A program made the position numbers and the translations under genes. A stretch of 48,327 bases of DNA, taken from assembly GCA_018650645.1 (NCBI GenBank), contig JABIFP010000006.1, positions 1 to 48,327 on the forward strand. The letters run 5' to 3'. Numbering within the stretch: the first letter of the stretch is position 1; each line of letters starts with the position of its first letter. The notes under the pieces were generated by a model, which was given only the letters and a program-made list of their open reading frames with translations, had not been told where the DNA came from and did no database searches. Below, piece by piece: positions 1-48,327 of this stretch. Origin of the DNA: Candidatus Magasanikiibacteriota bacterium. GTDB lineage: Bacteria > Patescibacteriota > Patescibacteriia > Magasanikbacterales > UBA922.

Positions 1-2
1 AG

Positions 3-479
3 AGCGCTCCAAGCACACAGACTTGTTCTGAAGCGTTTGAAGCGTATCTGTCGTGGGCTGAGCAGCCGGTGTTTGCGCGCCGGGCTGTTATGGCATTTTT
101 GCAGCAGTGCTATGAGGTTTCCGAACCGATTCGCAATGTTGCGCAGGCGATGCTCTTGCCGAAGCTTCCCGAGGACCAGCTCATGCTGACCAAAGGGAAG
201 TGGCGCGGCTTGAGCATCTGCGAATCGGGCTGTGAAGACGAAAAGTGTCGTCAAAACGCTGCGGCGTGTACGGCGCTGTTGTGCTTGATTGCTGAGCGGA
301 GTGAGGTATCGCATCGGCATATTCCATCGGTTCTCAGAACGCTGATACAAGCTCGCGGCGTTGGCAAACTGAACTGGAATGATCGTCTTCATCTCGATGA
401 GGGTAGGGAGTACCTGGCGAAGATTGCTGGAGCTTTCAAAGCTGCCACCGCGCTACTGCTGGTGGCGCACAAACCGTAA
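3..479 (+). CDS. GC-rich orphan protein, 5' end outside window (cassette 1)
   Basis: The reading frame is open to the left edge, so the N-terminus is missing; the GTG at 69 is only an internal alternative start. About 158 codons are visible. I recognise no family. The visible part is mostly helical in character, with a cysteine-rich stretch in the middle (CESGCEDEKC, then two more Cys in a hydrophobic run) that could bind metal or form disulfides. Codon choice is GC-rich (CTG, CGC, GCG), unlike the AT-rich gene at 1371. It is followed 45 bases later by its own terminator and then by a second gene of the same style. No catalytic motif is evident, so no function is assigned. Confidence 0.6.
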   Translation, partial: SAPSTQTCSEAFEAYLSWAEQPVFARRAVMAFLQQCYEVSEPIRNVAQAMLLPKLPEDQLMLTKGKWRGLSICESGCEDEKCRQNAAACTALLCLIAERSEVSHRHIPSVLRTLIQARGVGKLNWNDRLHLDEGREYLAKIAGAFKAATALLLVAHKP

Positions 480-524
480 CGAAGGTGCCGGTGAACGGCA
501 TCCTGCCTGGTCGCCTGTCACGGT

Positions 525-575
525 CCACCACTTCAATTCCCAATCGGGCGGCGAGGCGGTGGGCTTCTTTTTTTT
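525..575 (+). terminator. Rho-independent terminator of cassette 1
   Basis: Outer stem CCACC (525-529) pairs with GGTGG (558-562). A small inner CCC/GGG hairpin lies in the loop, and a T-rich tract runs from 565 to 575. The outer-stem-plus-inner-hairpin shape recurs at the other GC-rich orphan genes. Confidence 0.7.
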
Positions 576-588
576 CGCAGCATATGTA

Positions 589-617
589 TTGACGGAAGCG
601 CAAAAATATGTAAGTAT
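589..617 (+). promoter_or_regulatory. Promoter of cassette 2
   Basis: TTGACG (589-594) is followed about 17 bases later by an AT-rich -10 region around TAAGTAT (611-617). The gene start at 687 leaves a leader of roughly 60 bases. The -10 match is moderate. Confidence 0.5.
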
Positions 618-686
618 AGGACCCGTGCATGGTGCACAGGTAGTCGCTTTATAGACTGACAGATTTGCATGAATGAGAGGCCAGAC

Positions 687-1247
687 ATGGCTATCAAAAA
701 ACTCACGGCTCAAGAGGCTGAGCAGAAGGGAAAGAAGTTCCTCGCGGATATCAAGGACTGGCTGGAAGGCCGGCACAAGGAGCGCGAGCTGCTGGACCTG
801 GTTGTCGTCTGGCCCTTTATTGATCAGTCGTTCGCTGATTACGCTTTGGGCACAATGCGTCATTTGCAGGAAAGCTTCCCGGGACCGGTGCAGGAAATTC
901 TGCTGGCTCAGACGCTCTGGGAGTTCGTGGTCTTACATGTTCAGGCAGAGTTTGCAGATAAGCACCCGCAGTGCGTCAGGACAACCCATGATCGTCACGG
1001 GGTGCTCCTCACGATTTGTGCTACAGATGACCCTCTGGACGAAAGCAGGTTGGCAGAGCTCCAGGGCCTGGCTCAGCGAGCCTGGAACATCCACAACTCT
1101 CACGATCGTCCTACTCGGATCGATGGCAAGCCGTTCAACCGCGACCGGCTCTTGCTGCGGTACCAGTGGCTGGTGATCTGCTGCTGGCGCGAGATGGTGC
1201 GTCTGCGAATCTTGCCTTCGCCCATCAGCAATGCCTTGGGGATCTGA
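687..1247 (+). CDS. GC-rich orphan protein (cassette 2)
   Basis: A 186-residue protein if the ATG at 687 is used. That start has GAGAGG six bases upstream; the ATG at 669 has no such site. Composition is helical and amphipathic with many Trp, Arg and Leu, an Asp/His-rich central part and a Cys-Cys pair near the C-terminus. No signal peptide, membrane span or known motif is visible. The gene has its own promoter and terminator and lies between cassette 1 and pepF. One line inside it (841-900) counts 55% G+C, against 37% for a line of the neighbouring pepF. Function unknown; transfer or a specialised expression class are both possible. Confidence 0.7.
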   Translation: MAIKKLTAQEAEQKGKKFLADIKDWLEGRHKERELLDLVVVWPFIDQSFADYALGTMRHLQESFPGPVQEILLAQTLWEFVVLHVQAEFADKHPQCVRTTHDRHGVLLTICATDDPLDESRLAELQGLAQRAWNIHNSHDRPTRIDGKPFNRDRLLLRYQWLVICCWREMVRLRILPSPISNALGI

Positions 1248-1279
1248 CAGCGTCACTGCCGCGCACCCACGGCTCACAA

Positions 1280-1323
1280 CCCATAACCACGCCACGGGGG
1301 CGGCGAGGTTGTGGGCTTTTTTT
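1280..1323 (+). terminator. Terminator of cassette 2
   Basis: A nine-pair stem, CCCATAACC (1280-1288) with GGTTGTGGG (1307-1315), includes one T-G wobble. It encloses a GC-rich inner hairpin and is followed by eight T residues (1317-1323 and onward). Confidence 0.85.
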
Positions 1324-1338
1324 ATTACCCCAAATATG

Positions 1339-1367
1339 TTACGGTATTTTGACACAGTAACTATAGA
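1339..1367 (+). promoter_or_regulatory. Possible pepF promoter, very close to the start codon
   Basis: TTACGG (1339-1344), a 17-base spacer and TATAGA (1362-1367) end only three bases before the ATG at 1371. Transcription from it would begin at or just inside the coding start, so either the mRNA is leaderless or another promoter is used. Confidence 0.35.
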
Positions 1368-1370
1368 GCT

Positions 1371-3158
1371 ATGAGTACATGGAATATTTCAAAACACTTT
1401 GATTTTGATACCCAAGAGAAAATCGATGCAGCAATTGCGCTGCTGCAAGAAACAACAGCGGCATTTGTATCAGAATGGAAAGAAAATACGGAATATCTCT
1501 CAAATCCAGAAGTATTGGCAGAAGCGCTCAAACAATACGAAGTCTGGGTGCGTGCATGTGGTCATGGTGGAGGAGTAGGGTATTATGCGTGGCTCAAATT
1601 GCAACTCAATTCAGAAAACCAAGAAAACAAAGCACTTAGTGCAAAGTTGTCAGAAATGAGCACGAATCTGTATAACCAGATCCAATTTTTCACCCTCAAG
1701 ATTGCAAAGATAGAGCCAAGCGTGCAGGAAACCATGCTTGCGCATACTGCGCTTCAAGAATACAAACACTTTTTAGCAAGACTCTTTGCACAAGCAAAGC
1801 ATCAGCTTTCTGAGAAAGAAGAAAAGATTTTGAATTTAAAATCTACATCAGCATATGAAAGGTGGGTGCAATTGGTAGAGCAGCAGCTTTCTGCAAAGAG
1901 TGCCCCAATCATGACAGAAGATGGAACAGAAAAAGAGACATCGTTTAATGAAATTTTGGGATTGAGGGGAAGCAGAAACAAGGCGATTCGTGATAGCGCA
2001 GCAAAACAGGTGCATCGGCTACTAGCAGAATATGCGCCAATTGCAGAAGCAGAAATTAATGCTGTTTTTCATGATAAAAAAGTAGATGATACGTTGCGTG
2101 GATTTGATAGGCCCGATAGTGATCGTCACTTGAACGATGATATTGAGACAGAGGTTGTAGATGCAATGCGTAAAGCGGTGAGTGGCAAATTTGATGTATC
2201 TGCAAGATTTTACAAACTCAAAGCTAAACTCAATGGCGCCCCAACCATGAAATATCATGAAAGAGCGGTGCCGTATGGAAATATCGAAGATAACTACTCG
2301 TTTGAAGATGCTGTGGTATTGGTAAAGGGAGTGTTTGAAAAATTAGACCCAAGTTTTGCAGATATTTTTCAAAGATTTTTAGACAACGGGCAAATTGATG
2401 TATTTCCTCAAAAAGGGAAGAGTGGAGGAGCCTTTTGTGTGTACTGGACGCCAGAACAACCGGTATTTGTGTTACTCAACCACGCAAAGACACTTGGTGA
2501 TGTGCTGACGCTTGCACATGAAATGGGACACGCAATAAATGATGAGTACATCAGAGACAAACAGCATGCACTTCATTTTGAAACTAGTACGGCCACAGCA
2601 GAAGTTGCCAGCACGTTTATGGAAGACTTTGTATTGGCAAAACTATTAGAAACAGCAGATGATGAGCAGCGGCTAGCTATTTTAATGAAACGATTAGATG
2701 ATGATGTTGCTGCCATCATGCGGCAGGTGGCATGTTACAATTTTGAAGAAGCGCTTCACAAAGCGGTGCGAGGGCAGGGGTACGTTTCAAAAGAGTCGAT
2801 TGGGAAACTGTTTAACGAGCATATGCATGCATATATGGGAGATGCGGTTGAGCAGTGCGACGGGGCAGAGAACTGGTGGGTATATTGGTCACATATTAGA
2901 CGGTTCTTTTATGTGTACAGTTACGCGAGTGGTCTGTTGATTTCAAAGGCCATGCAAAACATGGTAAGGGAAGATGCTACAAATATTGAAAAAGTAAAAA
3001 CATTTTTACAAACAGGTGTTTCAAAATCACCAAAAGAGACGTTTGCTGCCATGGGAATTGATATTGCAGATGCAGCATTTTGGCAGGAAGGGCTAAAAGG
3101 CATTGAGCAGACGCTTGTGCAGGCAGAGGAGTTGGCAAAAAAATTAGGGAAGGTATAG
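1371..3158 (+). CDS. pepF: Oligoendopeptidase F-like zinc metallopeptidase (family M3)
   Basis: A 595-residue cytosolic M3 peptidase, the usual length for the PepF/M3B group, expected to cut short peptides. The zinc site is clear: HEMGH at residues 383-387 gives two His ligands and the catalytic Glu, and Glu411 in the AEVAS motif fits the third ligand. The N-terminal half is helical and the C-terminal part carries the usual Tyr-rich segment (VYWSHIRRFFYVYSYASG) that lines the cleft. No signal peptide. It has no Shine-Dalgarno and no terminator of its own: the promoter of cassette 3 begins one base after the stop codon, so its transcript probably ends at the cassette 3 terminator. Confidence 0.93.
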   Translation: MSTWNISKHFDFDTQEKIDAAIALLQETTAAFVSEWKENTEYLSNPEVLAEALKQYEVWVRACGHGGGVGYYAWLKLQLNSENQENKALSAKLSEMSTNLYNQIQFFTLKIAKIEPSVQETMLAHTALQEYKHFLARLFAQAKHQLSEKEEKILNLKSTSAYERWVQLVEQQLSAKSAPIMTEDGTEKETSFNEILGLRGSRNKAIRDSAAKQVHRLLAEYAPIAEAEINAVFHDKKVDDTLRGFDRPDSDRHLNDDIETEVVDAMRKAVSGKFDVSARFYKLKAKLNGAPTMKYHERAVPYGNIEDNYSFEDAVVLVKGVFEKLDPSFADIFQRFLDNGQIDVFPQKGKSGGAFCVYWTPEQPVFVLLNHAKTLGDVLTLAHEMGHAINDEYIRDKQHALHFETSTATAEVASTFMEDFVLAKLLETADDEQRLAILMKRLDDDVAAIMRQVACYNFEEALHKAVRGQGYVSKESIGKLFNEHMHAYMGDAVEQCDGAENWWVYWSHIRRFFYVYSYASGLLISKAMQNMVREDATNIEKVKTFLQTGVSKSPKETFAAMGIDIADAAFWQEGLKGIEQTLVQAEELAKKLGKV

Positions 3159-3159
3159 C

Positions 3160-3188
3160 TTGACAGGGCGTGAGTAGTGGAGTAAAAC
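3160..3188 (+). promoter_or_regulatory. Promoter of cassette 3
   Basis: TTGACA (3160-3165), a 17-base spacer and TAAAAC (3183-3188). The -35 box starts one base after the pepF stop. The leader to the start at 3263 is about 65-70 bases. Confidence 0.65.
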
Positions 3189-3262
3189 GTGTATAGATAG
3201 GTACGCGTTTTTCTGCGTTTGGCAGGAATTCGAGATTTGTTGTGGATGAGGAAGGAGAGAGC

Positions 3263-3895
3263 ATGGAGCTTGGGCAGAAGCTGGGGGATATAAGTGTCTC
3301 TACAGGGGTGATCCTCGGTGGTCTGGGGCGCTCCGATGAGGATAAAATCAAGCGATTTGGTTTCCTGGCCGACCCGAACGGGCCGTTTCGCGAGCACGTG
3401 GTGGATATGGCACGGCACCTCAAGGCTAAGCCGGTGGGTCGCCGGCCGAACGTCACGAGCTTCCGGGAAACCCTGGGGCAGACGTTCGACGAGTGCGAGT
3501 TTGGGCGCGGTGGCTTGACCCTGAGAGGGGGGTTGACCAACGCTTCGGCGCCCAGGCAGCCTGCATGGGTGTGGCTCGTGGAGTTTGAGAAGTCTCTTCC
3601 TGAGAAAGAGAGATACCTGCAGCTGTGGGCGCAGCGCATCGGCTATAGGCCAGCCCGCCTTGCGGATCTGCTGCAGATGGCGCTCGACTACAAGCTTCGG
3701 CGCCAGGAAGATGGTCTCGACTGGTACGACTTCTGCCTTGTGGCAAGTGCCTGCCTGGAGGGGCTACCGGAGGGCCACAAGCAGGAGGAGGCTTGCGTCG
3801 TCATCGATCACAACGGAGAGATGGATCTCTGTTCTCCGGATTCGGAAGTCGCTCTGCGGTGCAGCCGCCGCATCCACCTCTTCGTCCGCGACTAG
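3263..3895 (+). CDS. GC-rich orphan protein (cassette 3)
   Basis: About 210 residues from the ATG at 3263, chosen because AGGAAGGAGAG ends three bases before it; the GTG at 3242 lies upstream of that site. No family is recognised. The N-terminal third is glycine-rich and basic. The middle contains WVWLVEFEKSLPEKERYLQLW followed by a helical stretch, and the C-terminal part (DWYDFCLVASACLEGLPEGH onward) looks like a small alpha/beta domain. One line inside the gene (3421-3480) counts 68% G+C, far above the neighbours. The unit has its own promoter and terminator and sits between pepF and asnS. Cytosolic by appearance. Confidence 0.7.
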   Translation: MELGQKLGDISVSTGVILGGLGRSDEDKIKRFGFLADPNGPFREHVVDMARHLKAKPVGRRPNVTSFRETLGQTFDECEFGRGGLTLRGGLTNASAPRQPAWVWLVEFEKSLPEKERYLQLWAQRIGYRPARLADLLQMALDYKLRRQEDGLDWYDFCLVASACLEGLPEGHKQEEACVVIDHNGEMDLCSPDSEVALRCSRRIHLFVRD

Positions 3896-3924
3896 CGGGC
3901 CACGCCAATCTGGCAGCCTTCACG

Positions 3925-3958
3925 CCTCGTGCATCCGTGCACGGGGTCTTTATTTTTT
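3925..3958 (+). terminator. Terminator of cassette 3 (and probably pepF)
   Basis: A nine-pair stem, CCTCGTGCA (3925-3933) with TGCACGGGG (3938-3946), has a four-base loop and one wobble pair, followed by a T-rich tract to 3958. Confidence 0.85.
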
Positions 3959-3994
3959 ATAGCTTGAATTAAACACCCAAAGATGATACGATTT

Positions 3995-4003
3995 TGCTAG
4001 TAT
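3995..4003 (+). promoter_or_regulatory. Extended -10 promoter of asnS
   Basis: TGC followed by TAGTAT (3998-4003) is an extended -10. No good -35 lies 17 bases upstream. The expected start site is about seven bases before the ATG at 4017, giving a very short leader. Confidence 0.45.
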
Positions 4004-4016
4004 TAGTCAAAAATAT

Positions 4017-5312
4017 ATGAATGTACGAATTTCACAGATTTCAAGCAGCGTAGGGGAACAAGTAACGATTGCGGGATGGCTATATAATAAGCGATCTTCA
4101 GGGAAAATTGTCTTTTTAGAGCTCCGCGATGGGTCAGGTTTTTTGCAAGCAATTGTCAGTAAATCAGAAGTTTCAGAAGAAACCTGGGCAGCGGCAGAAT
4201 CGCTCACACAAGAATCGTCTTTAAAAGTAACGGGTACAATTGTTGCTCATCCAAAAAAGGAAGGGGTGTTTGAATTGCAGGTAGCGAACATCGAAGTTGT
4301 TCATATCGCTGCAGAGTATCCAATCGCCCTAAAAGAACATGGGCCAGACTTTTTATTAGACAAGCGGCACCTGTGGCTACGCAGTAAACGGCAATGGGCA
4401 ATTCAGCGCGTGCGGGATTGTGTTATTGATGCCATTTATGATTTTTTCCACCAAAACGATTATGTAAAAGTAGACACCCCAATTTTTACACCAAATGCGT
4501 GTGAAGGGGCAACGGAACTTTTTAGTGTTGAATATCTTGATGAAGGAGAAGTATTTCTTTCTCAATCTGGGCAGCTCTATTTGGAAGCCGCTATTATGTC
4601 GGTAGGAAGAGGATTCGACTTTGGGCCAGTATTCCGCGCAGAAAAAAGTAAAACCAGAAAGCATCTTACAGAATTTTGGATGATGGATGCAGAAGGAGCA
4701 TTTATTGAACACGAAGAAAACATGGAGCAGCAAGAGGCGCTCATTAAACATATTGCAAAGAAGTGTTTAGAAAATTGCGCAACCGATTTAGCACTATTAG
4801 AGCGAGATGTAGAACCGCTCAAAAAGATGCTCGAATTATCTTTTGAAAAACTCACCTATACAGAAGCAATTGAAAAATTACATACACTCGGTTCTGAAAT
4901 TACATTTGGAGACGATTTAGGAACAGAAGATGAAGAACTTTTGACGAAAGATTCGCCAGTGCCGGTATTCATCCACAAATGGCCAAAAGCAATCAAGCCG
5001 TTTTACATGAAGCAAGATCCGGAAAATCCAGACTTGGTACTCAACAACGACCTAATCGGTATGGAAAATGCCGGGGAAATTATTGGTGGGTCACAGCGTG
5101 AGGACGACTACGAAAAAATGAATGCTGCCATTATTAAAGAAGGACTAGAAGGACCAGAATATGAATGGTATCTCGATTTACGCAAATATGGATCAGTGCC
5201 ACATAGTGGATACGGTCTTGGATTAGAGCGAGTAGTACGATGGATGAGTGGCGCGCATCATATAAGAGAAACCATTCCATTCCCAAGGATTATTAATCGT
5301 GTGAAGCCGTAG
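4017..5312 (+). CDS. asnS: Asparaginyl-tRNA synthetase
   Basis: A 431-residue class IIb synthetase that charges tRNA-Asn with asparagine. An N-terminal OB-fold anticodon domain (about residues 1-100) precedes the catalytic core. Motif 2 is [19 protein letters not shown], the GGSQRE segment is typical of AsnRS rather than AspRS, and motif 3 is [10 protein letters not shown] at about 398-407, followed by the IRETIPFPR ending. A separate aspS lies at 11810, so both charged tRNAs can be made directly. It heads a run of four closely spaced plus-strand genes and has no Shine-Dalgarno. Confidence 0.93.
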
Positions 5313-5323
5313 ACTTGCAGAGT

Positions 5324-6034
5324 ATGTCTCCAATAGATCAACTTCACTCCCTTCTTGCAAAAGAGGGAATTGAACAATGGTTTGAAAATGATATTGAAAA
5401 GGCAGGAGAGCTGCTAAATGCTTTGGGTGGAAAAGAATGGGAGCAGGTGCAAGAAATGGCAGCACAGCAGACTCCAGAATGGCAAGTAAGGCTATTATCG
5501 TTGCTTTCAGAAGAAGACACAAAAGGATATGGACTTCCAATTGCGTTAGCGCTTCTTATGAATGAGCATCAGGATGTTGCGGCTGCTGCTATTGATGCAT
5601 TTATTGATCATCCGTCATTTTCTCCTTCAGAAAATATTATGCAGAGAATTACCGTGGTTGCTGCGGCAGACCAAGGAGAGTTGCAATGGGCGGTAGAGCA
5701 ATTGCAACAGAGATGTCAGGATCCTATGCAAAAAAGTATTTTGAAATGGGATGTGTATCAGATATCTTCAAAAAACCCTCTAAAGGGAGTAATGCTCAGA
5801 GGGAGAATAAGAAAAACTGGTTTACTTGCAGGGATGACAGTGCTGACAGAAAATGCTGCAGATGAAGATAATACGGTTCGATTTGCACTCTTAGAAGATA
5901 CGGACCCAAGTCCTATTATTACATTCTTGCAATCAATCGATACAAATATATCTGTAGAAAAAATTCAATCAGGATTACAAAATCCCGTACTTTCAAAAAT
6001 GAAATGTAATATTGAGGATCGTTACACAGTATAA
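5324..6034 (+). CDS. Unknown helical protein between asnS and an RNA methyltransferase
   Basis: 236 residues from the ATG at 5324; a TTG at 5315 would add three. No family is recognised. The N-terminal 130 residues are a series of amphipathic helices with EWQVRLLSLL and GLPIALALLM repeats of HEAT-like character, which is only an impression. The C-terminal part is more beta-rich. No signal peptide or membrane span. It starts 11 bases after asnS and ends two bases before the methyltransferase at 6037, so it is co-transcribed with translation and RNA-modification genes. Confidence 0.75.
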   Translation: MSPIDQLHSLLAKEGIEQWFENDIEKAGELLNALGGKEWEQVQEMAAQQTPEWQVRLLSLLSEEDTKGYGLPIALALLMNEHQDVAAAAIDAFIDHPSFSPSENIMQRITVVAAADQGELQWAVEQLQQRCQDPMQKSILKWDVYQISSKNPLKGVMLRGRIRKTGLLAGMTVLTENAADEDNTVRFALLEDTDPSPIITFLQSIDTNISVEKIQSGLQNPVLSKMKCNIEDRYTV

Positions 6035-6036
6035 GT

Positions 6037-7029
6037 ATGGCAAAAAAGAAAAAGAAAAAAGGAGGTAGTGCTTCTAGAAGATTACCGGAGGTGTTTTTAG
6101 AGCGATTAGAAAGAATCGTTGGTAGAAGCAATATGGAGCAAGTGTGTAAAACATTTGTAGAGAAGCCAACAACCTTCCGCGTAAATACCATCAAAACAAC
6201 GGTGCAACAGGTACTAAGTACTCTGCAGGAACAGGGAATTACGATTAAACGTGTTCCGTGGTATTCAGATGCTTTTGTATTAACAAATAAATCGCAGAAA
6301 GGATTATCTTCACTCGATTTGTATGCGGAAGGGAAGATTTATCTGCAATCTTTGGCAAGCATGGCGCCGCCATTTATTTTAGATCCGCAACCCGGGGAAA
6401 AAGTCTTAGACCTAACAGCGGCACCAGGAAGTAAGACCAGCCAAATGGCTGCAATGATGAATAAAAAGGGAGAACTGGTAGCAAATGATATTCATCCAAT
6501 CCGCGGGCAGCGACTGGCACATAATATGCATGCACTCGGGGTAGATGAAGAAGCTGATGATTGGAATTTTACGCTGCATAATATTGATGGGGAAGTATTG
6601 GTAGAAACATACGAGAATTATTTTGATAAAGTATTGGTAGATGCACCCTGTTCTGGCGAGTCGCGGTTTATTGCTGGTAGCGCAAGGACATATCGATTTT
6701 GGAATGAAGAATACGTGCGGAAGATGGCGTTTGAACAGTCTAAATTGCTTATGGCAGGATGGAAGGCGCTGAAACCCGGAGGAACACTCGTCTATTCTAC
6801 TTGCACCATGTCGCCAGAAGAAAATGAACGGCGTATTGATAAATTTTTGCTGCATGCAAAGGATGCAAAAATTATCCCTTGCTCAATAAAAGGACAAAAA
6901 ATGTTACCACCAGTGGTGAAATGGGAAGAAACACCGTATACTAATGAAGTAAAAAAGACGTTACGTATTTTCCCAACCGATCAGATGGAAGGGTTTTACG
7001 TGGCAAAGATCACCAAGCTTGTTACATAA
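6037..7029 (+). CDS. RsmB/RsmF-type 16S rRNA (cytosine-5) methyltransferase
   Basis: A 330-residue SAM-dependent m5C methyltransferase of the NOL1/NOP2/Sun family. The SAM-binding motif I is DLTAAPGSK (about 125-133). Motif IV contains the Cys of DAPCSGE (Cys205) and motif VI the Cys of STCTMSPEE (Cys256); the latter is the usual nucleophile. The N-terminus starts with a run of lysines that may help bind rRNA. The family's NusB-like N-terminal domain of RsmB is absent, so the exact target cytosine cannot be named. Part of the asnS operon with a two-base gap upstream. Confidence 0.88.
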   Translation: MAKKKKKKGGSASRRLPEVFLERLERIVGRSNMEQVCKTFVEKPTTFRVNTIKTTVQQVLSTLQEQGITIKRVPWYSDAFVLTNKSQKGLSSLDLYAEGKIYLQSLASMAPPFILDPQPGEKVLDLTAAPGSKTSQMAAMMNKKGELVANDIHPIRGQRLAHNMHALGVDEEADDWNFTLHNIDGEVLVETYENYFDKVLVDAPCSGESRFIAGSARTYRFWNEEYVRKMAFEQSKLLMAGWKALKPGGTLVYSTCTMSPEENERRIDKFLLHAKDAKIIPCSIKGQKMLPPVVKWEETPYTNEVKKTLRIFPTDQMEGFYVAKITKLVT

Positions 7030-7038
7030 TTATTTTCT

Positions 7039-7653
7039 ATGCATTACGTCCTCGTTGTTGGTTCTCACAGAACGCCTTCTCAAAGTAGAAAGGTGGCGAA
7101 TTATATTGAAAAGCGATTAAAAAAAGATAATGGAAAGAATACGGTAGATATTTTTGATCTTGGAGAAATCGATTTACCATTTTGGAATATGCCTATGTGG
7201 GAAAAGGATTCTGATATGCGTAAAGCGTGGGCACCGTATGCAAAACGATTAGCAAAAGCAGACGCCTTTGTCATGATTGCTCCAGAGTGGGGTGGCATGG
7301 TTCCAGCGGAGCTGAAAAACCTTTTCCTATTAGCCGATAGATACGAACTTGCACATAAGCCTGCGCTTATTGTTTCGGTAAGTTCTGGTAGAAGTGGCGG
7401 ATATCCAGTTTCAGAGCTCCGCATGAGTAGTTATAAAAATACCTACATCTGTTATTTGCCAAGTCATGTGATTGTGCGCAAAGTAGAGGATGTGTTGAAC
7501 AATCAGAAAATGGTTAAGAAAGATAAAGGGGATTACTACATTAAAAATCGCATGAACTATGAGCTACAGTGTTTGGCAGAATATGGAAAAGCACTGAAAA
7601 AAGTGCGCAAAAGCGGCGTGTTTGATTATAAGCAGTTTCCGTTTGGGATGTAA
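7039..7653 (+). CDS. NADPH-dependent FMN reductase-like flavoprotein
   Basis: 204 residues with a flavodoxin-like fold. It starts VLVVGSHRTPSQSRKVA, the phosphate-binding loop for FMN, and has PEWGGMVP at 82-89, matching the PEYN/G segment of NADPH-dependent FMN reductases, followed by VSVSSGRSGG. Expected role: electron transfer from NAD(P)H to flavin or small acceptors in the cytosol. The substrate is not evident. It is the last gene of the asnS operon, nine bases after the methyltransferase, and is followed by a strong symmetrical terminator. Confidence 0.85.
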   Translation: MHYVLVVGSHRTPSQSRKVANYIEKRLKKDNGKNTVDIFDLGEIDLPFWNMPMWEKDSDMRKAWAPYAKRLAKADAFVMIAPEWGGMVPAELKNLFLLADRYELAHKPALIVSVSSGRSGGYPVSELRMSSYKNTYICYLPSHVIVRKVEDVLNNQKMVKKDKGDYYIKNRMNYELQCLAEYGKALKKVRKSGVFDYKQFPFGM

Positions 7654-7663
7654 AAAGAAGAAT

Positions 7664-7688
7664 AAAAAAAGCCCTTTGGGGCTTTTTT
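7664..7688. terminator. Bidirectional terminator between convergent operons
   Basis: Seven A residues plus GCCC (7664-7674) pair with GGGC plus seven T residues (7678-7688) around a three-base loop, so it works on both strands. It separates the asnS operon from the minus-strand block. Confidence 0.9.
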
Positions 7689-7699
7689 TGATATGCCTG

Positions 7700-8332
7700 T
7701 TAAGACGCTCTCTTCATTATTTTTACATGAGCAAAGGCGACACTCACAACGGTAGCAATAAGCTGTACTATATATACAACAGAAAGCGGCTCATTATTTG
7801 CCTGCACTGTTACTACAAAAGTGTAGGCAAACAGGATGGCCGGGATCCAGAAAATTATGGTAAGAAACAAAGAGAAGAAGCCAAGAATAAATCGATCGCC
7901 TTTATGTGGATGTGGGCTTTTATAAGAAAAGATCAGCTTGGCAACCCCAACTGTTGCTGCAAGTGCCATACCTATGATCATACTTGTACCAAAGGCCATG
8001 AGGGTGTTTGCAATTGCTGAAGCAGATTCAGCTTGTAGCGCGTAGGTAAAGAACAGAATTTGAAGAATGAGTGGTGAAAATAATTGCAGTTGTTGTAACC
8101 TATTTGATGGAAAGAGTTGCCGCTCTATTGCAAAAAAAGCACATCCCAAGAACAGCGTTCCATATATTATCCACTCGGATATCCAGTTTGGGACAAGTGT
8201 GATGTCTAAAAAGATAAATGCAAAAGACGCAGGTAGTATATACGCCAAGAATAAGTAAAGAGTAAAGACAAACACCTGATTTTTTGAAAGTGCTGGAATA
8301 CCCATATTGCTTGTGTTTTTTTTATTTCTCAT
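7700..8332 (-). CDS. Unknown multi-span membrane protein
   Basis: 210 residues with five or six hydrophobic segments (for example VFVFTLYLFLAYILPASFAF near the N-terminus and a long segment near 150-170), short polar loops and a basic C-terminus. No charged residues inside the spans suggest a channel or enzyme, and no family is recognised. It is the last gene of the minus-strand block and starts one base after the stop of the gene at 8334, so the two membrane proteins are probably translated together. Confidence 0.75.
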   Translation of the reverse strand: MRNKKNTSNMGIPALSKNQVFVFTLYLFLAYILPASFAFIFLDITLVPNWISEWIIYGTLFLGCAFFAIERQLFPSNRLQQLQLFSPLILQILFFTYALQAESASAIANTLMAFGTSMIIGMALAATVGVAKLIFSYKSPHPHKGDRFILGFFSLFLTIIFWIPAILFAYTFVVTVQANNEPLSVVYIVQLIATVVSVAFAHVKIMKRAS

Positions 8333-8333
8333 A

Positions 8334-8672
8334 TTATGAAAGAATCGATTTCTTTATTTTCAAATAGACCATATAAATACCTACAAACAGAAGGCCATAG
8401 AATACCATGGTGTGCAAATAAATGCTGGTCCATTCCACCCATTCTAACGGACCGCCATCAAACCCCAAGCCTCTACAAATATTTGTTTGACTAAGTGCGC
8501 ATACTGGCCACAAAATAATGCGAGATACTAATAGGCCAATTATTATAGGGAATCCTATTGCGTCAATCAGCCATGAAGGAACATTTGAAATACCAAAAAA
8601 TTCGGTGTATATAATGATAGCTCCGGTTATGGCACCAATAAGAAAGGCGATTTTTTTTGGTGTTCTTTTCAT
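8334..8672 (-). CDS. Unknown small membrane protein
   Basis: 112 residues with three hydrophobic stretches: residues about 8-26, 40-58 and 88-106. The middle loop holds two cysteines in the segment CALSQTNICRG, which could form a disulfide outside the cell. The N-terminus is basic (MKRTPKKIA), giving a cytoplasmic N-terminal end by the positive-inside rule. No family is recognised. It lies nine bases after the secreted protein at 8682 and one base before the next membrane protein. Confidence 0.7.
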   Translation of the reverse strand: MKRTPKKIAFLIGAITGAIIIYTEFFGISNVPSWLIDAIGFPIIIGLLVSRIILWPVCALSQTNICRGLGFDGGPLEWVEWTSIYLHTMVFYGLLFVGIYMVYLKIKKSILS

Positions 8673-8681
8673 ATATGTTGA

Positions 8682-9218
8682 TTACTCCCGTATCCAGCCA
8701 AGAAATGAAAAATAATCCATGACGTTTTCTGTTACATCTAGCTTCATTAAACCGGGCCCTTCTTTTGCGTATAAGTAACGCGTTTCTGGGGTTTGTCCTT
8801 CTTGAAAAAAGAGGTACACGTACCGTCCGGGAATGTACGTGTCTGCAATCATTGTTTTTTGACCGGTGATGCCATATTTTGCATCAAATTCTAATCCGCC
8901 CAGTAATAACTGTTCAGCCTCTTCTAAAGAAAGCTCCGTTGTCTTGTTGGTAGCATTGTTATGGCGGTAGTATTTTACCTCACCATAATCCGTTCTATTC
9001 TCTGCAGGGTTTTCTCCGGTTCCTTGTATTCTATGCGAAGGAGTTTCATATACAATTGCAAAGGGTCTGCCATACGTTAAATTACCGCCATGCGCGTATA
9101 AAAAGTCTGGGGGAGTTTCGTTAAATGGTTGTTCTTGGAATTGATAAATTCCATGCGATACTGTTGCAGCAACATAGAGTAGAAATGCGGCGAGGATTGC
9201 GAGGAGAATTTTTTTCAT
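8682..9218 (-). CDS. Unknown secreted or membrane-anchored protein
   Basis: 178 residues. MKKILLAILAAFLLYVAATVSHG is a signal peptide or N-terminal anchor with no lipobox cysteine, so the rest (about 25-178) should lie outside the membrane. The outer part is polar and rich in Tyr, Glu and Gly, with no recognised catalytic motif. It belongs to the minus-strand block between a peptidase E-like gene and two small membrane proteins, consistent with an envelope role, but function is unknown. Confidence 0.72.
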   Translation of the reverse strand: MKKILLAILAAFLLYVAATVSHGIYQFQEQPFNETPPDFLYAHGGNLTYGRPFAIVYETPSHRIQGTGENPAENRTDYGEVKYYRHNNATNKTTELSLEEAEQLLLGGLEFDAKYGITGQKTMIADTYIPGRYVYLFFQEGQTPETRYLYAKEGPGLMKLDVTENVMDYFSFLGWIRE

Positions 9219-9236
9219 ATGAGATATTATGTTCTT

Positions 9237-9863
9237 TCATGATAGCACAGTTGTTTCCCAAATAATCACTTCTCCGTCTCTCAATTTTTTATAATCCAGT
9301 CCGTGCTCTTCGCAATAGGCGATTTCTTTGTTGATATCTTCTGATTCAGAATGGTCAGAATCAAAATGTGGGGCAAATTGCCAGTCGATTATTCCAATCC
9401 CATTCCACATAGTTTCATATTCCCCGTATGTCTTTTGATCTGGGTTATCAACCAAATGATAGCCACGTAAAGTGGGGGATAGGACGCATACGGCTGCGCT
9501 ATAACCTGCATATACTTTTTCTGATGGTAGTAACTCCAATAATATTGTATCAAATCCACTCAAATGCATTGCCATGCGAAGGTCATATACATTTCCACCG
9601 CTTACATATATTAAATTTACATCCTGCAGCAGTGCCTTTAGCTCATCTTGTTTTTCAAAGTACGCTCTTAGGTCGAGTGGTTCTGCGGTGACTCCGATTT
9701 CTTTAAGCTCTCGCAAATCCCAGTCTTGATGCTTTTTCAGGCTCTCTGGGTTTGCAAAATCTAATCCATTAGAAATATACACAGCTTTTGTTTCGTCTGG
9801 AAGCATTGCCTTTAGTTTCGTCGGGTCATCTCCAATTTTGAACGATGAGAAGTAAAATTTCAT
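9237..9863 (-). CDS. Peptidase E-like serine hydrolase (family S51)
   Basis: 208 residues. The fold resembles class I glutamine amidotransferases. IYVSGGNVYDL at 85-95 precedes a nucleophile elbow, AGYSAAVCVLSP, with Ser122, and PHFDSDH (His166) fits the catalytic His region of dipeptidase E. Family members cleave N-terminal Asp-X dipeptides or act on cyanophycin fragments; which substrate is used here is not evident. The usual GxSAGA elbow reads GYSAAV, so Gly is replaced by Ala, a mild deviation. Cytosolic. Stop of the upstream gene is ten bases away. Confidence 0.85.
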   Translation of the reverse strand: MKFYFSSFKIGDDPTKLKAMLPDETKAVYISNGLDFANPESLKKHQDWDLRELKEIGVTAEPLDLRAYFEKQDELKALLQDVNLIYVSGGNVYDLRMAMHLSGFDTILLELLPSEKVYAGYSAAVCVLSPTLRGYHLVDNPDQKTYGEYETMWNGIGIIDWQFAPHFDSDHSESEDINKEIAYCEEHGLDYKKLRDGEVIIWETTVLS

Positions 9864-9873
9864 ATCAATTTCA

Positions 9874-10368
9874 TTATTCTGACAGGTACGTAAGAAGCAG
9901 CTTTACTATAGCATGTGTAGGTTGCATTCCATCTATAGTTTTGTCCACAAACCTTTTTTCAAAGATGTGCTGTTGGTATGTAATCATGCCTTCTAGCCAC
10001 TGACTCATATCATCGTAGCCTTCATGTTCCATCCGATATGCATTTCTTTTTTTCAGCTCTTCTAATGGAACAATGAGCTGTATAATAGCAAATCCGCTAT
10101 CTTTTGCCTTCACGATATCTTCATCTAAAAAATAATCGGTATTACAAAAAAAGAGTATTTCTTTTTGCTGCAGCACTTTTGCAATAATTTGTGGCGCTAA
10201 TACCTGATGTTTATACGTTAAATCTGTTGGAAACACACCACCGTGTATCTTTTTGAGCTCTTCATCAATTTCGCTTACCTGAACATGAACAACTTTTTGC
10301 AGCTGCCGCAGCGTGGTTGTTTTGCCAGAAAGTGAGGTTGCAAATATGATGGCTTTCATGTGTTTCAT
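9874..10368 (-). CDS. P-loop NTPase, small-molecule kinase-like
   Basis: About 164 residues from the ATG at 10368, chosen because a GTG at 10380 overlaps the NUDIX stop. The N-terminus holds a Walker A-like loop, FATSLSGKTTT, in which the first Gly of GxxxxGKT is Ala. A CNTDYFLDED segment and a later KKRNAYRMEHEG lid-like segment resemble nucleotide or nucleoside kinases and AAA-type ATPases of the shikimate-kinase fold. The substrate is not recognisable. It follows a NUDIX hydrolase by five bases, which suggests nucleotide metabolism. Confidence 0.7.
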   Translation of the reverse strand: MKHMKAIIFATSLSGKTTTLRQLQKVVHVQVSEIDEELKKIHGGVFPTDLTYKHQVLAPQIIAKVLQQKEILFFCNTDYFLDEDIVKAKDSGFAIIQLIVPLEELKKRNAYRMEHEGYDDMSQWLEGMITYQQHIFEKRFVDKTIDGMQPTHAIVKLLLTYLSE

Positions 10369-10373
10369 ATTGT

Positions 10374-10814
10374 TTACCACCCGTATTCATCGAAATGAGA
10401 CTTTTTACTGATTGCATCAAGTGCAAATTTTACGTTAGGTAAAATATTATCGGGAAGTTCACTCATGGTAAACCATTGCATATCGTCACACTTGTCCGGC
10501 TCCATATTTTCTGGATTATCAGATAAGTCTTTGACAACAAAAAAGAAATCAATATATTCTCGATCTGGGCATTTTCTATGCGTGACGTGACCGATAGATA
10601 TTTGCTCTCGGGATAGGGAAAGTCCTGCTTCTTCCTTTGCTTCCCGGATCATTGCTGCGGTTACACCCTCGTTTTCTTCCAGGTGGCCAGAGACGAGCGT
10701 GTAATGTCCATCCATATAACCGGTATTATATCGACGCAAAAGTAAAATTTGCTCATTTTTTTCTGCAATGAGCCAAACAGCGACATATGGTTTAAACTTT
10801 TCATCTCTACTCAT
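10374..10814 (-). CDS. NUDIX hydrolase
   Basis: 146 residues. The NUDIX box runs from Gly43 (GHLEENEG) through MIREAKEEAGL to about residue 65, with the Glu residues that bind Mg2+ all present (REAKEEAG). The protein hydrolyses a nucleoside diphosphate linked to another group; the substrate (oxidised dNTP, sugar nucleotide or other) cannot be read from sequence. VAVWLIAEKNEQILLLRR at the start is the typical first strand pair. A perfect-centre palindrome lies 11 bases before the start codon and may control it. Confidence 0.92.
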   Translation of the reverse strand: MSRDEKFKPYVAVWLIAEKNEQILLLRRYNTGYMDGHYTLVSGHLEENEGVTAAMIREAKEEAGLSLSREQISIGHVTHRKCPDREYIDFFFVVKDLSDNPENMEPDKCDDMQWFTMSELPDNILPNVKFALDAISKKSHFDEYGW

Positions 10815-10825
10815 AGTGGTAAACA

Positions 10826-10843
10826 GGATGTTATATAACGTCC
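10826..10843. promoter_or_regulatory. Palindrome upstream of the NUDIX gene
   Basis: An 18-base inverted repeat, GGATGTTATATAACGTCC, has a perfect GTTATATAAC centre and one mismatched pair further out. It overlaps TATA-like -10 sequence for the minus strand and lies 11 bases before the ATG. A related half site, TGTTATATGATG, lies near 10890. This layout fits a repressor operator. Confidence 0.45.
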
Positions 10844-10911
10844 GCGTATGATCCGACGTTTTTGCACGAAGTGCAACTATTTTGGATATACGCTGTTATA
10901 TGATGAATTGC

Positions 10912-11400
10912 TCAACATCTTACTGATTCAAGCCAGTTGTTGTATTCCTTATAGAATTCCCCGTTGATGGTAAGATCTCTTTCTATCTCTGTGGTGTCTT
11001 CATCTTCCATAATTTGTAAACTTTCTTCTGGTGAATACGTTTCAAGCGATTCAACTGCTATTTCTGTGTTGGATCTGCCGTCCCACTCATTGAAGTTGAA
11101 CATGTGTTTAAGCTTTGTATCCCACGTTGGATCCAAAATAACCCACTCATTGTCGAGCAAGACTTCAAGATATGCATGCGTACAATCATCCTCGTGAGGG
11201 ATATCGGTTAATTCTGTGGGCAGATCCAACTGACTCCACTTAAATTTACATACTCTGTATCTTGTCGGGTATCCGCTGTTTTCCAAAATATGTTTAAGAC
11301 GTCTCGTTTTTCCACTACAACAATTGTCCGCCTCAGTTGCACTAAGGGGGATTCTATAAGGAATGTCTCGTTCTTTGTTAAACTCTTCAATTATATTCAT
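10912..11400 (-). CDS. Transglutaminase-like cysteine protein
   Basis: 162 residues with an ordered Cys-His-Asp set. DNCCSGKTRRLKHIL places a Cys at 27/28 at the head of a helix, CTHAYLEV gives His75, and WVILDPTWD gives Asp90. This order and the DPTWD ending are the core of the transglutaminase-like/peptidase C family. Members act as proteases, amidases or crosslinking enzymes, and the activity here is undetermined. No signal peptide, so it is cytosolic. Its ATG overlaps the TGA of the upstream SWIM gene (ATGA), which suggests the two are translationally coupled and work together. Confidence 0.78.
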   Translation of the reverse strand: MNIIEEFNKERDIPYRIPLSATEADNCCSGKTRRLKHILENSGYPTRYRVCKFKWSQLDLPTELTDIPHEDDCTHAYLEVLLDNEWVILDPTWDTKLKHMFNFNEWDGRSNTEIAVESLETYSPEESLQIMEDEDTTEIERDLTINGEFYKEYNNWLESVRC

Positions 11401-11723
11401 ATCTCTAGTTGATCAATTTTTTCGATTTTGTTTAACTCCTTTAAAGCGATTATATGACTACAGACAAGATGCTCCTGATGAAAGTTACAGTCGCATATCC
11501 ATTGATTGTCTTTTTTCATTAGGTTTCTTGTACCATGATCTGAGTGAACTTGTGCTTGATCTGATGTAATTGAAAATCTTTCGGGCTCTCGCACATATCT
11601 TTTTGCTTTGTCAATTTTTGAAAGTAAGGAAGAGATGAACCCTTTATCACTTATGCTCATAGAGTGTAGATATTGAGATTTCAAAGATATAGGAGCAAGT
11701 TCTATAGAACTATCATATCCCAT
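11397..11723 (-). CDS. Small SWIM zinc-finger protein
   Basis: Up to 108 residues, ending in a SWIM zinc-binding motif: CDC at 77-79 and CSH at 88-90 (CxC...CxH), preceded by the usual beta segment and W75. SWIM domains bind DNA or proteins in SNF2 helicases, MULE transposases and recombination mediators. Here the domain is almost alone, with about 60 helical residues before it. It overlaps the transglutaminase-like gene by four bases. The start is uncertain: a good minus-strand promoter (11712-11740) straddles the ATG at 11723, and if it is used, Met22 (11660) would be the start. Confidence 0.75.
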   Translation of the reverse strand: MGYDSSIELAPISLKSQYLHSMSISDKGFISSLLSKIDKAKRYVREPERFSITSDQAQVHSDHGTRNLMKKDNQWICDCNFHQEHLVCSHIIALKELNKIEKIDQLEI

Positions 11724-11740
11724 CTACAAGGCACTGACAA
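11712..11740 (-). promoter_or_regulatory. Candidate promoter of the SWIM/transglutaminase-like pair
   Basis: On the minus strand TTGTCA (11735-11740), a 17-base spacer and TATGAT (11712-11717). The annotated ATG at 11723 lies inside the spacer. Confidence 0.4.
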
Positions 11741-11755
11741 CCACCTCACAAATTC

Positions 11756-11784
11756 TTGCCATTTCCAAATCAACATGCTACAGT
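11756..11784 (+). promoter_or_regulatory. Promoter of aspS
   Basis: TTGCCA (11756-11761), a 17-base spacer and TACAGT (11779-11784), with TGC just before the -10 as an extended motif. The leader to the ATG at 11810 is about 19 bases. Confidence 0.6.
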
Positions 11785-11809
11785 AATCCCGTTAACTAAG
11801 CGAATTTTT

Positions 11810-13573
11810 ATGTTCAGATCACAGACATGTGGGGAGCTCAGTGAGGCTCAAGTAGGACAAGAGGTGACGCTGGCCGGATGGGTTCATAAGCGTCGGAATT
11901 TAGGTGGGCTAGTATTTATCGATTTACGTGATAGATATGGGCTAATGCAGGTGGTTTTCAACCCAGATATGGGGGATTCTTATGCAATTGCCGATTCGCT
12001 CAAGTATGAGTACATTATTTCTGTTACAGGGACGGTAGAGAAGCGAGATGAAAAGGCGGTGAATAAGGATATGGCAACGGGAACAATCGAATTGAAAGCT
12101 ACAAGTGTAAAAATCCTTAGTAAGGCAAAAACATTGCCATTTGAAATTTTTGAAACAAATAAAGGTGAAGAAGATGAAGAGCTCAGACTGAAATACAGAT
12201 TTTTGGAGCTAAGACGAGAACGGCTTAAAAACAACATCATCTTCCGCAACAAAATTGTAACGCACATCCGCAATTACATGGAGTCACTGGACTTTTTGGA
12301 TATTGCAACACCAATTCTGACAGTAAGCTCTCCGGAAGGGGCGCGAGACTTTTTGGTGCCAAGCAGAATTCATCCTGGAAAGTTTTATGCACTGCCACAA
12401 GCGCCGCAGCAATATAAGCAGCTTTTAATGGTGGCTGGATTCGATAGATATTACCAGATTGCGCCATGTATGCGTGATGAAGACCCACGGGCAGATCGTT
12501 CACCAGGGGAATTCTATCAGCTCGATTGTGAAACCAGTTTTATGACCAGTAAAGAGTTTCATGATCTTATGGAACCGCTGTTTGTGGAACTGACAGAGAA
12601 TGTTGCCGGGAAAAAAGTAAAAGAAAAACCATTTCCACGTATTGCGTTTAAAGAATGCATGGAAACTTATGGTTCTGACCGACCTGACCTGCGGTATGAC
12701 ATGAAGATTGTGGACGCAACTGCATGGGGGAAGGGAAGTGACTTTAAAGTATTTTCTGGTGCTGATTCTGTGCGAGCACTTATGGTGCAAGGCGGAGCGG
12801 CGTTTAGTAGAAAAGAAATTGATGGGGAATTCACCGATGCGGCAAAACGTGCGCATGCCAAGGGATTAGCCTGGACTAAATTGGTTGATGGCAAGTTTGA
12901 AGGCGGAGTGAGTAAATTCTTTACAGAGGAACAGCTAGCTGAGCTTAAATCGATTACAAAGGCAGAAGAAGGCAGTATTATCTTCTTTGGAGCGGGCGAT
13001 TGGGAAACATCTTTGACTGGACTTGGCGCTGTGCGTCATTTGGCAGGAGATAAACTCGATTTGAAAGACCCAAATGAAATTGCCTGGGCGTGGATTGTGG
13101 ATTTCCCAATGTATGAATGGGATAGTAATAATGAAAAGGTTGATTTTGGGCATAACCCATTCTCTATGCCGATTGGCGGAATGGAATCGCTTGAAACCAA
13201 AGAACCGCTAGACATCTTGGCAGATCAATACGATATTATTGCGAATGGACTGGAGCTGAGTAGTGGTGCGGTAAGAAATAAAGATCCGGAAGTGATGTAT
13301 AAAGCATTTGCACTCGCTGGATACAGCAAGGCAGATGTGGATGAGAAGTTTGGTCACATGATTAACGCGTTTGAATTTGGAGCGCCACCCCATTGTGGAT
13401 TTGCGCCTGGAATTGAGCGACTTGTAATGCTGTTGACTGGGGAACCGAATATTAGAGCCGTAGTGGCATTCCCAAAAAACCAAAAGGCAGAAGAGCCTAT
13501 GGTGGGAAGTCCTGCTGTGGTAAGTGAAGCGCAGTTGAAGGAGTTAGGGATTAAGATTGATGTGAAGGAGTAA
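11810..13573 (+). CDS. aspS: Aspartyl-tRNA synthetase (bacterial type)
   Basis: 587 residues from the ATG at 11810 (MFRSQTCG); an upstream in-frame start at 11756 overlaps the promoter. It joins aspartate to tRNA-Asp. The OB-fold anticodon domain covers about 1-105, and the class II core carries motif 2 as RDEDPRADRSPGEFYQLD and motif 3 near GFAPGIERLVML. An inserted GAD-type domain lies in the middle, as in other bacterial enzymes of about 590 residues. The motif 2 loop reads SPGEFYQ rather than the commoner QPEFTQ, a form I associate with alphaproteobacterial-type AspRS. Single-gene transcript with its own terminator. Confidence 0.95.
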   Translation: MFRSQTCGELSEAQVGQEVTLAGWVHKRRNLGGLVFIDLRDRYGLMQVVFNPDMGDSYAIADSLKYEYIISVTGTVEKRDEKAVNKDMATGTIELKATSVKILSKAKTLPFEIFETNKGEEDEELRLKYRFLELRRERLKNNIIFRNKIVTHIRNYMESLDFLDIATPILTVSSPEGARDFLVPSRIHPGKFYALPQAPQQYKQLLMVAGFDRYYQIAPCMRDEDPRADRSPGEFYQLDCETSFMTSKEFHDLMEPLFVELTENVAGKKVKEKPFPRIAFKECMETYGSDRPDLRYDMKIVDATAWGKGSDFKVFSGADSVRALMVQGGAAFSRKEIDGEFTDAAKRAHAKGLAWTKLVDGKFEGGVSKFFTEEQLAELKSITKAEEGSIIFFGAGDWETSLTGLGAVRHLAGDKLDLKDPNEIAWAWIVDFPMYEWDSNNEKVDFGHNPFSMPIGGMESLETKEPLDILADQYDIIANGLELSSGAVRNKDPEVMYKAFALAGYSKADVDEKFGHMINAFEFGAPPHCGFAPGIERLVMLLTGEPNIRAVVAFPKNQKAEEPMVGSPAVVSEAQLKELGIKIDVKE

Positions 13574-13591
13574 CATAAAGTGAATGAGAAA

Positions 13592-13615
13592 AGAGCCTTG
13601 CGGGGCTCTTTTTTT
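13592..13615 (+). terminator. Terminator of aspS
   Basis: AGAGCC (13592-13597) pairs with GGCTCT (13604-13609), followed by a seven-T tract. Confidence 0.85.
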
Positions 13616-13618
13616 GTA

Positions 13619-13665
13619 TAAAAAAAGTCCTCAGCCCGCGGCGGTTGCCGCGTTGTGGCTGAGGA
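13619..13665 (-). terminator. Terminator of cassette 4
   Basis: The nine-pair outer stem TCCTCAGCC (13628-13636) with GGCTGAGGA (13657-13665) encloses a perfect six-pair hairpin, CGCGGC/GCCGCG (13637-13652). The minus-strand U tract lies over 13619-13626. A second hairpin (GCCGGCCGC 13673-13681 with GCGGCTGGC 13692-13700, one mismatch) sits directly at the stop codon. Confidence 0.85.
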
Positions 13666-13699
13666 ACATGGGGCCGGCCGCATATCAGTGCGCGGCTGG

Positions 13700-14239
13700 C
13701 TAGAGGTACTGCTCTCGCAGGTGGTGCATCAGCGGTTCGTTCTCGCTGAACTCTGCGATCTGCGCGGCACGATCGAGTGTGATCATGTGCAGCAGATACA
13801 TCGTCAGCACGCAGAGCATCTCGTCCAGGTGCTCCGACAGGCCGTAGGACGAGACGATGACGTCGCTGTGGTCGCCTTGCTCCGTCTCCATGCCGCGGAT
13901 GGCGCCGCCGTGGGAGTGCTGCAGCTCATCGTCCCCGGAGACATCTCGGCTTTCCCAGCTCGAGAGGTGATCCGGATGGACGAGCAGGCGCTCGGCCTGC
14001 TCGTTAGCGAAGTGGGGGTAGATCGTCCCCTTGGTGGTCGGGATGGCACCAATGGCAAAGGCGGCGACCGGACCGACCTCGTCAGTCCCGTGGGCCAGTT
14101 GCCAGACGGTAAACCAGCAGCTGGGTGCCTTCTGCGAAGAGAGCGGAAAAACCGTCTGCTCCGCGATGTCGAGTGCCGTCTGGTTGACGGCCATCGCTAC
14201 GGTCGAGGACAGTGCCGGTCTCAAGATGTCTTGAATCAT
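13700..14239 (-). CDS. GC-rich orphan protein (cassette 4)
   Basis: 179 residues from the ATG at 14239, which has ATGGAGG six bases upstream. No family is recognised. The central part is rich in His, Asp and Glu (LLVHPDHLSSWESRDVSGDD, then HSHGG), possibly a metal site, and a hydrophobic helix, MLCVLTMYLLHMITL, lies near the C-terminus. It has its own promoter, a hairpin in the leader and a two-hairpin terminator. It is divergent from cassette 5. Codon use is GC-rich, unlike aspS next to it. No function is assigned. Confidence 0.68.
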   Translation of the reverse strand: MIQDILRPALSSTVAMAVNQTALDIAEQTVFPLSSQKAPSCWFTVWQLAHGTDEVGPVAAFAIGAIPTTKGTIYPHFANEQAERLLVHPDHLSSWESRDVSGDDELQHSHGGAIRGMETEQGDHSDVIVSSYGLSEHLDEMLCVLTMYLLHMITLDRAAQIAEFSENEPLMHHLREQYL

Positions 14240-14284
14240 TCAGGGCCTCCATGGTTTATGTCCGACTCATGTCGGGACGGAGAT

Positions 14285-14313
14285 ATTTAAGCACTCATTT
14301 GTAGAAAAGTCAA
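14285..14313 (-). promoter_or_regulatory. Promoter of cassette 4
   Basis: On the minus strand TTGACT (14308-14313), a 17-base spacer and TTAAAT (14285-14290). The leader of about 40 bases contains a CCGAC/GTCGG hairpin just before the Shine-Dalgarno. Confidence 0.6.
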
Positions 14314-14331
14314 AGTATTTAGGGGAGTATA

Positions 14332-14360
14332 TTGACAAAAAGGTCAAAAAATGATAGAAA
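14332..14360 (+). promoter_or_regulatory. Promoter of cassette 5
   Basis: TTGACA (14332-14337), a 17-base spacer and TAGAAA (14355-14360). The leader holds a CCCTC/GAGGG hairpin before the Shine-Dalgarno at the ATG 14404. The two divergent promoters are separated by 18 bases. Confidence 0.6.
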
Positions 14361-14403
14361 GTCTATGGACAGTTACCCTCGCTGAGGGAGAAAGGGGGTT
14401 CCT

Positions 14404-14640
14404 ATGGAACTCTCAGCTAAGGATTTGGCCTGGATTGCGCGCTTTCGTGCGCTTGTGGGCCAAGAGGTATCGTTTGATCTGCCGATCGGGCTTACGGGCT
14501 ACGAGCGGTTCGAAGATTACACGATACTTAAGGTGGGTACTGATGGCATGGTGCTTGCGCGCTTTGCGAGCGATACGACGGGGATCGAATTCCACGTCGC
14601 TTCGATTCACTTCATCTACCCACCAGCCATGGAAGACTGA
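14404..14640 (+). CDS. Small GC-rich orphan protein (cassette 5)
   Basis: 78 residues with AAGGGGG five bases before the ATG. After an N-terminal amphipathic helix (LAWIARFRALVGQEV) the remainder looks like a small beta barrel: alternating strands around YTILKVGTDGMVLARF and a closing FHVASIHFIYPP segment, resembling SH3- or Sm-like barrels in pattern only. No motif allows a functional call. It is its own transcription unit, paired head to head with cassette 4 and closed by two tandem hairpins. Confidence 0.7.
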   Translation: MELSAKDLAWIARFRALVGQEVSFDLPIGLTGYERFEDYTILKVGTDGMVLARFASDTTGIEFHVASIHFIYPPAMED

Positions 14641-14670
14641 CATCCAACCGCCGCGCAAGGGGAATCACAA

Positions 14671-14719
14671 GAGGGGCTCGGCGGCCCCTCATTTTTTTTC
14701 GCTATTAGGCGATTTTTTT
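14671..14719 (+). terminator. Tandem terminator of cassette 5
   Basis: GAGGGGC (14671-14677) pairs with GCCCCTC (14684-14690), followed by eight T residues. A second small hairpin, TCGC/GCGA (14699-14712), is followed by seven more T residues. Confidence 0.85.
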
Positions 14720-14737
14720 GTTTTGTGTATCTTTCAA

Positions 14738-15154
14738 TTATCCCCAAAGACCCAGAATCAATCCAAAGAGTATAAATAAGATAAGTTGATATCCACCCTG
14801 AATCAAAAATCGACTCCATGCAATCTTTTTTGCATCATTATTCCACATAGAGCATGCGGCAATGGTTGGCATCACAAACGCTGCCCAAATCCATAGGGCA
14901 TTAGTTACTCCGCTTGCTTCTTCCCATCCTTTAATATAAAACGCAAGCACCCACACTTGAAAAAGCACCAGTAAGAACTGCACCAGGTACAGCTTTCCGG
15001 CGGACTTTTTCATCTTTTCTCTGGCCGCTTTATCCATATCAGTTGCTCCAACAATGGTCATCCACCTTTTCCCAAACAGTGGGCCATACCAAATAGCGCC
15101 AAGGATCATTGCCAGCACACCGCAGGCAAGAATGGTCACATAGTTTACCTCCAT
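14738..15154 (-). CDS. DUF1761-type membrane protein
   Basis: 138 residues with four hydrophobic segments. The N-terminal span ends in IWYGPLFGKRWM, the hallmark of the DUF1761 family, and a basic amphipathic stretch (DKAAREKMKKSAGK) follows before the second span. The family is widespread in bacteria, and its biochemical role is not established. The gene is a single minus-strand unit between cassette 5 and the scpA operon, with its own promoter. Confidence 0.82.
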   Translation of the reverse strand: MEVNYVTILACGVLAMILGAIWYGPLFGKRWMTIVGATDMDKAAREKMKKSAGKLYLVQFLLVLFQVWVLAFYIKGWEEASGVTNALWIWAAFVMPTIAACSMWNNDAKKIAWSRFLIQGGYQLILFILFGLILGLWG

Positions 15155-15180
15155 ACATCAATCGTTAAGAATATATCTGT

Positions 15181-15209
15181 AGTATAGGGCACAGAAGTAA
15201 ATTTCCCAA
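15181..15209 (-). promoter_or_regulatory. Promoter of the DUF1761 gene
   Basis: On the minus strand TTGGGA (15204-15209), a 17-base spacer and TATACT (15181-15186); the leader to the ATG at 15154 is about 20 bases. Confidence 0.5.
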
Positions 15210-15217
15210 GCTATCCC

Positions 15218-15246
15218 TTTCATTGCCAGGCAAAACCAGCTATAAT
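15218..15246 (+). promoter_or_regulatory. Promoter of the scpA operon
   Basis: TATAAT (15241-15246) is a perfect -10, 12 bases before the ATG at 15259, so the leader is about five bases. The -35 region TTTCAT (15218-15223) is weak. Confidence 0.5.
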
Positions 15247-15258
15247 ACCCATCGATAT

Positions 15259-15945
15259 ATGCAGATTACGATTGAACAATTTTCTGGGCCGCTAGACGCA
15301 CTCCTTGGCATGATTGAGCAAAAAGATTTGCCAATTACCGAGGTATCGATTGGAGATGTTACCGATCAGTACGTGCAATTTGTGGAGCAGCTTGATGATG
15401 ATGATGCCGACCAGTTGGCCGATTTTTTGGTGATTGCGTCTAAGCTTTTACTTATGAAAGCAAGGCAGCTATTGCCGCAATTTTTTCCAGAAGAAGAGGA
15501 TGAAGAATCGCTTGAAGAACAGCTGCGATTATATAAGGCATTTGTGGAAGCAGCAAAAACGCTCAACACACTTTGGGAACAGCCAACATTTTCTAGATTT
15601 AGATCACACCCGGCACCAAAGGCTGCAGGATTTATTCCGCCAGAAGCGCTTAGTGCTGTAGACTTGCGAATTTCCATGGTAAAACTTATCAGTAGACTTA
15701 AACCGCATAAACCACTGCCACAAGTAAAAATCGATTCAACCGTTTCGTTAAAAGAAAAAATCAAACATATTAAAAAGATTATCGCCACAGGCAAACGCAT
15801 GCTCTTTCATGAAACCATGAGCGATCAGCGAAACAAGTCAGAAATTATTGTAGGATTTTTGGCACTACTAGAATTAGTAAAACAAAAGACGGTTACATTA
15901 GAACAAGACGCAACCTTTGGAGATATTGTTATTGAAAAAGCATAA
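15259..15945 (+). CDS. scpA: Segregation and condensation protein A
   Basis: 228 residues from the ATG at 15259 (MQITIEQFSGPLDALL); the in-frame ATG at 15223 precedes the promoter. ScpA is the kleisin subunit that bridges SMC heads in the condensin complex. The N-terminal FSGPLDALLGMIEQKDLPITEV segment is the classic ScpA opening, an acidic linker (EEEDEESLEEQ) follows, and the C-terminal winged-helix part contacts the other SMC head. It is the first gene of a six-gene operon; scpB begins one base after its stop. No smc gene is in this window. Confidence 0.93.
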   Translation: MQITIEQFSGPLDALLGMIEQKDLPITEVSIGDVTDQYVQFVEQLDDDDADQLADFLVIASKLLLMKARQLLPQFFPEEEDEESLEEQLRLYKAFVEAAKTLNTLWEQPTFSRFRSHPAPKAAGFIPPEALSAVDLRISMVKLISRLKPHKPLPQVKIDSTVSLKEKIKHIKKIIATGKRMLFHETMSDQRNKSEIIVGFLALLELVKQKTVTLEQDATFGDIVIEKA

Positions 15946-15946
15946 T

Positions 15947-16477
15947 ATGACACTTGGATCAGTAGAAGCAATTTTATTTGTTGCATCAAAACCACTTAGC
16001 TATAAACAATTAGCGAAGTCGCTTAGTATTACCGCAGAAAAAGTGGCTGAATTTGTTGAAACGCTTGTAGCAAAATATAATCATGATGATTCTGGAATTC
16101 ACATTATTGTCAGCGATGAGAGTGTACAGATGGGAACGAATCCTGCATTTATTGAAGCGACGGACGGATTTGTGAAAAGCGATATCATGGGAGAACTCAC
16201 ACGTGCGCAATTAGAAACACTTACGGTTATTGCCTATAGAGGGCCAGTGACAAGACCAGAAGTGGAACAAATCCGTGGGGTGAATTGTGCCGTCATTATT
16301 AGAAATTTACTGATGCGTGGGCTTATAAAATCTTCTAAGCAGCAAGATGCACTTATGGAAAGCTTTGTGCTTACCATTGAAGCGCTTGCGCACTTAGGGG
16401 TGAGCAAAGTAGAAGAACTCCCTGATTATGAAACGCTTAGTGATCATGAATACCTTAATAACGCCTTAGACCAGTAA
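15947..16477 (+). CDS. scpB: Segregation and condensation protein B
   Basis: 176 residues from the ATG at 15947 (MTLGSVEAILFVASKPLS). ScpB dimerises and binds ScpA in the SMC complex. Two winged-helix domains are seen: the first with PLSYKQLAKSL, the second with the family signature TRAQLETLTVIAYRGPVTRPEVEQIRGVN in two halves, about 85-115. It lies one base after scpA and one base before the D,D-carboxypeptidase, a tight operon that links chromosome segregation to envelope genes. Confidence 0.93.
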   Translation: MTLGSVEAILFVASKPLSYKQLAKSLSITAEKVAEFVETLVAKYNHDDSGIHIIVSDESVQMGTNPAFIEATDGFVKSDIMGELTRAQLETLTVIAYRGPVTRPEVEQIRGVNCAVIIRNLLMRGLIKSSKQQDALMESFVLTIEALAHLGVSKVEELPDYETLSDHEYLNNALDQ

Positions 16478-16478
16478 T

Positions 16479-17525
16479 ATGGCGGAGTACTTTTACCCAG
16501 TACAACAAGAAAAGTCTTGGTGGCAGTCGCATTGGCGCTGGTTTGTTGGGGTTATGTGTGTTGTGGTTGTTTCGCTCGGTATTGGGTTATATAGAGTCGG
16601 TGTTGCCGCAATTGGTAATCCTCAATCAGACAGAGTACCAATGGTACTCAGTGCGAATTTTGCCGCGCAAGTGCCGCAGGTTGGCGGAGATATTGTGGTG
16701 CCAATTCCAGCATACTTGCCTCCACCAATTCCGGAATTAGTCGGTGAGCCAATCGATATGAGTTCATTTTCGGCAGTTGCAGCATTAGTAAAAGATGTAG
16801 AATCTGGAAAAGTATTATTTGCAAGTAATGAATACACGGCAAGGCCACTTGCGAGTATTACCAAACTTATGAGTGCGCTCGTCATTTTAGAAAGAAACCC
16901 AGATTGGTCTTCAAGCACACAAGTGGTTGCTGATGATTTGATTGATACGCACATGTACGCCGGTGATACGTACACATTTACGCAGCTTTGGGATGCTGCA
17001 CTTATTGGCTCGTCTAATAAAGCTATTATGACGCTTTCTGATGCTGTGGGCTGGAATAGGGATGCCTTTGTTGCCAGAATGAATGAAAAAGCACATGAAA
17101 TGGGAATGGGAGAAACGGTATTTGTAGAGCCTACCGGATTAGACGAAGGAAATGTATCTTCTCCATCAGACATTGCGCTGTTGCTGCAAGAAGCACTTCA
17201 GCATGAAAGAATTGTAAACGCGGTGTTGACAGATAAGCTGTCACTATTTTCTAAAGAGCGACAAAAATCGCATAGCATGTGGAATACGAACTGGCTACAT
17301 TTAGGATGGATCCCATCCAAATTAGAAGTAGTGGGTGGAAAAACAGGATATATTACTGCTTCAGGATATAATTTTACTACTCGTGTTGCACATGAAGACG
17401 GAAGGGAGTTAGATGTTGTTGTGCTTGGTACTGATTCGCATGAAGCACGTTTTGCAGAGGCCAGAGACTTGGCAGAGTGGACATTTACTCATTTTTCTTG
17501 GCCAGAAGAAAAAGAATCATACTAA
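16479..17525 (+). CDS. D-alanyl-D-alanine carboxypeptidase (family S11)
   Basis: 348 residues. One transmembrane anchor (about 22-45) places the catalytic domain outside. All three penicillin-binding motifs are present: SITK with Ser126 and Lys129, SSN at 178-180 and KTG at 288-290. The enzyme removes the terminal D-Ala of peptidoglycan stem peptides. A proline-rich linker (PIPAYLPPPIPE) separates anchor and catalytic domain. The C-terminal beta domain of larger DacA proteins is not present. Third gene of the scpA operon. Confidence 0.92.
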   Translation: MAEYFYPVQQEKSWWQSHWRWFVGVMCVVVVSLGIGLYRVGVAAIGNPQSDRVPMVLSANFAAQVPQVGGDIVVPIPAYLPPPIPELVGEPIDMSSFSAVAALVKDVESGKVLFASNEYTARPLASITKLMSALVILERNPDWSSSTQVVADDLIDTHMYAGDTYTFTQLWDAALIGSSNKAIMTLSDAVGWNRDAFVARMNEKAHEMGMGETVFVEPTGLDEGNVSSPSDIALLLQEALQHERIVNAVLTDKLSLFSKERQKSHSMWNTNWLHLGWIPSKLEVVGGKTGYITASGYNFTTRVAHEDGRELDVVVLGTDSHEARFAEARDLAEWTFTHFSWPEEKESY

Positions 17526-17526
17526 C

Positions 17527-18108
17527 ATGGAACATGTGAGGGGGAAAAACAAACGATGTAGGCGCCTGTGTAAAGCTGTGCTATTTGCGTTACTGCTTGG
17601 TGGAGTTGTGTGGATGAACATCAATGCAATTAATAATGAAAGTGTTCTTGCCCTTGTAAGCACGTATAGCTACGGAGGAATTTTAGGTGTTTCAGTATTG
17701 AGCGGATTTAATCTGCTTGTACCGATTCCAATTATTGGATTGTATCCGGTCTTTTTAGAAGCAGGTTTGCATGCTGTGGGGGTTATTATCACCATTTCTA
17801 TCGGTATGACGATTGGTGACATGTTTGGTTATGCAATTGGGCGAACAGGGCGATCTGTTGTACATGTAAGTAAAGACAATCCATTTATGGTGCGACTGGC
17901 GCAGTTAGAAAAGCGCCATCCCATGTTGCCGTATATATTTTTATTTGCGTACGCTGCAATTGTTCCATTTCCAAATGAACTCGTAGTAATTCCTGCAGCA
18001 TTTATTGGATGCAAGTTCCGGTATGTGATTATTGCAACACTTTTAGGAAATACTATTTTTACCACCGCCAGTGCCCTCGGGTTTATTCATGTGTTCTCGT
18101 TACTCTAA
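17527..18108 (+). CDS. DedA/VTT-domain membrane protein
   Basis: 193 residues from the ATG at 17527, one base after the carboxypeptidase stop. A basic N-terminus is followed by five or so hydrophobic segments. The central GMTIGDMFGYAIGRTGR and later FAYAAIVPFPNELVVIPAAF resemble the two re-entrant arms of VTT/DedA proteins, some of which flip undecaprenyl phosphate or other lipids. Its place in an operon with a D,D-carboxypeptidase and uppS fits a role in lipid carrier recycling, which is inference. Confidence 0.78.
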   Translation: MEHVRGKNKRCRRLCKAVLFALLLGGVVWMNINAINNESVLALVSTYSYGGILGVSVLSGFNLLVPIPIIGLYPVFLEAGLHAVGVIITISIGMTIGDMFGYAIGRTGRSVVHVSKDNPFMVRLAQLEKRHPMLPYIFLFAYAAIVPFPNELVVIPAAFIGCKFRYVIIATLLGNTIFTTASALGFIHVFSLL

Positions 18109-18109
18109 T

Positions 18110-18616
18110 ATGAAAGAATTTGTTATTCACCTAGTTTCGTCGTTCTCACCTGAGTGGGCCGTATTTTTTTTATCAATGGTCCCAATTACAGAATTGCGTG
18201 CATCGATTCCGATTGGTATTGGGGTGTATGGCATGGGCACAGTAGAAACATGGCTGATTGCTGTTGCAGGAAATTTGCTACCAGTCGTTGCAACACTGTG
18301 GATTTTTCCATGGCTCCATGATTGGCTTGTTGGGTCAAAAATATTTGGTCCGCATGTGAGTAAAAAATTAAAACAGGCAGAGGATGTGTTTAAAGGAAAC
18401 TATGCAAAATATGGTGCCTTGGCATTGGTGCTTTTTGTGGGAATTCCATTGCCGTTTACCGGCGCTTGGACTGGATCGCTTGCTGCATTTATTTTCAATA
18501 TTCCTTTTAAGAAGGCCTTTCCACTTATCACGATTGGTGTTATGATGGCAGCTACGCTCGTTACTGCAATTACACTATTTGCAGGTGGTGCGCTTAGGGC
18601 GTTACTTGGAGCGTAA
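18110..18616 (+). CDS. Putative small multidrug export-type membrane protein (PF06695-like)
   Basis: 168 residues from the ATG at 18110. The opening SMVPITELRASIPIGIG is the signature of the small multi-drug export family, which is related to DedA proteins; a later GIPLPFTGAWTGSLAAF segment is the second conserved arm. Three or four membrane spans. The export label of this family rests on little evidence, and a role in lipid carrier transport is equally possible given uppS next door. One base after the DedA-like gene. Confidence 0.82.
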   Translation: MKEFVIHLVSSFSPEWAVFFLSMVPITELRASIPIGIGVYGMGTVETWLIAVAGNLLPVVATLWIFPWLHDWLVGSKIFGPHVSKKLKQAEDVFKGNYAKYGALALVLFVGIPLPFTGAWTGSLAAFIFNIPFKKAFPLITIGVMMAATLVTAITLFAGGALRALLGA

Positions 18617-18649
18617 CAACTATATATAGGAGGGGATAATGACATACAT

Positions 18650-19333
18650 ATGCCACATCCTCAGCACATAGCCATCATCATGGATGGGAATAGACGTTGG
18701 GCCGTTTCAGAAGGGAAGCCAAAGATTTTTGGACACACAGAGGGAGCAAAAAATATTAAAACTATTGTACATGCTGCAATAGATAGCGGGCTCAGTTTTC
18801 TGACACTGTGGGCGCTTTCTACAGAGAATTTGAAAAATCGAAGTGAATTAGAATTGACTCACTTGTTTGGGCTTATGAAAAAGTTGCCTAATCAATTAAA
18901 GGAGTTTACAGATAATAATGTAAAGATTGAATTTTTAGGCGAGATGACTGCTTTACCAGAAGATGTACAGGCAGTATTTAAGCAGATGAAAGAAGATACC
19001 GCAGAGAATACTGGTCTTACCCTAAATTTGGCAATAAACTATGGGGGAAGAGATGAATTAACAAGAACAGTGAAGGCCATTATTGCAAGCGGTGTTTCAG
19101 CAGCAGAGGTGACAGAAGAGCTCATAACCGCACAGCTTGATACAAAAAAGATGCCAGAGGTTGATATGGTCATCCGTACCGGCGGACATAAACGTTTGAG
19201 CGGATATTTACCGTGGCAGAGTGTGTATGCAGAGTTATATTTTACAGATGTGTACTGGCCAGCGTTTAGCGCAGATGAATTTAAAAAATCGATTGAATGG
19301 TTTGAGGAGCAACAAAGGAATAGAGGAAAATAG
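18650..19333 (+). CDS. uppS: Isoprenyl transferase (undecaprenyl diphosphate synthase)
   Basis: 227 residues. It condenses isopentenyl diphosphate onto an allylic primer to make the C55 carrier for cell-wall precursors. Conserved parts: IIMDGNRRWA with the Mg-binding Asp12, the NYGGRDE motif at about 130-136, and RTGGHKRLSGYLPWQ followed by YAELYF with Glu195. In most relatives the fourth motif reads RTGGE or RTSGE; here the Glu is His180. A GGAGGGG sits 14 bases before this ATG and three bases before an overlapping out-of-frame ATG (18639), so the spacing is odd. Last gene of the scpA operon, 33 bases after its neighbour. Confidence 0.93.
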   Translation: MPHPQHIAIIMDGNRRWAVSEGKPKIFGHTEGAKNIKTIVHAAIDSGLSFLTLWALSTENLKNRSELELTHLFGLMKKLPNQLKEFTDNNVKIEFLGEMTALPEDVQAVFKQMKEDTAENTGLTLNLAINYGGRDELTRTVKAIIASGVSAAEVTEELITAQLDTKKMPEVDMVIRTGGHKRLSGYLPWQSVYAELYFTDVYWPAFSADEFKKSIEWFEEQQRNRGK

Positions 19334-19340
19334 GATAAAG

Positions 19341-19367
19341 AAAAAAAGCGCGTTCTGCGCTTTTTTT
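19341..19367. terminator. Bidirectional terminator after uppS
   Basis: Seven A residues, GCGC, a five-base loop, GCGC and seven T residues; symmetrical, so it serves both uppS and the minus-strand gene ending at 19374. Confidence 0.85.
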
Positions 19368-19373
19368 CTATAC

Positions 19374-19856
19374 TTACTGAAAGACTGTTTCTGATTGGAG
19401 TTTGGATGGTTGTCTGTATAGCTTTTTTTGTATCATTAAATCATCCATTTTTTTACAATCGATTGGCGTTGTTGCTTTCTCTGCATCGTGAGTACTAATA
19501 TAGCACGCGGATTTTACTCCAAGACACTGACTACCGAAGAGGTATACTTTTTGTAGACCAGTACAATCACAGCCAAATTCTTGATTATGCTTGCTGAATT
19601 GTTCACAGACAGGAAATTCAATTTGGTTTATTCCAATATTAATAGAAAGTGCAATGAGTAAGGCTGCTGCGGCAATTTTTTTGTGCGGCGTGAAAATAAT
19701 GAGGACAAGCGATACTACAGTGGCAAGAAATAGTAAGCCTAAAAGCCAAGGCACACTACCAGATACCAGTAAAAAGAAATGCAGGTAGGTGAGAGCTACT
19801 AAAGAGAGAAGGAGAAGAATTGCTTTTATTAGGTGGGTTTTATATATGTGTTTCAT
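19374..19856 (-). CDS. Unknown small membrane protein
   Basis: 160 residues from the ATG at 19856, chosen because a TATACT -10 lies just upstream of it and the frame further upstream runs through a hairpin cluster of unusual composition. Three hydrophobic segments in the first 85 residues (LIKAILLLLSLVALTYLHFFL and two more) are followed by a polar C-terminal domain with four or five Cys (VCEQF, CDCTG, CLGVKSAC), probably disulfide-bonded on the outside. No family is recognised. Confidence 0.68.
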   Translation of the reverse strand: MKHIYKTHLIKAILLLLSLVALTYLHFFLLVSGSVPWLLGLLFLATVVSLVLIIFTPHKKIAAAALLIALSINIGINQIEFPVCEQFSKHNQEFGCDCTGLQKVYLFGSQCLGVKSACYISTHDAEKATTPIDCKKMDDLMIQKKLYRQPSKLQSETVFQ

Positions 19857-19926
19857 ATAAAGATAGTATAGCAGAAAATATGCGGCGTGTAGGAAGAGGG
19901 AAATCTCACTCGCGTCTTCGCGCTCT

Positions 19927-20014
19927 CCAGAGGGGCTTCCGCCCCTCTGGCGTGTCCTTTCGCTATCGCGGAAGGCACTGTCACCCACTGCATGTAAGGG
20001 GGAATCCCCCTTAC
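19927..20014. repeat. Cluster of GC-rich perfect hairpins in an intergenic gap
   Basis: The 224-base gap 19857-20080 holds no gene I can support. It contains two perfect hairpins: CCAGAGGGGC (19927-19936) with GCCCCTCTGG (19941-19950), and GTAAGGGGG (19994-20002) with CCCCCTTAC (20006-20014). A smaller imperfect one lies between them around 19967. Neither is followed by a T tract on either strand, so they are not ordinary terminators. They could be a palindromic repeat element or a structured RNA. Confidence 0.6.
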
Positions 20015-20043
20015 CATCCCCCGTTCGATCTCCACTCTTACGA

Positions 20044-20081
20044 CACAAAATAAAACCCCCTGTAGGGAGTTTTTATTTTGT
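20044..20081. terminator. Terminator of tRNA-Leu
   Basis: ACAAAATAAAAC and the complementary arm ending TTTTATTTTGT form a long AT-rich stem with a CCC/GGG core. It lies directly after the tRNA 3' end on the minus strand and is nearly symmetrical. Confidence 0.75.
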
Positions 20082-20162
20082 GCCGACGGTGGGAATCGAA
20101 CCCACACGCCTTGCGGCACACGATTTTGAGTCGTGCGTGTCTACCAATTCCACCACGTCGGC
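20081..20162 (-). tRNA. tRNA-Leu (anticodon CAA)
   Basis: On the minus strand the acceptor arm GCCGACG pairs with CGTCGGC, the anticodon stem CACGA/TCGTG holds the loop CTCAAAA (anticodon CAA, reads UUG), a long variable arm (GCC...GGC) marks a class II tRNA, and the T arm is GTGGG/CCCAC with TTCGATT. The discriminator is A. CCA is not encoded; the bases after the acceptor stem read ACA. Confidence 0.95.
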
Positions 20163-20179
20163 ATAGGTATCTGCGAAGG

Positions 20180-20208
20180 ATTATACGCTCTCTTGAGAGG
20201 AATGTCAA
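20180..20208 (-). promoter_or_regulatory. Consensus promoter of tRNA-Leu
   Basis: On the minus strand TTGACA (20203-20208), a 17-base spacer and TATAAT (20180-20185): a full sigma70 consensus. Confidence 0.9.
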
Positions 20209-20221
20209 GATAGGGTATAAT
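20193..20221 (+). promoter_or_regulatory. Promoter of parA, interleaved with the tRNA-Leu promoter
   Basis: TTGAGA (20193-20198), a 17-base spacer and TATAAT (20216-20221), eight bases before the ATG at 20230, giving a leaderless or near-leaderless mRNA. Its -35 box lies within the spacer of the opposite promoter. Confidence 0.85.
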
Positions 20222-20229
20222 GATGGCAT

Positions 20230-20994
20230 ATGAGCAGAGTAATTTCAATTGTAAACCAAAAAGGGGGAGTGGGGAAAACCACAACTTCAATCAATCTGGC
20301 AGCAGGACTTGCAGAAATGGGGCACTTAGTGCTGCTTGTGGATATGGATCCGCAGGGAAATGCGAGTAGTGGGCTAGGATTGTCAAAAGAACAATTTTCA
20401 CATGGATTATACGAGGCATTAGCAAAACAAAAGCGTTTTTCTGATGTTGTTGTAGATACTCCACATCAAAATCTTCGACTTGTTCCGTCAAATTCAAATT
20501 TGGCAGGGGCTAATATCGAACTTGTTGATATGGAGGCAAGAGAGCATCAGCTCAAATATTTATTAGATGAAGCACGTCACGCGTACGATTATATTATTAT
20601 TGATTGTCCGCCATCGCTTGGATTGTTAACCATTAACGCACTCGTTGCGTCAGATGAGATTCTTATTCCTGTTCAAGCAGAATATTATGCGCTAGAGGGG
20701 CTCGGGCAGCTGCTTGAAACTGTTGGGCTAGTCAAAGAACATATTTGTCCAGATGTTGAAATTGTTGGTGCTGTACTGACAATGTATGACAAGCGTACAA
20801 GACTCAGTGAAGACATTATGATGGAGTTGTATAAATATTTCCCAAACAATATTTTCCGCTCAGTTATTCCTCGTTCTGTTCGCCTTGCTGAAGCGCCAAG
20901 TTTTGGTCAGTCAATTTTCCATTATGAACCACGAGGAAGAGCAGCAAAAGCATATCGCAAATTAGCAGAAGAATTGCATAGTTGCGGTCTTTAA
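20230..20994 (+). CDS. parA: Chromosome-partitioning ATPase ParA (Soj type)
   Basis: 254 residues. The deviant Walker A KGGVGKTT (11-18) marks the ParA/MinD class, followed by LLVDMDPQGN and the Walker B-like IIIDCPPSLGLLTINAL. ParA binds DNA non-specifically as an ATP dimer and moves ParB-bound origins. The short form without an N-terminal helix-turn-helix is the chromosomal Soj type. parB follows after 18 bases. No canonical parS site was seen by eye in the window. Confidence 0.95.
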   Translation: MSRVISIVNQKGGVGKTTTSINLAAGLAEMGHLVLLVDMDPQGNASSGLGLSKEQFSHGLYEALAKQKRFSDVVVDTPHQNLRLVPSNSNLAGANIELVDMEAREHQLKYLLDEARHAYDYIIIDCPPSLGLLTINALVASDEILIPVQAEYYALEGLGQLLETVGLVKEHICPDVEIVGAVLTMYDKRTRLSEDIMMELYKYFPNNIFRSVIPRSVRLAEAPSFGQSIFHYEPRGRAAKAYRKLAEELHSCGL

Positions 20995-21012
20995 TATACT
21001 TAGCAAACGATT

Positions 21013-21867
21013 ATGGCACTTGGAAAGGGGCTTGGATCATTGATTCCACAACACAAAAAGTCTGCTCCAGCAAAAGCTGCTGTAGTTAAGACACCAAAGC
21101 TTGATAGCGAAAAACTGTGGCAGGTACCAATTGAAGAAATTGTACCAAACCCACATCAGCCACGTAAGCATTTTGATAAGGAAGATTTGGAAGATTTGGT
21201 TGCTTCAATAAAAAAACATGGGGTAATGCAGCCGCTTACAGTGTCGCAACGGCCAGATGGAGGATTTGAGCTTATTGCAGGAGAGCGGCGCTTAAGAGCG
21301 TCTCAAATCGCGGGATTGAAGACCGTTCCTGCAGTAGTAAGAACTGCAACAGAGCAAGAAAAGCTTGAGCTTGCGCTTATTGAAAATATTCAACGTCAGG
21401 AATTGAACGCAATTGAAGAAGGAATTGCATTTAATAGATTGATAAAGGAATTTGGATTGACACAGCAAGAAGTTGCTACGCAAGTAGGGAAGAGTAGATC
21501 TGCAGTAGCAAATACCATTCGACTATTAGATTTACCAGAAGAAATTCAGGACGGGCTGATTAATGGAAAAATCACAGCAGGGAAGGCAAGAGCGCTACTC
21601 AGTTTAGAATCACAAGAAGCGCGGCTAGAAATGTATAGATCAATGATTGGTGAGGGAGTGTCAACCAGAGAAGTAGAGCGGCAAGTAGCCAAGCGATCTG
21701 GAAAAGGATCTCCAAGACGTGATCCTAATGTGATGGCCCAAGAGCAGCTGATTGAAGAGCGGCTCGGAACAAAAGTACGCATCTCTCAAAGAGGAGAAAA
21801 GGGAAATATTACCATTGAGTATTACTCAAAAGAAGAATTGCGAAGATTGCTTTCTGAACTTACTTAA
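21013..21867 (+). CDS. parB: Chromosome-partitioning protein ParB (CTPase)
   Basis: 284 residues. Box I IVPNPHQPRKHF and box II IAGERRLRASQIAG form the N-terminal CTP-binding domain, the helix-turn-helix GLTQQEVATQVGKSRSAVAN (about 150-170) recognises parS, and the C-terminal part with ISQRGEKGNITIEYYSKEEL forms the dimer domain. ParB loads at parS and spreads as a sliding clamp. Its stop codon overlaps the first arm of the shared terminator. Confidence 0.95.
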   Translation: MALGKGLGSLIPQHKKSAPAKAAVVKTPKLDSEKLWQVPIEEIVPNPHQPRKHFDKEDLEDLVASIKKHGVMQPLTVSQRPDGGFELIAGERRLRASQIAGLKTVPAVVRTATEQEKLELALIENIQRQELNAIEEGIAFNRLIKEFGLTQQEVATQVGKSRSAVANTIRLLDLPEEIQDGLINGKITAGKARALLSLESQEARLEMYRSMIGEGVSTREVERQVAKRSGKGSPRRDPNVMAQEQLIEERLGTKVRISQRGEKGNITIEYYSKEELRRLLSELT

Positions 21868-21908
21868 CAAATAAAAAATCGACTATACCAGTCGATTTTT
21901 TATTTGTT
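21866..21908. terminator. Shared bidirectional terminator of parB and rel
   Basis: Two 18-base arms (21866-21883 and 21891-21908) are perfect complements with a GTCGAT core and A/T-rich outer parts; loop of seven bases. It overlaps the stop codons of both convergent genes. Confidence 0.92.
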
Positions 21909-23389
21909 TATTTTCCAGGCAATACCGATTTGAGCCATTTTGGTAACCTGCGTTGTTTTTGGTAGGAACGAATGTGAGACTTTGCGGTACTTGTTTTCAC
22001 AAATTTGATCCAATCTTCATTGGGTCCTTTTCTGTGTTTATCTACCAGAATCTCAATGACATCACCATTTTTCAATTCAGTGTCTAGTGATTGCATTTTA
22101 TCGTTTACTATAGAACCGGTACACGTGTTTCCAACCTCGGTATGAATGTGATACGCAAAATCAACAGGTGTTGATCCTTCTGGCAAATCAATCACATCTC
22201 CTTTGGGAGTGAAAACAAAAATGCGTGTTTCTAAAAAATCGATTTTAATTGCTTCTAAATCAGAGAGTTTATTGAGTACATCTTTCTGAATACGAGCAAG
22301 TTCTTGCGCCCACGCAACTTCACGCCTAGGAATGTGCGCGCCATTTTCATCATAATGCCAATGAGCGGCAATACCATATTGTGCTTCATCATCCATTTCT
22401 TGTGTTCTAATTTGAAACTCTACAATTTGCCGATTTTCTGCAAAGACTGTTGTATGCAGTGACCGGTATCCGTTCGGTTTTGGTTGCGCAATGTAGTCTT
22501 TAAATCTACCAATCATGGGTTTCCAAAGCTTATGCAAAATACCAAGTGTTGCGTAGCAGTCGGCAACAGTTGGGACAATAACACGAAGTGCGATAAGGTC
22601 ATGAACCTTATTTACTTCGTTGTTTTTTCTCATCAGTTTTTGGTAGAAGCTATAGAGCCGTTTATTTCTTCCACCTACTGAAATAATATTTACACCCGCA
22701 TCTTTGAGGGCAGTTTCTGCCTGCTCGCGAACTTCTGAATAGTATTTTTCTTTACCGGTAATTTTTGCTTCACGAAGTTGCTTGATGCGGCCGTACTCTT
22801 TTGGGTATACGTATTTAAAAGACAAATCTTGCAATTCACTTTTCATCCACTCCATACCGAGTCTGCCGGCAATAGGTGCATAAATTTCTAAGCTTTCTAG
22901 AGCAATTCTATATGCTTTTTGTGGTGGAAGAGCACCGAGTGTTCGTAAATTGTGAATTCTGTCAGCAAACTTAATGATCATGCAGCGAATGTCTTCCGCC
23001 ATTGCCACGAACATTTTTCGGAGGTTCTCAATGTAGCGTTCTACTCCGCGGTATTTTAGTTTTCCTAATTTTGTAATTCCGCGTACAAGAGATGCAATTT
23101 CAGCGCCAAAGTTTTCTTCAATTTCTTCAAGAGTAACCTCTGTGTCTTCGGGTACATCATGAAGCAGTGTTGCCGTAATAATGACAGGATCAATTCTCAT
23201 GTCTGCAAGAATGTGCGCTGCTGCCAGAGGGTGAACAATATACGGCTCTCCACTCTTTCTAAATTGCCCCTCATGAGCATTTTTAGCAAAATCGTATGCA
23301 AGCTTAATAATATCTGTATCATGCTCAGGACAGAAGTCTTTTACCTTCTCTATAAGGCCTTCAATTGTTTCTTTTTGTTTACTTCCCAT
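21908..23389 (-). CDS. rel: RelA/SpoT-family (p)ppGpp synthetase/hydrolase, C-terminally short
   Basis: 493 residues from the ATG at 23389; an upstream in-frame start lies inside the promoter. The HD hydrolase domain has the HDxxED motif as HDVPED (about 76-81). The synthetase domain follows with RFKDYIAQPKPNGYRSLHTT and EFQIRTQEMDD; RFKD rather than ExDD is the form of bifunctional Rel enzymes. A TGS domain (IFVFTPKGDVIDLP) ends the protein. The helical, zinc-finger and ACT domains of full-length Rel (about 700 residues) are absent, so ribosome-linked control is probably reduced. Confidence 0.93.
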   Translation of the reverse strand: MGSKQKETIEGLIEKVKDFCPEHDTDIIKLAYDFAKNAHEGQFRKSGEPYIVHPLAAAHILADMRIDPVIITATLLHDVPEDTEVTLEEIEENFGAEIASLVRGITKLGKLKYRGVERYIENLRKMFVAMAEDIRCMIIKFADRIHNLRTLGALPPQKAYRIALESLEIYAPIAGRLGMEWMKSELQDLSFKYVYPKEYGRIKQLREAKITGKEKYYSEVREQAETALKDAGVNIISVGGRNKRLYSFYQKLMRKNNEVNKVHDLIALRVIVPTVADCYATLGILHKLWKPMIGRFKDYIAQPKPNGYRSLHTTVFAENRQIVEFQIRTQEMDDEAQYGIAAHWHYDENGAHIPRREVAWAQELARIQKDVLNKLSDLEAIKIDFLETRIFVFTPKGDVIDLPEGSTPVDFAYHIHTEVGNTCTGSIVNDKMQSLDTELKNGDVIEILVDKHRKGPNEDWIKFVKTSTAKSHIRSYQKQRRLPKWLKSVLPGK

Positions 23390-23398
23390 ATACAATTG

Positions 23399-23427
23399 AT
23401 AGTAACGAGAAATGCGATTTTTTGCAA
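23399..23427 (-). promoter_or_regulatory. Promoter of rel
   Basis: On the minus strand TTGCAA (23422-23427), a 17-base spacer and TACTAT (23399-23404), nine bases before the ATG: leaderless or nearly so. Confidence 0.65.
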
Positions 23428-23434
23428 GGGCTAG

Positions 23435-23459
23435 CAAAAAACGGCCGAATGGCCGTTTT
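23435..23459 (-). terminator. Terminator of topA
   Basis: AAAACGGCC (23438-23446) pairs with GGCCGTTTT (23451-23459); the minus-strand U tract lies over 23435-23441. It begins five bases after the topA stop. Confidence 0.85.
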
Positions 23460-23464
23460 GCTGA

Positions 23465-25873
23465 TTATGCGTCTTTTTCAACGGTTTTTTTCTTTGGGGC
23501 AGACTTTTTCTTCTTGGCAGCTTTTTTCTTTGGCGTAGCCTTTTTCTTTGCTGCGGCTTTCTTCGGTGCAGCTTTCTTTTTTGCGGCAGCTTTTTTCTTT
23601 CCTCTTCCTGGCTTTGCCTCTGCCAAAATCTTTTGGCAGTCTTCTAAGGTGAGGGTAGACGGATCTTCCAAGTCTTTTGGAATACGACCATTCTTTGTGC
23701 CGTCAGTGACATATACGCCATACGGACCACGCTTAATGGTGATTCCTTCTTCTTCGAATACTTTAATGATGCGTTTTGCTTTTTCTTCTCTGCCGTCTTT
23801 TACAATTTTTACCGCCTCTTCTAAAGAAATAGTATATGGATCGAGGCCCATATCTTTTTTAATAGAGAAGTATTCTTTTCCAACTTGTACGTATGGACCA
23901 AATCGCCCAACATTGGCTTTAATGTCAGCGCCATCTTCTTCTTGACCAAGTGTACGTGGCAGTGAAAGGAGTACCATAGCTTCTTCCATGGTGATTGTTT
24001 GCATGATTTGCCCTTCTCTTAGTGCCGCAAATCGTGGTTTCTCTTCATCATCTTTAGAACCGAGTTGTACAAACGGACCGTACTGACCAATACGTACATA
24101 TACCGGTTTCCCAGTCTTCTCATCAGTTCCGAGTTCTCTCATTTGAGAAAGCTCTTCTCTTGTTACTTCCTCATTTTTCTTTTCTAAGTTGTCGTGGAAC
24201 GGATGATAGAAGGTAGAAATAATTGGTTGCCAGTCTTTTGTGCCTTCTGCAATCGCATCCAGATTTTCTTCCATGAGTGCAGTAAAACTATAGTCTACAA
24301 TATCTGAGAAATGCTCAATAAGCATATCAGTAACGATGATTGCAGAAGATTGTGGGTAGAATTTTTTATTATCGTCGCGGGCAACATATTTTCGCGCTTC
24401 AATCGTTCCAATAGTAGGTGAGTAAGTAGATGGACGACCGATGCCGTGCTCTTCGAGCGCCTTAACGAGAGTCGCATCTGAATATCTTGCGGGCGGCTGT
24501 GTAAAGTGCTGTTCATCTATAAGATCAGTGCAGGCAAGTTCATCTCCCTTTTTTAAATCCGGAAGAGAAAGTTCTTTGAGTGCTTCTGGATACAAGGCAA
24601 GCCATCCTTTAAACGTAATAGTTTGTCCAGTAGCTCTAAATTCGTATGAATGTTTGTCTGACCCATCTGCTTGCACATCAAGCGTTGCTTTACGTACCTT
24701 CGCTTCTGCCATTTGAGAGGCTACCGCTCTATTATAAATAAGTGAATAGAGTTTCAGTTGCTGTGGATCTAGATGATCGGTGAGACTTTCAGGTGTTCTC
24801 TCTGGATGGGTTGGGCGAATCGCTTCATGCGCTTCTTGCGCCCCTTTTGTCTTTTTTGTAAATTCTCTTGGTTTATCTAATGCGTATTCTTTTCCAAACG
24901 TGTCTTTCACAAATGCCGCAGTTTCTTTCAAAAATTTAGCTGAGAGGTTTGTAGAATCTGTACGCATGTAGGTAATCAAACCAACCGTTTCTTTTCCAAT
25001 ATGAATACCTTCATACAACTGCTGCGCCAATCTCATGGTTTGCTTTGAACTGTATCCAAGTTTATTATTTGATTGCTGTTGTAGCGTAGACGTTCTGTAT
25101 GGCGCTGGGGGAGTTCTGGTCCCGTCTTTTTCAGCCACGTCGAGTACTTTATATTTGGCATCTTTTAATGCATCTAAAATTGCATCTGCATCAGCTTTTG
25201 TACCAATAGCAAACTTATCTAGCTTTTCACCGTTCTTTTGTGTGAGCTTCGCTTCTAGTGGTGCTCCTGCGGCATCAAAGTGACCAGCAATGGTCCAGTA
25301 CTCTTGAGATTCAAATGCATCGCGTTCTCTTTCGCGCTCTACAATTAATCGTACAGCAACTGATTGTACACGGCCGGCAGAAAGACCTCTGGCAATTTTC
25401 TTCCATAAAAATGGAGAAAGCTCGTATCCTACAAGACGATCTAAAACACGGCGTGCTTGCTGCGCATCTACCAATTTTGTATTGATATGTCTTGGGTGCT
25501 TGAGCGCTTCTTCAATTGCGTGCTTGGTAATTTCATGAAATACAATACGCTCAGCTTTTTCTGGTTTTACTTTTAAAATATGTGCTAGGTGCCAGGCAAT
25601 GGCTTCTCCTTCTCGGTCTTCATCAGTTGCAAAGATAATGTTATTATCACATTCCTTTGCCAAATCTTTCAGCTTCTTTACCTGTTTGGTCTTATCTGGG
25701 CTTACACGATATGTTGGAAGAAAGGTTCCTCCTTCAATATCGATTCCCATATTACTTTTTGGGAGGTCTCTTACATGTCCAAAAGAAGACTCGACAACAT
25801 AATCGGTGCCGAGAAATTTAGAAATGGTTTTTGCTTTTGTCGGAGACTCGACAATAACGAGTGTTTTGCTCAT
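23465..25873 (-). CDS. topA: DNA topoisomerase I (type IA)
   Basis: 802 residues. The TOPRIM domain opens with LVIVESPTKAKTI and includes the acidic DEDREGEAIAWH; the active Tyr is in GLITYMRTDSTN, near residue 310. It relaxes negative supercoils. The C-terminus has three repeats of the GxYGPFVQLG/GRFGPYVQVG/GPYGVYVTDG type (Toprim C-terminal repeats) instead of Cys4 zinc ribbons; only an isolated Cys is seen there. It ends with a histone H1-like tail of about 45 residues made almost entirely of Lys, Ala and Pro. Preceded by its own promoter inside the end of folC. Confidence 0.95.
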   Translation of the reverse strand: MSKTLVIVESPTKAKTISKFLGTDYVVESSFGHVRDLPKSNMGIDIEGGTFLPTYRVSPDKTKQVKKLKDLAKECDNNIIFATDEDREGEAIAWHLAHILKVKPEKAERIVFHEITKHAIEEALKHPRHINTKLVDAQQARRVLDRLVGYELSPFLWKKIARGLSAGRVQSVAVRLIVERERERDAFESQEYWTIAGHFDAAGAPLEAKLTQKNGEKLDKFAIGTKADADAILDALKDAKYKVLDVAEKDGTRTPPAPYRTSTLQQQSNNKLGYSSKQTMRLAQQLYEGIHIGKETVGLITYMRTDSTNLSAKFLKETAAFVKDTFGKEYALDKPREFTKKTKGAQEAHEAIRPTHPERTPESLTDHLDPQQLKLYSLIYNRAVASQMAEAKVRKATLDVQADGSDKHSYEFRATGQTITFKGWLALYPEALKELSLPDLKKGDELACTDLIDEQHFTQPPARYSDATLVKALEEHGIGRPSTYSPTIGTIEARKYVARDDNKKFYPQSSAIIVTDMLIEHFSDIVDYSFTALMEENLDAIAEGTKDWQPIISTFYHPFHDNLEKKNEEVTREELSQMRELGTDEKTGKPVYVRIGQYGPFVQLGSKDDEEKPRFAALREGQIMQTITMEEAMVLLSLPRTLGQEEDGADIKANVGRFGPYVQVGKEYFSIKKDMGLDPYTISLEEAVKIVKDGREEKAKRIIKVFEEEGITIKRGPYGVYVTDGTKNGRIPKDLEDPSTLTLEDCQKILAEAKPGRGKKKAAAKKKAAPKKAAAKKKATPKKKAAKKKKSAPKKKTVEKDA

Positions 25874-25890
25874 AGAAAAAGTGTCTTTGC

Positions 25891-25919
25891 ACTATAGGGT
25901 AGGAAACAGGCTGTGTCAA
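25891..25919 (-). promoter_or_regulatory. Promoter of topA
   Basis: On the minus strand TTGACA (25914-25919), a 17-base spacer and TATAGT (25891-25896). The -35 box overlaps the folC stop codon. The leader to the ATG at 25873 is about 11 bases. Confidence 0.75.
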
Positions 25920-27229
25920 GTATGTCGGAGCTGTCCGGACAGGAAGATTGAGCCTGTAACGAGTAATACGTCATGTTTAGAAAGGTGTTTTTTTGCCTCA
26001 GTAAAGGCAATATAGGGGTCTAAGTAGCATTCTACGGGTCTGTTTTTTGGGAGGTGTTTTTTTGCTTCAAGCATGAGATGGGTGGGGTAGGCGACTTTTC
26101 GGAGGTGATTTGCCGTATTTCTGGTACAAGTTACGCGTTTGGGGTTTAATTCTTGGCATAGTGAGCCAAGGAGCTTCTTCCACGGTTTATCCGCGCTAGC
26201 GCCAAATAAGAGGTGCAGAGAGGCCCCCTTAGGGAGGAGTGCCTTTGTTGCCGCAATGGTAGATGCCATTTTATGTGGATTGTGCGCGCCATCCATAATA
26301 ATGAATGGGTGCTCATTTTTGATCTCCATGCGAAGTGGCAATTTTGCATTCATAAGTCCATGCCAGATTGCACTCGACTCAATTCCTAAATCACTGGCAA
26401 TATGTGAAGCCAAAAGAGCATTCTTTGCTTGATGAACTCCTGGAGCCGGAACAGACCAGGTTTCACCATTGAACATAAATCGTGTGCCATCAAATTTAAT
26501 GGAAGTTTTTTCTGGTGTTGCTTTATGATAAATGAAGGGTACGTTATATTTGGATGCTCGTGTTTCAATAAGATCTCGGATGTATTTACGAGGCTCTGCC
26601 GTATAGACAACGCCGCAATCGCGAGAAATAATACCACATTTGTCTTTGGTGATTTCTGCTAGCGTATTTCCTAAAATGTGTGTGTGATCTAAATTTACAT
26701 TGGTAATCACCGCCACATCTTTTTTTGTAATGACATTACTCGCATCAAATGTGCCCCCAAGACCTGCTTCTAAAATCACCCATTCAACTTGTTTATCTGC
26801 AAAGTAGAGCCACCCAAGTGCTTCAAGAACTTCAAAATATGATACGGGTTCTAACGTAACTTGTTGCGCGTATGTATCTAATGCAGGAATGATTTTTTTT
26901 GTATAGGCAACAAAATCGGCTTTGCTCATGTGTCTTCCACCCACATTCCAGCGCTCAGTAATTTGTGTGGGGTGAGGAGAGTTTGTTGAACCCACCTGTT
27001 TACCAGAGGCGTGAAGAATACTATGGAGTAGATGTACAAGTGACCCTTTTCCACTGGTACCCGTGATATGAATAACGTGTGGAATCTTTTTTTGTGGGTT
27101 CCCTAAAATATCTAAAAAAGCCTGCAGCCGTTGATGATATGCAGAACTTTTTTTGGGATCCTTCATGAACTCTGTGCGAGGAAGATTCGCCAGAGATAGG
27201 AGTGTGCTATAGGCTTGTTCAAAAGTCAT
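25916..27229 (-). CDS. folC: Folylpolyglutamate/dihydrofolate synthase family ligase
   Basis: 437 residues of the Mur-ligase superfamily. The ATP-binding loop is ITGTSGKGSLVH (about 53-64), then SPHPTQITERW and EAGLGGTFDASN with the Mg-binding residues, and MDGAHNPHKM of the C-terminal domain. FolC adds glutamates to folates. Whether dihydrofolate synthase activity is retained cannot be read. It is one of two host genes here with a clear Shine-Dalgarno-like site (AAGGAG just before the ATG). It follows dprA by 28 bases. The protein ends at the topA promoter. Confidence 0.92.
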   Translation of the reverse strand: MTFEQAYSTLLSLANLPRTEFMKDPKKSSAYHQRLQAFLDILGNPQKKIPHVIHITGTSGKGSLVHLLHSILHASGKQVGSTNSPHPTQITERWNVGGRHMSKADFVAYTKKIIPALDTYAQQVTLEPVSYFEVLEALGWLYFADKQVEWVILEAGLGGTFDASNVITKKDVAVITNVNLDHTHILGNTLAEITKDKCGIISRDCGVVYTAEPRKYIRDLIETRASKYNVPFIYHKATPEKTSIKFDGTRFMFNGETWSVPAPGVHQAKNALLASHIASDLGIESSAIWHGLMNAKLPLRMEIKNEHPFIIMDGAHNPHKMASTIAATKALLPKGASLHLLFGASADKPWKKLLGSLCQELNPKRVTCTRNTANHLRKVAYPTHLMLEAKKHLPKNRPVECYLDPYIAFTEAKKHLSKHDVLLVTGSIFLSGQLRHT

Positions 27230-27257
27230 GCTCTCCTTATGTTACACTCAAATAATA

Positions 27258-28340
27258 TCATGTTGCACCGAGGCTCGCAAGAACATGCGACTTGCATCTA
27301 TATCGCAGCCCATCCTTTTCAATGAGTAAAAGGAGCTCTAATTCCATGAGCGCAGCGAGCAATTCGCTCGTATGAAGAGTACATACCGGAGTTAATTCAT
27401 CTATGGTTTTCCAATCTGCAAGTGCTGTAAGAATAGGAGTATGTTGAGAAGGAATAGTTTGTGGTAGCTGTACGTTAGGAGTAATTCCAAGCTGAAAAGC
27501 TACTTGTTCCAGTGAAATAATGGGAATAGCTCCTTGTTCTAACAGTGCATTTACTCCCATGCCGGTAATGTTGAATATATTGTGGGGGAGTGCAAATACT
27601 TGTTTTCCTAAATCGAGTGCTTGTTCTGCGGTAATGAGCGTGCCAGATTTTTTAGCGGCTTCAATAATAATAAGAGAATCACATAGTGCCGCAATAAGTC
27701 GATTCCTTTTTGGAAATGAACCAGCAAATATGATGGCGCCGGGTGGGTGCTCACTTACCAGCGTTCCACCTTGTCTTAGGATGCGTTCTGCCAGGGAGCT
27801 GTGTCGTTTTGGAGTAATACCTGGAGGATCTACACTTCCGGGAAGTATTGCCACAGTAGGAACACCGCACCGTAGTGCTGCCTCATGAGCCGCACCATCA
27901 ACGCCAAGTGCAAGGCCTGAGACTATACAAATATCACTTGCAGCAAGGGTCTCTATAAGTTCTTGCGTTGCGCGCTTGCCATATTGGCTCATGGCACGTG
28001 AACCAATTACTGCGATATGTTTGGTATCTGTTTGTAAACGTGTCCCCTTATAAAAAAGAGCAACAGGCGGGTCGGTTAATTGCAAAAATGCACTGGGAAA
28101 TGCATCATCATGTGGGCAGTACGCATGAATATCGTGGCGATCAAGTAATGCTTGCGCAGCATCAACACTAAACGTACTCCTCCAAGAGATAAACTGCTCG
28201 ACGTATGGCTGTTTCCAAACACTCTTTAGCCTTGCAGCACTTACGGTGCTGATCATGTCAGGCGTAAAGGCATCACAAAACCGTCGCCATTTGGCCGCAC
28301 TTGCTGCAGGTGCATGAGCAAAATAGATACAAGGCTTCAT
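27258..28340 (-). CDS. dprA: DNA-processing protein A
   Basis: 360 residues from the ATG at 28340; a GTG at 28352 lies in the U tract of the hairpin before it. DprA loads RecA onto incoming single-stranded DNA during natural transformation. The Rossmann-like core shows GSRAMSQYGKRA, VSGLALGVDGAAHEAAL, the FPKRNRLIAALCDSLIIIEA motif and SGTLITAEQAL. A C-terminal winged-helix-like segment (LTALADWKTIDELTPVC) is present. Together with radA at 37236 it hints at competence, although no ComEC or ComEA is in the window. Confidence 0.93.
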   Translation of the reverse strand: MKPCIYFAHAPAASAAKWRRFCDAFTPDMISTVSAARLKSVWKQPYVEQFISWRSTFSVDAAQALLDRHDIHAYCPHDDAFPSAFLQLTDPPVALFYKGTRLQTDTKHIAVIGSRAMSQYGKRATQELIETLAASDICIVSGLALGVDGAAHEAALRCGVPTVAILPGSVDPPGITPKRHSSLAERILRQGGTLVSEHPPGAIIFAGSFPKRNRLIAALCDSLIIIEAAKKSGTLITAEQALDLGKQVFALPHNIFNITGMGVNALLEQGAIPIISLEQVAFQLGITPNVQLPQTIPSQHTPILTALADWKTIDELTPVCTLHTSELLAALMELELLLLIEKDGLRYRCKSHVLASLGAT

Positions 28341-28368
28341 AAACAAAAACACGCATAAGTAATGCGTG
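28341..28368 (-). terminator. Terminator-like hairpin between pth and dprA
   Basis: On the minus strand CACGCAT pairs with ATGCGTG (28350-28368 region, five-base loop), followed by TTTTTGTTT, which ends at the dprA ATG with no gap. It may end the der-pth transcript or act as an attenuator for dprA. Confidence 0.7.
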
Positions 28369-28383
28369 CATTGTATAGAAAAC

Positions 28384-28944
28384 TTATTTGCTATGCGAGC
28401 AATTGAGCATTTCTTGCAGATTTTTCACAGATTGTTTAATAACTTCACCAAGAAGTGGCTTTTCAAAGAGAGAAAATTTACCAAGTACAAATCGTGAAGT
28501 ATCTTCCATGCGCTTTTCATTTTTTGATTTGATGCCAACACGAACGCGGTGAAAATCTTTTGTTTTGAGGTGTTCTGTAATCGATCTAATACCATTATGT
28601 CCGCCATGTCCTCTATCTTTCTGCATTTTAATTTCTCCAAGTGCAATATCTTTGTCGTCATGAATAACGATAATGTCTTCTGCTGGAATTTTGTAAAAAT
28701 GCGCAATCAGTCCAACCGATTGGCCAGAGTTATTCATATAGGTCATCGGTTTGACCAAGAATACTTTTTCGCCTTGTACCATGCCGCCAGCAATAACGGC
28801 ATTAAATTTCTTGCTGAGCTCCGGAGAAGAGAGTCCCTCATGAGCAAGCTTTTCAAACAGCGCATCAATAATCATAAAACCCACGTTGTGACGTGTTTTC
28901 GTATAGCGACTGCCAGGATTGCCCAGTCCTACGATAAGTTTCAT
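28384..28944 (-). CDS. pth: Peptidyl-tRNA hydrolase
   Basis: 186 residues, the normal size. It recycles peptidyl-tRNA dropped by ribosomes. GLGNPGSRYTKTRHNVGFM carries Asn9 and the catalytic His19, MTYMNNSGQS holds the next conserved Asn, and VIHDDKDIALG the Asp that orients the His. GHNGIRSI binds the tRNA end. Eleven bases after der and followed by a hairpin terminator. Confidence 0.95.
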   Translation of the reverse strand: MKLIVGLGNPGSRYTKTRHNVGFMIIDALFEKLAHEGLSSPELSKKFNAVIAGGMVQGEKVFLVKPMTYMNNSGQSVGLIAHFYKIPAEDIIVIHDDKDIALGEIKMQKDRGHGGHNGIRSITEHLKTKDFHRVRVGIKSKNEKRMEDTSRFVLGKFSLFEKPLLGEVIKQSVKNLQEMLNCSHSK

Positions 28945-28955
28945 AGGGTAAATGG

Positions 28956-30350
28956 TTATCTTTTTGTCTTTGTGAGTTTGATAACGATTGGTGTTGCGAA
29001 GAAATCGAAACTATCTCTGAGTTTGTTTTCTAGATAGTTGATATATGATCTGTGAAGTGACGTACGATGTTTTACAAATACTTCGAAGATAGGTGGATTG
29101 TCTCTGAGCTGTCTCATACCAAGAAGTTTTGGATGTCTTGTTCCTTTTCCTCTTGAAGGACGATGTTCTTTTGTTGCTTGCTCCAAGAATTTTTCTAATC
29201 CACGGTTCGCAATATGCGTATGACGCGCTTGCCATGCATGCATAATGTGCGGAAGAATTTTTTGGACATGCTGTCCAGTTTTTCCACTCACTAAAAGCAT
29301 TTGTGCAAAACTGAGATGTGGAAAATATGAATACAGCATTTTCTTTACTTTGATTTGCTGCTGCTCTGTATTGTCTTCTGTAAGATCCCATTTGTTTACT
29401 AGAATGATAACACTTTTTGAGCGTTTTTCAATGAGTCCAGCAAGTTGCATGTCTTGTTGAGAGATTGTTTCAGATCCATCAATAACGAATAGGATGATAT
29501 CTGAGTCATCAATACTGGTAATACTTTTTGCAATTCCCATGCGTTCTAAAAATCCTGACACGCGAGATTTTCGTCTAATACCAGCAGTATCTTTGAAGGT
29601 GATCTTTTGCATGATCTCTTCTTCACCTTGCTTGTATCGGTATTCTAATGTGGTGTCGTGGGGTTCACGAGTTGTATGCGCAATATCAGAAACAATAACG
29701 CGTTCTTCACCAATGATTCTATTAAAGAGAGACGATTTTCCGACATTCGGTTTTCCAATAAGCGAAATTCTAATTCCTGGATCTTCTTCCACAAATTTTT
29801 CAGCATCTGTCGCTTCGTCTCCAAGTACCTCAAAAATTTTATCAAGCAAATCCCCAATACTTCTTCCACTTGCTGCTGAAATTGGGAACGGTTCTCCAAG
29901 TCCTAGCTTATACCAGTCAGGTTCCGTAAGCGACGCTTCAATACGTTTATTATCTACTTTGTTTGCAATAAAGATGACTGGTTTATGAGAAATCTTTCTC
30001 ATTCGTTTAGCCAGTTCACGTTCTTGTGGCATAACACCAACTTGTCCATCTGTAATAAAGAGAATTACATCAGCAAGTTTCATTGCCTTTTCTGATTGCA
30101 CTAAAATATCTTCTTCAAATGGAGTGTCTTCTTCAAAAGAAAGTCCACCAGTATCGAGTACTCTGATATGTCGTCCTCTCCAATGGAGTAATCCTTCATT
30201 TGTTGTACGAGTTGTTCCACCAATGGTAGAGACAATCGCTTTGGTTTCTCCAATAAGTTTATTAAAAAGAGTCGATTTTCCAACATTAACACGACCAATG
30301 ATGGCAATGGTTGGAATTCCGAGATTTTCTTGTGTAAGGCCTTTAGGCAT
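28956..30350 (-). CDS. der: GTPase Der (EngA), ribosome assembly
   Basis: 464 residues from the ATG at 30350, one base after the stop of the LCP gene; the frame is open further upstream but only as a shadow of that gene. Two tandem G domains: GRVNVGKST (20-28) with NKVD, and GKPNVGKSS with NKWD, then the KH-like C-terminal domain (PIFEVFVKHRTSLHRSYINYL). Der helps mature the 50S subunit. The first P-loop has Val where most have Pro (GRPNVGKS). Operon LCP-der-pth. Confidence 0.95.
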   Translation of the reverse strand: MPKGLTQENLGIPTIAIIGRVNVGKSTLFNKLIGETKAIVSTIGGTTRTTNEGLLHWRGRHIRVLDTGGLSFEEDTPFEEDILVQSEKAMKLADVILFITDGQVGVMPQERELAKRMRKISHKPVIFIANKVDNKRIEASLTEPDWYKLGLGEPFPISAASGRSIGDLLDKIFEVLGDEATDAEKFVEEDPGIRISLIGKPNVGKSSLFNRIIGEERVIVSDIAHTTREPHDTTLEYRYKQGEEEIMQKITFKDTAGIRRKSRVSGFLERMGIAKSITSIDDSDIILFVIDGSETISQQDMQLAGLIEKRSKSVIILVNKWDLTEDNTEQQQIKVKKMLYSYFPHLSFAQMLLVSGKTGQHVQKILPHIMHAWQARHTHIANRGLEKFLEQATKEHRPSRGKGTRHPKLLGMRQLRDNPPIFEVFVKHRTSLHRSYINYLENKLRDSFDFFATPIVIKLTKTKR

Positions 30351-30351
30351 A

Positions 30352-31794
30352 TTATTCTGTATAGTCTTCTCCCAATATAAGGAGCAGATCAGTGCTTGTA
30401 CTTGCTGCTTCTCCTGCAGGCAATGTTGTCCTGACAGGAATAGAGAGGAGCGAAGCGAGTCCTTCCGCAGCTTCTTTCGCTGCAGCACCTTCAGTTACGA
30501 GGTAAACAGCGCTTTTGCTTTGGGGACGTTCTTCTGTATTTCCAACGTGCAGTACGGCAAATTTCTTACTAATAAGGAATCCTTTCGTTCTGCTCGCCAT
30601 ACCGGCGCGCCATGTACCATTTTGCACTTCAAGGTTTGCTCCTGTGTAATCACTCAGCGGAGCCGCTTGAGTGGGAGTATTATCTGTAAACGTTTTGTTT
30701 TGAGCTTCAAATATATTCTCAATAGCCCCATTGATCTGTTCAAATGATCCAGATGCCGGGGTTAAAATGAATGCGCCTCTGTTACTTTTACCACTTACGA
30801 GGTACCCATCAGGGCCACTATCTAAGGTAAGGGTGAGAATTTCTGAGGTATCAAGTTCCTTTGAGAGCTTCAGAAGTGCAATCATGTCAGCAAAATCCAT
30901 ATTTGTCAAGACGTGCTTGCTCACAGAATCGAGAATTCCATTGAGTTTAAGCGGGTTTGCCAGCGTCTCAAAAGAGAGGATTTTTTCTTTCAGGGCCAAA
31001 ATCACCTTTTGCTGGCGCTTTGAACGGGCAAAATCAGACCCTTCACCGTTGTTTCCGTGTCTTGAGCGGACATATTGCAGGGAAGTCTCTCCGTCTAGTG
31101 ATTGAACACCTTTTGTGAACGATACTGTTTGATATTCGTGATTTGCTGCAGGGTACTGATAGTCGGCAAAGGTTCTGTCCACAGTTACGCTGACGCCGCC
31201 AATGTCATCGATGATTTCTTCAAAAGCGGTAAAATCGACTCGAATAGCATAATGAACTTCTTGATCGAATATATCTTTAATGATTTTTGTTGTTGCTCCA
31301 ATTCCTGAGTCACGTTTTTTGGCTTCCGCAAAGGCATTTACATGATTGATTTTACCCACACCATAATTTGGAATGTCTACGGCTAAATCACGCGGAATAG
31401 AAGTAAACGCTACCTGCCCGGTAGAAGGTTTGATGCTTGCTAGAATAATTGTGTCTGTGAGATACGGACCATCATGTCCTGGGCCACCTTGACCAAGTAC
31501 CAAAATATTTATCCTGTCTTTGTGTTCTCCTTCAAGCTCAGGCTCTGTGCGGAAAACAAAATGTTTAATCTTGCTGATAAATCCTCTTGGCTTTTTTGCT
31601 TCTAACGTAACAGGATCATACAGCGATGGATCATCTGGTGCTTGTACTGAGAACAGTATGCGTGCCGTGCAGCCACCAAGAAAGATAAAAAGAATCGCAA
31701 CAAGTGCAAAAAAAATGCAGCTTCTCTTTTTAGGAACTGCTTCTTGCGATGCCCGTGGAGCAAAATCTTGTGGTGGCGTCAGGTGTTCGTGCAT
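30352..31794 (-). CDS. LytR-CpsA-Psr family protein with LytR C-terminal domain
   Basis: 480 residues. A cytoplasmic N-terminus of about 25 residues, one transmembrane helix (about 26-47, ending in GGC), then the LCP catalytic domain: ILVLGQGGPGHDGPYLTDTI, FTSIPRDLAVDI, GKINHVNAFAEAK and DGETSLQYVRSRHG with the Arg and Asp residues that bind the lipid pyrophosphate. A LytR_C domain follows (about 385-475). LCP enzymes attach glycopolymers to peptidoglycan. Preceded by a promoter with a very short leader. Confidence 0.92.
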   Translation of the reverse strand: MHEHLTPPQDFAPRASQEAVPKKRSCIFFALVAILFIFLGGCTARILFSVQAPDDPSLYDPVTLEAKKPRGFISKIKHFVFRTEPELEGEHKDRINILVLGQGGPGHDGPYLTDTIILASIKPSTGQVAFTSIPRDLAVDIPNYGVGKINHVNAFAEAKKRDSGIGATTKIIKDIFDQEVHYAIRVDFTAFEEIIDDIGGVSVTVDRTFADYQYPAANHEYQTVSFTKGVQSLDGETSLQYVRSRHGNNGEGSDFARSKRQQKVILALKEKILSFETLANPLKLNGILDSVSKHVLTNMDFADMIALLKLSKELDTSEILTLTLDSGPDGYLVSGKSNRGAFILTPASGSFEQINGAIENIFEAQNKTFTDNTPTQAAPLSDYTGANLEVQNGTWRAGMASRTKGFLISKKFAVLHVGNTEERPQSKSAVYLVTEGAAAKEAAEGLASLLSIPVRTTLPAGEAASTSTDLLLILGEDYTE

Positions 31795-31803
31795 ATGGCC
31801 TAT

Positions 31804-31832
31804 AGTATAAAATATTTTGCTATATTGCGCAA
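31804..31832 (-). promoter_or_regulatory. Promoter of the LCP-der-pth operon
   Basis: On the minus strand TTGCGC (31827-31832), a 17-base spacer and TATACT (31804-31809), nine bases before the ATG at 31794. Confidence 0.7.
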
Positions 31833-31881
31833 TAAAACAAAACTGTGCACGAGCGCTGTTTTAGAAGAATGAAAAATTTGC

Positions 31882-31887
31882 TATACT
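31882..31887 (+). promoter_or_regulatory. Extended -10 of the membrane protein gene at 31895
   Basis: TTTGC followed by TATACT (31882-31887) gives an extended -10 only seven bases before the ATG at 31895, a leaderless layout. The -35 (TTTTAG, 17 bases upstream) is weak. Confidence 0.6.
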
Positions 31888-31894
31888 GCAATAT

Positions 31895-32398
31895 ATGCCA
31901 CAGCCAATTGAAGATCAGCTTGAGCAAGATGATATCTTGCACGAGTGGACTACAAAAGAATATGAACAGCCAGCAAGAAAAACGCGTTGGTTTGTTGTGA
32001 TGGGAATAATTTCAGGAATATTAATCTTCTATGGGTTGGTAAAGGGAAATTTTTTGTTCTCTCTTATTATCATGCTCTTTTTTATTGTGCTGTTTCTGCA
32101 GTCGCATCAAAAACCGCCATTGGTTGGGTTTGCTATTACGCCAATTGGAGTAGTGGTAGGGAATCGATTGTATGAATATGCGGAGTTAAAGCAATTTTAT
32201 ATTATTTACCAGCCGCCTCAGGTGGAAATGCTCTATATAGAGACTACGGGCATTTCTCGACCAATGCTCAGAATTCCACTGATGGACCAAGATCCTATTG
32301 AAATTAGAGATACGTTACTCCAATTTTTACCAGAGAATGCAGATGCAGATTCTGAGCCAGGTGGGGATAAGTTTGGACGCGATTGGTTACTCCAATAA
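31895..32398 (+). CDS. Unknown membrane protein with two N-terminal spans
   Basis: 167 residues. A polar acidic N-terminus (about 1-30) precedes two close hydrophobic segments (WFVVMGIISGILIFYGLV and FLFSLIIMLFFIVLFLQ). After that the protein is soluble: ITPIGVVVGNRLYEYAELKQFYIIY and further strands resemble a PH-like bacterial membrane domain in pattern. It ends with an acidic tail. No firm family. It is its own transcript with a terminator, divergent from the LCP operon. Confidence 0.78.
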   Translation: MPQPIEDQLEQDDILHEWTTKEYEQPARKTRWFVVMGIISGILIFYGLVKGNFLFSLIIMLFFIVLFLQSHQKPPLVGFAITPIGVVVGNRLYEYAELKQFYIIYQPPQVEMLYIETTGISRPMLRIPLMDQDPIEIRDTLLQFLPENADADSEPGGDKFGRDWLLQ

Positions 32399-32405
32399 AA
32401 CAAAT

Positions 32406-32427
32406 AAAGCCTGAGAGGGCTTTTTTT
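32406..32427 (+). terminator. Terminator of the membrane protein gene
   Basis: AAAGCC (32406-32411) pairs with GGCTTT (32418-32423), followed by T residues to 32427. The next promoter starts three bases later. Confidence 0.8.
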
Positions 32428-32429
32428 GG

Positions 32430-32458
32430 TTGACAAAGATTGAATTATTGGGTTATAT
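32430..32458 (+). promoter_or_regulatory. Promoter of cassette 6
   Basis: TTGACA (32430-32435), a 17-base spacer and TTATAT (32453-32458), about 20 bases of leader before the ATG at 32485. Confidence 0.8.
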
Positions 32459-32484
32459 GAATACGAATTAGAAGGGGGCAGAAG

Positions 32485-32904
32485 ATGGGCTTTCGGAAAA
32501 CAGATGACGGTTCTCGTGTGGTGCTTCTGCGCTGGCTGCAGGAAATAGAGCCGATCTACTGGGCTGGAGACCAATTGCCACTTCTGGAGGAAGTGCTGCG
32601 TTGGACTACTGCTGTTCAGCTCTTTGCCATTGCCAGGGGAGAGCCGTGCCAGGGAATTGATCCCGAGGCTGCTGGGCCGTACACCACGTCGGGCACTGGA
32701 GAGAACGAAAAGTTCCTCGGTGCTCTCAAGAGGGCGGTCGCTGTGCAGCAGACGATTGAGCTCGAAGATGGTGCGATGGTCTCGACGATCTTTGCCTGCA
32801 GGACGGGCAATCGGTTCGATGACTCGGATTACGTCGCTATATTTTCACTGAAAGCCACGTTTCGCCCTGGTCAGCCCTCGGAGTTCTCCCACAGGGAGTT
32901 CTAG
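32485..32904 (+). CDS. GC-rich orphan protein (cassette 6)
   Basis: 139 residues with AGGGGG six bases before the ATG. Two amphipathic helices open it (VVLLRWLQEIEP, LPLLEEVLRWTTAVQLFAIA), then a Gly/Pro loop, and the second half is beta-rich (TIELEDGAMVSTIFACR, YVAIFSLKATF). No known motif. A line inside the gene (32581-32640) counts 55% G+C, against 30% and 37% in two lines of the preceding gene. It has its own near-consensus promoter and a very strong terminator, and lies between a membrane protein gene and tRNA-Arg. Confidence 0.72.
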   Translation: MGFRKTDDGSRVVLLRWLQEIEPIYWAGDQLPLLEEVLRWTTAVQLFAIARGEPCQGIDPEAAGPYTTSGTGENEKFLGALKRAVAVQQTIELEDGAMVSTIFACRTGNRFDDSDYVAIFSLKATFRPGQPSEFSHREF

Positions 32905-32929
32905 TTACCTTCCACGGCAGCCTAATCCA

Positions 32930-32978
32930 CCCACCACCGATCCGCAATTGCAGGCCGGTGGTGGGCGGTCTTTTTTTT
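32930..32978 (+). terminator. Strong terminator of cassette 6
   Basis: The ten-pair stem CCCACCACCG (32930-32939) with CGGTGGTGGG (32956-32965) is extended by CC/GG beyond a mismatch and followed by a T-rich tract to 32978. The loop holds a small TGCAATTGCA palindrome. Confidence 0.92.
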
Positions 32979-32990
32979 GCCCAGATAGTC

Positions 32991-33019
32991 TTGACTTCCA
33001 GCCATTTCTCATATATACT
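32991..33019 (+). promoter_or_regulatory. Promoter of tRNA-Arg and rlmN
   Basis: TTGACT (32991-32996), a 17-base spacer and TATACT (33014-33019), eleven bases before the tRNA 5' end. Confidence 0.8.
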
Positions 33020-33030
33020 CCTCGTGCTAT

Positions 33031-33102
33031 GCTTTCGTAGTTCAATGGATAGAACATCGGTTTGCGGAACCGAAAATCTAAGTTCGATTCTTAGCGAGAG
33101 CA
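33031..33102 (+). tRNA. tRNA-Arg (anticodon GCG)
   Basis: Acceptor GCTTTCG/CGAGAGC, D arm GTTC...GAAC, anticodon stem TCGGT/ACCGA with loop TTGCGGA (anticodon GCG, reads CGC and CGU), T arm CTAAG/CTTAG with TTCGATT. Discriminator A; CCA is not encoded. Most bacteria read these codons with an inosine-modified ACG anticodon instead. Confidence 0.93.
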
Positions 33103-33130
33103 CAAGAGACGATCAACAGGCACTACGGGG

Positions 33131-33151
33131 ATCCGGTTTTAGCCGGATTTT
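33131..33151 (+). terminator. Hairpin between tRNA-Arg and rlmN
   Basis: ATCCGG (33131-33136) pairs with CCGGAT (33143-33148), followed by a short TTT and a broken T-rich stretch. Probably a leaky terminator or 3' processing signal; rlmN has no separate promoter that I can see. Confidence 0.55.
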
Positions 33152-33162
33152 ACCATTTTTAT

Positions 33163-34182
33163 ATGAATATTGAACGAGTTCACAAGATCCTTCAGGATCA
33201 GCCAAAGTTTCGTCTAAAACAAGTATATAAGACGATCTTTTCTGATTTAGCAGAATCTTGGGAAGAAAACACTACTTTGCCGAAGGATATTAAGGCTCGA
33301 CTTATTGAAGAGTGTCCTTTAGAAATTGATGCAGAAATTTTTGATTCTAAAAAAAGTGATGCCATTAAGGCGCTTTTGAAGCTGGAAGACGGAGGAGAAG
33401 TGGAAGCAGTATTACTATTGCATAATGACGGAAGACGAACGGTGTGTGTATCTTCACAGGTTGGATGTGCTCTTGGTTGCCGATTTTGCGCAACGGGAAC
33501 GATGGGAAGAAAAAGAAATGTGACAACAAGTGAAATCCTATCGCAGGTGCTCTTGTTTGCTCGATACATGAATAATGTAAAGAAATGGAAAAAGCATAAT
33601 CGTGTTACCAACATTGTATTTATGGGAATGGGTGAGCCATTCATGAATTATGATAATGTCATGGATGCACTCAGATTGCTCAACGATAAAGATGGAATGG
33701 GTATTGGTGCGCGTCACATGTCAGTTTCAACCAGTGGAATTGTAGATGGTATTAGAAAGTTCACTGAAGAACCAATGCAAATCAATTTGGCAATTTCAAT
33801 TCATGCGCCAACGGATGAACTCCGTAGCATGCTCATGCCTATTAACAGGAAGTATCCATTAGACGAATTGATGGAAGCGGTAGAAGAATATGCAAACAAG
33901 CGTGGACGCCAAGTAATGTTTGAATACATTATGCTTGACGGAGTGAATGATAGTATTGAACACGCTCGTCAACTTGCATATCTTTTGAAGCATCCACTCT
34001 ATATGGTGAATCTCATTCGCTATAATCCGACTGGAACGTTTCAGCCGTCAAAACCACATGCTATTAACTCGTTTAAACTTGCGTTAATGGAGCGCGGTGT
34101 ACGCGTTACACAGCGGCAAACATTTGGACAAGATATTGATGCTGCTTGTGGGCAGCTAGCACTGAAGAATAAAAAGAAATAA
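33163..34182 (+). CDS. rlmN: Dual-specificity 23S rRNA/tRNA (adenine-C2) methyltransferase
   Basis: 339 residues. A radical SAM enzyme that methylates C2 of A2503 in 23S rRNA and A37 in some tRNAs. The [4Fe-4S] cluster Cys residues are in CALGCRFCATG (Cys102, Cys106, Cys109), GMGEPFMNYDNV is the SAM-binding GGEP-like motif, and the C-terminal Cys of DAACGQL (about 332) is the one that forms the methyl-Cys/RNA adduct. It follows tRNA-Arg, possibly in the same transcript, and has its own terminator. Confidence 0.95.
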   Translation: MNIERVHKILQDQPKFRLKQVYKTIFSDLAESWEENTTLPKDIKARLIEECPLEIDAEIFDSKKSDAIKALLKLEDGGEVEAVLLLHNDGRRTVCVSSQVGCALGCRFCATGTMGRKRNVTTSEILSQVLLFARYMNNVKKWKKHNRVTNIVFMGMGEPFMNYDNVMDALRLLNDKDGMGIGARHMSVSTSGIVDGIRKFTEEPMQINLAISIHAPTDELRSMLMPINRKYPLDELMEAVEEYANKRGRQVMFEYIMLDGVNDSIEHARQLAYLLKHPLYMVNLIRYNPTGTFQPSKPHAINSFKLALMERGVRVTQRQTFGQDIDAACGQLALKNKKK

Positions 34183-34186
34183 GAGA

Positions 34187-34213
34187 AAAACACGGCTAAG
34201 CACCGTGTTTTTT
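34187..34213 (+). terminator. Terminator of rlmN
   Basis: AAAACACGG (34187-34195) pairs with CCGTGTTTT (34203-34211) and continues into T residues. Confidence 0.88.
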
Positions 34214-34221
34214 GATACGTT

Positions 34222-34250
34222 TTGCGTAATGTGGTACGCTTGCGGTATAT
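34222..34250 (+). promoter_or_regulatory. Candidate promoter of recG
   Basis: TTGCGT (34222-34227), a 17-base spacer and GTATAT (34245-34250), which overlaps the first of two adjacent ATG codons (34249 and 34252). A leaderless transcript is likely. Confidence 0.45.
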
Positions 34251-34251
34251 G

Positions 34252-36360
34252 ATGCGTACATCCAGTGTGTCACAATTAAAAGGAGTAGGGCCAACACTAG
34301 AGCGGCGGTTGTTGTCTCTTGGAATACGCACAATTGAAGACCTTTTACATCACTTTCCATTCAGATATGAAGATTATAGTAGTTTGCTGCCAATAGCTGA
34401 AGTGCCAGACGATGTGCCGGTTACCATAAAAGGGAAAATCGAGCTGATTGCTAATAAGCGGAGTCCGAGAAAAAATGCTATTATTACGGAAGCAATTATT
34501 GCAGATAACACGTCAAAAATGCGGGTGGTGTGGTTTGGACAACCATTTTTATCAAAACAACTAGAGGCGGGGGATACCGTGTACTTGTCTGGGAAAATTA
34601 GCAATGATCGATTTGGTAGACAGATGCTTTCACCAACACATGAAAAAGAAAAAAAAGATGGAAGTGCTGGGGCGCGCATTTTACCAATGTATCCGCTGAC
34701 TGCGGGGCTAACACAAAAACAGCTTCGAAATGTTTTGGCGCAGGTTACTGAGGTTATTGATCAGGTAGAAGATTGGGTACCAGAAGAAGTGCAAGAGCGG
34801 CAGGAACTATTACCAATTAAAAAAGCGATGAAGCTCATTCATTTTCCATCATCAATGAAGGATGTCGCTGAAGCGCAAAAACGTATTAAATTTGATGAGG
34901 TGTTTGTGTTGCAAGTGCGTGCGCAAATGATTCGTGCCCAAATGAAAAGTGCTGGCGCTGCACAGATTCCTTTTTCAGCAGAAGACACAAAAGCCTTTAT
35001 TGCTACATTGCCGTTTACGTTAACAGCAGATCAAAAGCGATCAGCATGGGAATTGTTCCAAGATATGGAGCAAAGCCAGCCAATGAATCGATTATTAGAA
35101 GGGGATGTTGGGTCTGGAAAAACAGTGGTAGCAGCGATGACAATAGATGCTGCAATTAGAGCAGGGAAGCAGACTGTACTCATGGCGCCAACAGAAATTT
35201 TAGCAACACAGCATTTTGCATCAATGAAAGAATATCTACCAAATGCGCGCGTAGGATTATTGACCAGCTCAAAGGTGGAACTTTCTACGGGGTCTCTTGA
35301 TACGAAGACCAAAAAAAGTACAAAGGAATCATTTTTGAAGTTGTTGAAAGATGGTGAAATTGATCTCGTTGTTGGAACGCATGCTGTAATTTCTGATGGT
35401 GTGGCATTTGCGGATTTAGCATATGCAGTAGTCGATGAGCAGCATCGGTTTGGTGTGGCACAAAGAAAAAAGATAAAGGATTTGTCTGGAAACGATGCAA
35501 CCATGCCACATTTTTTGTCTATGACCGCAACGCCAATTCCACGTTCATTTGCACTGACACTGCACGGCGACTTAGATATTTCTATGATGAAGCAGATGCC
35601 AAAAGGAAGAAAACCTGTGGCAACGCAGATGGTGGCACCGCACAATAGAGATGATGCATATAGACATATCAGGCAAGAAATTCAGAATGGTCATCAGGCG
35701 TTTGTAATTTGTCCGCGGATTGAGCAAGAAAAAGATGCAGATGAGCGAGATGCACTGCAAAAAGGAAGTGTTATTGAAAGAGGAAGTGATAAAAAATCAG
35801 TGATGAGTGAATACGAGCGACTTTCGAATGTGGTGTTTCCAGATCTGACAGTAGGATACGTCCACGGAAAGATGCGGCCAAAAGAAAAAGATGCCGTCAT
35901 GAAAGATTTTGCTGACGGAAAGATTGCGATTTTGGTTTCCACATCTGTTGTAGAAGTTGGAGTAGATATTCCCAATGCCACAGTTATGATTATTGAAGGA
36001 GCCGAATCGTTTGGACTTGCGCAATTACATCAATTTAGAGGAAGAGTTGGGAGAAGCGAGCATCAATCATATTGTTATGCCTTTTTGCAATACGATTCAG
36101 AAAAGGCCGTTGAGCGATTAGGATATTTTGCGGGTACGACTGATGGATTTGCACTGGCAGAGTTTGATTTACAAATGCGTGGCCCGGGGGAAGTATATGG
36201 AACGTCACAATCTGGTATGGGGCAGTTCAGGCTCGCTACCATGATGGATGTTGATTTGATAAAAGCTGCTGCAGAAGAAGCAAAAATTATTGATGTCGAT
36301 GCGTATCCTGCATTAAAAAAACGAGTTGAGGATTGGGAACGCAATGTGCATTTAGAATAA
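34252..36360 (+). CDS. recG: ATP-dependent DNA helicase RecG
   Basis: About 702 residues. RecG rescues stalled replication forks by driving fork reversal and branch migration. The N-terminal wedge OB domain (about 50-150) is followed by two helicase lobes: Walker A GDVGSGKTVVAAM, the DEQH box VVDEQHRFG, TATPIPRSFALT, and VVEVGVDIPNATVMIIEGAE and QLHQFRGRVGRS in lobe 2. The start is one of two adjacent ATG codons; a TTG at 34222 is the -35 box. The gene has no terminator directly after it; the next plus-strand one is at 36752-36780. Confidence 0.95.
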   Translation: MRTSSVSQLKGVGPTLERRLLSLGIRTIEDLLHHFPFRYEDYSSLLPIAEVPDDVPVTIKGKIELIANKRSPRKNAIITEAIIADNTSKMRVVWFGQPFLSKQLEAGDTVYLSGKISNDRFGRQMLSPTHEKEKKDGSAGARILPMYPLTAGLTQKQLRNVLAQVTEVIDQVEDWVPEEVQERQELLPIKKAMKLIHFPSSMKDVAEAQKRIKFDEVFVLQVRAQMIRAQMKSAGAAQIPFSAEDTKAFIATLPFTLTADQKRSAWELFQDMEQSQPMNRLLEGDVGSGKTVVAAMTIDAAIRAGKQTVLMAPTEILATQHFASMKEYLPNARVGLLTSSKVELSTGSLDTKTKKSTKESFLKLLKDGEIDLVVGTHAVISDGVAFADLAYAVVDEQHRFGVAQRKKIKDLSGNDATMPHFLSMTATPIPRSFALTLHGDLDISMMKQMPKGRKPVATQMVAPHNRDDAYRHIRQEIQNGHQAFVICPRIEQEKDADERDALQKGSVIERGSDKKSVMSEYERLSNVVFPDLTVGYVHGKMRPKEKDAVMKDFADGKIAILVSTSVVEVGVDIPNATVMIIEGAESFGLAQLHQFRGRVGRSEHQSYCYAFLQYDSEKAVERLGYFAGTTDGFALAEFDLQMRGPGEVYGTSQSGMGQFRLATMMDVDLIKAAAEEAKIIDVDAYPALKKRVEDWERNVHLE

Positions 36361-36428
36361 AAAAAGCCTGCATAGCTTTCTCCCTTGGCGCGTGCCTTGG
36401 AAGCCGCCGGGTGGCGGAGCTATGCAGG
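36361..36428 (-). terminator. Multi-branched terminator of cassette 7
   Basis: The outer arms CCTGCATAGCT (36367-36377) and AGCTATGCAGG (36418-36428) pair perfectly over 11 bases. Between them are two small hairpins (a GGC/GCC one around 36386-36400 and CCGCC/GGCGG around 36404-36417). The minus-strand U tract lies over 36359-36365. Confidence 0.88.
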
Positions 36429-36456
36429 TTGTAGAAAGGGGTCCGGTGGTGGCGAT

Positions 36457-36696
36457 TTACACGCTATGGTTAGCCATGCAAATCGCGCCCGGATCACCAG
36501 GGCGGTGCTCATCGGTGATGAGACCGCGGCGCGTGGCGGTCTCAACCGTCATGCAGCCATAGTGAGTGTTCCACACCCCAACGAGGCAGCCGTGGCCGCG
36601 ATCGGTGCGGTAGTAGATCAGCCCGCTCGGGGCTGTGTCGGAAGAGGGCATTCCCCCATTGTACTTTGCCGGCCAACGATTAGGCGAGGGCATCAT
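36457..36696 (-). CDS. Small GC-rich orphan protein (cassette 7)
   Basis: About 79 residues from the first of two adjacent ATG codons at 36696, with GGAAAG four bases upstream; a longer in-frame form from 36738 or a TTG at 36762 is possible. The sequence is rich in Gly, Thr, Arg and aromatic residues (YNGGMPSS, LIYYRTDRGHGCLVGVWNTHYGCMTV), suggesting a small beta fold with two Cys. No family is recognised. The minus-strand reading is preferred over the plus-strand ORF at 36385 because of the promoter and the multi-branched terminator on the minus strand. Confidence 0.5.
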   Translation of the reverse strand: MMPSPNRWPAKYNGGMPSSDTAPSGLIYYRTDRGHGCLVGVWNTHYGCMTVETATRRGLITDEHRPGDPGAICMANHSV

Positions 36697-36751
36697 CTGT
36701 CTTTCCGGTTTTGCTTGTTTCAGGCACCTCCATGGCATCTGAAAAGCAAAA

Positions 36752-36780
36752 AACCTGCTCAAAACGTAGCAGGTTTTTTT
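36752..36780 (+). terminator. Plus-strand terminator, probably of recG
   Basis: AACCTGCT (36752-36759) pairs with AGCAGGTT (36768-36775), followed by T residues to 36780. As the first plus-strand terminator after recG, it implies that the recG mRNA runs antisense through cassette 7. Confidence 0.75.
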
Positions 36781-36791
36781 GTATTTTGCAA
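36763..36791 (-). promoter_or_regulatory. Candidate promoter of cassette 7
   Basis: On the minus strand TTGCAA (36786-36791), a 17-base spacer and TACGTT (36763-36768). The -10 box lies in the loop of the opposite-strand terminator. Confidence 0.4.
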
Positions 36792-36834
36792 GGGGAGGGA
36801 TGTGTGGGACCTTTTTTTAGGTGATAAGTTTATG

Positions 36835-36863
36835 TGGACAAATGATATAAAAACTGGTAGATT
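36835..36863 (+). promoter_or_regulatory. Promoter of cassette 8
   Basis: TGGACA (36835-36840), a 17-base spacer and TAGATT (36858-36863) with TGG just before the -10 (extended motif). The leader of about 65 bases is purine-rich with several GGG runs. Confidence 0.5.
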
Positions 36864-36935
36864 CAAAATAGGTTTTTTGCTTGTGGACTCTCATAGGGAG
36901 GGGGCATAGGCAGGAATGGGACTAGGGAGAAGGCA

Positions 36936-37145
36936 ATGGATGATTTCGATACTGGAGACCAGCGCAGTGAGGCAGCGCAGGATCCTCCGGAGGAAGGGCA
37001 GATGAGGCGCAAGCCTGATTCAACGAAGGGGCCTGTTCCGAAGGGACGGGTTCTGGTTGATCCCGTTACGGGAATAGAGTACGTGGTCACGAACGTTAGA
37101 GGCGGCAATCGTCTCAACGCGTCGTCGATGCGGGCGTTCGGTTAG
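36936..37145 (+). CDS. Small GC-rich orphan protein (cassette 8)
   Basis: 69 residues with GGGAGAAGG ending three bases before the ATG. The first half is polar and probably disordered, rich in Asp, Glu, Gln and Pro; the second half (GRVLVDPVTGIEYVVTNV) looks like a short beta hairpin, followed by Arg/Asn-rich residues. No family is recognised. It is a self-contained unit whose terminator overlaps the end of the convergent radA gene. Confidence 0.6.
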   Translation: MDDFDTGDQRSEAAQDPPEEGQMRRKPDSTKGPVPKGRVLVDPVTGIEYVVTNVRGGNRLNASSMRAFG

Positions 37146-37162
37146 GACTCTTCTTTCGGGCC

Positions 37163-37243
37163 AACACACTCATACAGCAAGCCGCACCCAGCGGCTACTC
37201 TGACGCCAGTCAGAAGGGGGAGCTGTGTGGGTGTTTTATTTTT
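37163..37243 (+). terminator. Multi-branched terminator of cassette 8
   Basis: The outer arms, AACAC with GTGTT and ACAGC with GCTGT, enclose two inner hairpins: GCCGC/GCGGC (37181-37195) and CTGAC/GTCAG (37200-37213). A T-rich tract (37234-37243) runs into the radA stop codon on the other strand. Confidence 0.82.
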
Positions 37244-38570
37244 CTCGCAATTCTCTCAAATGCTTCACATCCTTCACCGCAATTCCTTTTGGAATAGTTT
37301 TTCCTGCGCGAGTGATCACTCGTTTCATACCAAGCGCAGCACATTCTTTTATACGTTTTTCAACAAATCGAACAGACCGAATTTCTCCGCCTAATCCAAT
37401 TTCTCCAAATACCGCTAAATCGTCTCCAACAGATTTGTCTTTAAATGCACTTGCAATAGCAAACGCTACGGCAAGGTCGGCTGCGGGTTCGCTTGCTCGT
37501 ATGCCGCCCACAACATTTACATGTACATCATAGGTAGATAAATCGATTCCTGCTCGGCGTCCAAGTACCGCAATAAGGACATGCAATCTATTAATATCAA
37601 ATCCACTCGCTTTTCTCACAGGGAACCCAAACGCAGTTCTAGAAACCAGCGCTTGAATTTCTACCAGAAGTGGTCGTGTTCCTTCCATTAAACAAGTTAC
37701 TACTGATCCACTTGCAGATTCTGCTCGTTCACTTAACAATGCTTCTGACGGATTAAGTACTTGCGTAAGCCCCGTTTCTGTCATCTCAAACATCCCAAGT
37801 TCATCAGTAGAACCAAATCGATTTTTTACTGCGCGTAACATGCGGAGTTGATGATACCGGTCTCCTTCTAAATACAGGACCGTATCTACTAAATGTTCTA
37901 GTGTACGTGGGCCGGCAACATTTCCTTCTTTTGTGACATGGCCAATAAGGACAATCACTGTGCCAGACTTTTTTGCTGCTTGAAGTAATTTTGATGTGCA
38001 GGCTTTGAGCTGGGTAAGTGATCCTGGTGGGCCATCTACATCTACAGAGCGAATTGTTTGCACTGAATCTACAATAGCAAGCGGTGGTTTTTGATCTACA
38101 ATAGTTTTTACAATTTGCTCAACTACAACATCATTACTGAGGCCAAGCGTATCAGAAGAAGATGTGAGTCTGTCAGCGCGCAGCGTAATCTGCCCAACAG
38201 ATTCTTCTCCGGAAAAATAAACGGAATGTGGCAGTAAATTTGCTATTTGCAGTGAAAGGGTCGATTTCCCAATTCCCGGCTCACCACCGAGCAAAATGAA
38301 GCTTCCAGGCACAAATCCACCGCCAATGACGCGGTCTAATTCGCTTAGTGCTGTTGGAATACGTTTTGCGTCTGCGCGTTCTACTGAAGAGAGCTGCTGA
38401 ATTGCTGCTGCTGGTACGGCTTTTGCATGGTCAGAAGACGGAGGAGCAAGATCAAGCGCCTCTTTATTAATAGAACTCCACTTTCCACATTCCTGACAGC
38501 GACCAGTCCATTTACTATATTGCGCACCGCAATGGCTGCAGGAAAATACCTGTGAGACTTTCTTACTCAT
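37236..38570 (-). CDS. radA: DNA repair protein RadA (Sms)
   Basis: 444 residues from the ATG at 38570. An N-terminal Cys4 zinc finger (Cys11, Cys14, Cys25, Cys28), a RecA-like ATPase with Walker A GGEPGIGKST (95-104), the RadA-specific KNRFG motif (in VKNRFGSTDELG) and a Lon-like C-terminal domain. RadA is a hexameric helicase that extends recombination intermediates and is important in natural transformation. It is the last gene of the clpC operon, ten bases after the fused pilin-SLT-SGNH gene. Confidence 0.95.
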   Translation of the reverse strand: MSKKVSQVFSCSHCGAQYSKWTGRCQECGKWSSINKEALDLAPPSSDHAKAVPAAAIQQLSSVERADAKRIPTALSELDRVIGGGFVPGSFILLGGEPGIGKSTLSLQIANLLPHSVYFSGEESVGQITLRADRLTSSSDTLGLSNDVVVEQIVKTIVDQKPPLAIVDSVQTIRSVDVDGPPGSLTQLKACTSKLLQAAKKSGTVIVLIGHVTKEGNVAGPRTLEHLVDTVLYLEGDRYHQLRMLRAVKNRFGSTDELGMFEMTETGLTQVLNPSEALLSERAESASGSVVTCLMEGTRPLLVEIQALVSRTAFGFPVRKASGFDINRLHVLIAVLGRRAGIDLSTYDVHVNVVGGIRASEPAADLAVAFAIASAFKDKSVGDDLAVFGEIGLGGEIRSVRFVEKRIKECAALGMKRVITRAGKTIPKGIAVKDVKHLRELREK

Positions 38571-38580
38571 ATCAATCAGA

Positions 38581-40350
38581 TTAATTGTACGCTGCCTTTG
38601 CAATCATGTCTCCCAAAATTGATTGTCCGTTTGCGTTTAAATGAATTTTATCATCAGGATTAGCACAACTCGATTTTAACACATCTGGATCCATAGTATC
38701 GCCAAACTTTGCGTAGGCATCAATAAAGATATTGTTTCCGGCGAGTTTTCCCTCTGCCCCTGCGCGCATCCAGGCGTTTACTTCGTTGGTAGCTCTTTGG
38801 TACTGCTCAGAGAGAAGCCCTGATCCGGTGTGTGCGCCATATCCTTTCCAAGGGGTTACAGATACCGCAATAATGCGCACACCATCTTGCGTTGCTTTGT
38901 CATAAATTTTTGTGAGCCCAGCTTTTGCTCCGGTAATGTTATTTACTCCTGCCCAGACAATAATGTCGTCATACCGTTCTCCGCCTGCGCCAAGATTTTT
39001 ATTTTTGATTTGATTAAAGAGATAATTTGCATTTTCACCAAATTTAGCTTCTTTTACAATAGTAATTCCAGGGCACTTTTGTTTGAGGGCGTCAGCATAC
39101 GATTTGGCAGAATCAGTATTAGAATCACCAAGTGCCAATACTTTTTTTCCAGCTGACCGTGGGCATGAATATGTCATGACTGGGTCGCAAGTGTTTTTGA
39201 ATAGTCGTTCCTTTGTATTAATGGGGCACTTGTCTGCTTTTAGTGCGCCAGAAGGGAAGAGTGGAGCGTTTGCTTGCACACCTAGTCCTTTTAATATTGA
39301 GACCACTTTATCTCTGCCGTAATCATGTTTTTTTAGTCCGTATTGTGTTGTGACCTTTCCATTTCTTCCTCCTCGGCTTACATAAAAATTTTGTACGGCA
39401 TTCCTGATTGCAGGCTGATTGCAGGCTTTATCGCGAATGGCTTCATTCATAACAGCTGGTCCGTTGTTGTGACCCACATATAAAAGAGTAAGCGCGTGTT
39501 CAATTGTGATATTGGGACAAGCCTTTTGAATACGCTTTAGGTTTCTATTGATTGTTCCGGCCGCTGATGCTGTGTTGGTTTCTGGTTCAATTCTATTGGT
39601 ACAATCAAACCCGAGCTCTGCGGGCATCTTCCCGTCTTTTAGTCCACCTGCACAGTACGCCAGACTCATTTGAAACAGTCCATGATATTGACTGCCGGGT
39701 CTACGCGCGTTTGGATTGAGTCCACTTTCTGCAGCCGCAACGGCTTTTAAAATACGCCAATCATATCCAAAACAGCCCGCATATGTTTGGAACAGCTCGT
39801 CCATTTGTTCATTAGAAAGGTTGAAGCTGGTTAAAAAGACAGTGTTTTTATCAAATTCAAGTTCGTCTAATTCAAGCGGATCAATATATTTAATTTTCAG
39901 ATCCTTCATGACCACTAAATCCGGATTAATCGTAAACAAAATGGTGTATGAGCCGACTGCCAAAATAAGCCCGATAAAGGCATTTGCAATGATCTTTTTT
40001 GCTTGGCCGGTTTGTGTTGGATTGCCACCGCTCATGGAATAAACAACACCACCTACAATAACCATGACAACACTAATAATAGAAACAATAACAACGCTGT
40101 ACTGATATACTGCGCCAATATATTCCCCAAGGAATGGAACAATCATGTATTTATCGAGCCCCTCATCGATAAGCTTGGGCTCTTCCGAAAATTCCAATCC
40201 TGGAATAGAGATTTGTACTGTTGGTGAACCTGCATCTTTAACCAATTCACTAGTAATTGGTTGTGCACTGATTGCTAAAGCTGGTGACGCAAAAAGAAGC
40301 AGCGTTAGTACGCAGCAAACAAGAGAAAGTCGTTTGATTAGGGTATGCAT
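38581..40350 (-). CDS. Fused envelope protein: signal peptide, VirB2-like helices, SLT transglycosylase, SGNH esterase
   Basis: 589 residues with four parts. Residues 1-26 are a signal peptide ending in ALA. Two hydrophobic helices (about 84-104 and 119-141) separated by SMSGGNPTQTGQAKK match the VirB2/TrbC pilin layout common in Patescibacteria. An SLT lysozyme-like domain (about 190-335) has AAAESGLNP with the catalytic Glu208 and the GLFQM motif at 224-228. A C-terminal SGNH domain (402-589) has GDSN with Ser410, GVNN (block III, 468-471) and DKIH with Asp567 and His570. Cys residues near 375-426 may form disulfides, and a DsbA-like gene lies one base upstream. Probably cuts and de-esterifies peptidoglycan. 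Confidence 0.88.
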   Translation of the reverse strand: MHTLIKRLSLVCCVLTLLLFASPALAISAQPITSELVKDAGSPTVQISIPGLEFSEEPKLIDEGLDKYMIVPFLGEYIGAVYQYSVVIVSIISVVMVIVGGVVYSMSGGNPTQTGQAKKIIANAFIGLILAVGSYTILFTINPDLVVMKDLKIKYIDPLELDELEFDKNTVFLTSFNLSNEQMDELFQTYAGCFGYDWRILKAVAAAESGLNPNARRPGSQYHGLFQMSLAYCAGGLKDGKMPAELGFDCTNRIEPETNTASAAGTINRNLKRIQKACPNITIEHALTLLYVGHNNGPAVMNEAIRDKACNQPAIRNAVQNFYVSRGGRNGKVTTQYGLKKHDYGRDKVVSILKGLGVQANAPLFPSGALKADKCPINTKERLFKNTCDPVMTYSCPRSAGKKVLALGDSNTDSAKSYADALKQKCPGITIVKEAKFGENANYLFNQIKNKNLGAGGERYDDIIVWAGVNNITGAKAGLTKIYDKATQDGVRIIAVSVTPWKGYGAHTGSGLLSEQYQRATNEVNAWMRAGAEGKLAGNNIFIDAYAKFGDTMDPDVLKSSCANPDDKIHLNANGQSILGDMIAKAAYN

Positions 40351-40351
40351 A

Positions 40352-40999
40352 TTAGTTCAGGAGGCCTAAGAATTGCTCCCATTCTTGCACTGTGCTAAGC
40401 GATTGCACCTGTTGCCCATCTACAAATATGGCCGGTACGGCTTGAATGCCGAGTGAACGAGCGATTGCCTCATTCTTTTTCAGATATAATTCAGGTTCTT
40501 CTGTGCCTGCACAACGTTCCAGCTTAGGAGTATTCAAGTCTGCGTCATTAATTATTTGCTCAAGCACAAACGGCGTTAATTGCTGATAATTAGCAAAGGC
40601 GAGGGATTTAAATTCTTCAAACTTTCTTTGTCTGTTAGCACAAAAACTTAAGGTATGTGCTGGGCGGGTATCGTGTGGAAATCTTGTCACAGTTAAACTT
40701 TTCCAGATAATTTTTACTTGTTTTGGATACGCCGCAGTTAATTCTGAAAACGTTTGGTCTACCTCAGCACAGTGAGAGCAGCCTAAATCTTCAAATGCTA
40801 TGATAGTGATAGGTGCTTTTTTATTACCAATAATAGGGTCGTCAGCTAAAATGGGAATAGTAAGCGCTCCTTGCTGTGTGTTTATATCGGCTCGGTCATT
40901 TGACCCATTCTGAAATTGAACAACTCGAATAAAAATGGCAATGGCGATAATAGCAATTGCAGGAAGGAATATCAGCAACGTTTTTTTCATTTGTGTCAT
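40352..40999 (-). CDS. Membrane-anchored DsbA-like thioredoxin-fold protein
   Basis: 215 residues (Met4 is an alternative start). One N-terminal membrane helix (about 8-27) anchors a thioredoxin-fold domain outside. The active site is FEDLGCSHCAEV with Cys74 and Cys77, and the cis-Pro loop is in GIQAVPAIFVDG, as in DsbA/DSBA-like Thioredoxin_4 proteins. It probably makes or reshuffles disulfides in exported proteins; the Cys-rich fused protein encoded one base downstream is the obvious client, which is inference. Confidence 0.9.
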   Translation of the reverse strand: MTQMKKTLLIFLPAIAIIAIAIFIRVVQFQNGSNDRADINTQQGALTIPILADDPIIGNKKAPITIIAFEDLGCSHCAEVDQTFSELTAAYPKQVKIIWKSLTVTRFPHDTRPAHTLSFCANRQRKFEEFKSLAFANYQQLTPFVLEQIINDADLNTPKLERCAGTEEPELYLKKNEAIARSLGIQAVPAIFVDGQQVQSLSTVQEWEQFLGLLN

Positions 41000-41004
41000 A
41001 GCGA

Positions 41005-42231
41005 TTATAGCTCGACTTTAAAGATACCGTTTGTGACTTTGTCTGTGAGGAATAGGGTGTTTCCGTCAGGGCTCACGGTTAGTGTATCGACAACATGTGT
41101 TTCAGAAAGTGGGATTCTTGTTTTTGCTCCTGTCTGCGTATCAATTTTATACAAATCATCTGGTGTTCCTTCGGCTAATTCTGGAGCAAATCCAACGCCT
41201 GTTTCCATTTCTTGAGGAACGCCGCAATACAGGAATCGGTTATCTGCTGCAAATTGGCATTTTTCTGCCCACGTGTTGATACTGAGGGGGCGTCTGTCTG
41301 TACCAATGGAATCTCCTTGTGCATTGGTGATCCAAAGTTGTGGTTTAAATTCACTTTGAGAAGAGTAGACGCTGTAAATAAGCTTATCTCCTTTTGGAGA
41401 CCAGGTGCTTTCAAAACCGCGTCCCTCAACAACAAGTGATTTGAAATTTTCTCCATTTTTACCAACCAATAAAATTTGCTCTCGCTCTGCACCAAGTGCG
41501 GCACCTGTTCTTGAAAAACCAAGCACTTGCGTGTTGGGTGACCAATCAACCGTAACTTTATCTTGATTTTCTCCGAGCTGCTCTACCAGTGTTACTTGTT
41601 GCCCCGATGGGTCAGAAGTAATAAGCCATCGGTTTTCAGGAGAGATACCAATACTTTTTGCAGCAATTTCATTTCCGTTTGGATCAAATGAAAAACTTTC
41701 CCAATGTTTAGGCAATGTTACTTGCTTTTCTGCTTCAAAATCATAGAATAGGTTTGATCCGTCTGGATATTCTAAAATCGCTCTATCTTTACTTGCTGCC
41801 CAAGTTGCATTTTCTACATTAAAGAACACTTTTTCAGAAAGTGGCACAATGTTGCCTTCTGCATCAATCGTATAAAATCTTCCGTCTTGTTGATTGTAAA
41901 ATGAGGCATTCCCATTGTTGTCTAGCTTGAGTTCACTCACAAGGTCCGAAGTAAGCTGCGTTTCTGATGGGCCAAATAAAAATTCCTGACTGACTCGTCC
42001 GGATTCTCTTTGTACACTTGTAGGAATTTGATCTGGAGGAGTGATAACTGTTGTTCCGTCTCCGGCATCTCCAGAAGAAGGGAATTGGCCTGGTTCAGTT
42101 GGTGTTCTGTCTGATGGGAAAAAGGTTGGCTCTTCAGTTGGTGCCGCAAAAAATATACGAAAGAGTGCAAATCCAAGCACCAAAGTAAGAATGAAGAATC
42201 CGATGACGAGTAAAATGCGTTTTTTATCCAT
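41005..42231 (-). CDS. Membrane-anchored beta-propeller protein (TolB/WD40-like)
   Basis: 408 residues. One N-terminal helix (about 5-28), a Pro/Thr-rich linker (EEPTFFPSDRTPTEPGQ) and an outer domain of repeated blades with SPENRWLITSD, WSPNTQVLGFS, WSPKGDKLIYS and SPDGNTLFLTD, each like a TolB or WD40-type blade. Such domains bind proteins or glycans. Two Cys lie near residue 350. It sits nine bases after the coiled-coil membrane protein and five bases before the DsbA-like gene, and probably scaffolds the other envelope proteins of the operon. Confidence 0.82.
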   Translation of the reverse strand: MDKKRILLVIGFFILTLVLGFALFRIFFAAPTEEPTFFPSDRTPTEPGQFPSSGDAGDGTTVITPPDQIPTSVQRESGRVSQEFLFGPSETQLTSDLVSELKLDNNGNASFYNQQDGRFYTIDAEGNIVPLSEKVFFNVENATWAASKDRAILEYPDGSNLFYDFEAEKQVTLPKHWESFSFDPNGNEIAAKSIGISPENRWLITSDPSGQQVTLVEQLGENQDKVTVDWSPNTQVLGFSRTGAALGAEREQILLVGKNGENFKSLVVEGRGFESTWSPKGDKLIYSVYSSQSEFKPQLWITNAQGDSIGTDRRPLSINTWAEKCQFAADNRFLYCGVPQEMETGVGFAPELAEGTPDDLYKIDTQTGAKTRIPLSETHVVDTLTVSPDGNTLFLTDKVTNGIFKVEL

Positions 42232-42240
42232 AGGGAAGTA

Positions 42241-42756
42241 TTAGCGTTTTTTCTTGGCTTTTTTTTGTTCAGCCTTTAATTCATCTTTCAGGCGATAGTA
42301 TTCTCCAAATAAGTCCTTGAATAATGAGTAATCTGCAGCCATTGTCCATGGCACAATATTGATAAATGGAATCAAGTCGAGGAGCGCATATAGGAGCCAC
42401 TTTCCAGCTCGCTCATCAAGTATAAATGCTTTAATATCTTTGTTTTGCAAAATAAACCAAAAGACGCGAATCGTTTTGAATATTGGTGACAAAAAGAAAA
42501 CGATTTTTGTTCCAATAAGTGGAACCATTCCAACGAGCGACTCAATCAAGGTCAGTGCTATAAGTATATACCAAAAGATGGTTGGAGAGAAATGATCAAC
42601 CTTAGTTTGCAGCTCTTGAATTTTTTTCCCAGAGGATGTTTTATCTTTTTGTGCTGCCTGCTCCATTTGCGCAGCTTGCTGCTTCTGCGCATTGCGCTGC
42701 ACAGTAAGCTGGTTTGCAGCACGCTGTTTATCTTTTTGTGAATTGAGAGCAGGCAT
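42241..42756 (-). CDS. Unknown membrane protein with charged ends
   Basis: 171 residues. The N-terminal 50 residues are Gln/Ala/Lys-rich and likely coiled coil (QRNAQKQQAAQMEQAAQKD). Two or three hydrophobic segments follow (IFWYILIALTLIESLVGMVPL and about 80-150), and the C-terminus is a Lys/Glu tail ending in KKAKKKR. No family is recognised. It starts 12 bases after clpC and may be a membrane partner for ClpC or for the propeller protein. Confidence 0.78.
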   Translation of the reverse strand: MPALNSQKDKQRAANQLTVQRNAQKQQAAQMEQAAQKDKTSSGKKIQELQTKVDHFSPTIFWYILIALTLIESLVGMVPLIGTKIVFFLSPIFKTIRVFWFILQNKDIKAFILDERAGKWLLYALLDLIPFINIVPWTMAADYSLFKDLFGEYYRLKDELKAEQKKAKKKR

Positions 42757-42768
42757 ATGGAAGAAGCA

Positions 42769-45279
42769 TTATTCCAAGGTAAGCGAGTTTTTACTCGTAC
42801 CTAAATGAAACTGTTCTTGTGTTTTTGAAGAAGAAATTGCAGGAAGCAGAAGCTCGTTAATTTCGCTATAGACAACCTGTGAAATTTTTCGGGCACCCAA
42901 ATCTTTGCTGAATGCTTTTTTTGCAAGCAGCGTAATCGCATCAGCCTTTGCGTGCAGGGTTATTTTGTGTAGATTGTTTAGATGCGTACTCAGCTCTGTA
43001 ATAGTTACTTTTACCAGCGCCTCAATATCTTTTTTGCTGAGTGGGTTAAATACGGCAACGCCATCAATTCGAGCAAGGAGAGCCGGCGAAAATTCATCTT
43101 TCAGTTGTTTGATAACACTTTTTTTGCGTGCTTTTTTTTCTGCGCCAGAAGATTCTTCAGAAAACCCAAATCCTTTTGCTGTGAGTGCTTCTGAACCAAT
43201 ATTTGAAGTAAGCACAATAGTAGCATGCGTAAAGGATACTTTTTTACCGCTGCTGTCTGTCAGTGTTCCTTCGTCTAGCATTTGCAGTAGGAGTTTCTTT
43301 ACATCTGGATGTGCCTTATCAATTTCATCGAGCAGCACCACGCAATATGGGCGCCGTTGCAATTGATCTGTGAATTTATTGCGCTCTTTATGACCAACAT
43401 ACCCGGCAGGAGACCCCAAGATTTTTGAAACACTATGTCCTTCAGAAAATTCACTCATGTCTAACTTAATGAGCGCTTTTTTATCTTGATAGAGTGCATG
43501 TGCAAGCTCTTTTGCTAACGCCGTTTTTCCCACTCCACTCGGTCCTACAAACATAAGAGATGCAAGCGGTCGTTCTCCGGACGGACGCAAATATGCACGC
43601 GAAAGTGTGTTTTGTACAAGCGCGGTAGATTCTTTCTGACCAATAATTTTTTTATTGAGTTTCTTTGCAAGGCTTGAAAGATGACGCCAGTCATCGCTTA
43701 CAATGGTATCTGCAGAAACGCCAAGCTTGCTGGCTAATACCGCAGCTATATCAACTGCCTGAACCTCCGGTTTTTTTCTCTTTGATTTGCGGCCAGCTTC
43801 ACTATGCTGCTGCTTTGCAATATCAATATTGAATTTCAATTCTTGTTCTTTTAGATCCATTGCTTTTTCAAACGATTCTTTCGCAATCGCTTTTTCTTTT
43901 TTCTCAATAACCGCGTCTCTTTGCTTGAGCAAGGTATCGATTTTTTGTAATCCAACAGATGGCTTTTGCAGCACTTTTACGCGCGCGCAGGCTTCATCAA
44001 CCAGATCAATTGCTTTGTCTGGCAAGAAATTATCGTGGATATATTTATTTGATAGTGCTATTGCTGCATCAATGGCTTCTTCTGTAATAGCCACGCTATG
44101 GAATGATTCGTAATACGTTGCAATACCGCTTAAAATTTGTTTCGTTTCTTCTGTAGAAGGCTCTTCAACGGTGATTTGTTGAAAACGCCTCTCTAACGCT
44201 GGGTAATTGCTGATGTATTTTTTATATTCGTCATGTGTGGTTGCTCCAATACAGTGCAATTTTCCTCTTGCAAGCGCTGGTTTCAGTAGGTTTGCTGCAT
44301 CCATGGTGCCCTGATTTGATCCTGCACCAATAATATTATGTAATTCGTCAATAAACAAAATGCAATCATCTCTTTGTGACACTTCATCTACAATTTGTTT
44401 GAGGCGTGATTCAAATTCTCCTCGGTAAATCGTTCCAGAAATGAGGAGCGCAAGGTCAAGCGAGTAAATTTGCTTGCGTTTTAAGGCATGCGGTACTTTT
44501 CCTTGCACAATACGTTTGGCAAGTCCTTCAACAATAGCTGTTTTCCCAACACCAGGTTCTCCAACAAGTACAGGATTGTTTTTTGTTCTTCTAGAAAGCA
44601 CATGAATTAATCGATCAATTTCTTCTTCTCTGCCCACTACCGGATCGATATCTGCCTGAATTGATTTGTGCGTTAAATTGAGCGCAAATACTTCTAACGC
44701 AGGTGCTTGTTTTTTCCCTTTTTTCTTTTTCTTCTGGTCCTGTTGGGGAGCTGGCATTTCATCTTGCATTTGATCCATCATGTCTTCTACTTCTTCTACA
44801 TCCGGGAATCGATTAATATTTTCAATAACCACACTCACTTGATCTTGTAGTAATGTTTTGGCGATTTTTGCTCGTTTTAAAATTTTTGTAATGATTTCTT
44901 GTTTGCCGGTAATGATCCCATGGAGCAGATGCTCTGTTCCTACATAGTTATGTTCATATTCATACGAGATGAGCATGGCACGTTCAAGTGCATGTTTTGA
45001 TGCAGGATTTAATTCTGGAAGAAGGGCTGTTGCCACATCTCCTCGTCTTCCTTCTGCTGGGGCTTTTGGCAGCGCATCTAAAGAAGGAACAATGTGAATT
45101 TGTTTCAGTCCTGCTTTTTTGAGTATTTCGGCTGCAATGGCCCCTTCTTCTTGCAGTAAACAATAGAGCATATGCGCAGGGGTAACCTGCATATGCTGCA
45201 TAGATGTTGCCAAAGAAATCGATTTGGCAATGGCATTTTTTAGGTGGGAGCTCAGATTGTCTAAAATATTTGGTTCCAT
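42769..45279 (-). CDS. clpC: ATP-dependent Clp protease ATP-binding subunit, ClpC type
   Basis: 836 residues from the ATG at 45279; the in-frame TTG at 45336 is the -35 box. The N-domain (two Clp repeats, about 1-150) is followed by a Lys-rich linker, AAA+ module 1 ([19 protein letters not shown]), a middle coiled region, and AAA+ module 2 ([23 protein letters not shown]). KGFGF near the end of module 2 resembles the ClpP-docking IGF/VGF loop. It unfolds proteins for ClpP. First gene of the six-gene clpC-radA operon. Confidence 0.94.
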
Positions 45280-45306
45280 ATCAGTAATTGCATCATGAAT
45301 GGCACT

Positions 45307-45336
45307 AGTATATACTTTGTTGGGAGTGCCTGTCAA
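45307..45336 (-). promoter_or_regulatory. Promoter of the clpC-radA operon
   Basis: On the minus strand TTGACA (45331-45336) and TATATACT (around 45307-45314), a spacing of 16-18 bases depending on the hexamer chosen. Leader about 20-25 bases. Confidence 0.7.
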
Positions 45337-45367
45337 AGCAGTTTTTGTTGTAATTTTTGCGAAGTTT

Positions 45368-46741
45368 ATGTCTTTTCCAAAGGAAATATTTAAGGCCTAC
45401 GATATTAGAGGGCTTGTAGAAGGAGAATTAAGTGAAGAACTCGCGTACGCCGTGGGAAGAGCGTTTGTGGTGCTCTTAAGAGAAAAGGGGATAGCATTGC
45501 ATGGAAAGTCGCTCATTGTGGGGCAAGATATGCGTGCAACTAGTCCAGCATTTGCAGAGCAGGTAATGCGTGGAATTAATGCTGAGGGAGTAGATGTGAT
45601 TGATATTGGCATGACAACAACGCCGGTATTTAATGTATCTTGCGCAGAAGGAGCTGAGTTCGCTGGAGGAATCATGGTGACAGCTTCACATAATCCATCA
45701 GAGTACAACGGATTTAAATTGACCATGGATACAGGGCTTCCAATTGGGAAGGATACAGGTATGGGTCGATTATATGAACTGGCGGATGCTGGAGAGTGGG
45801 TTGATGCTGAAGTAGCGGGTACTATAGAAAAACGAGATGTACGAGATGCGTATATAGAAAAACTATTTTCATTTGTGGATACTGCGGTGATCAAGCCGCT
45901 CAAGATTGTGATTGATGGAGGAAACGGCATGGGAGATGTGATTTTTCCGCTGTGGCTAAAAAAACTGCCAGTAGAGGTGACATATATGTATATGGAACCA
46001 GATGGAACATTTCCAAATCATGAAGCGAATCCATTAAAAAGTGAAACACTTCTTGATTTATCAAAAAAAGTTGTAGAGCTTGGTGCCGATTTTGGATTTG
46101 CGCTTGATGGCGATGCTGATAGAGTAGGATTCGTTGACGAAACAGGAGCCGTGATTGATCCGTCGGCTGTTGCGGGAATTATTGGATTAGAATTTTTGAA
46201 AACACATCCGAAGGCGCACATGCTATATGATTTACGTTCTTCAAGGGTGTTAAAAGATGTATTTGAAGCGCAAGGCGCAACCACCGAGCCTTGTATGGTT
46301 GGGCATGCGAATATCAAAAAGATGATGAAAGAAGTGAATGCGCAGTTCGCGTCAGAACTTTCATTGCATATTTTCTTTGGAAATATGCACAATCTTGAAT
46401 CGACTGACTTGTGTTTACTTTCCGTATTAGCACTTCTTTCTACTGATCCTAAAAAAATTAGTGAACATGCTGCTGCGTTTGCAAAGTATGCACATTCTGG
46501 AGAGATGAATTTTGAAGTAGAAGATAAGGATGGTGCGATAGCACGGTTAAAAGAAGTCTATGGGTCACAAGCGAAGAAAGAGCTTGAACTCGATGGACTT
46601 TGGTTAGAACTCGACTGGGGATGGTTTAATGTCCGAAAATCAAATACTGAGCCAGTGCTTCGGCTCAATCTTGAAACAGAAGATAGGGCACTGACAGAAG
46701 AGAAGGTTGCAGAAGTGAAGAAGGTAATTCTGGGTGAATAA
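45368..46741 (+). CDS. Phosphohexomutase (phosphomannomutase/phosphoglucomutase family)
   Basis: 457 residues from the ATG at 45368 (MSFPKEIFKAYDIRG). The catalytic Ser107 lies in TASHNP, the Mg loop is DGDADR (247-252), and the phosphate-binding loop near the end is RKSNTEPVLR. The sugar-specificity loop, usually GE(M/L)SGH, reads SELSLH (329-334), and the DDG that normally follows is absent, an unusual divergence. Paired with a mannose-1-phosphate guanylyltransferase five bases downstream, it most likely converts mannose-6-phosphate to mannose-1-phosphate. Confidence 0.9.
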   Translation: MSFPKEIFKAYDIRGLVEGELSEELAYAVGRAFVVLLREKGIALHGKSLIVGQDMRATSPAFAEQVMRGINAEGVDVIDIGMTTTPVFNVSCAEGAEFAGGIMVTASHNPSEYNGFKLTMDTGLPIGKDTGMGRLYELADAGEWVDAEVAGTIEKRDVRDAYIEKLFSFVDTAVIKPLKIVIDGGNGMGDVIFPLWLKKLPVEVTYMYMEPDGTFPNHEANPLKSETLLDLSKKVVELGADFGFALDGDADRVGFVDETGAVIDPSAVAGIIGLEFLKTHPKAHMLYDLRSSRVLKDVFEAQGATTEPCMVGHANIKKMMKEVNAQFASELSLHIFFGNMHNLESTDLCLLSVLALLSTDPKKISEHAAAFAKYAHSGEMNFEVEDKDGAIARLKEVYGSQAKKELELDGLWLELDWGWFNVRKSNTEPVLRLNLETEDRALTEEKVAEVKKVILGE

Positions 46742-46746
46742 CTTAT

Positions 46747-47796
46747 ATGAACATTATTATATTTGCAGGAGGAGCGGGAACACGGCTGTGGCCACTGAGT
46801 AGAACAGCATCGCCAAAGCAATTCGCACCACTGTTTGGGGAACAATCAACATTGCAGCTTGCAGTAGATAGGGTGAAATCGTTTGGCATGGAAAACGTGT
46901 ACATTTCTACAAACGAGCAGTACGTACCAATTATTAGAGAGCAGGTTTCTGAGTTAGACAGTTCACACATTCTAACCGAACCTGCTAAACGTGATTTGGC
47001 CGCTGCTGTGTGTCTTACGCTTGTCCGATTAAAACAGCAGGGAGTAAGTGGCCCTACAGCCATTCTTTGGAGCGACCATGTGATGGAGCGACCAGAGGCG
47101 TTTGAAGCTGCGCTCAAAAAAGCAGAAGGGCTTATAAGTCAGCAATCAGATCGATTTGTATTTTTAGCGGAGTCGCCGCGGTTTGCAAACGAACAACTCG
47201 GCTGGATTCATGTGAATGGGGAAATCGAGTCAGATGTATACTCATTTAAGCAGTGGAAATATAAGCCTGAGCAAGAAATGTGTTCACAAATGTTTAAGAG
47301 CGGGGAATGGTTTTGGAATCCAGGGTATTTTGTATTCGATATTGATTTTGTATTGGGGCTTTACGAAAAGCACCAGTCAGAGATGCTTGCTAGCGTACAA
47401 GAGATGGTGACTGATTGGGAAAACAAAAAACACGCGTACAAAGAATTGCCAGCACTTTCTTTTGACAATGCAATAGTTGAAAAGGTTGATCCGTCTCAAG
47501 CAGTTGTAGTGAAAGTCGATTTAGGTTGGAGCGATCCCGGAACACTGTATGCTTTGAAAGAAGCTACTGTAGGAAGTGGTCCTGAAAACTACACGCAAGG
47601 AACGGTGGTTGTGCAAGATTGTAAGGATTCGTTTATTTATAATGAAGAAAAAAAAGTAGTAACTGCAATAGGAATGGAAGGGGTAATTGTGGTGAATACA
47701 AAAGATGCCGTGCTTGTTGTGAAAAAAGAAGATGTTGGAAGCATTAAGGAATTGCTTGAAACACTTGATCAGCAAGGTCACAGCGCGGTATTATAA
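46747..47796 (+). CDS. manC: Mannose-1-phosphate guanylyltransferase
   Basis: 349 residues. The nucleotidyltransferase signature is FAGGAGTRLWPLSR followed by SPKQF (6-25), with GEWFWNPGYFVF and VDLGWSDPGT later, all typical of GDP-mannose pyrophosphorylase. It makes GDP-mannose from mannose-1-phosphate and GTP for glycans. It lacks the phosphomannose isomerase domain of bifunctional enzymes. It follows the phosphohexomutase by five bases and is followed by a metallopeptidase gene after five bases. Confidence 0.92.
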   Translation: MNIIIFAGGAGTRLWPLSRTASPKQFAPLFGEQSTLQLAVDRVKSFGMENVYISTNEQYVPIIREQVSELDSSHILTEPAKRDLAAAVCLTLVRLKQQGVSGPTAILWSDHVMERPEAFEAALKKAEGLISQQSDRFVFLAESPRFANEQLGWIHVNGEIESDVYSFKQWKYKPEQEMCSQMFKSGEWFWNPGYFVFDIDFVLGLYEKHQSEMLASVQEMVTDWENKKHAYKELPALSFDNAIVEKVDPSQAVVVKVDLGWSDPGTLYALKEATVGSGPENYTQGTVVVQDCKDSFIYNEEKKVVTAIGMEGVIVVNTKDAVLVVKKEDVGSIKELLETLDQQGHSAVL

Positions 47797-47801
47797 AGAA
47801 T

Positions 47802-48327
47802 ATGGGGGAGTACACTTTTAGACGTAGCAAACGAGCGAAACGACTCCGGATTGAAATTGATGCTCGCGGAGGAGTGCTTGTTGTTGCTCCAGAGCGGATG
47901 AGTCAGCGAATCATTGATACCTTTATAAAAGAAAAAAAATCTTGGATACAGAAACATGTTCGGGGCATGCAGCAAAAAGAACCAACAAAGCTGTCTGACC
48001 ATTCGCCGGCGCAGTATCAGAAATATAAAGAGCGTGCGCGTGCTCTAACGCATAAAAAGCTGAAGCACTGGAATGAATTCTATGGATTCGAGTATAATCA
48101 GGTCAGAATAAAAAACATGAAGACGCGGTGGGGAAGTTGCAGTTCAGAAAAGAATTTGAACTTTCATTACAAGCTGTTGTTTTTGAGTGAAGAGCAGCAG
48201 GATTATTTAATTGTGCACGAGCTGTGCCATCTGCGCTATATGAGTCATGGTCCACGATTTTGGGGACTGGTAGAACGAACAATTCCAAACTATAAACGTA
48301 TTAGAAAATCATTTTCAGGACTTATTG
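47802..48327 (+). CDS. YgjP/DUF45-type zinc metallopeptidase, 3' end outside window
   Basis: 175 codons are visible and the frame is open at the window edge. The zinc site is VHELCHLRYMSHGPRFW: HELCH with a third His in SHGPRFW, the WLM/YgjP-type (M48-like) signature. An upstream KTRWGSCS motif is also a family hallmark. The N-terminal part is basic and helical. The role of the family is unclear. No signal peptide. Only the last few residues should be missing. Confidence 0.9.
   Translation, partial: MGEYTFRRSKRAKRLRIEIDARGGVLVVAPERMSQRIIDTFIKEKKSWIQKHVRGMQQKEPTKLSDHSPAQYQKYKERARALTHKKLKHWNEFYGFEYNQVRIKNMKTRWGSCSSEKNLNFHYKLLFLSEEQQDYLIVHELCHLRYMSHGPRFWGLVERTIPNYKRIRKSFSGLI

Follow-up and report, generated by a model that had tools for sequence, protein, structure and literature searches.

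The window, i.e., the whole 48,327-nucleotide stretch of contig JABIFP010000006.1 (C4) from Candidatus Magasanikiibacteriota bacterium that was analyzed here, contains a gene of 589 codons that joins a pilin-type hairpin to domains of the SLT lytic-transglycosylase and SGNH hydrolase types in one open frame with no internal stops (38581..40350). The first-pass annotation located this gene correctly but left its strand unstated, which is minus, as for the other genes and features of this locus. One base upstream of the fusion gene lies the gene for a DsbA-like protein of thioredoxin fold (40352..40999; Thioredoxin_4, 7e-22; DSBA, 2e-10), a neighbor that is conserved by synteny. It is preceded by genes encoding a membrane-anchored propeller-like protein (41005..42231; weak SGL and PD40 Pfam matches below the cut-off) and a 171-aa membrane protein from the list of open reading frames (42241..42756; no Pfam match above the cut-off), which heads the cluster. 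Orthologs of the propeller-like gene with 36-57% identity adjoin dsbA in nearly all loci compared; no homolog of the 171-aa protein was found at related loci, and it is not generally conserved. On the other side, the fusion gene is bounded by radA (37236..38603; zinc ribbon, AAA, and Lon_C/ChlI Pfam matches; synteny), with which its end overlaps by approximately 20 bases in the listed frame; the true radA start is probably the ATG at position 38570. The gene order clpC, propeller-like gene, dsbA, one to three fusion genes, radA, and recG is preserved in nearly all loci compared, spanning dozens of genomes of Magasanikbacteria and Uhrbacteria (the latter represented by loci L101 and L108), and radA marks the downstream boundary of a variable slot. 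No genes of a type IV secretion system (T4SS) were recognized near the fusion locus; virB4 and a pilin gene array are located on other contigs.

The encoded protein begins with a hydrophobic, signal-peptide-like segment (aa 1-26, 40273..40350), supported by a hydropathy peak at aa 1-30 and a model helix at aa 2-20. It is followed by an extended pilin module (aa 43-161, 39868..40224) that is recognized by our own HMM (E 4e-43) and has as its core a match to the Pfam family T4SS_pilin PF18895 at aa 77-132 (E 1.2e-6, 28.9 bits vs. a cut-off of 26.6). Hydropathy places two membrane helices, which are separated by a loop that carries KK, at approximately aa 77-106 and 119-142, and the AlphaFold model has them at aa 72-106 and 111-141. 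The protein therefore has the profile match and the two-helix hairpin of VirB2/T4SS pilins; however, at 589 aa and with no T4SS gene recognized alongside, it is not a small subunit encoded within a T4SS or pilin cluster. Based on the positive-inside rule, the KK loop would be cytoplasmic and both enzymatic domains would be located outside, and the outward position of both hairpin ends would explain why cargo is found on either end of the pilin module in related proteins. VirB2-type pilins have both termini facing outward. Cysteine constitutes 3.5% of residues in the cargo regions vs. 0.15% in the pilin modules, and the neighboring DsbA-like protein probably aids folding of the Cys-rich cargo.

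The SLT domain occupies aa 186-308 (39427..39795) and matches Pfam family PF01464 with 29.5 bits (E 5.8e-7) against a curated cut-off of 21.3. The catalytic Glu208 together with S209, the GLFQ motif at aa 224-227, and H294 are invariant across four homologs, and the domain has conserved cysteines at positions 193, 233, 250, 278, and 310. When the SLT part was modeled on its own (pLDDT 86), the model retrieved MltE, Slt70, MltF, and other lytic transglycosylases in Foldseek searches. With the family profile, the Glu-Ser and GLFQ motifs, and the transglycosylase fold all in place, this domain, which is the only SLT domain of its genome, is a predicted lytic transglycosylase that would cleave peptidoglycan.

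The C-terminal SGNH/GDSL hydrolase domain (aa 406-576, 38623..39135) matches the Lipase_GDSL_2 family PF13472 with 30.0 bits (E 9.2e-7), just under the cut-off of 32.9, and its full-length homologs in genomes G012, G002, and G084 exceed this cut-off with 34.4, 57.0, and 66.1 bits, respectively. Residues Ser410, Gly438, Asn470, Asp567, and His570 are invariant across four homologs. Since a sequence search of the fusion protein against solved structures gave no match, predicted fold models were used. The AlphaFold model of the fusion protein, computed from a 19-row alignment of the window protein and sequences from our genome collection, has a mean pLDDT of 78; values are approximately 80-95 over the larger part of each enzymatic domain. 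It yielded 57 solved-chain matches in the PDB at E<=1e-3 by Foldseek; among the matches listed, all are of the SGNH/GDSL type apart from a few designed-scaffold entries, and they include TesA, acetyl-xylan esterases, and PatB (E 6e-6 to 4e-4). Structurally, the domain comes closest to general GDSL hydrolases and TesA, not to Ape1. The Ser, Gly, Asn, and His blocks and the fold are thus those of an SGNH/GDSL hydrolase, a superfamily that acts on many substrates. Hence, the reading of this gene as one polypeptide with three parts is borne out by Pfam domains, catalytic residues, and predicted folds: in the profile-HMM search PF18895 and PF01464 are above their cut-offs and PF13472 is so in the homologs, the four residues that had been named (Glu208, Ser410, Asp567, and His570) are as described and invariant across the four full-length proteins, and the folds correspond to the proposed enzyme classes. 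The NCBIfam matches of the fusion protein are all weak; they include pilin-like conjugal transfer proteins and a transglycosylase.

The same pilin-SLT-SGNH architecture was found elsewhere in Patescibacteria, namely in genomes G012, G002, and G084 (loci L095, L096, and L097), which comprise two Ca. Magasanikbacteria and one Patescibacteria record. A frameshift or misassembly that fused two genes, which had been named as a potential source of the unusual architecture, has a negligible probability, because full-length homologs from these three other genera have the three domains in the same order in a single intact frame and keep the catalytic residues; in others the order is permuted. For instance, the SGNH domain precedes the pilin module and SLT follows it in G016, G023, G030, and G045; G009, G015, and G034 have SGNH ahead of the pilin module together with a different or truncated cargo; and G037 has SLT-SGNH in a frame at the edge of a contig that lacks the N-terminus. 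Matches to the pilin domain are present in all 95 of the 95 genomes searched among wider kin.

The first-pass annotation considered a single fusion; its architecture stands, and what it missed is a wider, locus-conserved family whose wall-lytic cargo is exchangeable. A Pfam scan of 80 fusions identified SLT in 21 proteins, Peptidase_C39_2 in 11, GDSL in eight, Amidase_2 in seven, VanY in five, M15 types in three to four, M23 in three, and GH18 and NlpC/P60 in one each. Clustering of the C-terminal regions was performed for 81 fusions, a non-random sample selected by similarity to the pilin module of the window protein that includes members from more distant kin, not necessarily at the same locus. 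It resulted in groups of SLT (22 proteins), C39-like (11), VanY (9), Amidase_2 (7), M15 (5), and GH18 (1) types; a further two-member cluster includes an M23 protein at the Uhrbacteria locus L101. In total, 55 of the 81 C-terminal regions cluster with wall-acting or likely wall-acting types, a count in which the C39-like peptidases are not proven wall enzymes, and about a third have no identified family. At one fixed chromosomal position, then, an anchor of the pilin type is combined with differing wall-lytic enzymes. Among individual slot fusions, one at locus L073 (1710-3884, minus strand) has an Exo_endo_phos domain of nuclease/phosphatase type before the pilin module and Amidase_2 after it, and another at L075 (8044-9609, plus strand) has a GH18 chitinase/EndoS-type glycosidase domain.

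The SGNH domain is preferentially associated with SLT: eight out of 11 SGNH fusions have SLT cargo vs. 14 out of 70 others (Fisher p 0.0009, relatedness ignored). N-terminal and C-terminal SGNH domains are placed on opposite sides of a 100/100 branch and thus constitute two SGNH lineages. In the tree of SLT domains, forms with N-terminal SGNH, with C-terminal SGNH, and lacking SGNH are intermingled, and well-supported branches require at least three changes for the C-terminal and at least two for the N-terminal form. According to these trees, SGNH has undergone several gains, losses, or moves, usually in partnership with SLT, and since the forms of two lineages interleave, the SGNH-SLT pairing was probably made more than once. 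O-acetylation at C6 of MurNAc blocks lytic transglycosylases (PMC6174289), and the Neisseria esterase Ape1 forms a complex with a separate protein, the transglycosylase LtgA (PMC7083599); by analogy, the fusion would be a one-chain version of this pairing. The earlier suggestion that the esterase unblocks the substrate of its own transglycosylase gains indirect support from the SGNH enrichment with SLT and the LtgA-Ape1 precedent; the substrate need not be the cell's own wall. Alternatively, the SGNH domain could de-acylate another glycan or lipid of the host or own envelope and be paired with SLT merely through shared delivery. This would agree with the closest solved folds, which include TesA, acetyl-xylan esterases, and uncharacterized GDSL enzymes, and with SGNH cargo that is also paired with M15 (L090) and with a weak glucosaminidase match (L083); we consider it rather unlikely, given the SLT enrichment in two SGNH lineages and the presence of PatB and acetyl-sugar esterases among the fold matches.

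The genome encodes Mur ligases, a D-Ala-D-Ala carboxypeptidase, and undecaprenyl diphosphate synthase, and its own wall is therefore also a possible target of the fusion protein. PatB and OatA depend on a partner of the MBOAT or AT3 type. No match to the MBOAT/AT3 acetyltransferases of the PatA and OatA types (PF03062, PF01757) was found in the genome, which leaves room for an O-acetyltransferase of another type, and across the order SGNH fusions show no association with such acetyltransferase genes (6/12 vs. 33/74 genomes, p 0.76). O-acetylation of the own wall, considered as the reason for the SGNH domain, was rejected on these two grounds. The fusion was not classed as an own-wall Ape, which would act in a genome that O-acetylates its own peptidoglycan with a PatA or OatA partner, because neither PF03062 nor PF01757 has a match. 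If SGNH does remove O-acetyl groups, the host wall is the better guess for its target, since the genome has none of the known O-acetyltransferase families. Patescibacteria are epibionts where studied, and the tiny source bacterium is probably host-dependent.

The genome, 1.04 Mb in size and estimated to be complete, has 17 matches to T4SS_pilin, which comprise the fusion, a paralog on contig C31, two giant proteins on C18, a gene array on C5, and one weak below-cut-off match on C12. The paralog on C31 belongs to a second pair of a DsbA-like protein (257 aa) and a pilin fusion of approximately 517-520 aa (L057, 6096-8429); its pilin part is 47-49% identical to that of the window protein, its C-terminal part has no Pfam family match, and proteins of this type with 480-570 aa are present in many relatives. 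The C5 array (L055, 6203-14840, minus strand) contains approximately 12 sequence-divergent VirB2-like pilin genes and lies away from the T4SS locus. The two C18 proteins of 3277 and 754 aa (L056, 710-12825, minus strand) have an N-terminal T4SS_pilin domain followed by Ig-like Big_5 domains, the larger one additionally having TIG and VWA domains, and pilin-type hairpins thus seem also to anchor giant adhesin-like proteins. The T4SS with PrgI and a CD1110-family VirB4 is encoded on contig C28, whereas the fusion is on C4. Downstream of the PrgI gene, VirB4 is seemingly split into adjacent frames of 231 and 626 aa (L156, 4985-7564), both with TraC_F_IV pieces.

This repertoire bears on the reading in which the fusion is a minor VirB2-like subunit of a T4SS pilus and its cargo, displayed along the pilus or at its tip, would cut into the host wall upon contact. 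Its PF18895 domain is above the cut-off, the termini of VirB2-type pilins both face outward, and the genome has both the T4SS (PrgI and CD1110-family VirB4) and the array of about 12 pilin genes, systems that are essential for the epibiotic growth of Southlakia (PMC12857230). However, the locus is distant from virB4 and the array, a cargo of 450 residues on a small pilin may hinder polymerization, and pilin-type hairpins also anchor the 754- and 3277-aa giants of the same genome. Moreover, the pilin modules of the fusions, which have their own conserved flanks, are split from the array and giant-protein pilin domains by a 100/100 branch in a tree based on a short alignment with array pilins from three genomes; the origin of the fusions as array pilins with acquired domains was rejected on this tree, in which, within that short alignment and those three genomes' arrays, the modules form a clade of their own. 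The separate clade, the distance from virB4, and the cargo size favor an anchor over entry into a pilus, and we regard the pilus subunit as improbable; the homology and the pilin array that is essential in a Saccharibacterium (PMC12857230; PMC10633639) keep it open. Still broader, the proposal that Magasanikbacteria use a pilus or pilus-like T4SS that displays interchangeable wall cutters on VirB2-type subunits and breaches the O-acetylated wall of the host, with cargo depending on the host, is quite improbable as a whole.

Another possibility is that the fusion acts on its own cell as a substitute for VirB1, opening the wall for the T4SS or other surface machines, while the pilin module only localizes it to the T4SS. 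The genome has a T4SS and peptidoglycan precursor genes, and the fusion provides its only SLT domain. Gram-positive VirB1 homologs are membrane-anchored multidomain enzymes (PMC12857230), and most VirB2-bearing Patescibacteria are without a recognized VirB1, according to one study (PMC12102498), in which VirB2 pilus formation in Patescibacteria was concluded to need no VirB1. We find such a role doubtful, as the negative search for AT3 and MBOAT genes would leave the esterase without a known substrate in its own cell, the locus is not linked to the T4SS, and many bond specificities in one slot better suit varied host walls. The fusion would work like a membrane-anchored VirB1, yet it is not classed as one, since the T4SS is encoded on C28 and the SLT protein on C4.

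The computed architecture, catalytic residues, folds, synteny, and cargo exchange are probably best explained by an extracytoplasmic, membrane-tethered wall enzyme with two activities, a member of an exchangeable-cargo family that opens the wall locally and whose esterase target is likelier the host. After export, the VirB2-like hairpin (aa 77-142) would tether the protein to the cytoplasmic membrane, with the two ends facing outward. The SLT domain would cut the glycan strands of peptidoglycan, and the SGNH domain would strip acyl groups, most likely O-acetyl groups of that glycan, which would otherwise prevent SLT from carrying out its 1,6-anhydro reaction. The likely job of such an enzyme would be local wall opening at contact or secretion sites. 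An anchor with swappable wall cutters at one chromosomal spot suggests a purpose-built, exchangeable cell-wall-opening device.

The domain composition places the fusion tentatively among membrane-anchored, VirB1-like wall hydrolases. It shares SLT-type wall cutting with VirB1, PrgK, TraG of pIP501, and Orf14 of Tn916, of which the Gram-positive ones are likewise membrane-anchored and multidomain (PMC12857230); unlike them, it has a VirB2-like hairpin anchor, an SGNH domain, and a gene outside the T4SS cluster. Its two-helix domain is homologous to the VirB2-like pilins and arrays of Patescibacteria (PF18895; PMC12102498); however, array pilins are small and form a separate clade, whereas the fusions bear large enzymatic cargo. 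The available part of the same paper describes pilin arrays, as well as VirB1 proteins that have additional wall domains, and does not mention a pilin-hydrolase fusion. LtgA-Ape1 of Neisseria is similar in that a transglycosylase cooperates with an SGNH de-O-acetylase (PMC7083599), although these are two proteins acting on the own O-acetylated wall, and the fusion is one polypeptide from a genome without known O-acetyltransferases. The SGNH fold and the Ser-Gly-Asn-His/Asp set are shared with Ape1-, PatB-, and OatA-type enzymes, with PatB among the fold matches; in contrast to the PatB and OatA setting, no MBOAT or AT3 partner was found in the genome. Digestion of the host wall has been proposed for the secreted peptidoglycan hydrolases of the predatory Patescibacterium Vampirococcus lugosii, for which, unlike the fusion, the available part of the source describes no pilin-type anchor (PMC8080830). 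All single domains are known; among open-license papers we found no description of pilin-hydrolase fusions, and neither a pilin anchor whose cargo is exchanged within one conserved locus nor the pair of transglycosylase and esterase that it carries seems to have been described.

These observations bear on two open questions, namely how host-dependent Patescibacteria pass the host wall and why VirB1 is apparently absent from their T4SS: the wall-opening function that seems to be lacking may reside in an enzyme fused to a module of the pilin type. They also provide a naturally occurring single chain in which an esterase is paired with a transglycosylase that this esterase may unblock, and predict that the type of cargo tracks the wall chemistry of the host.
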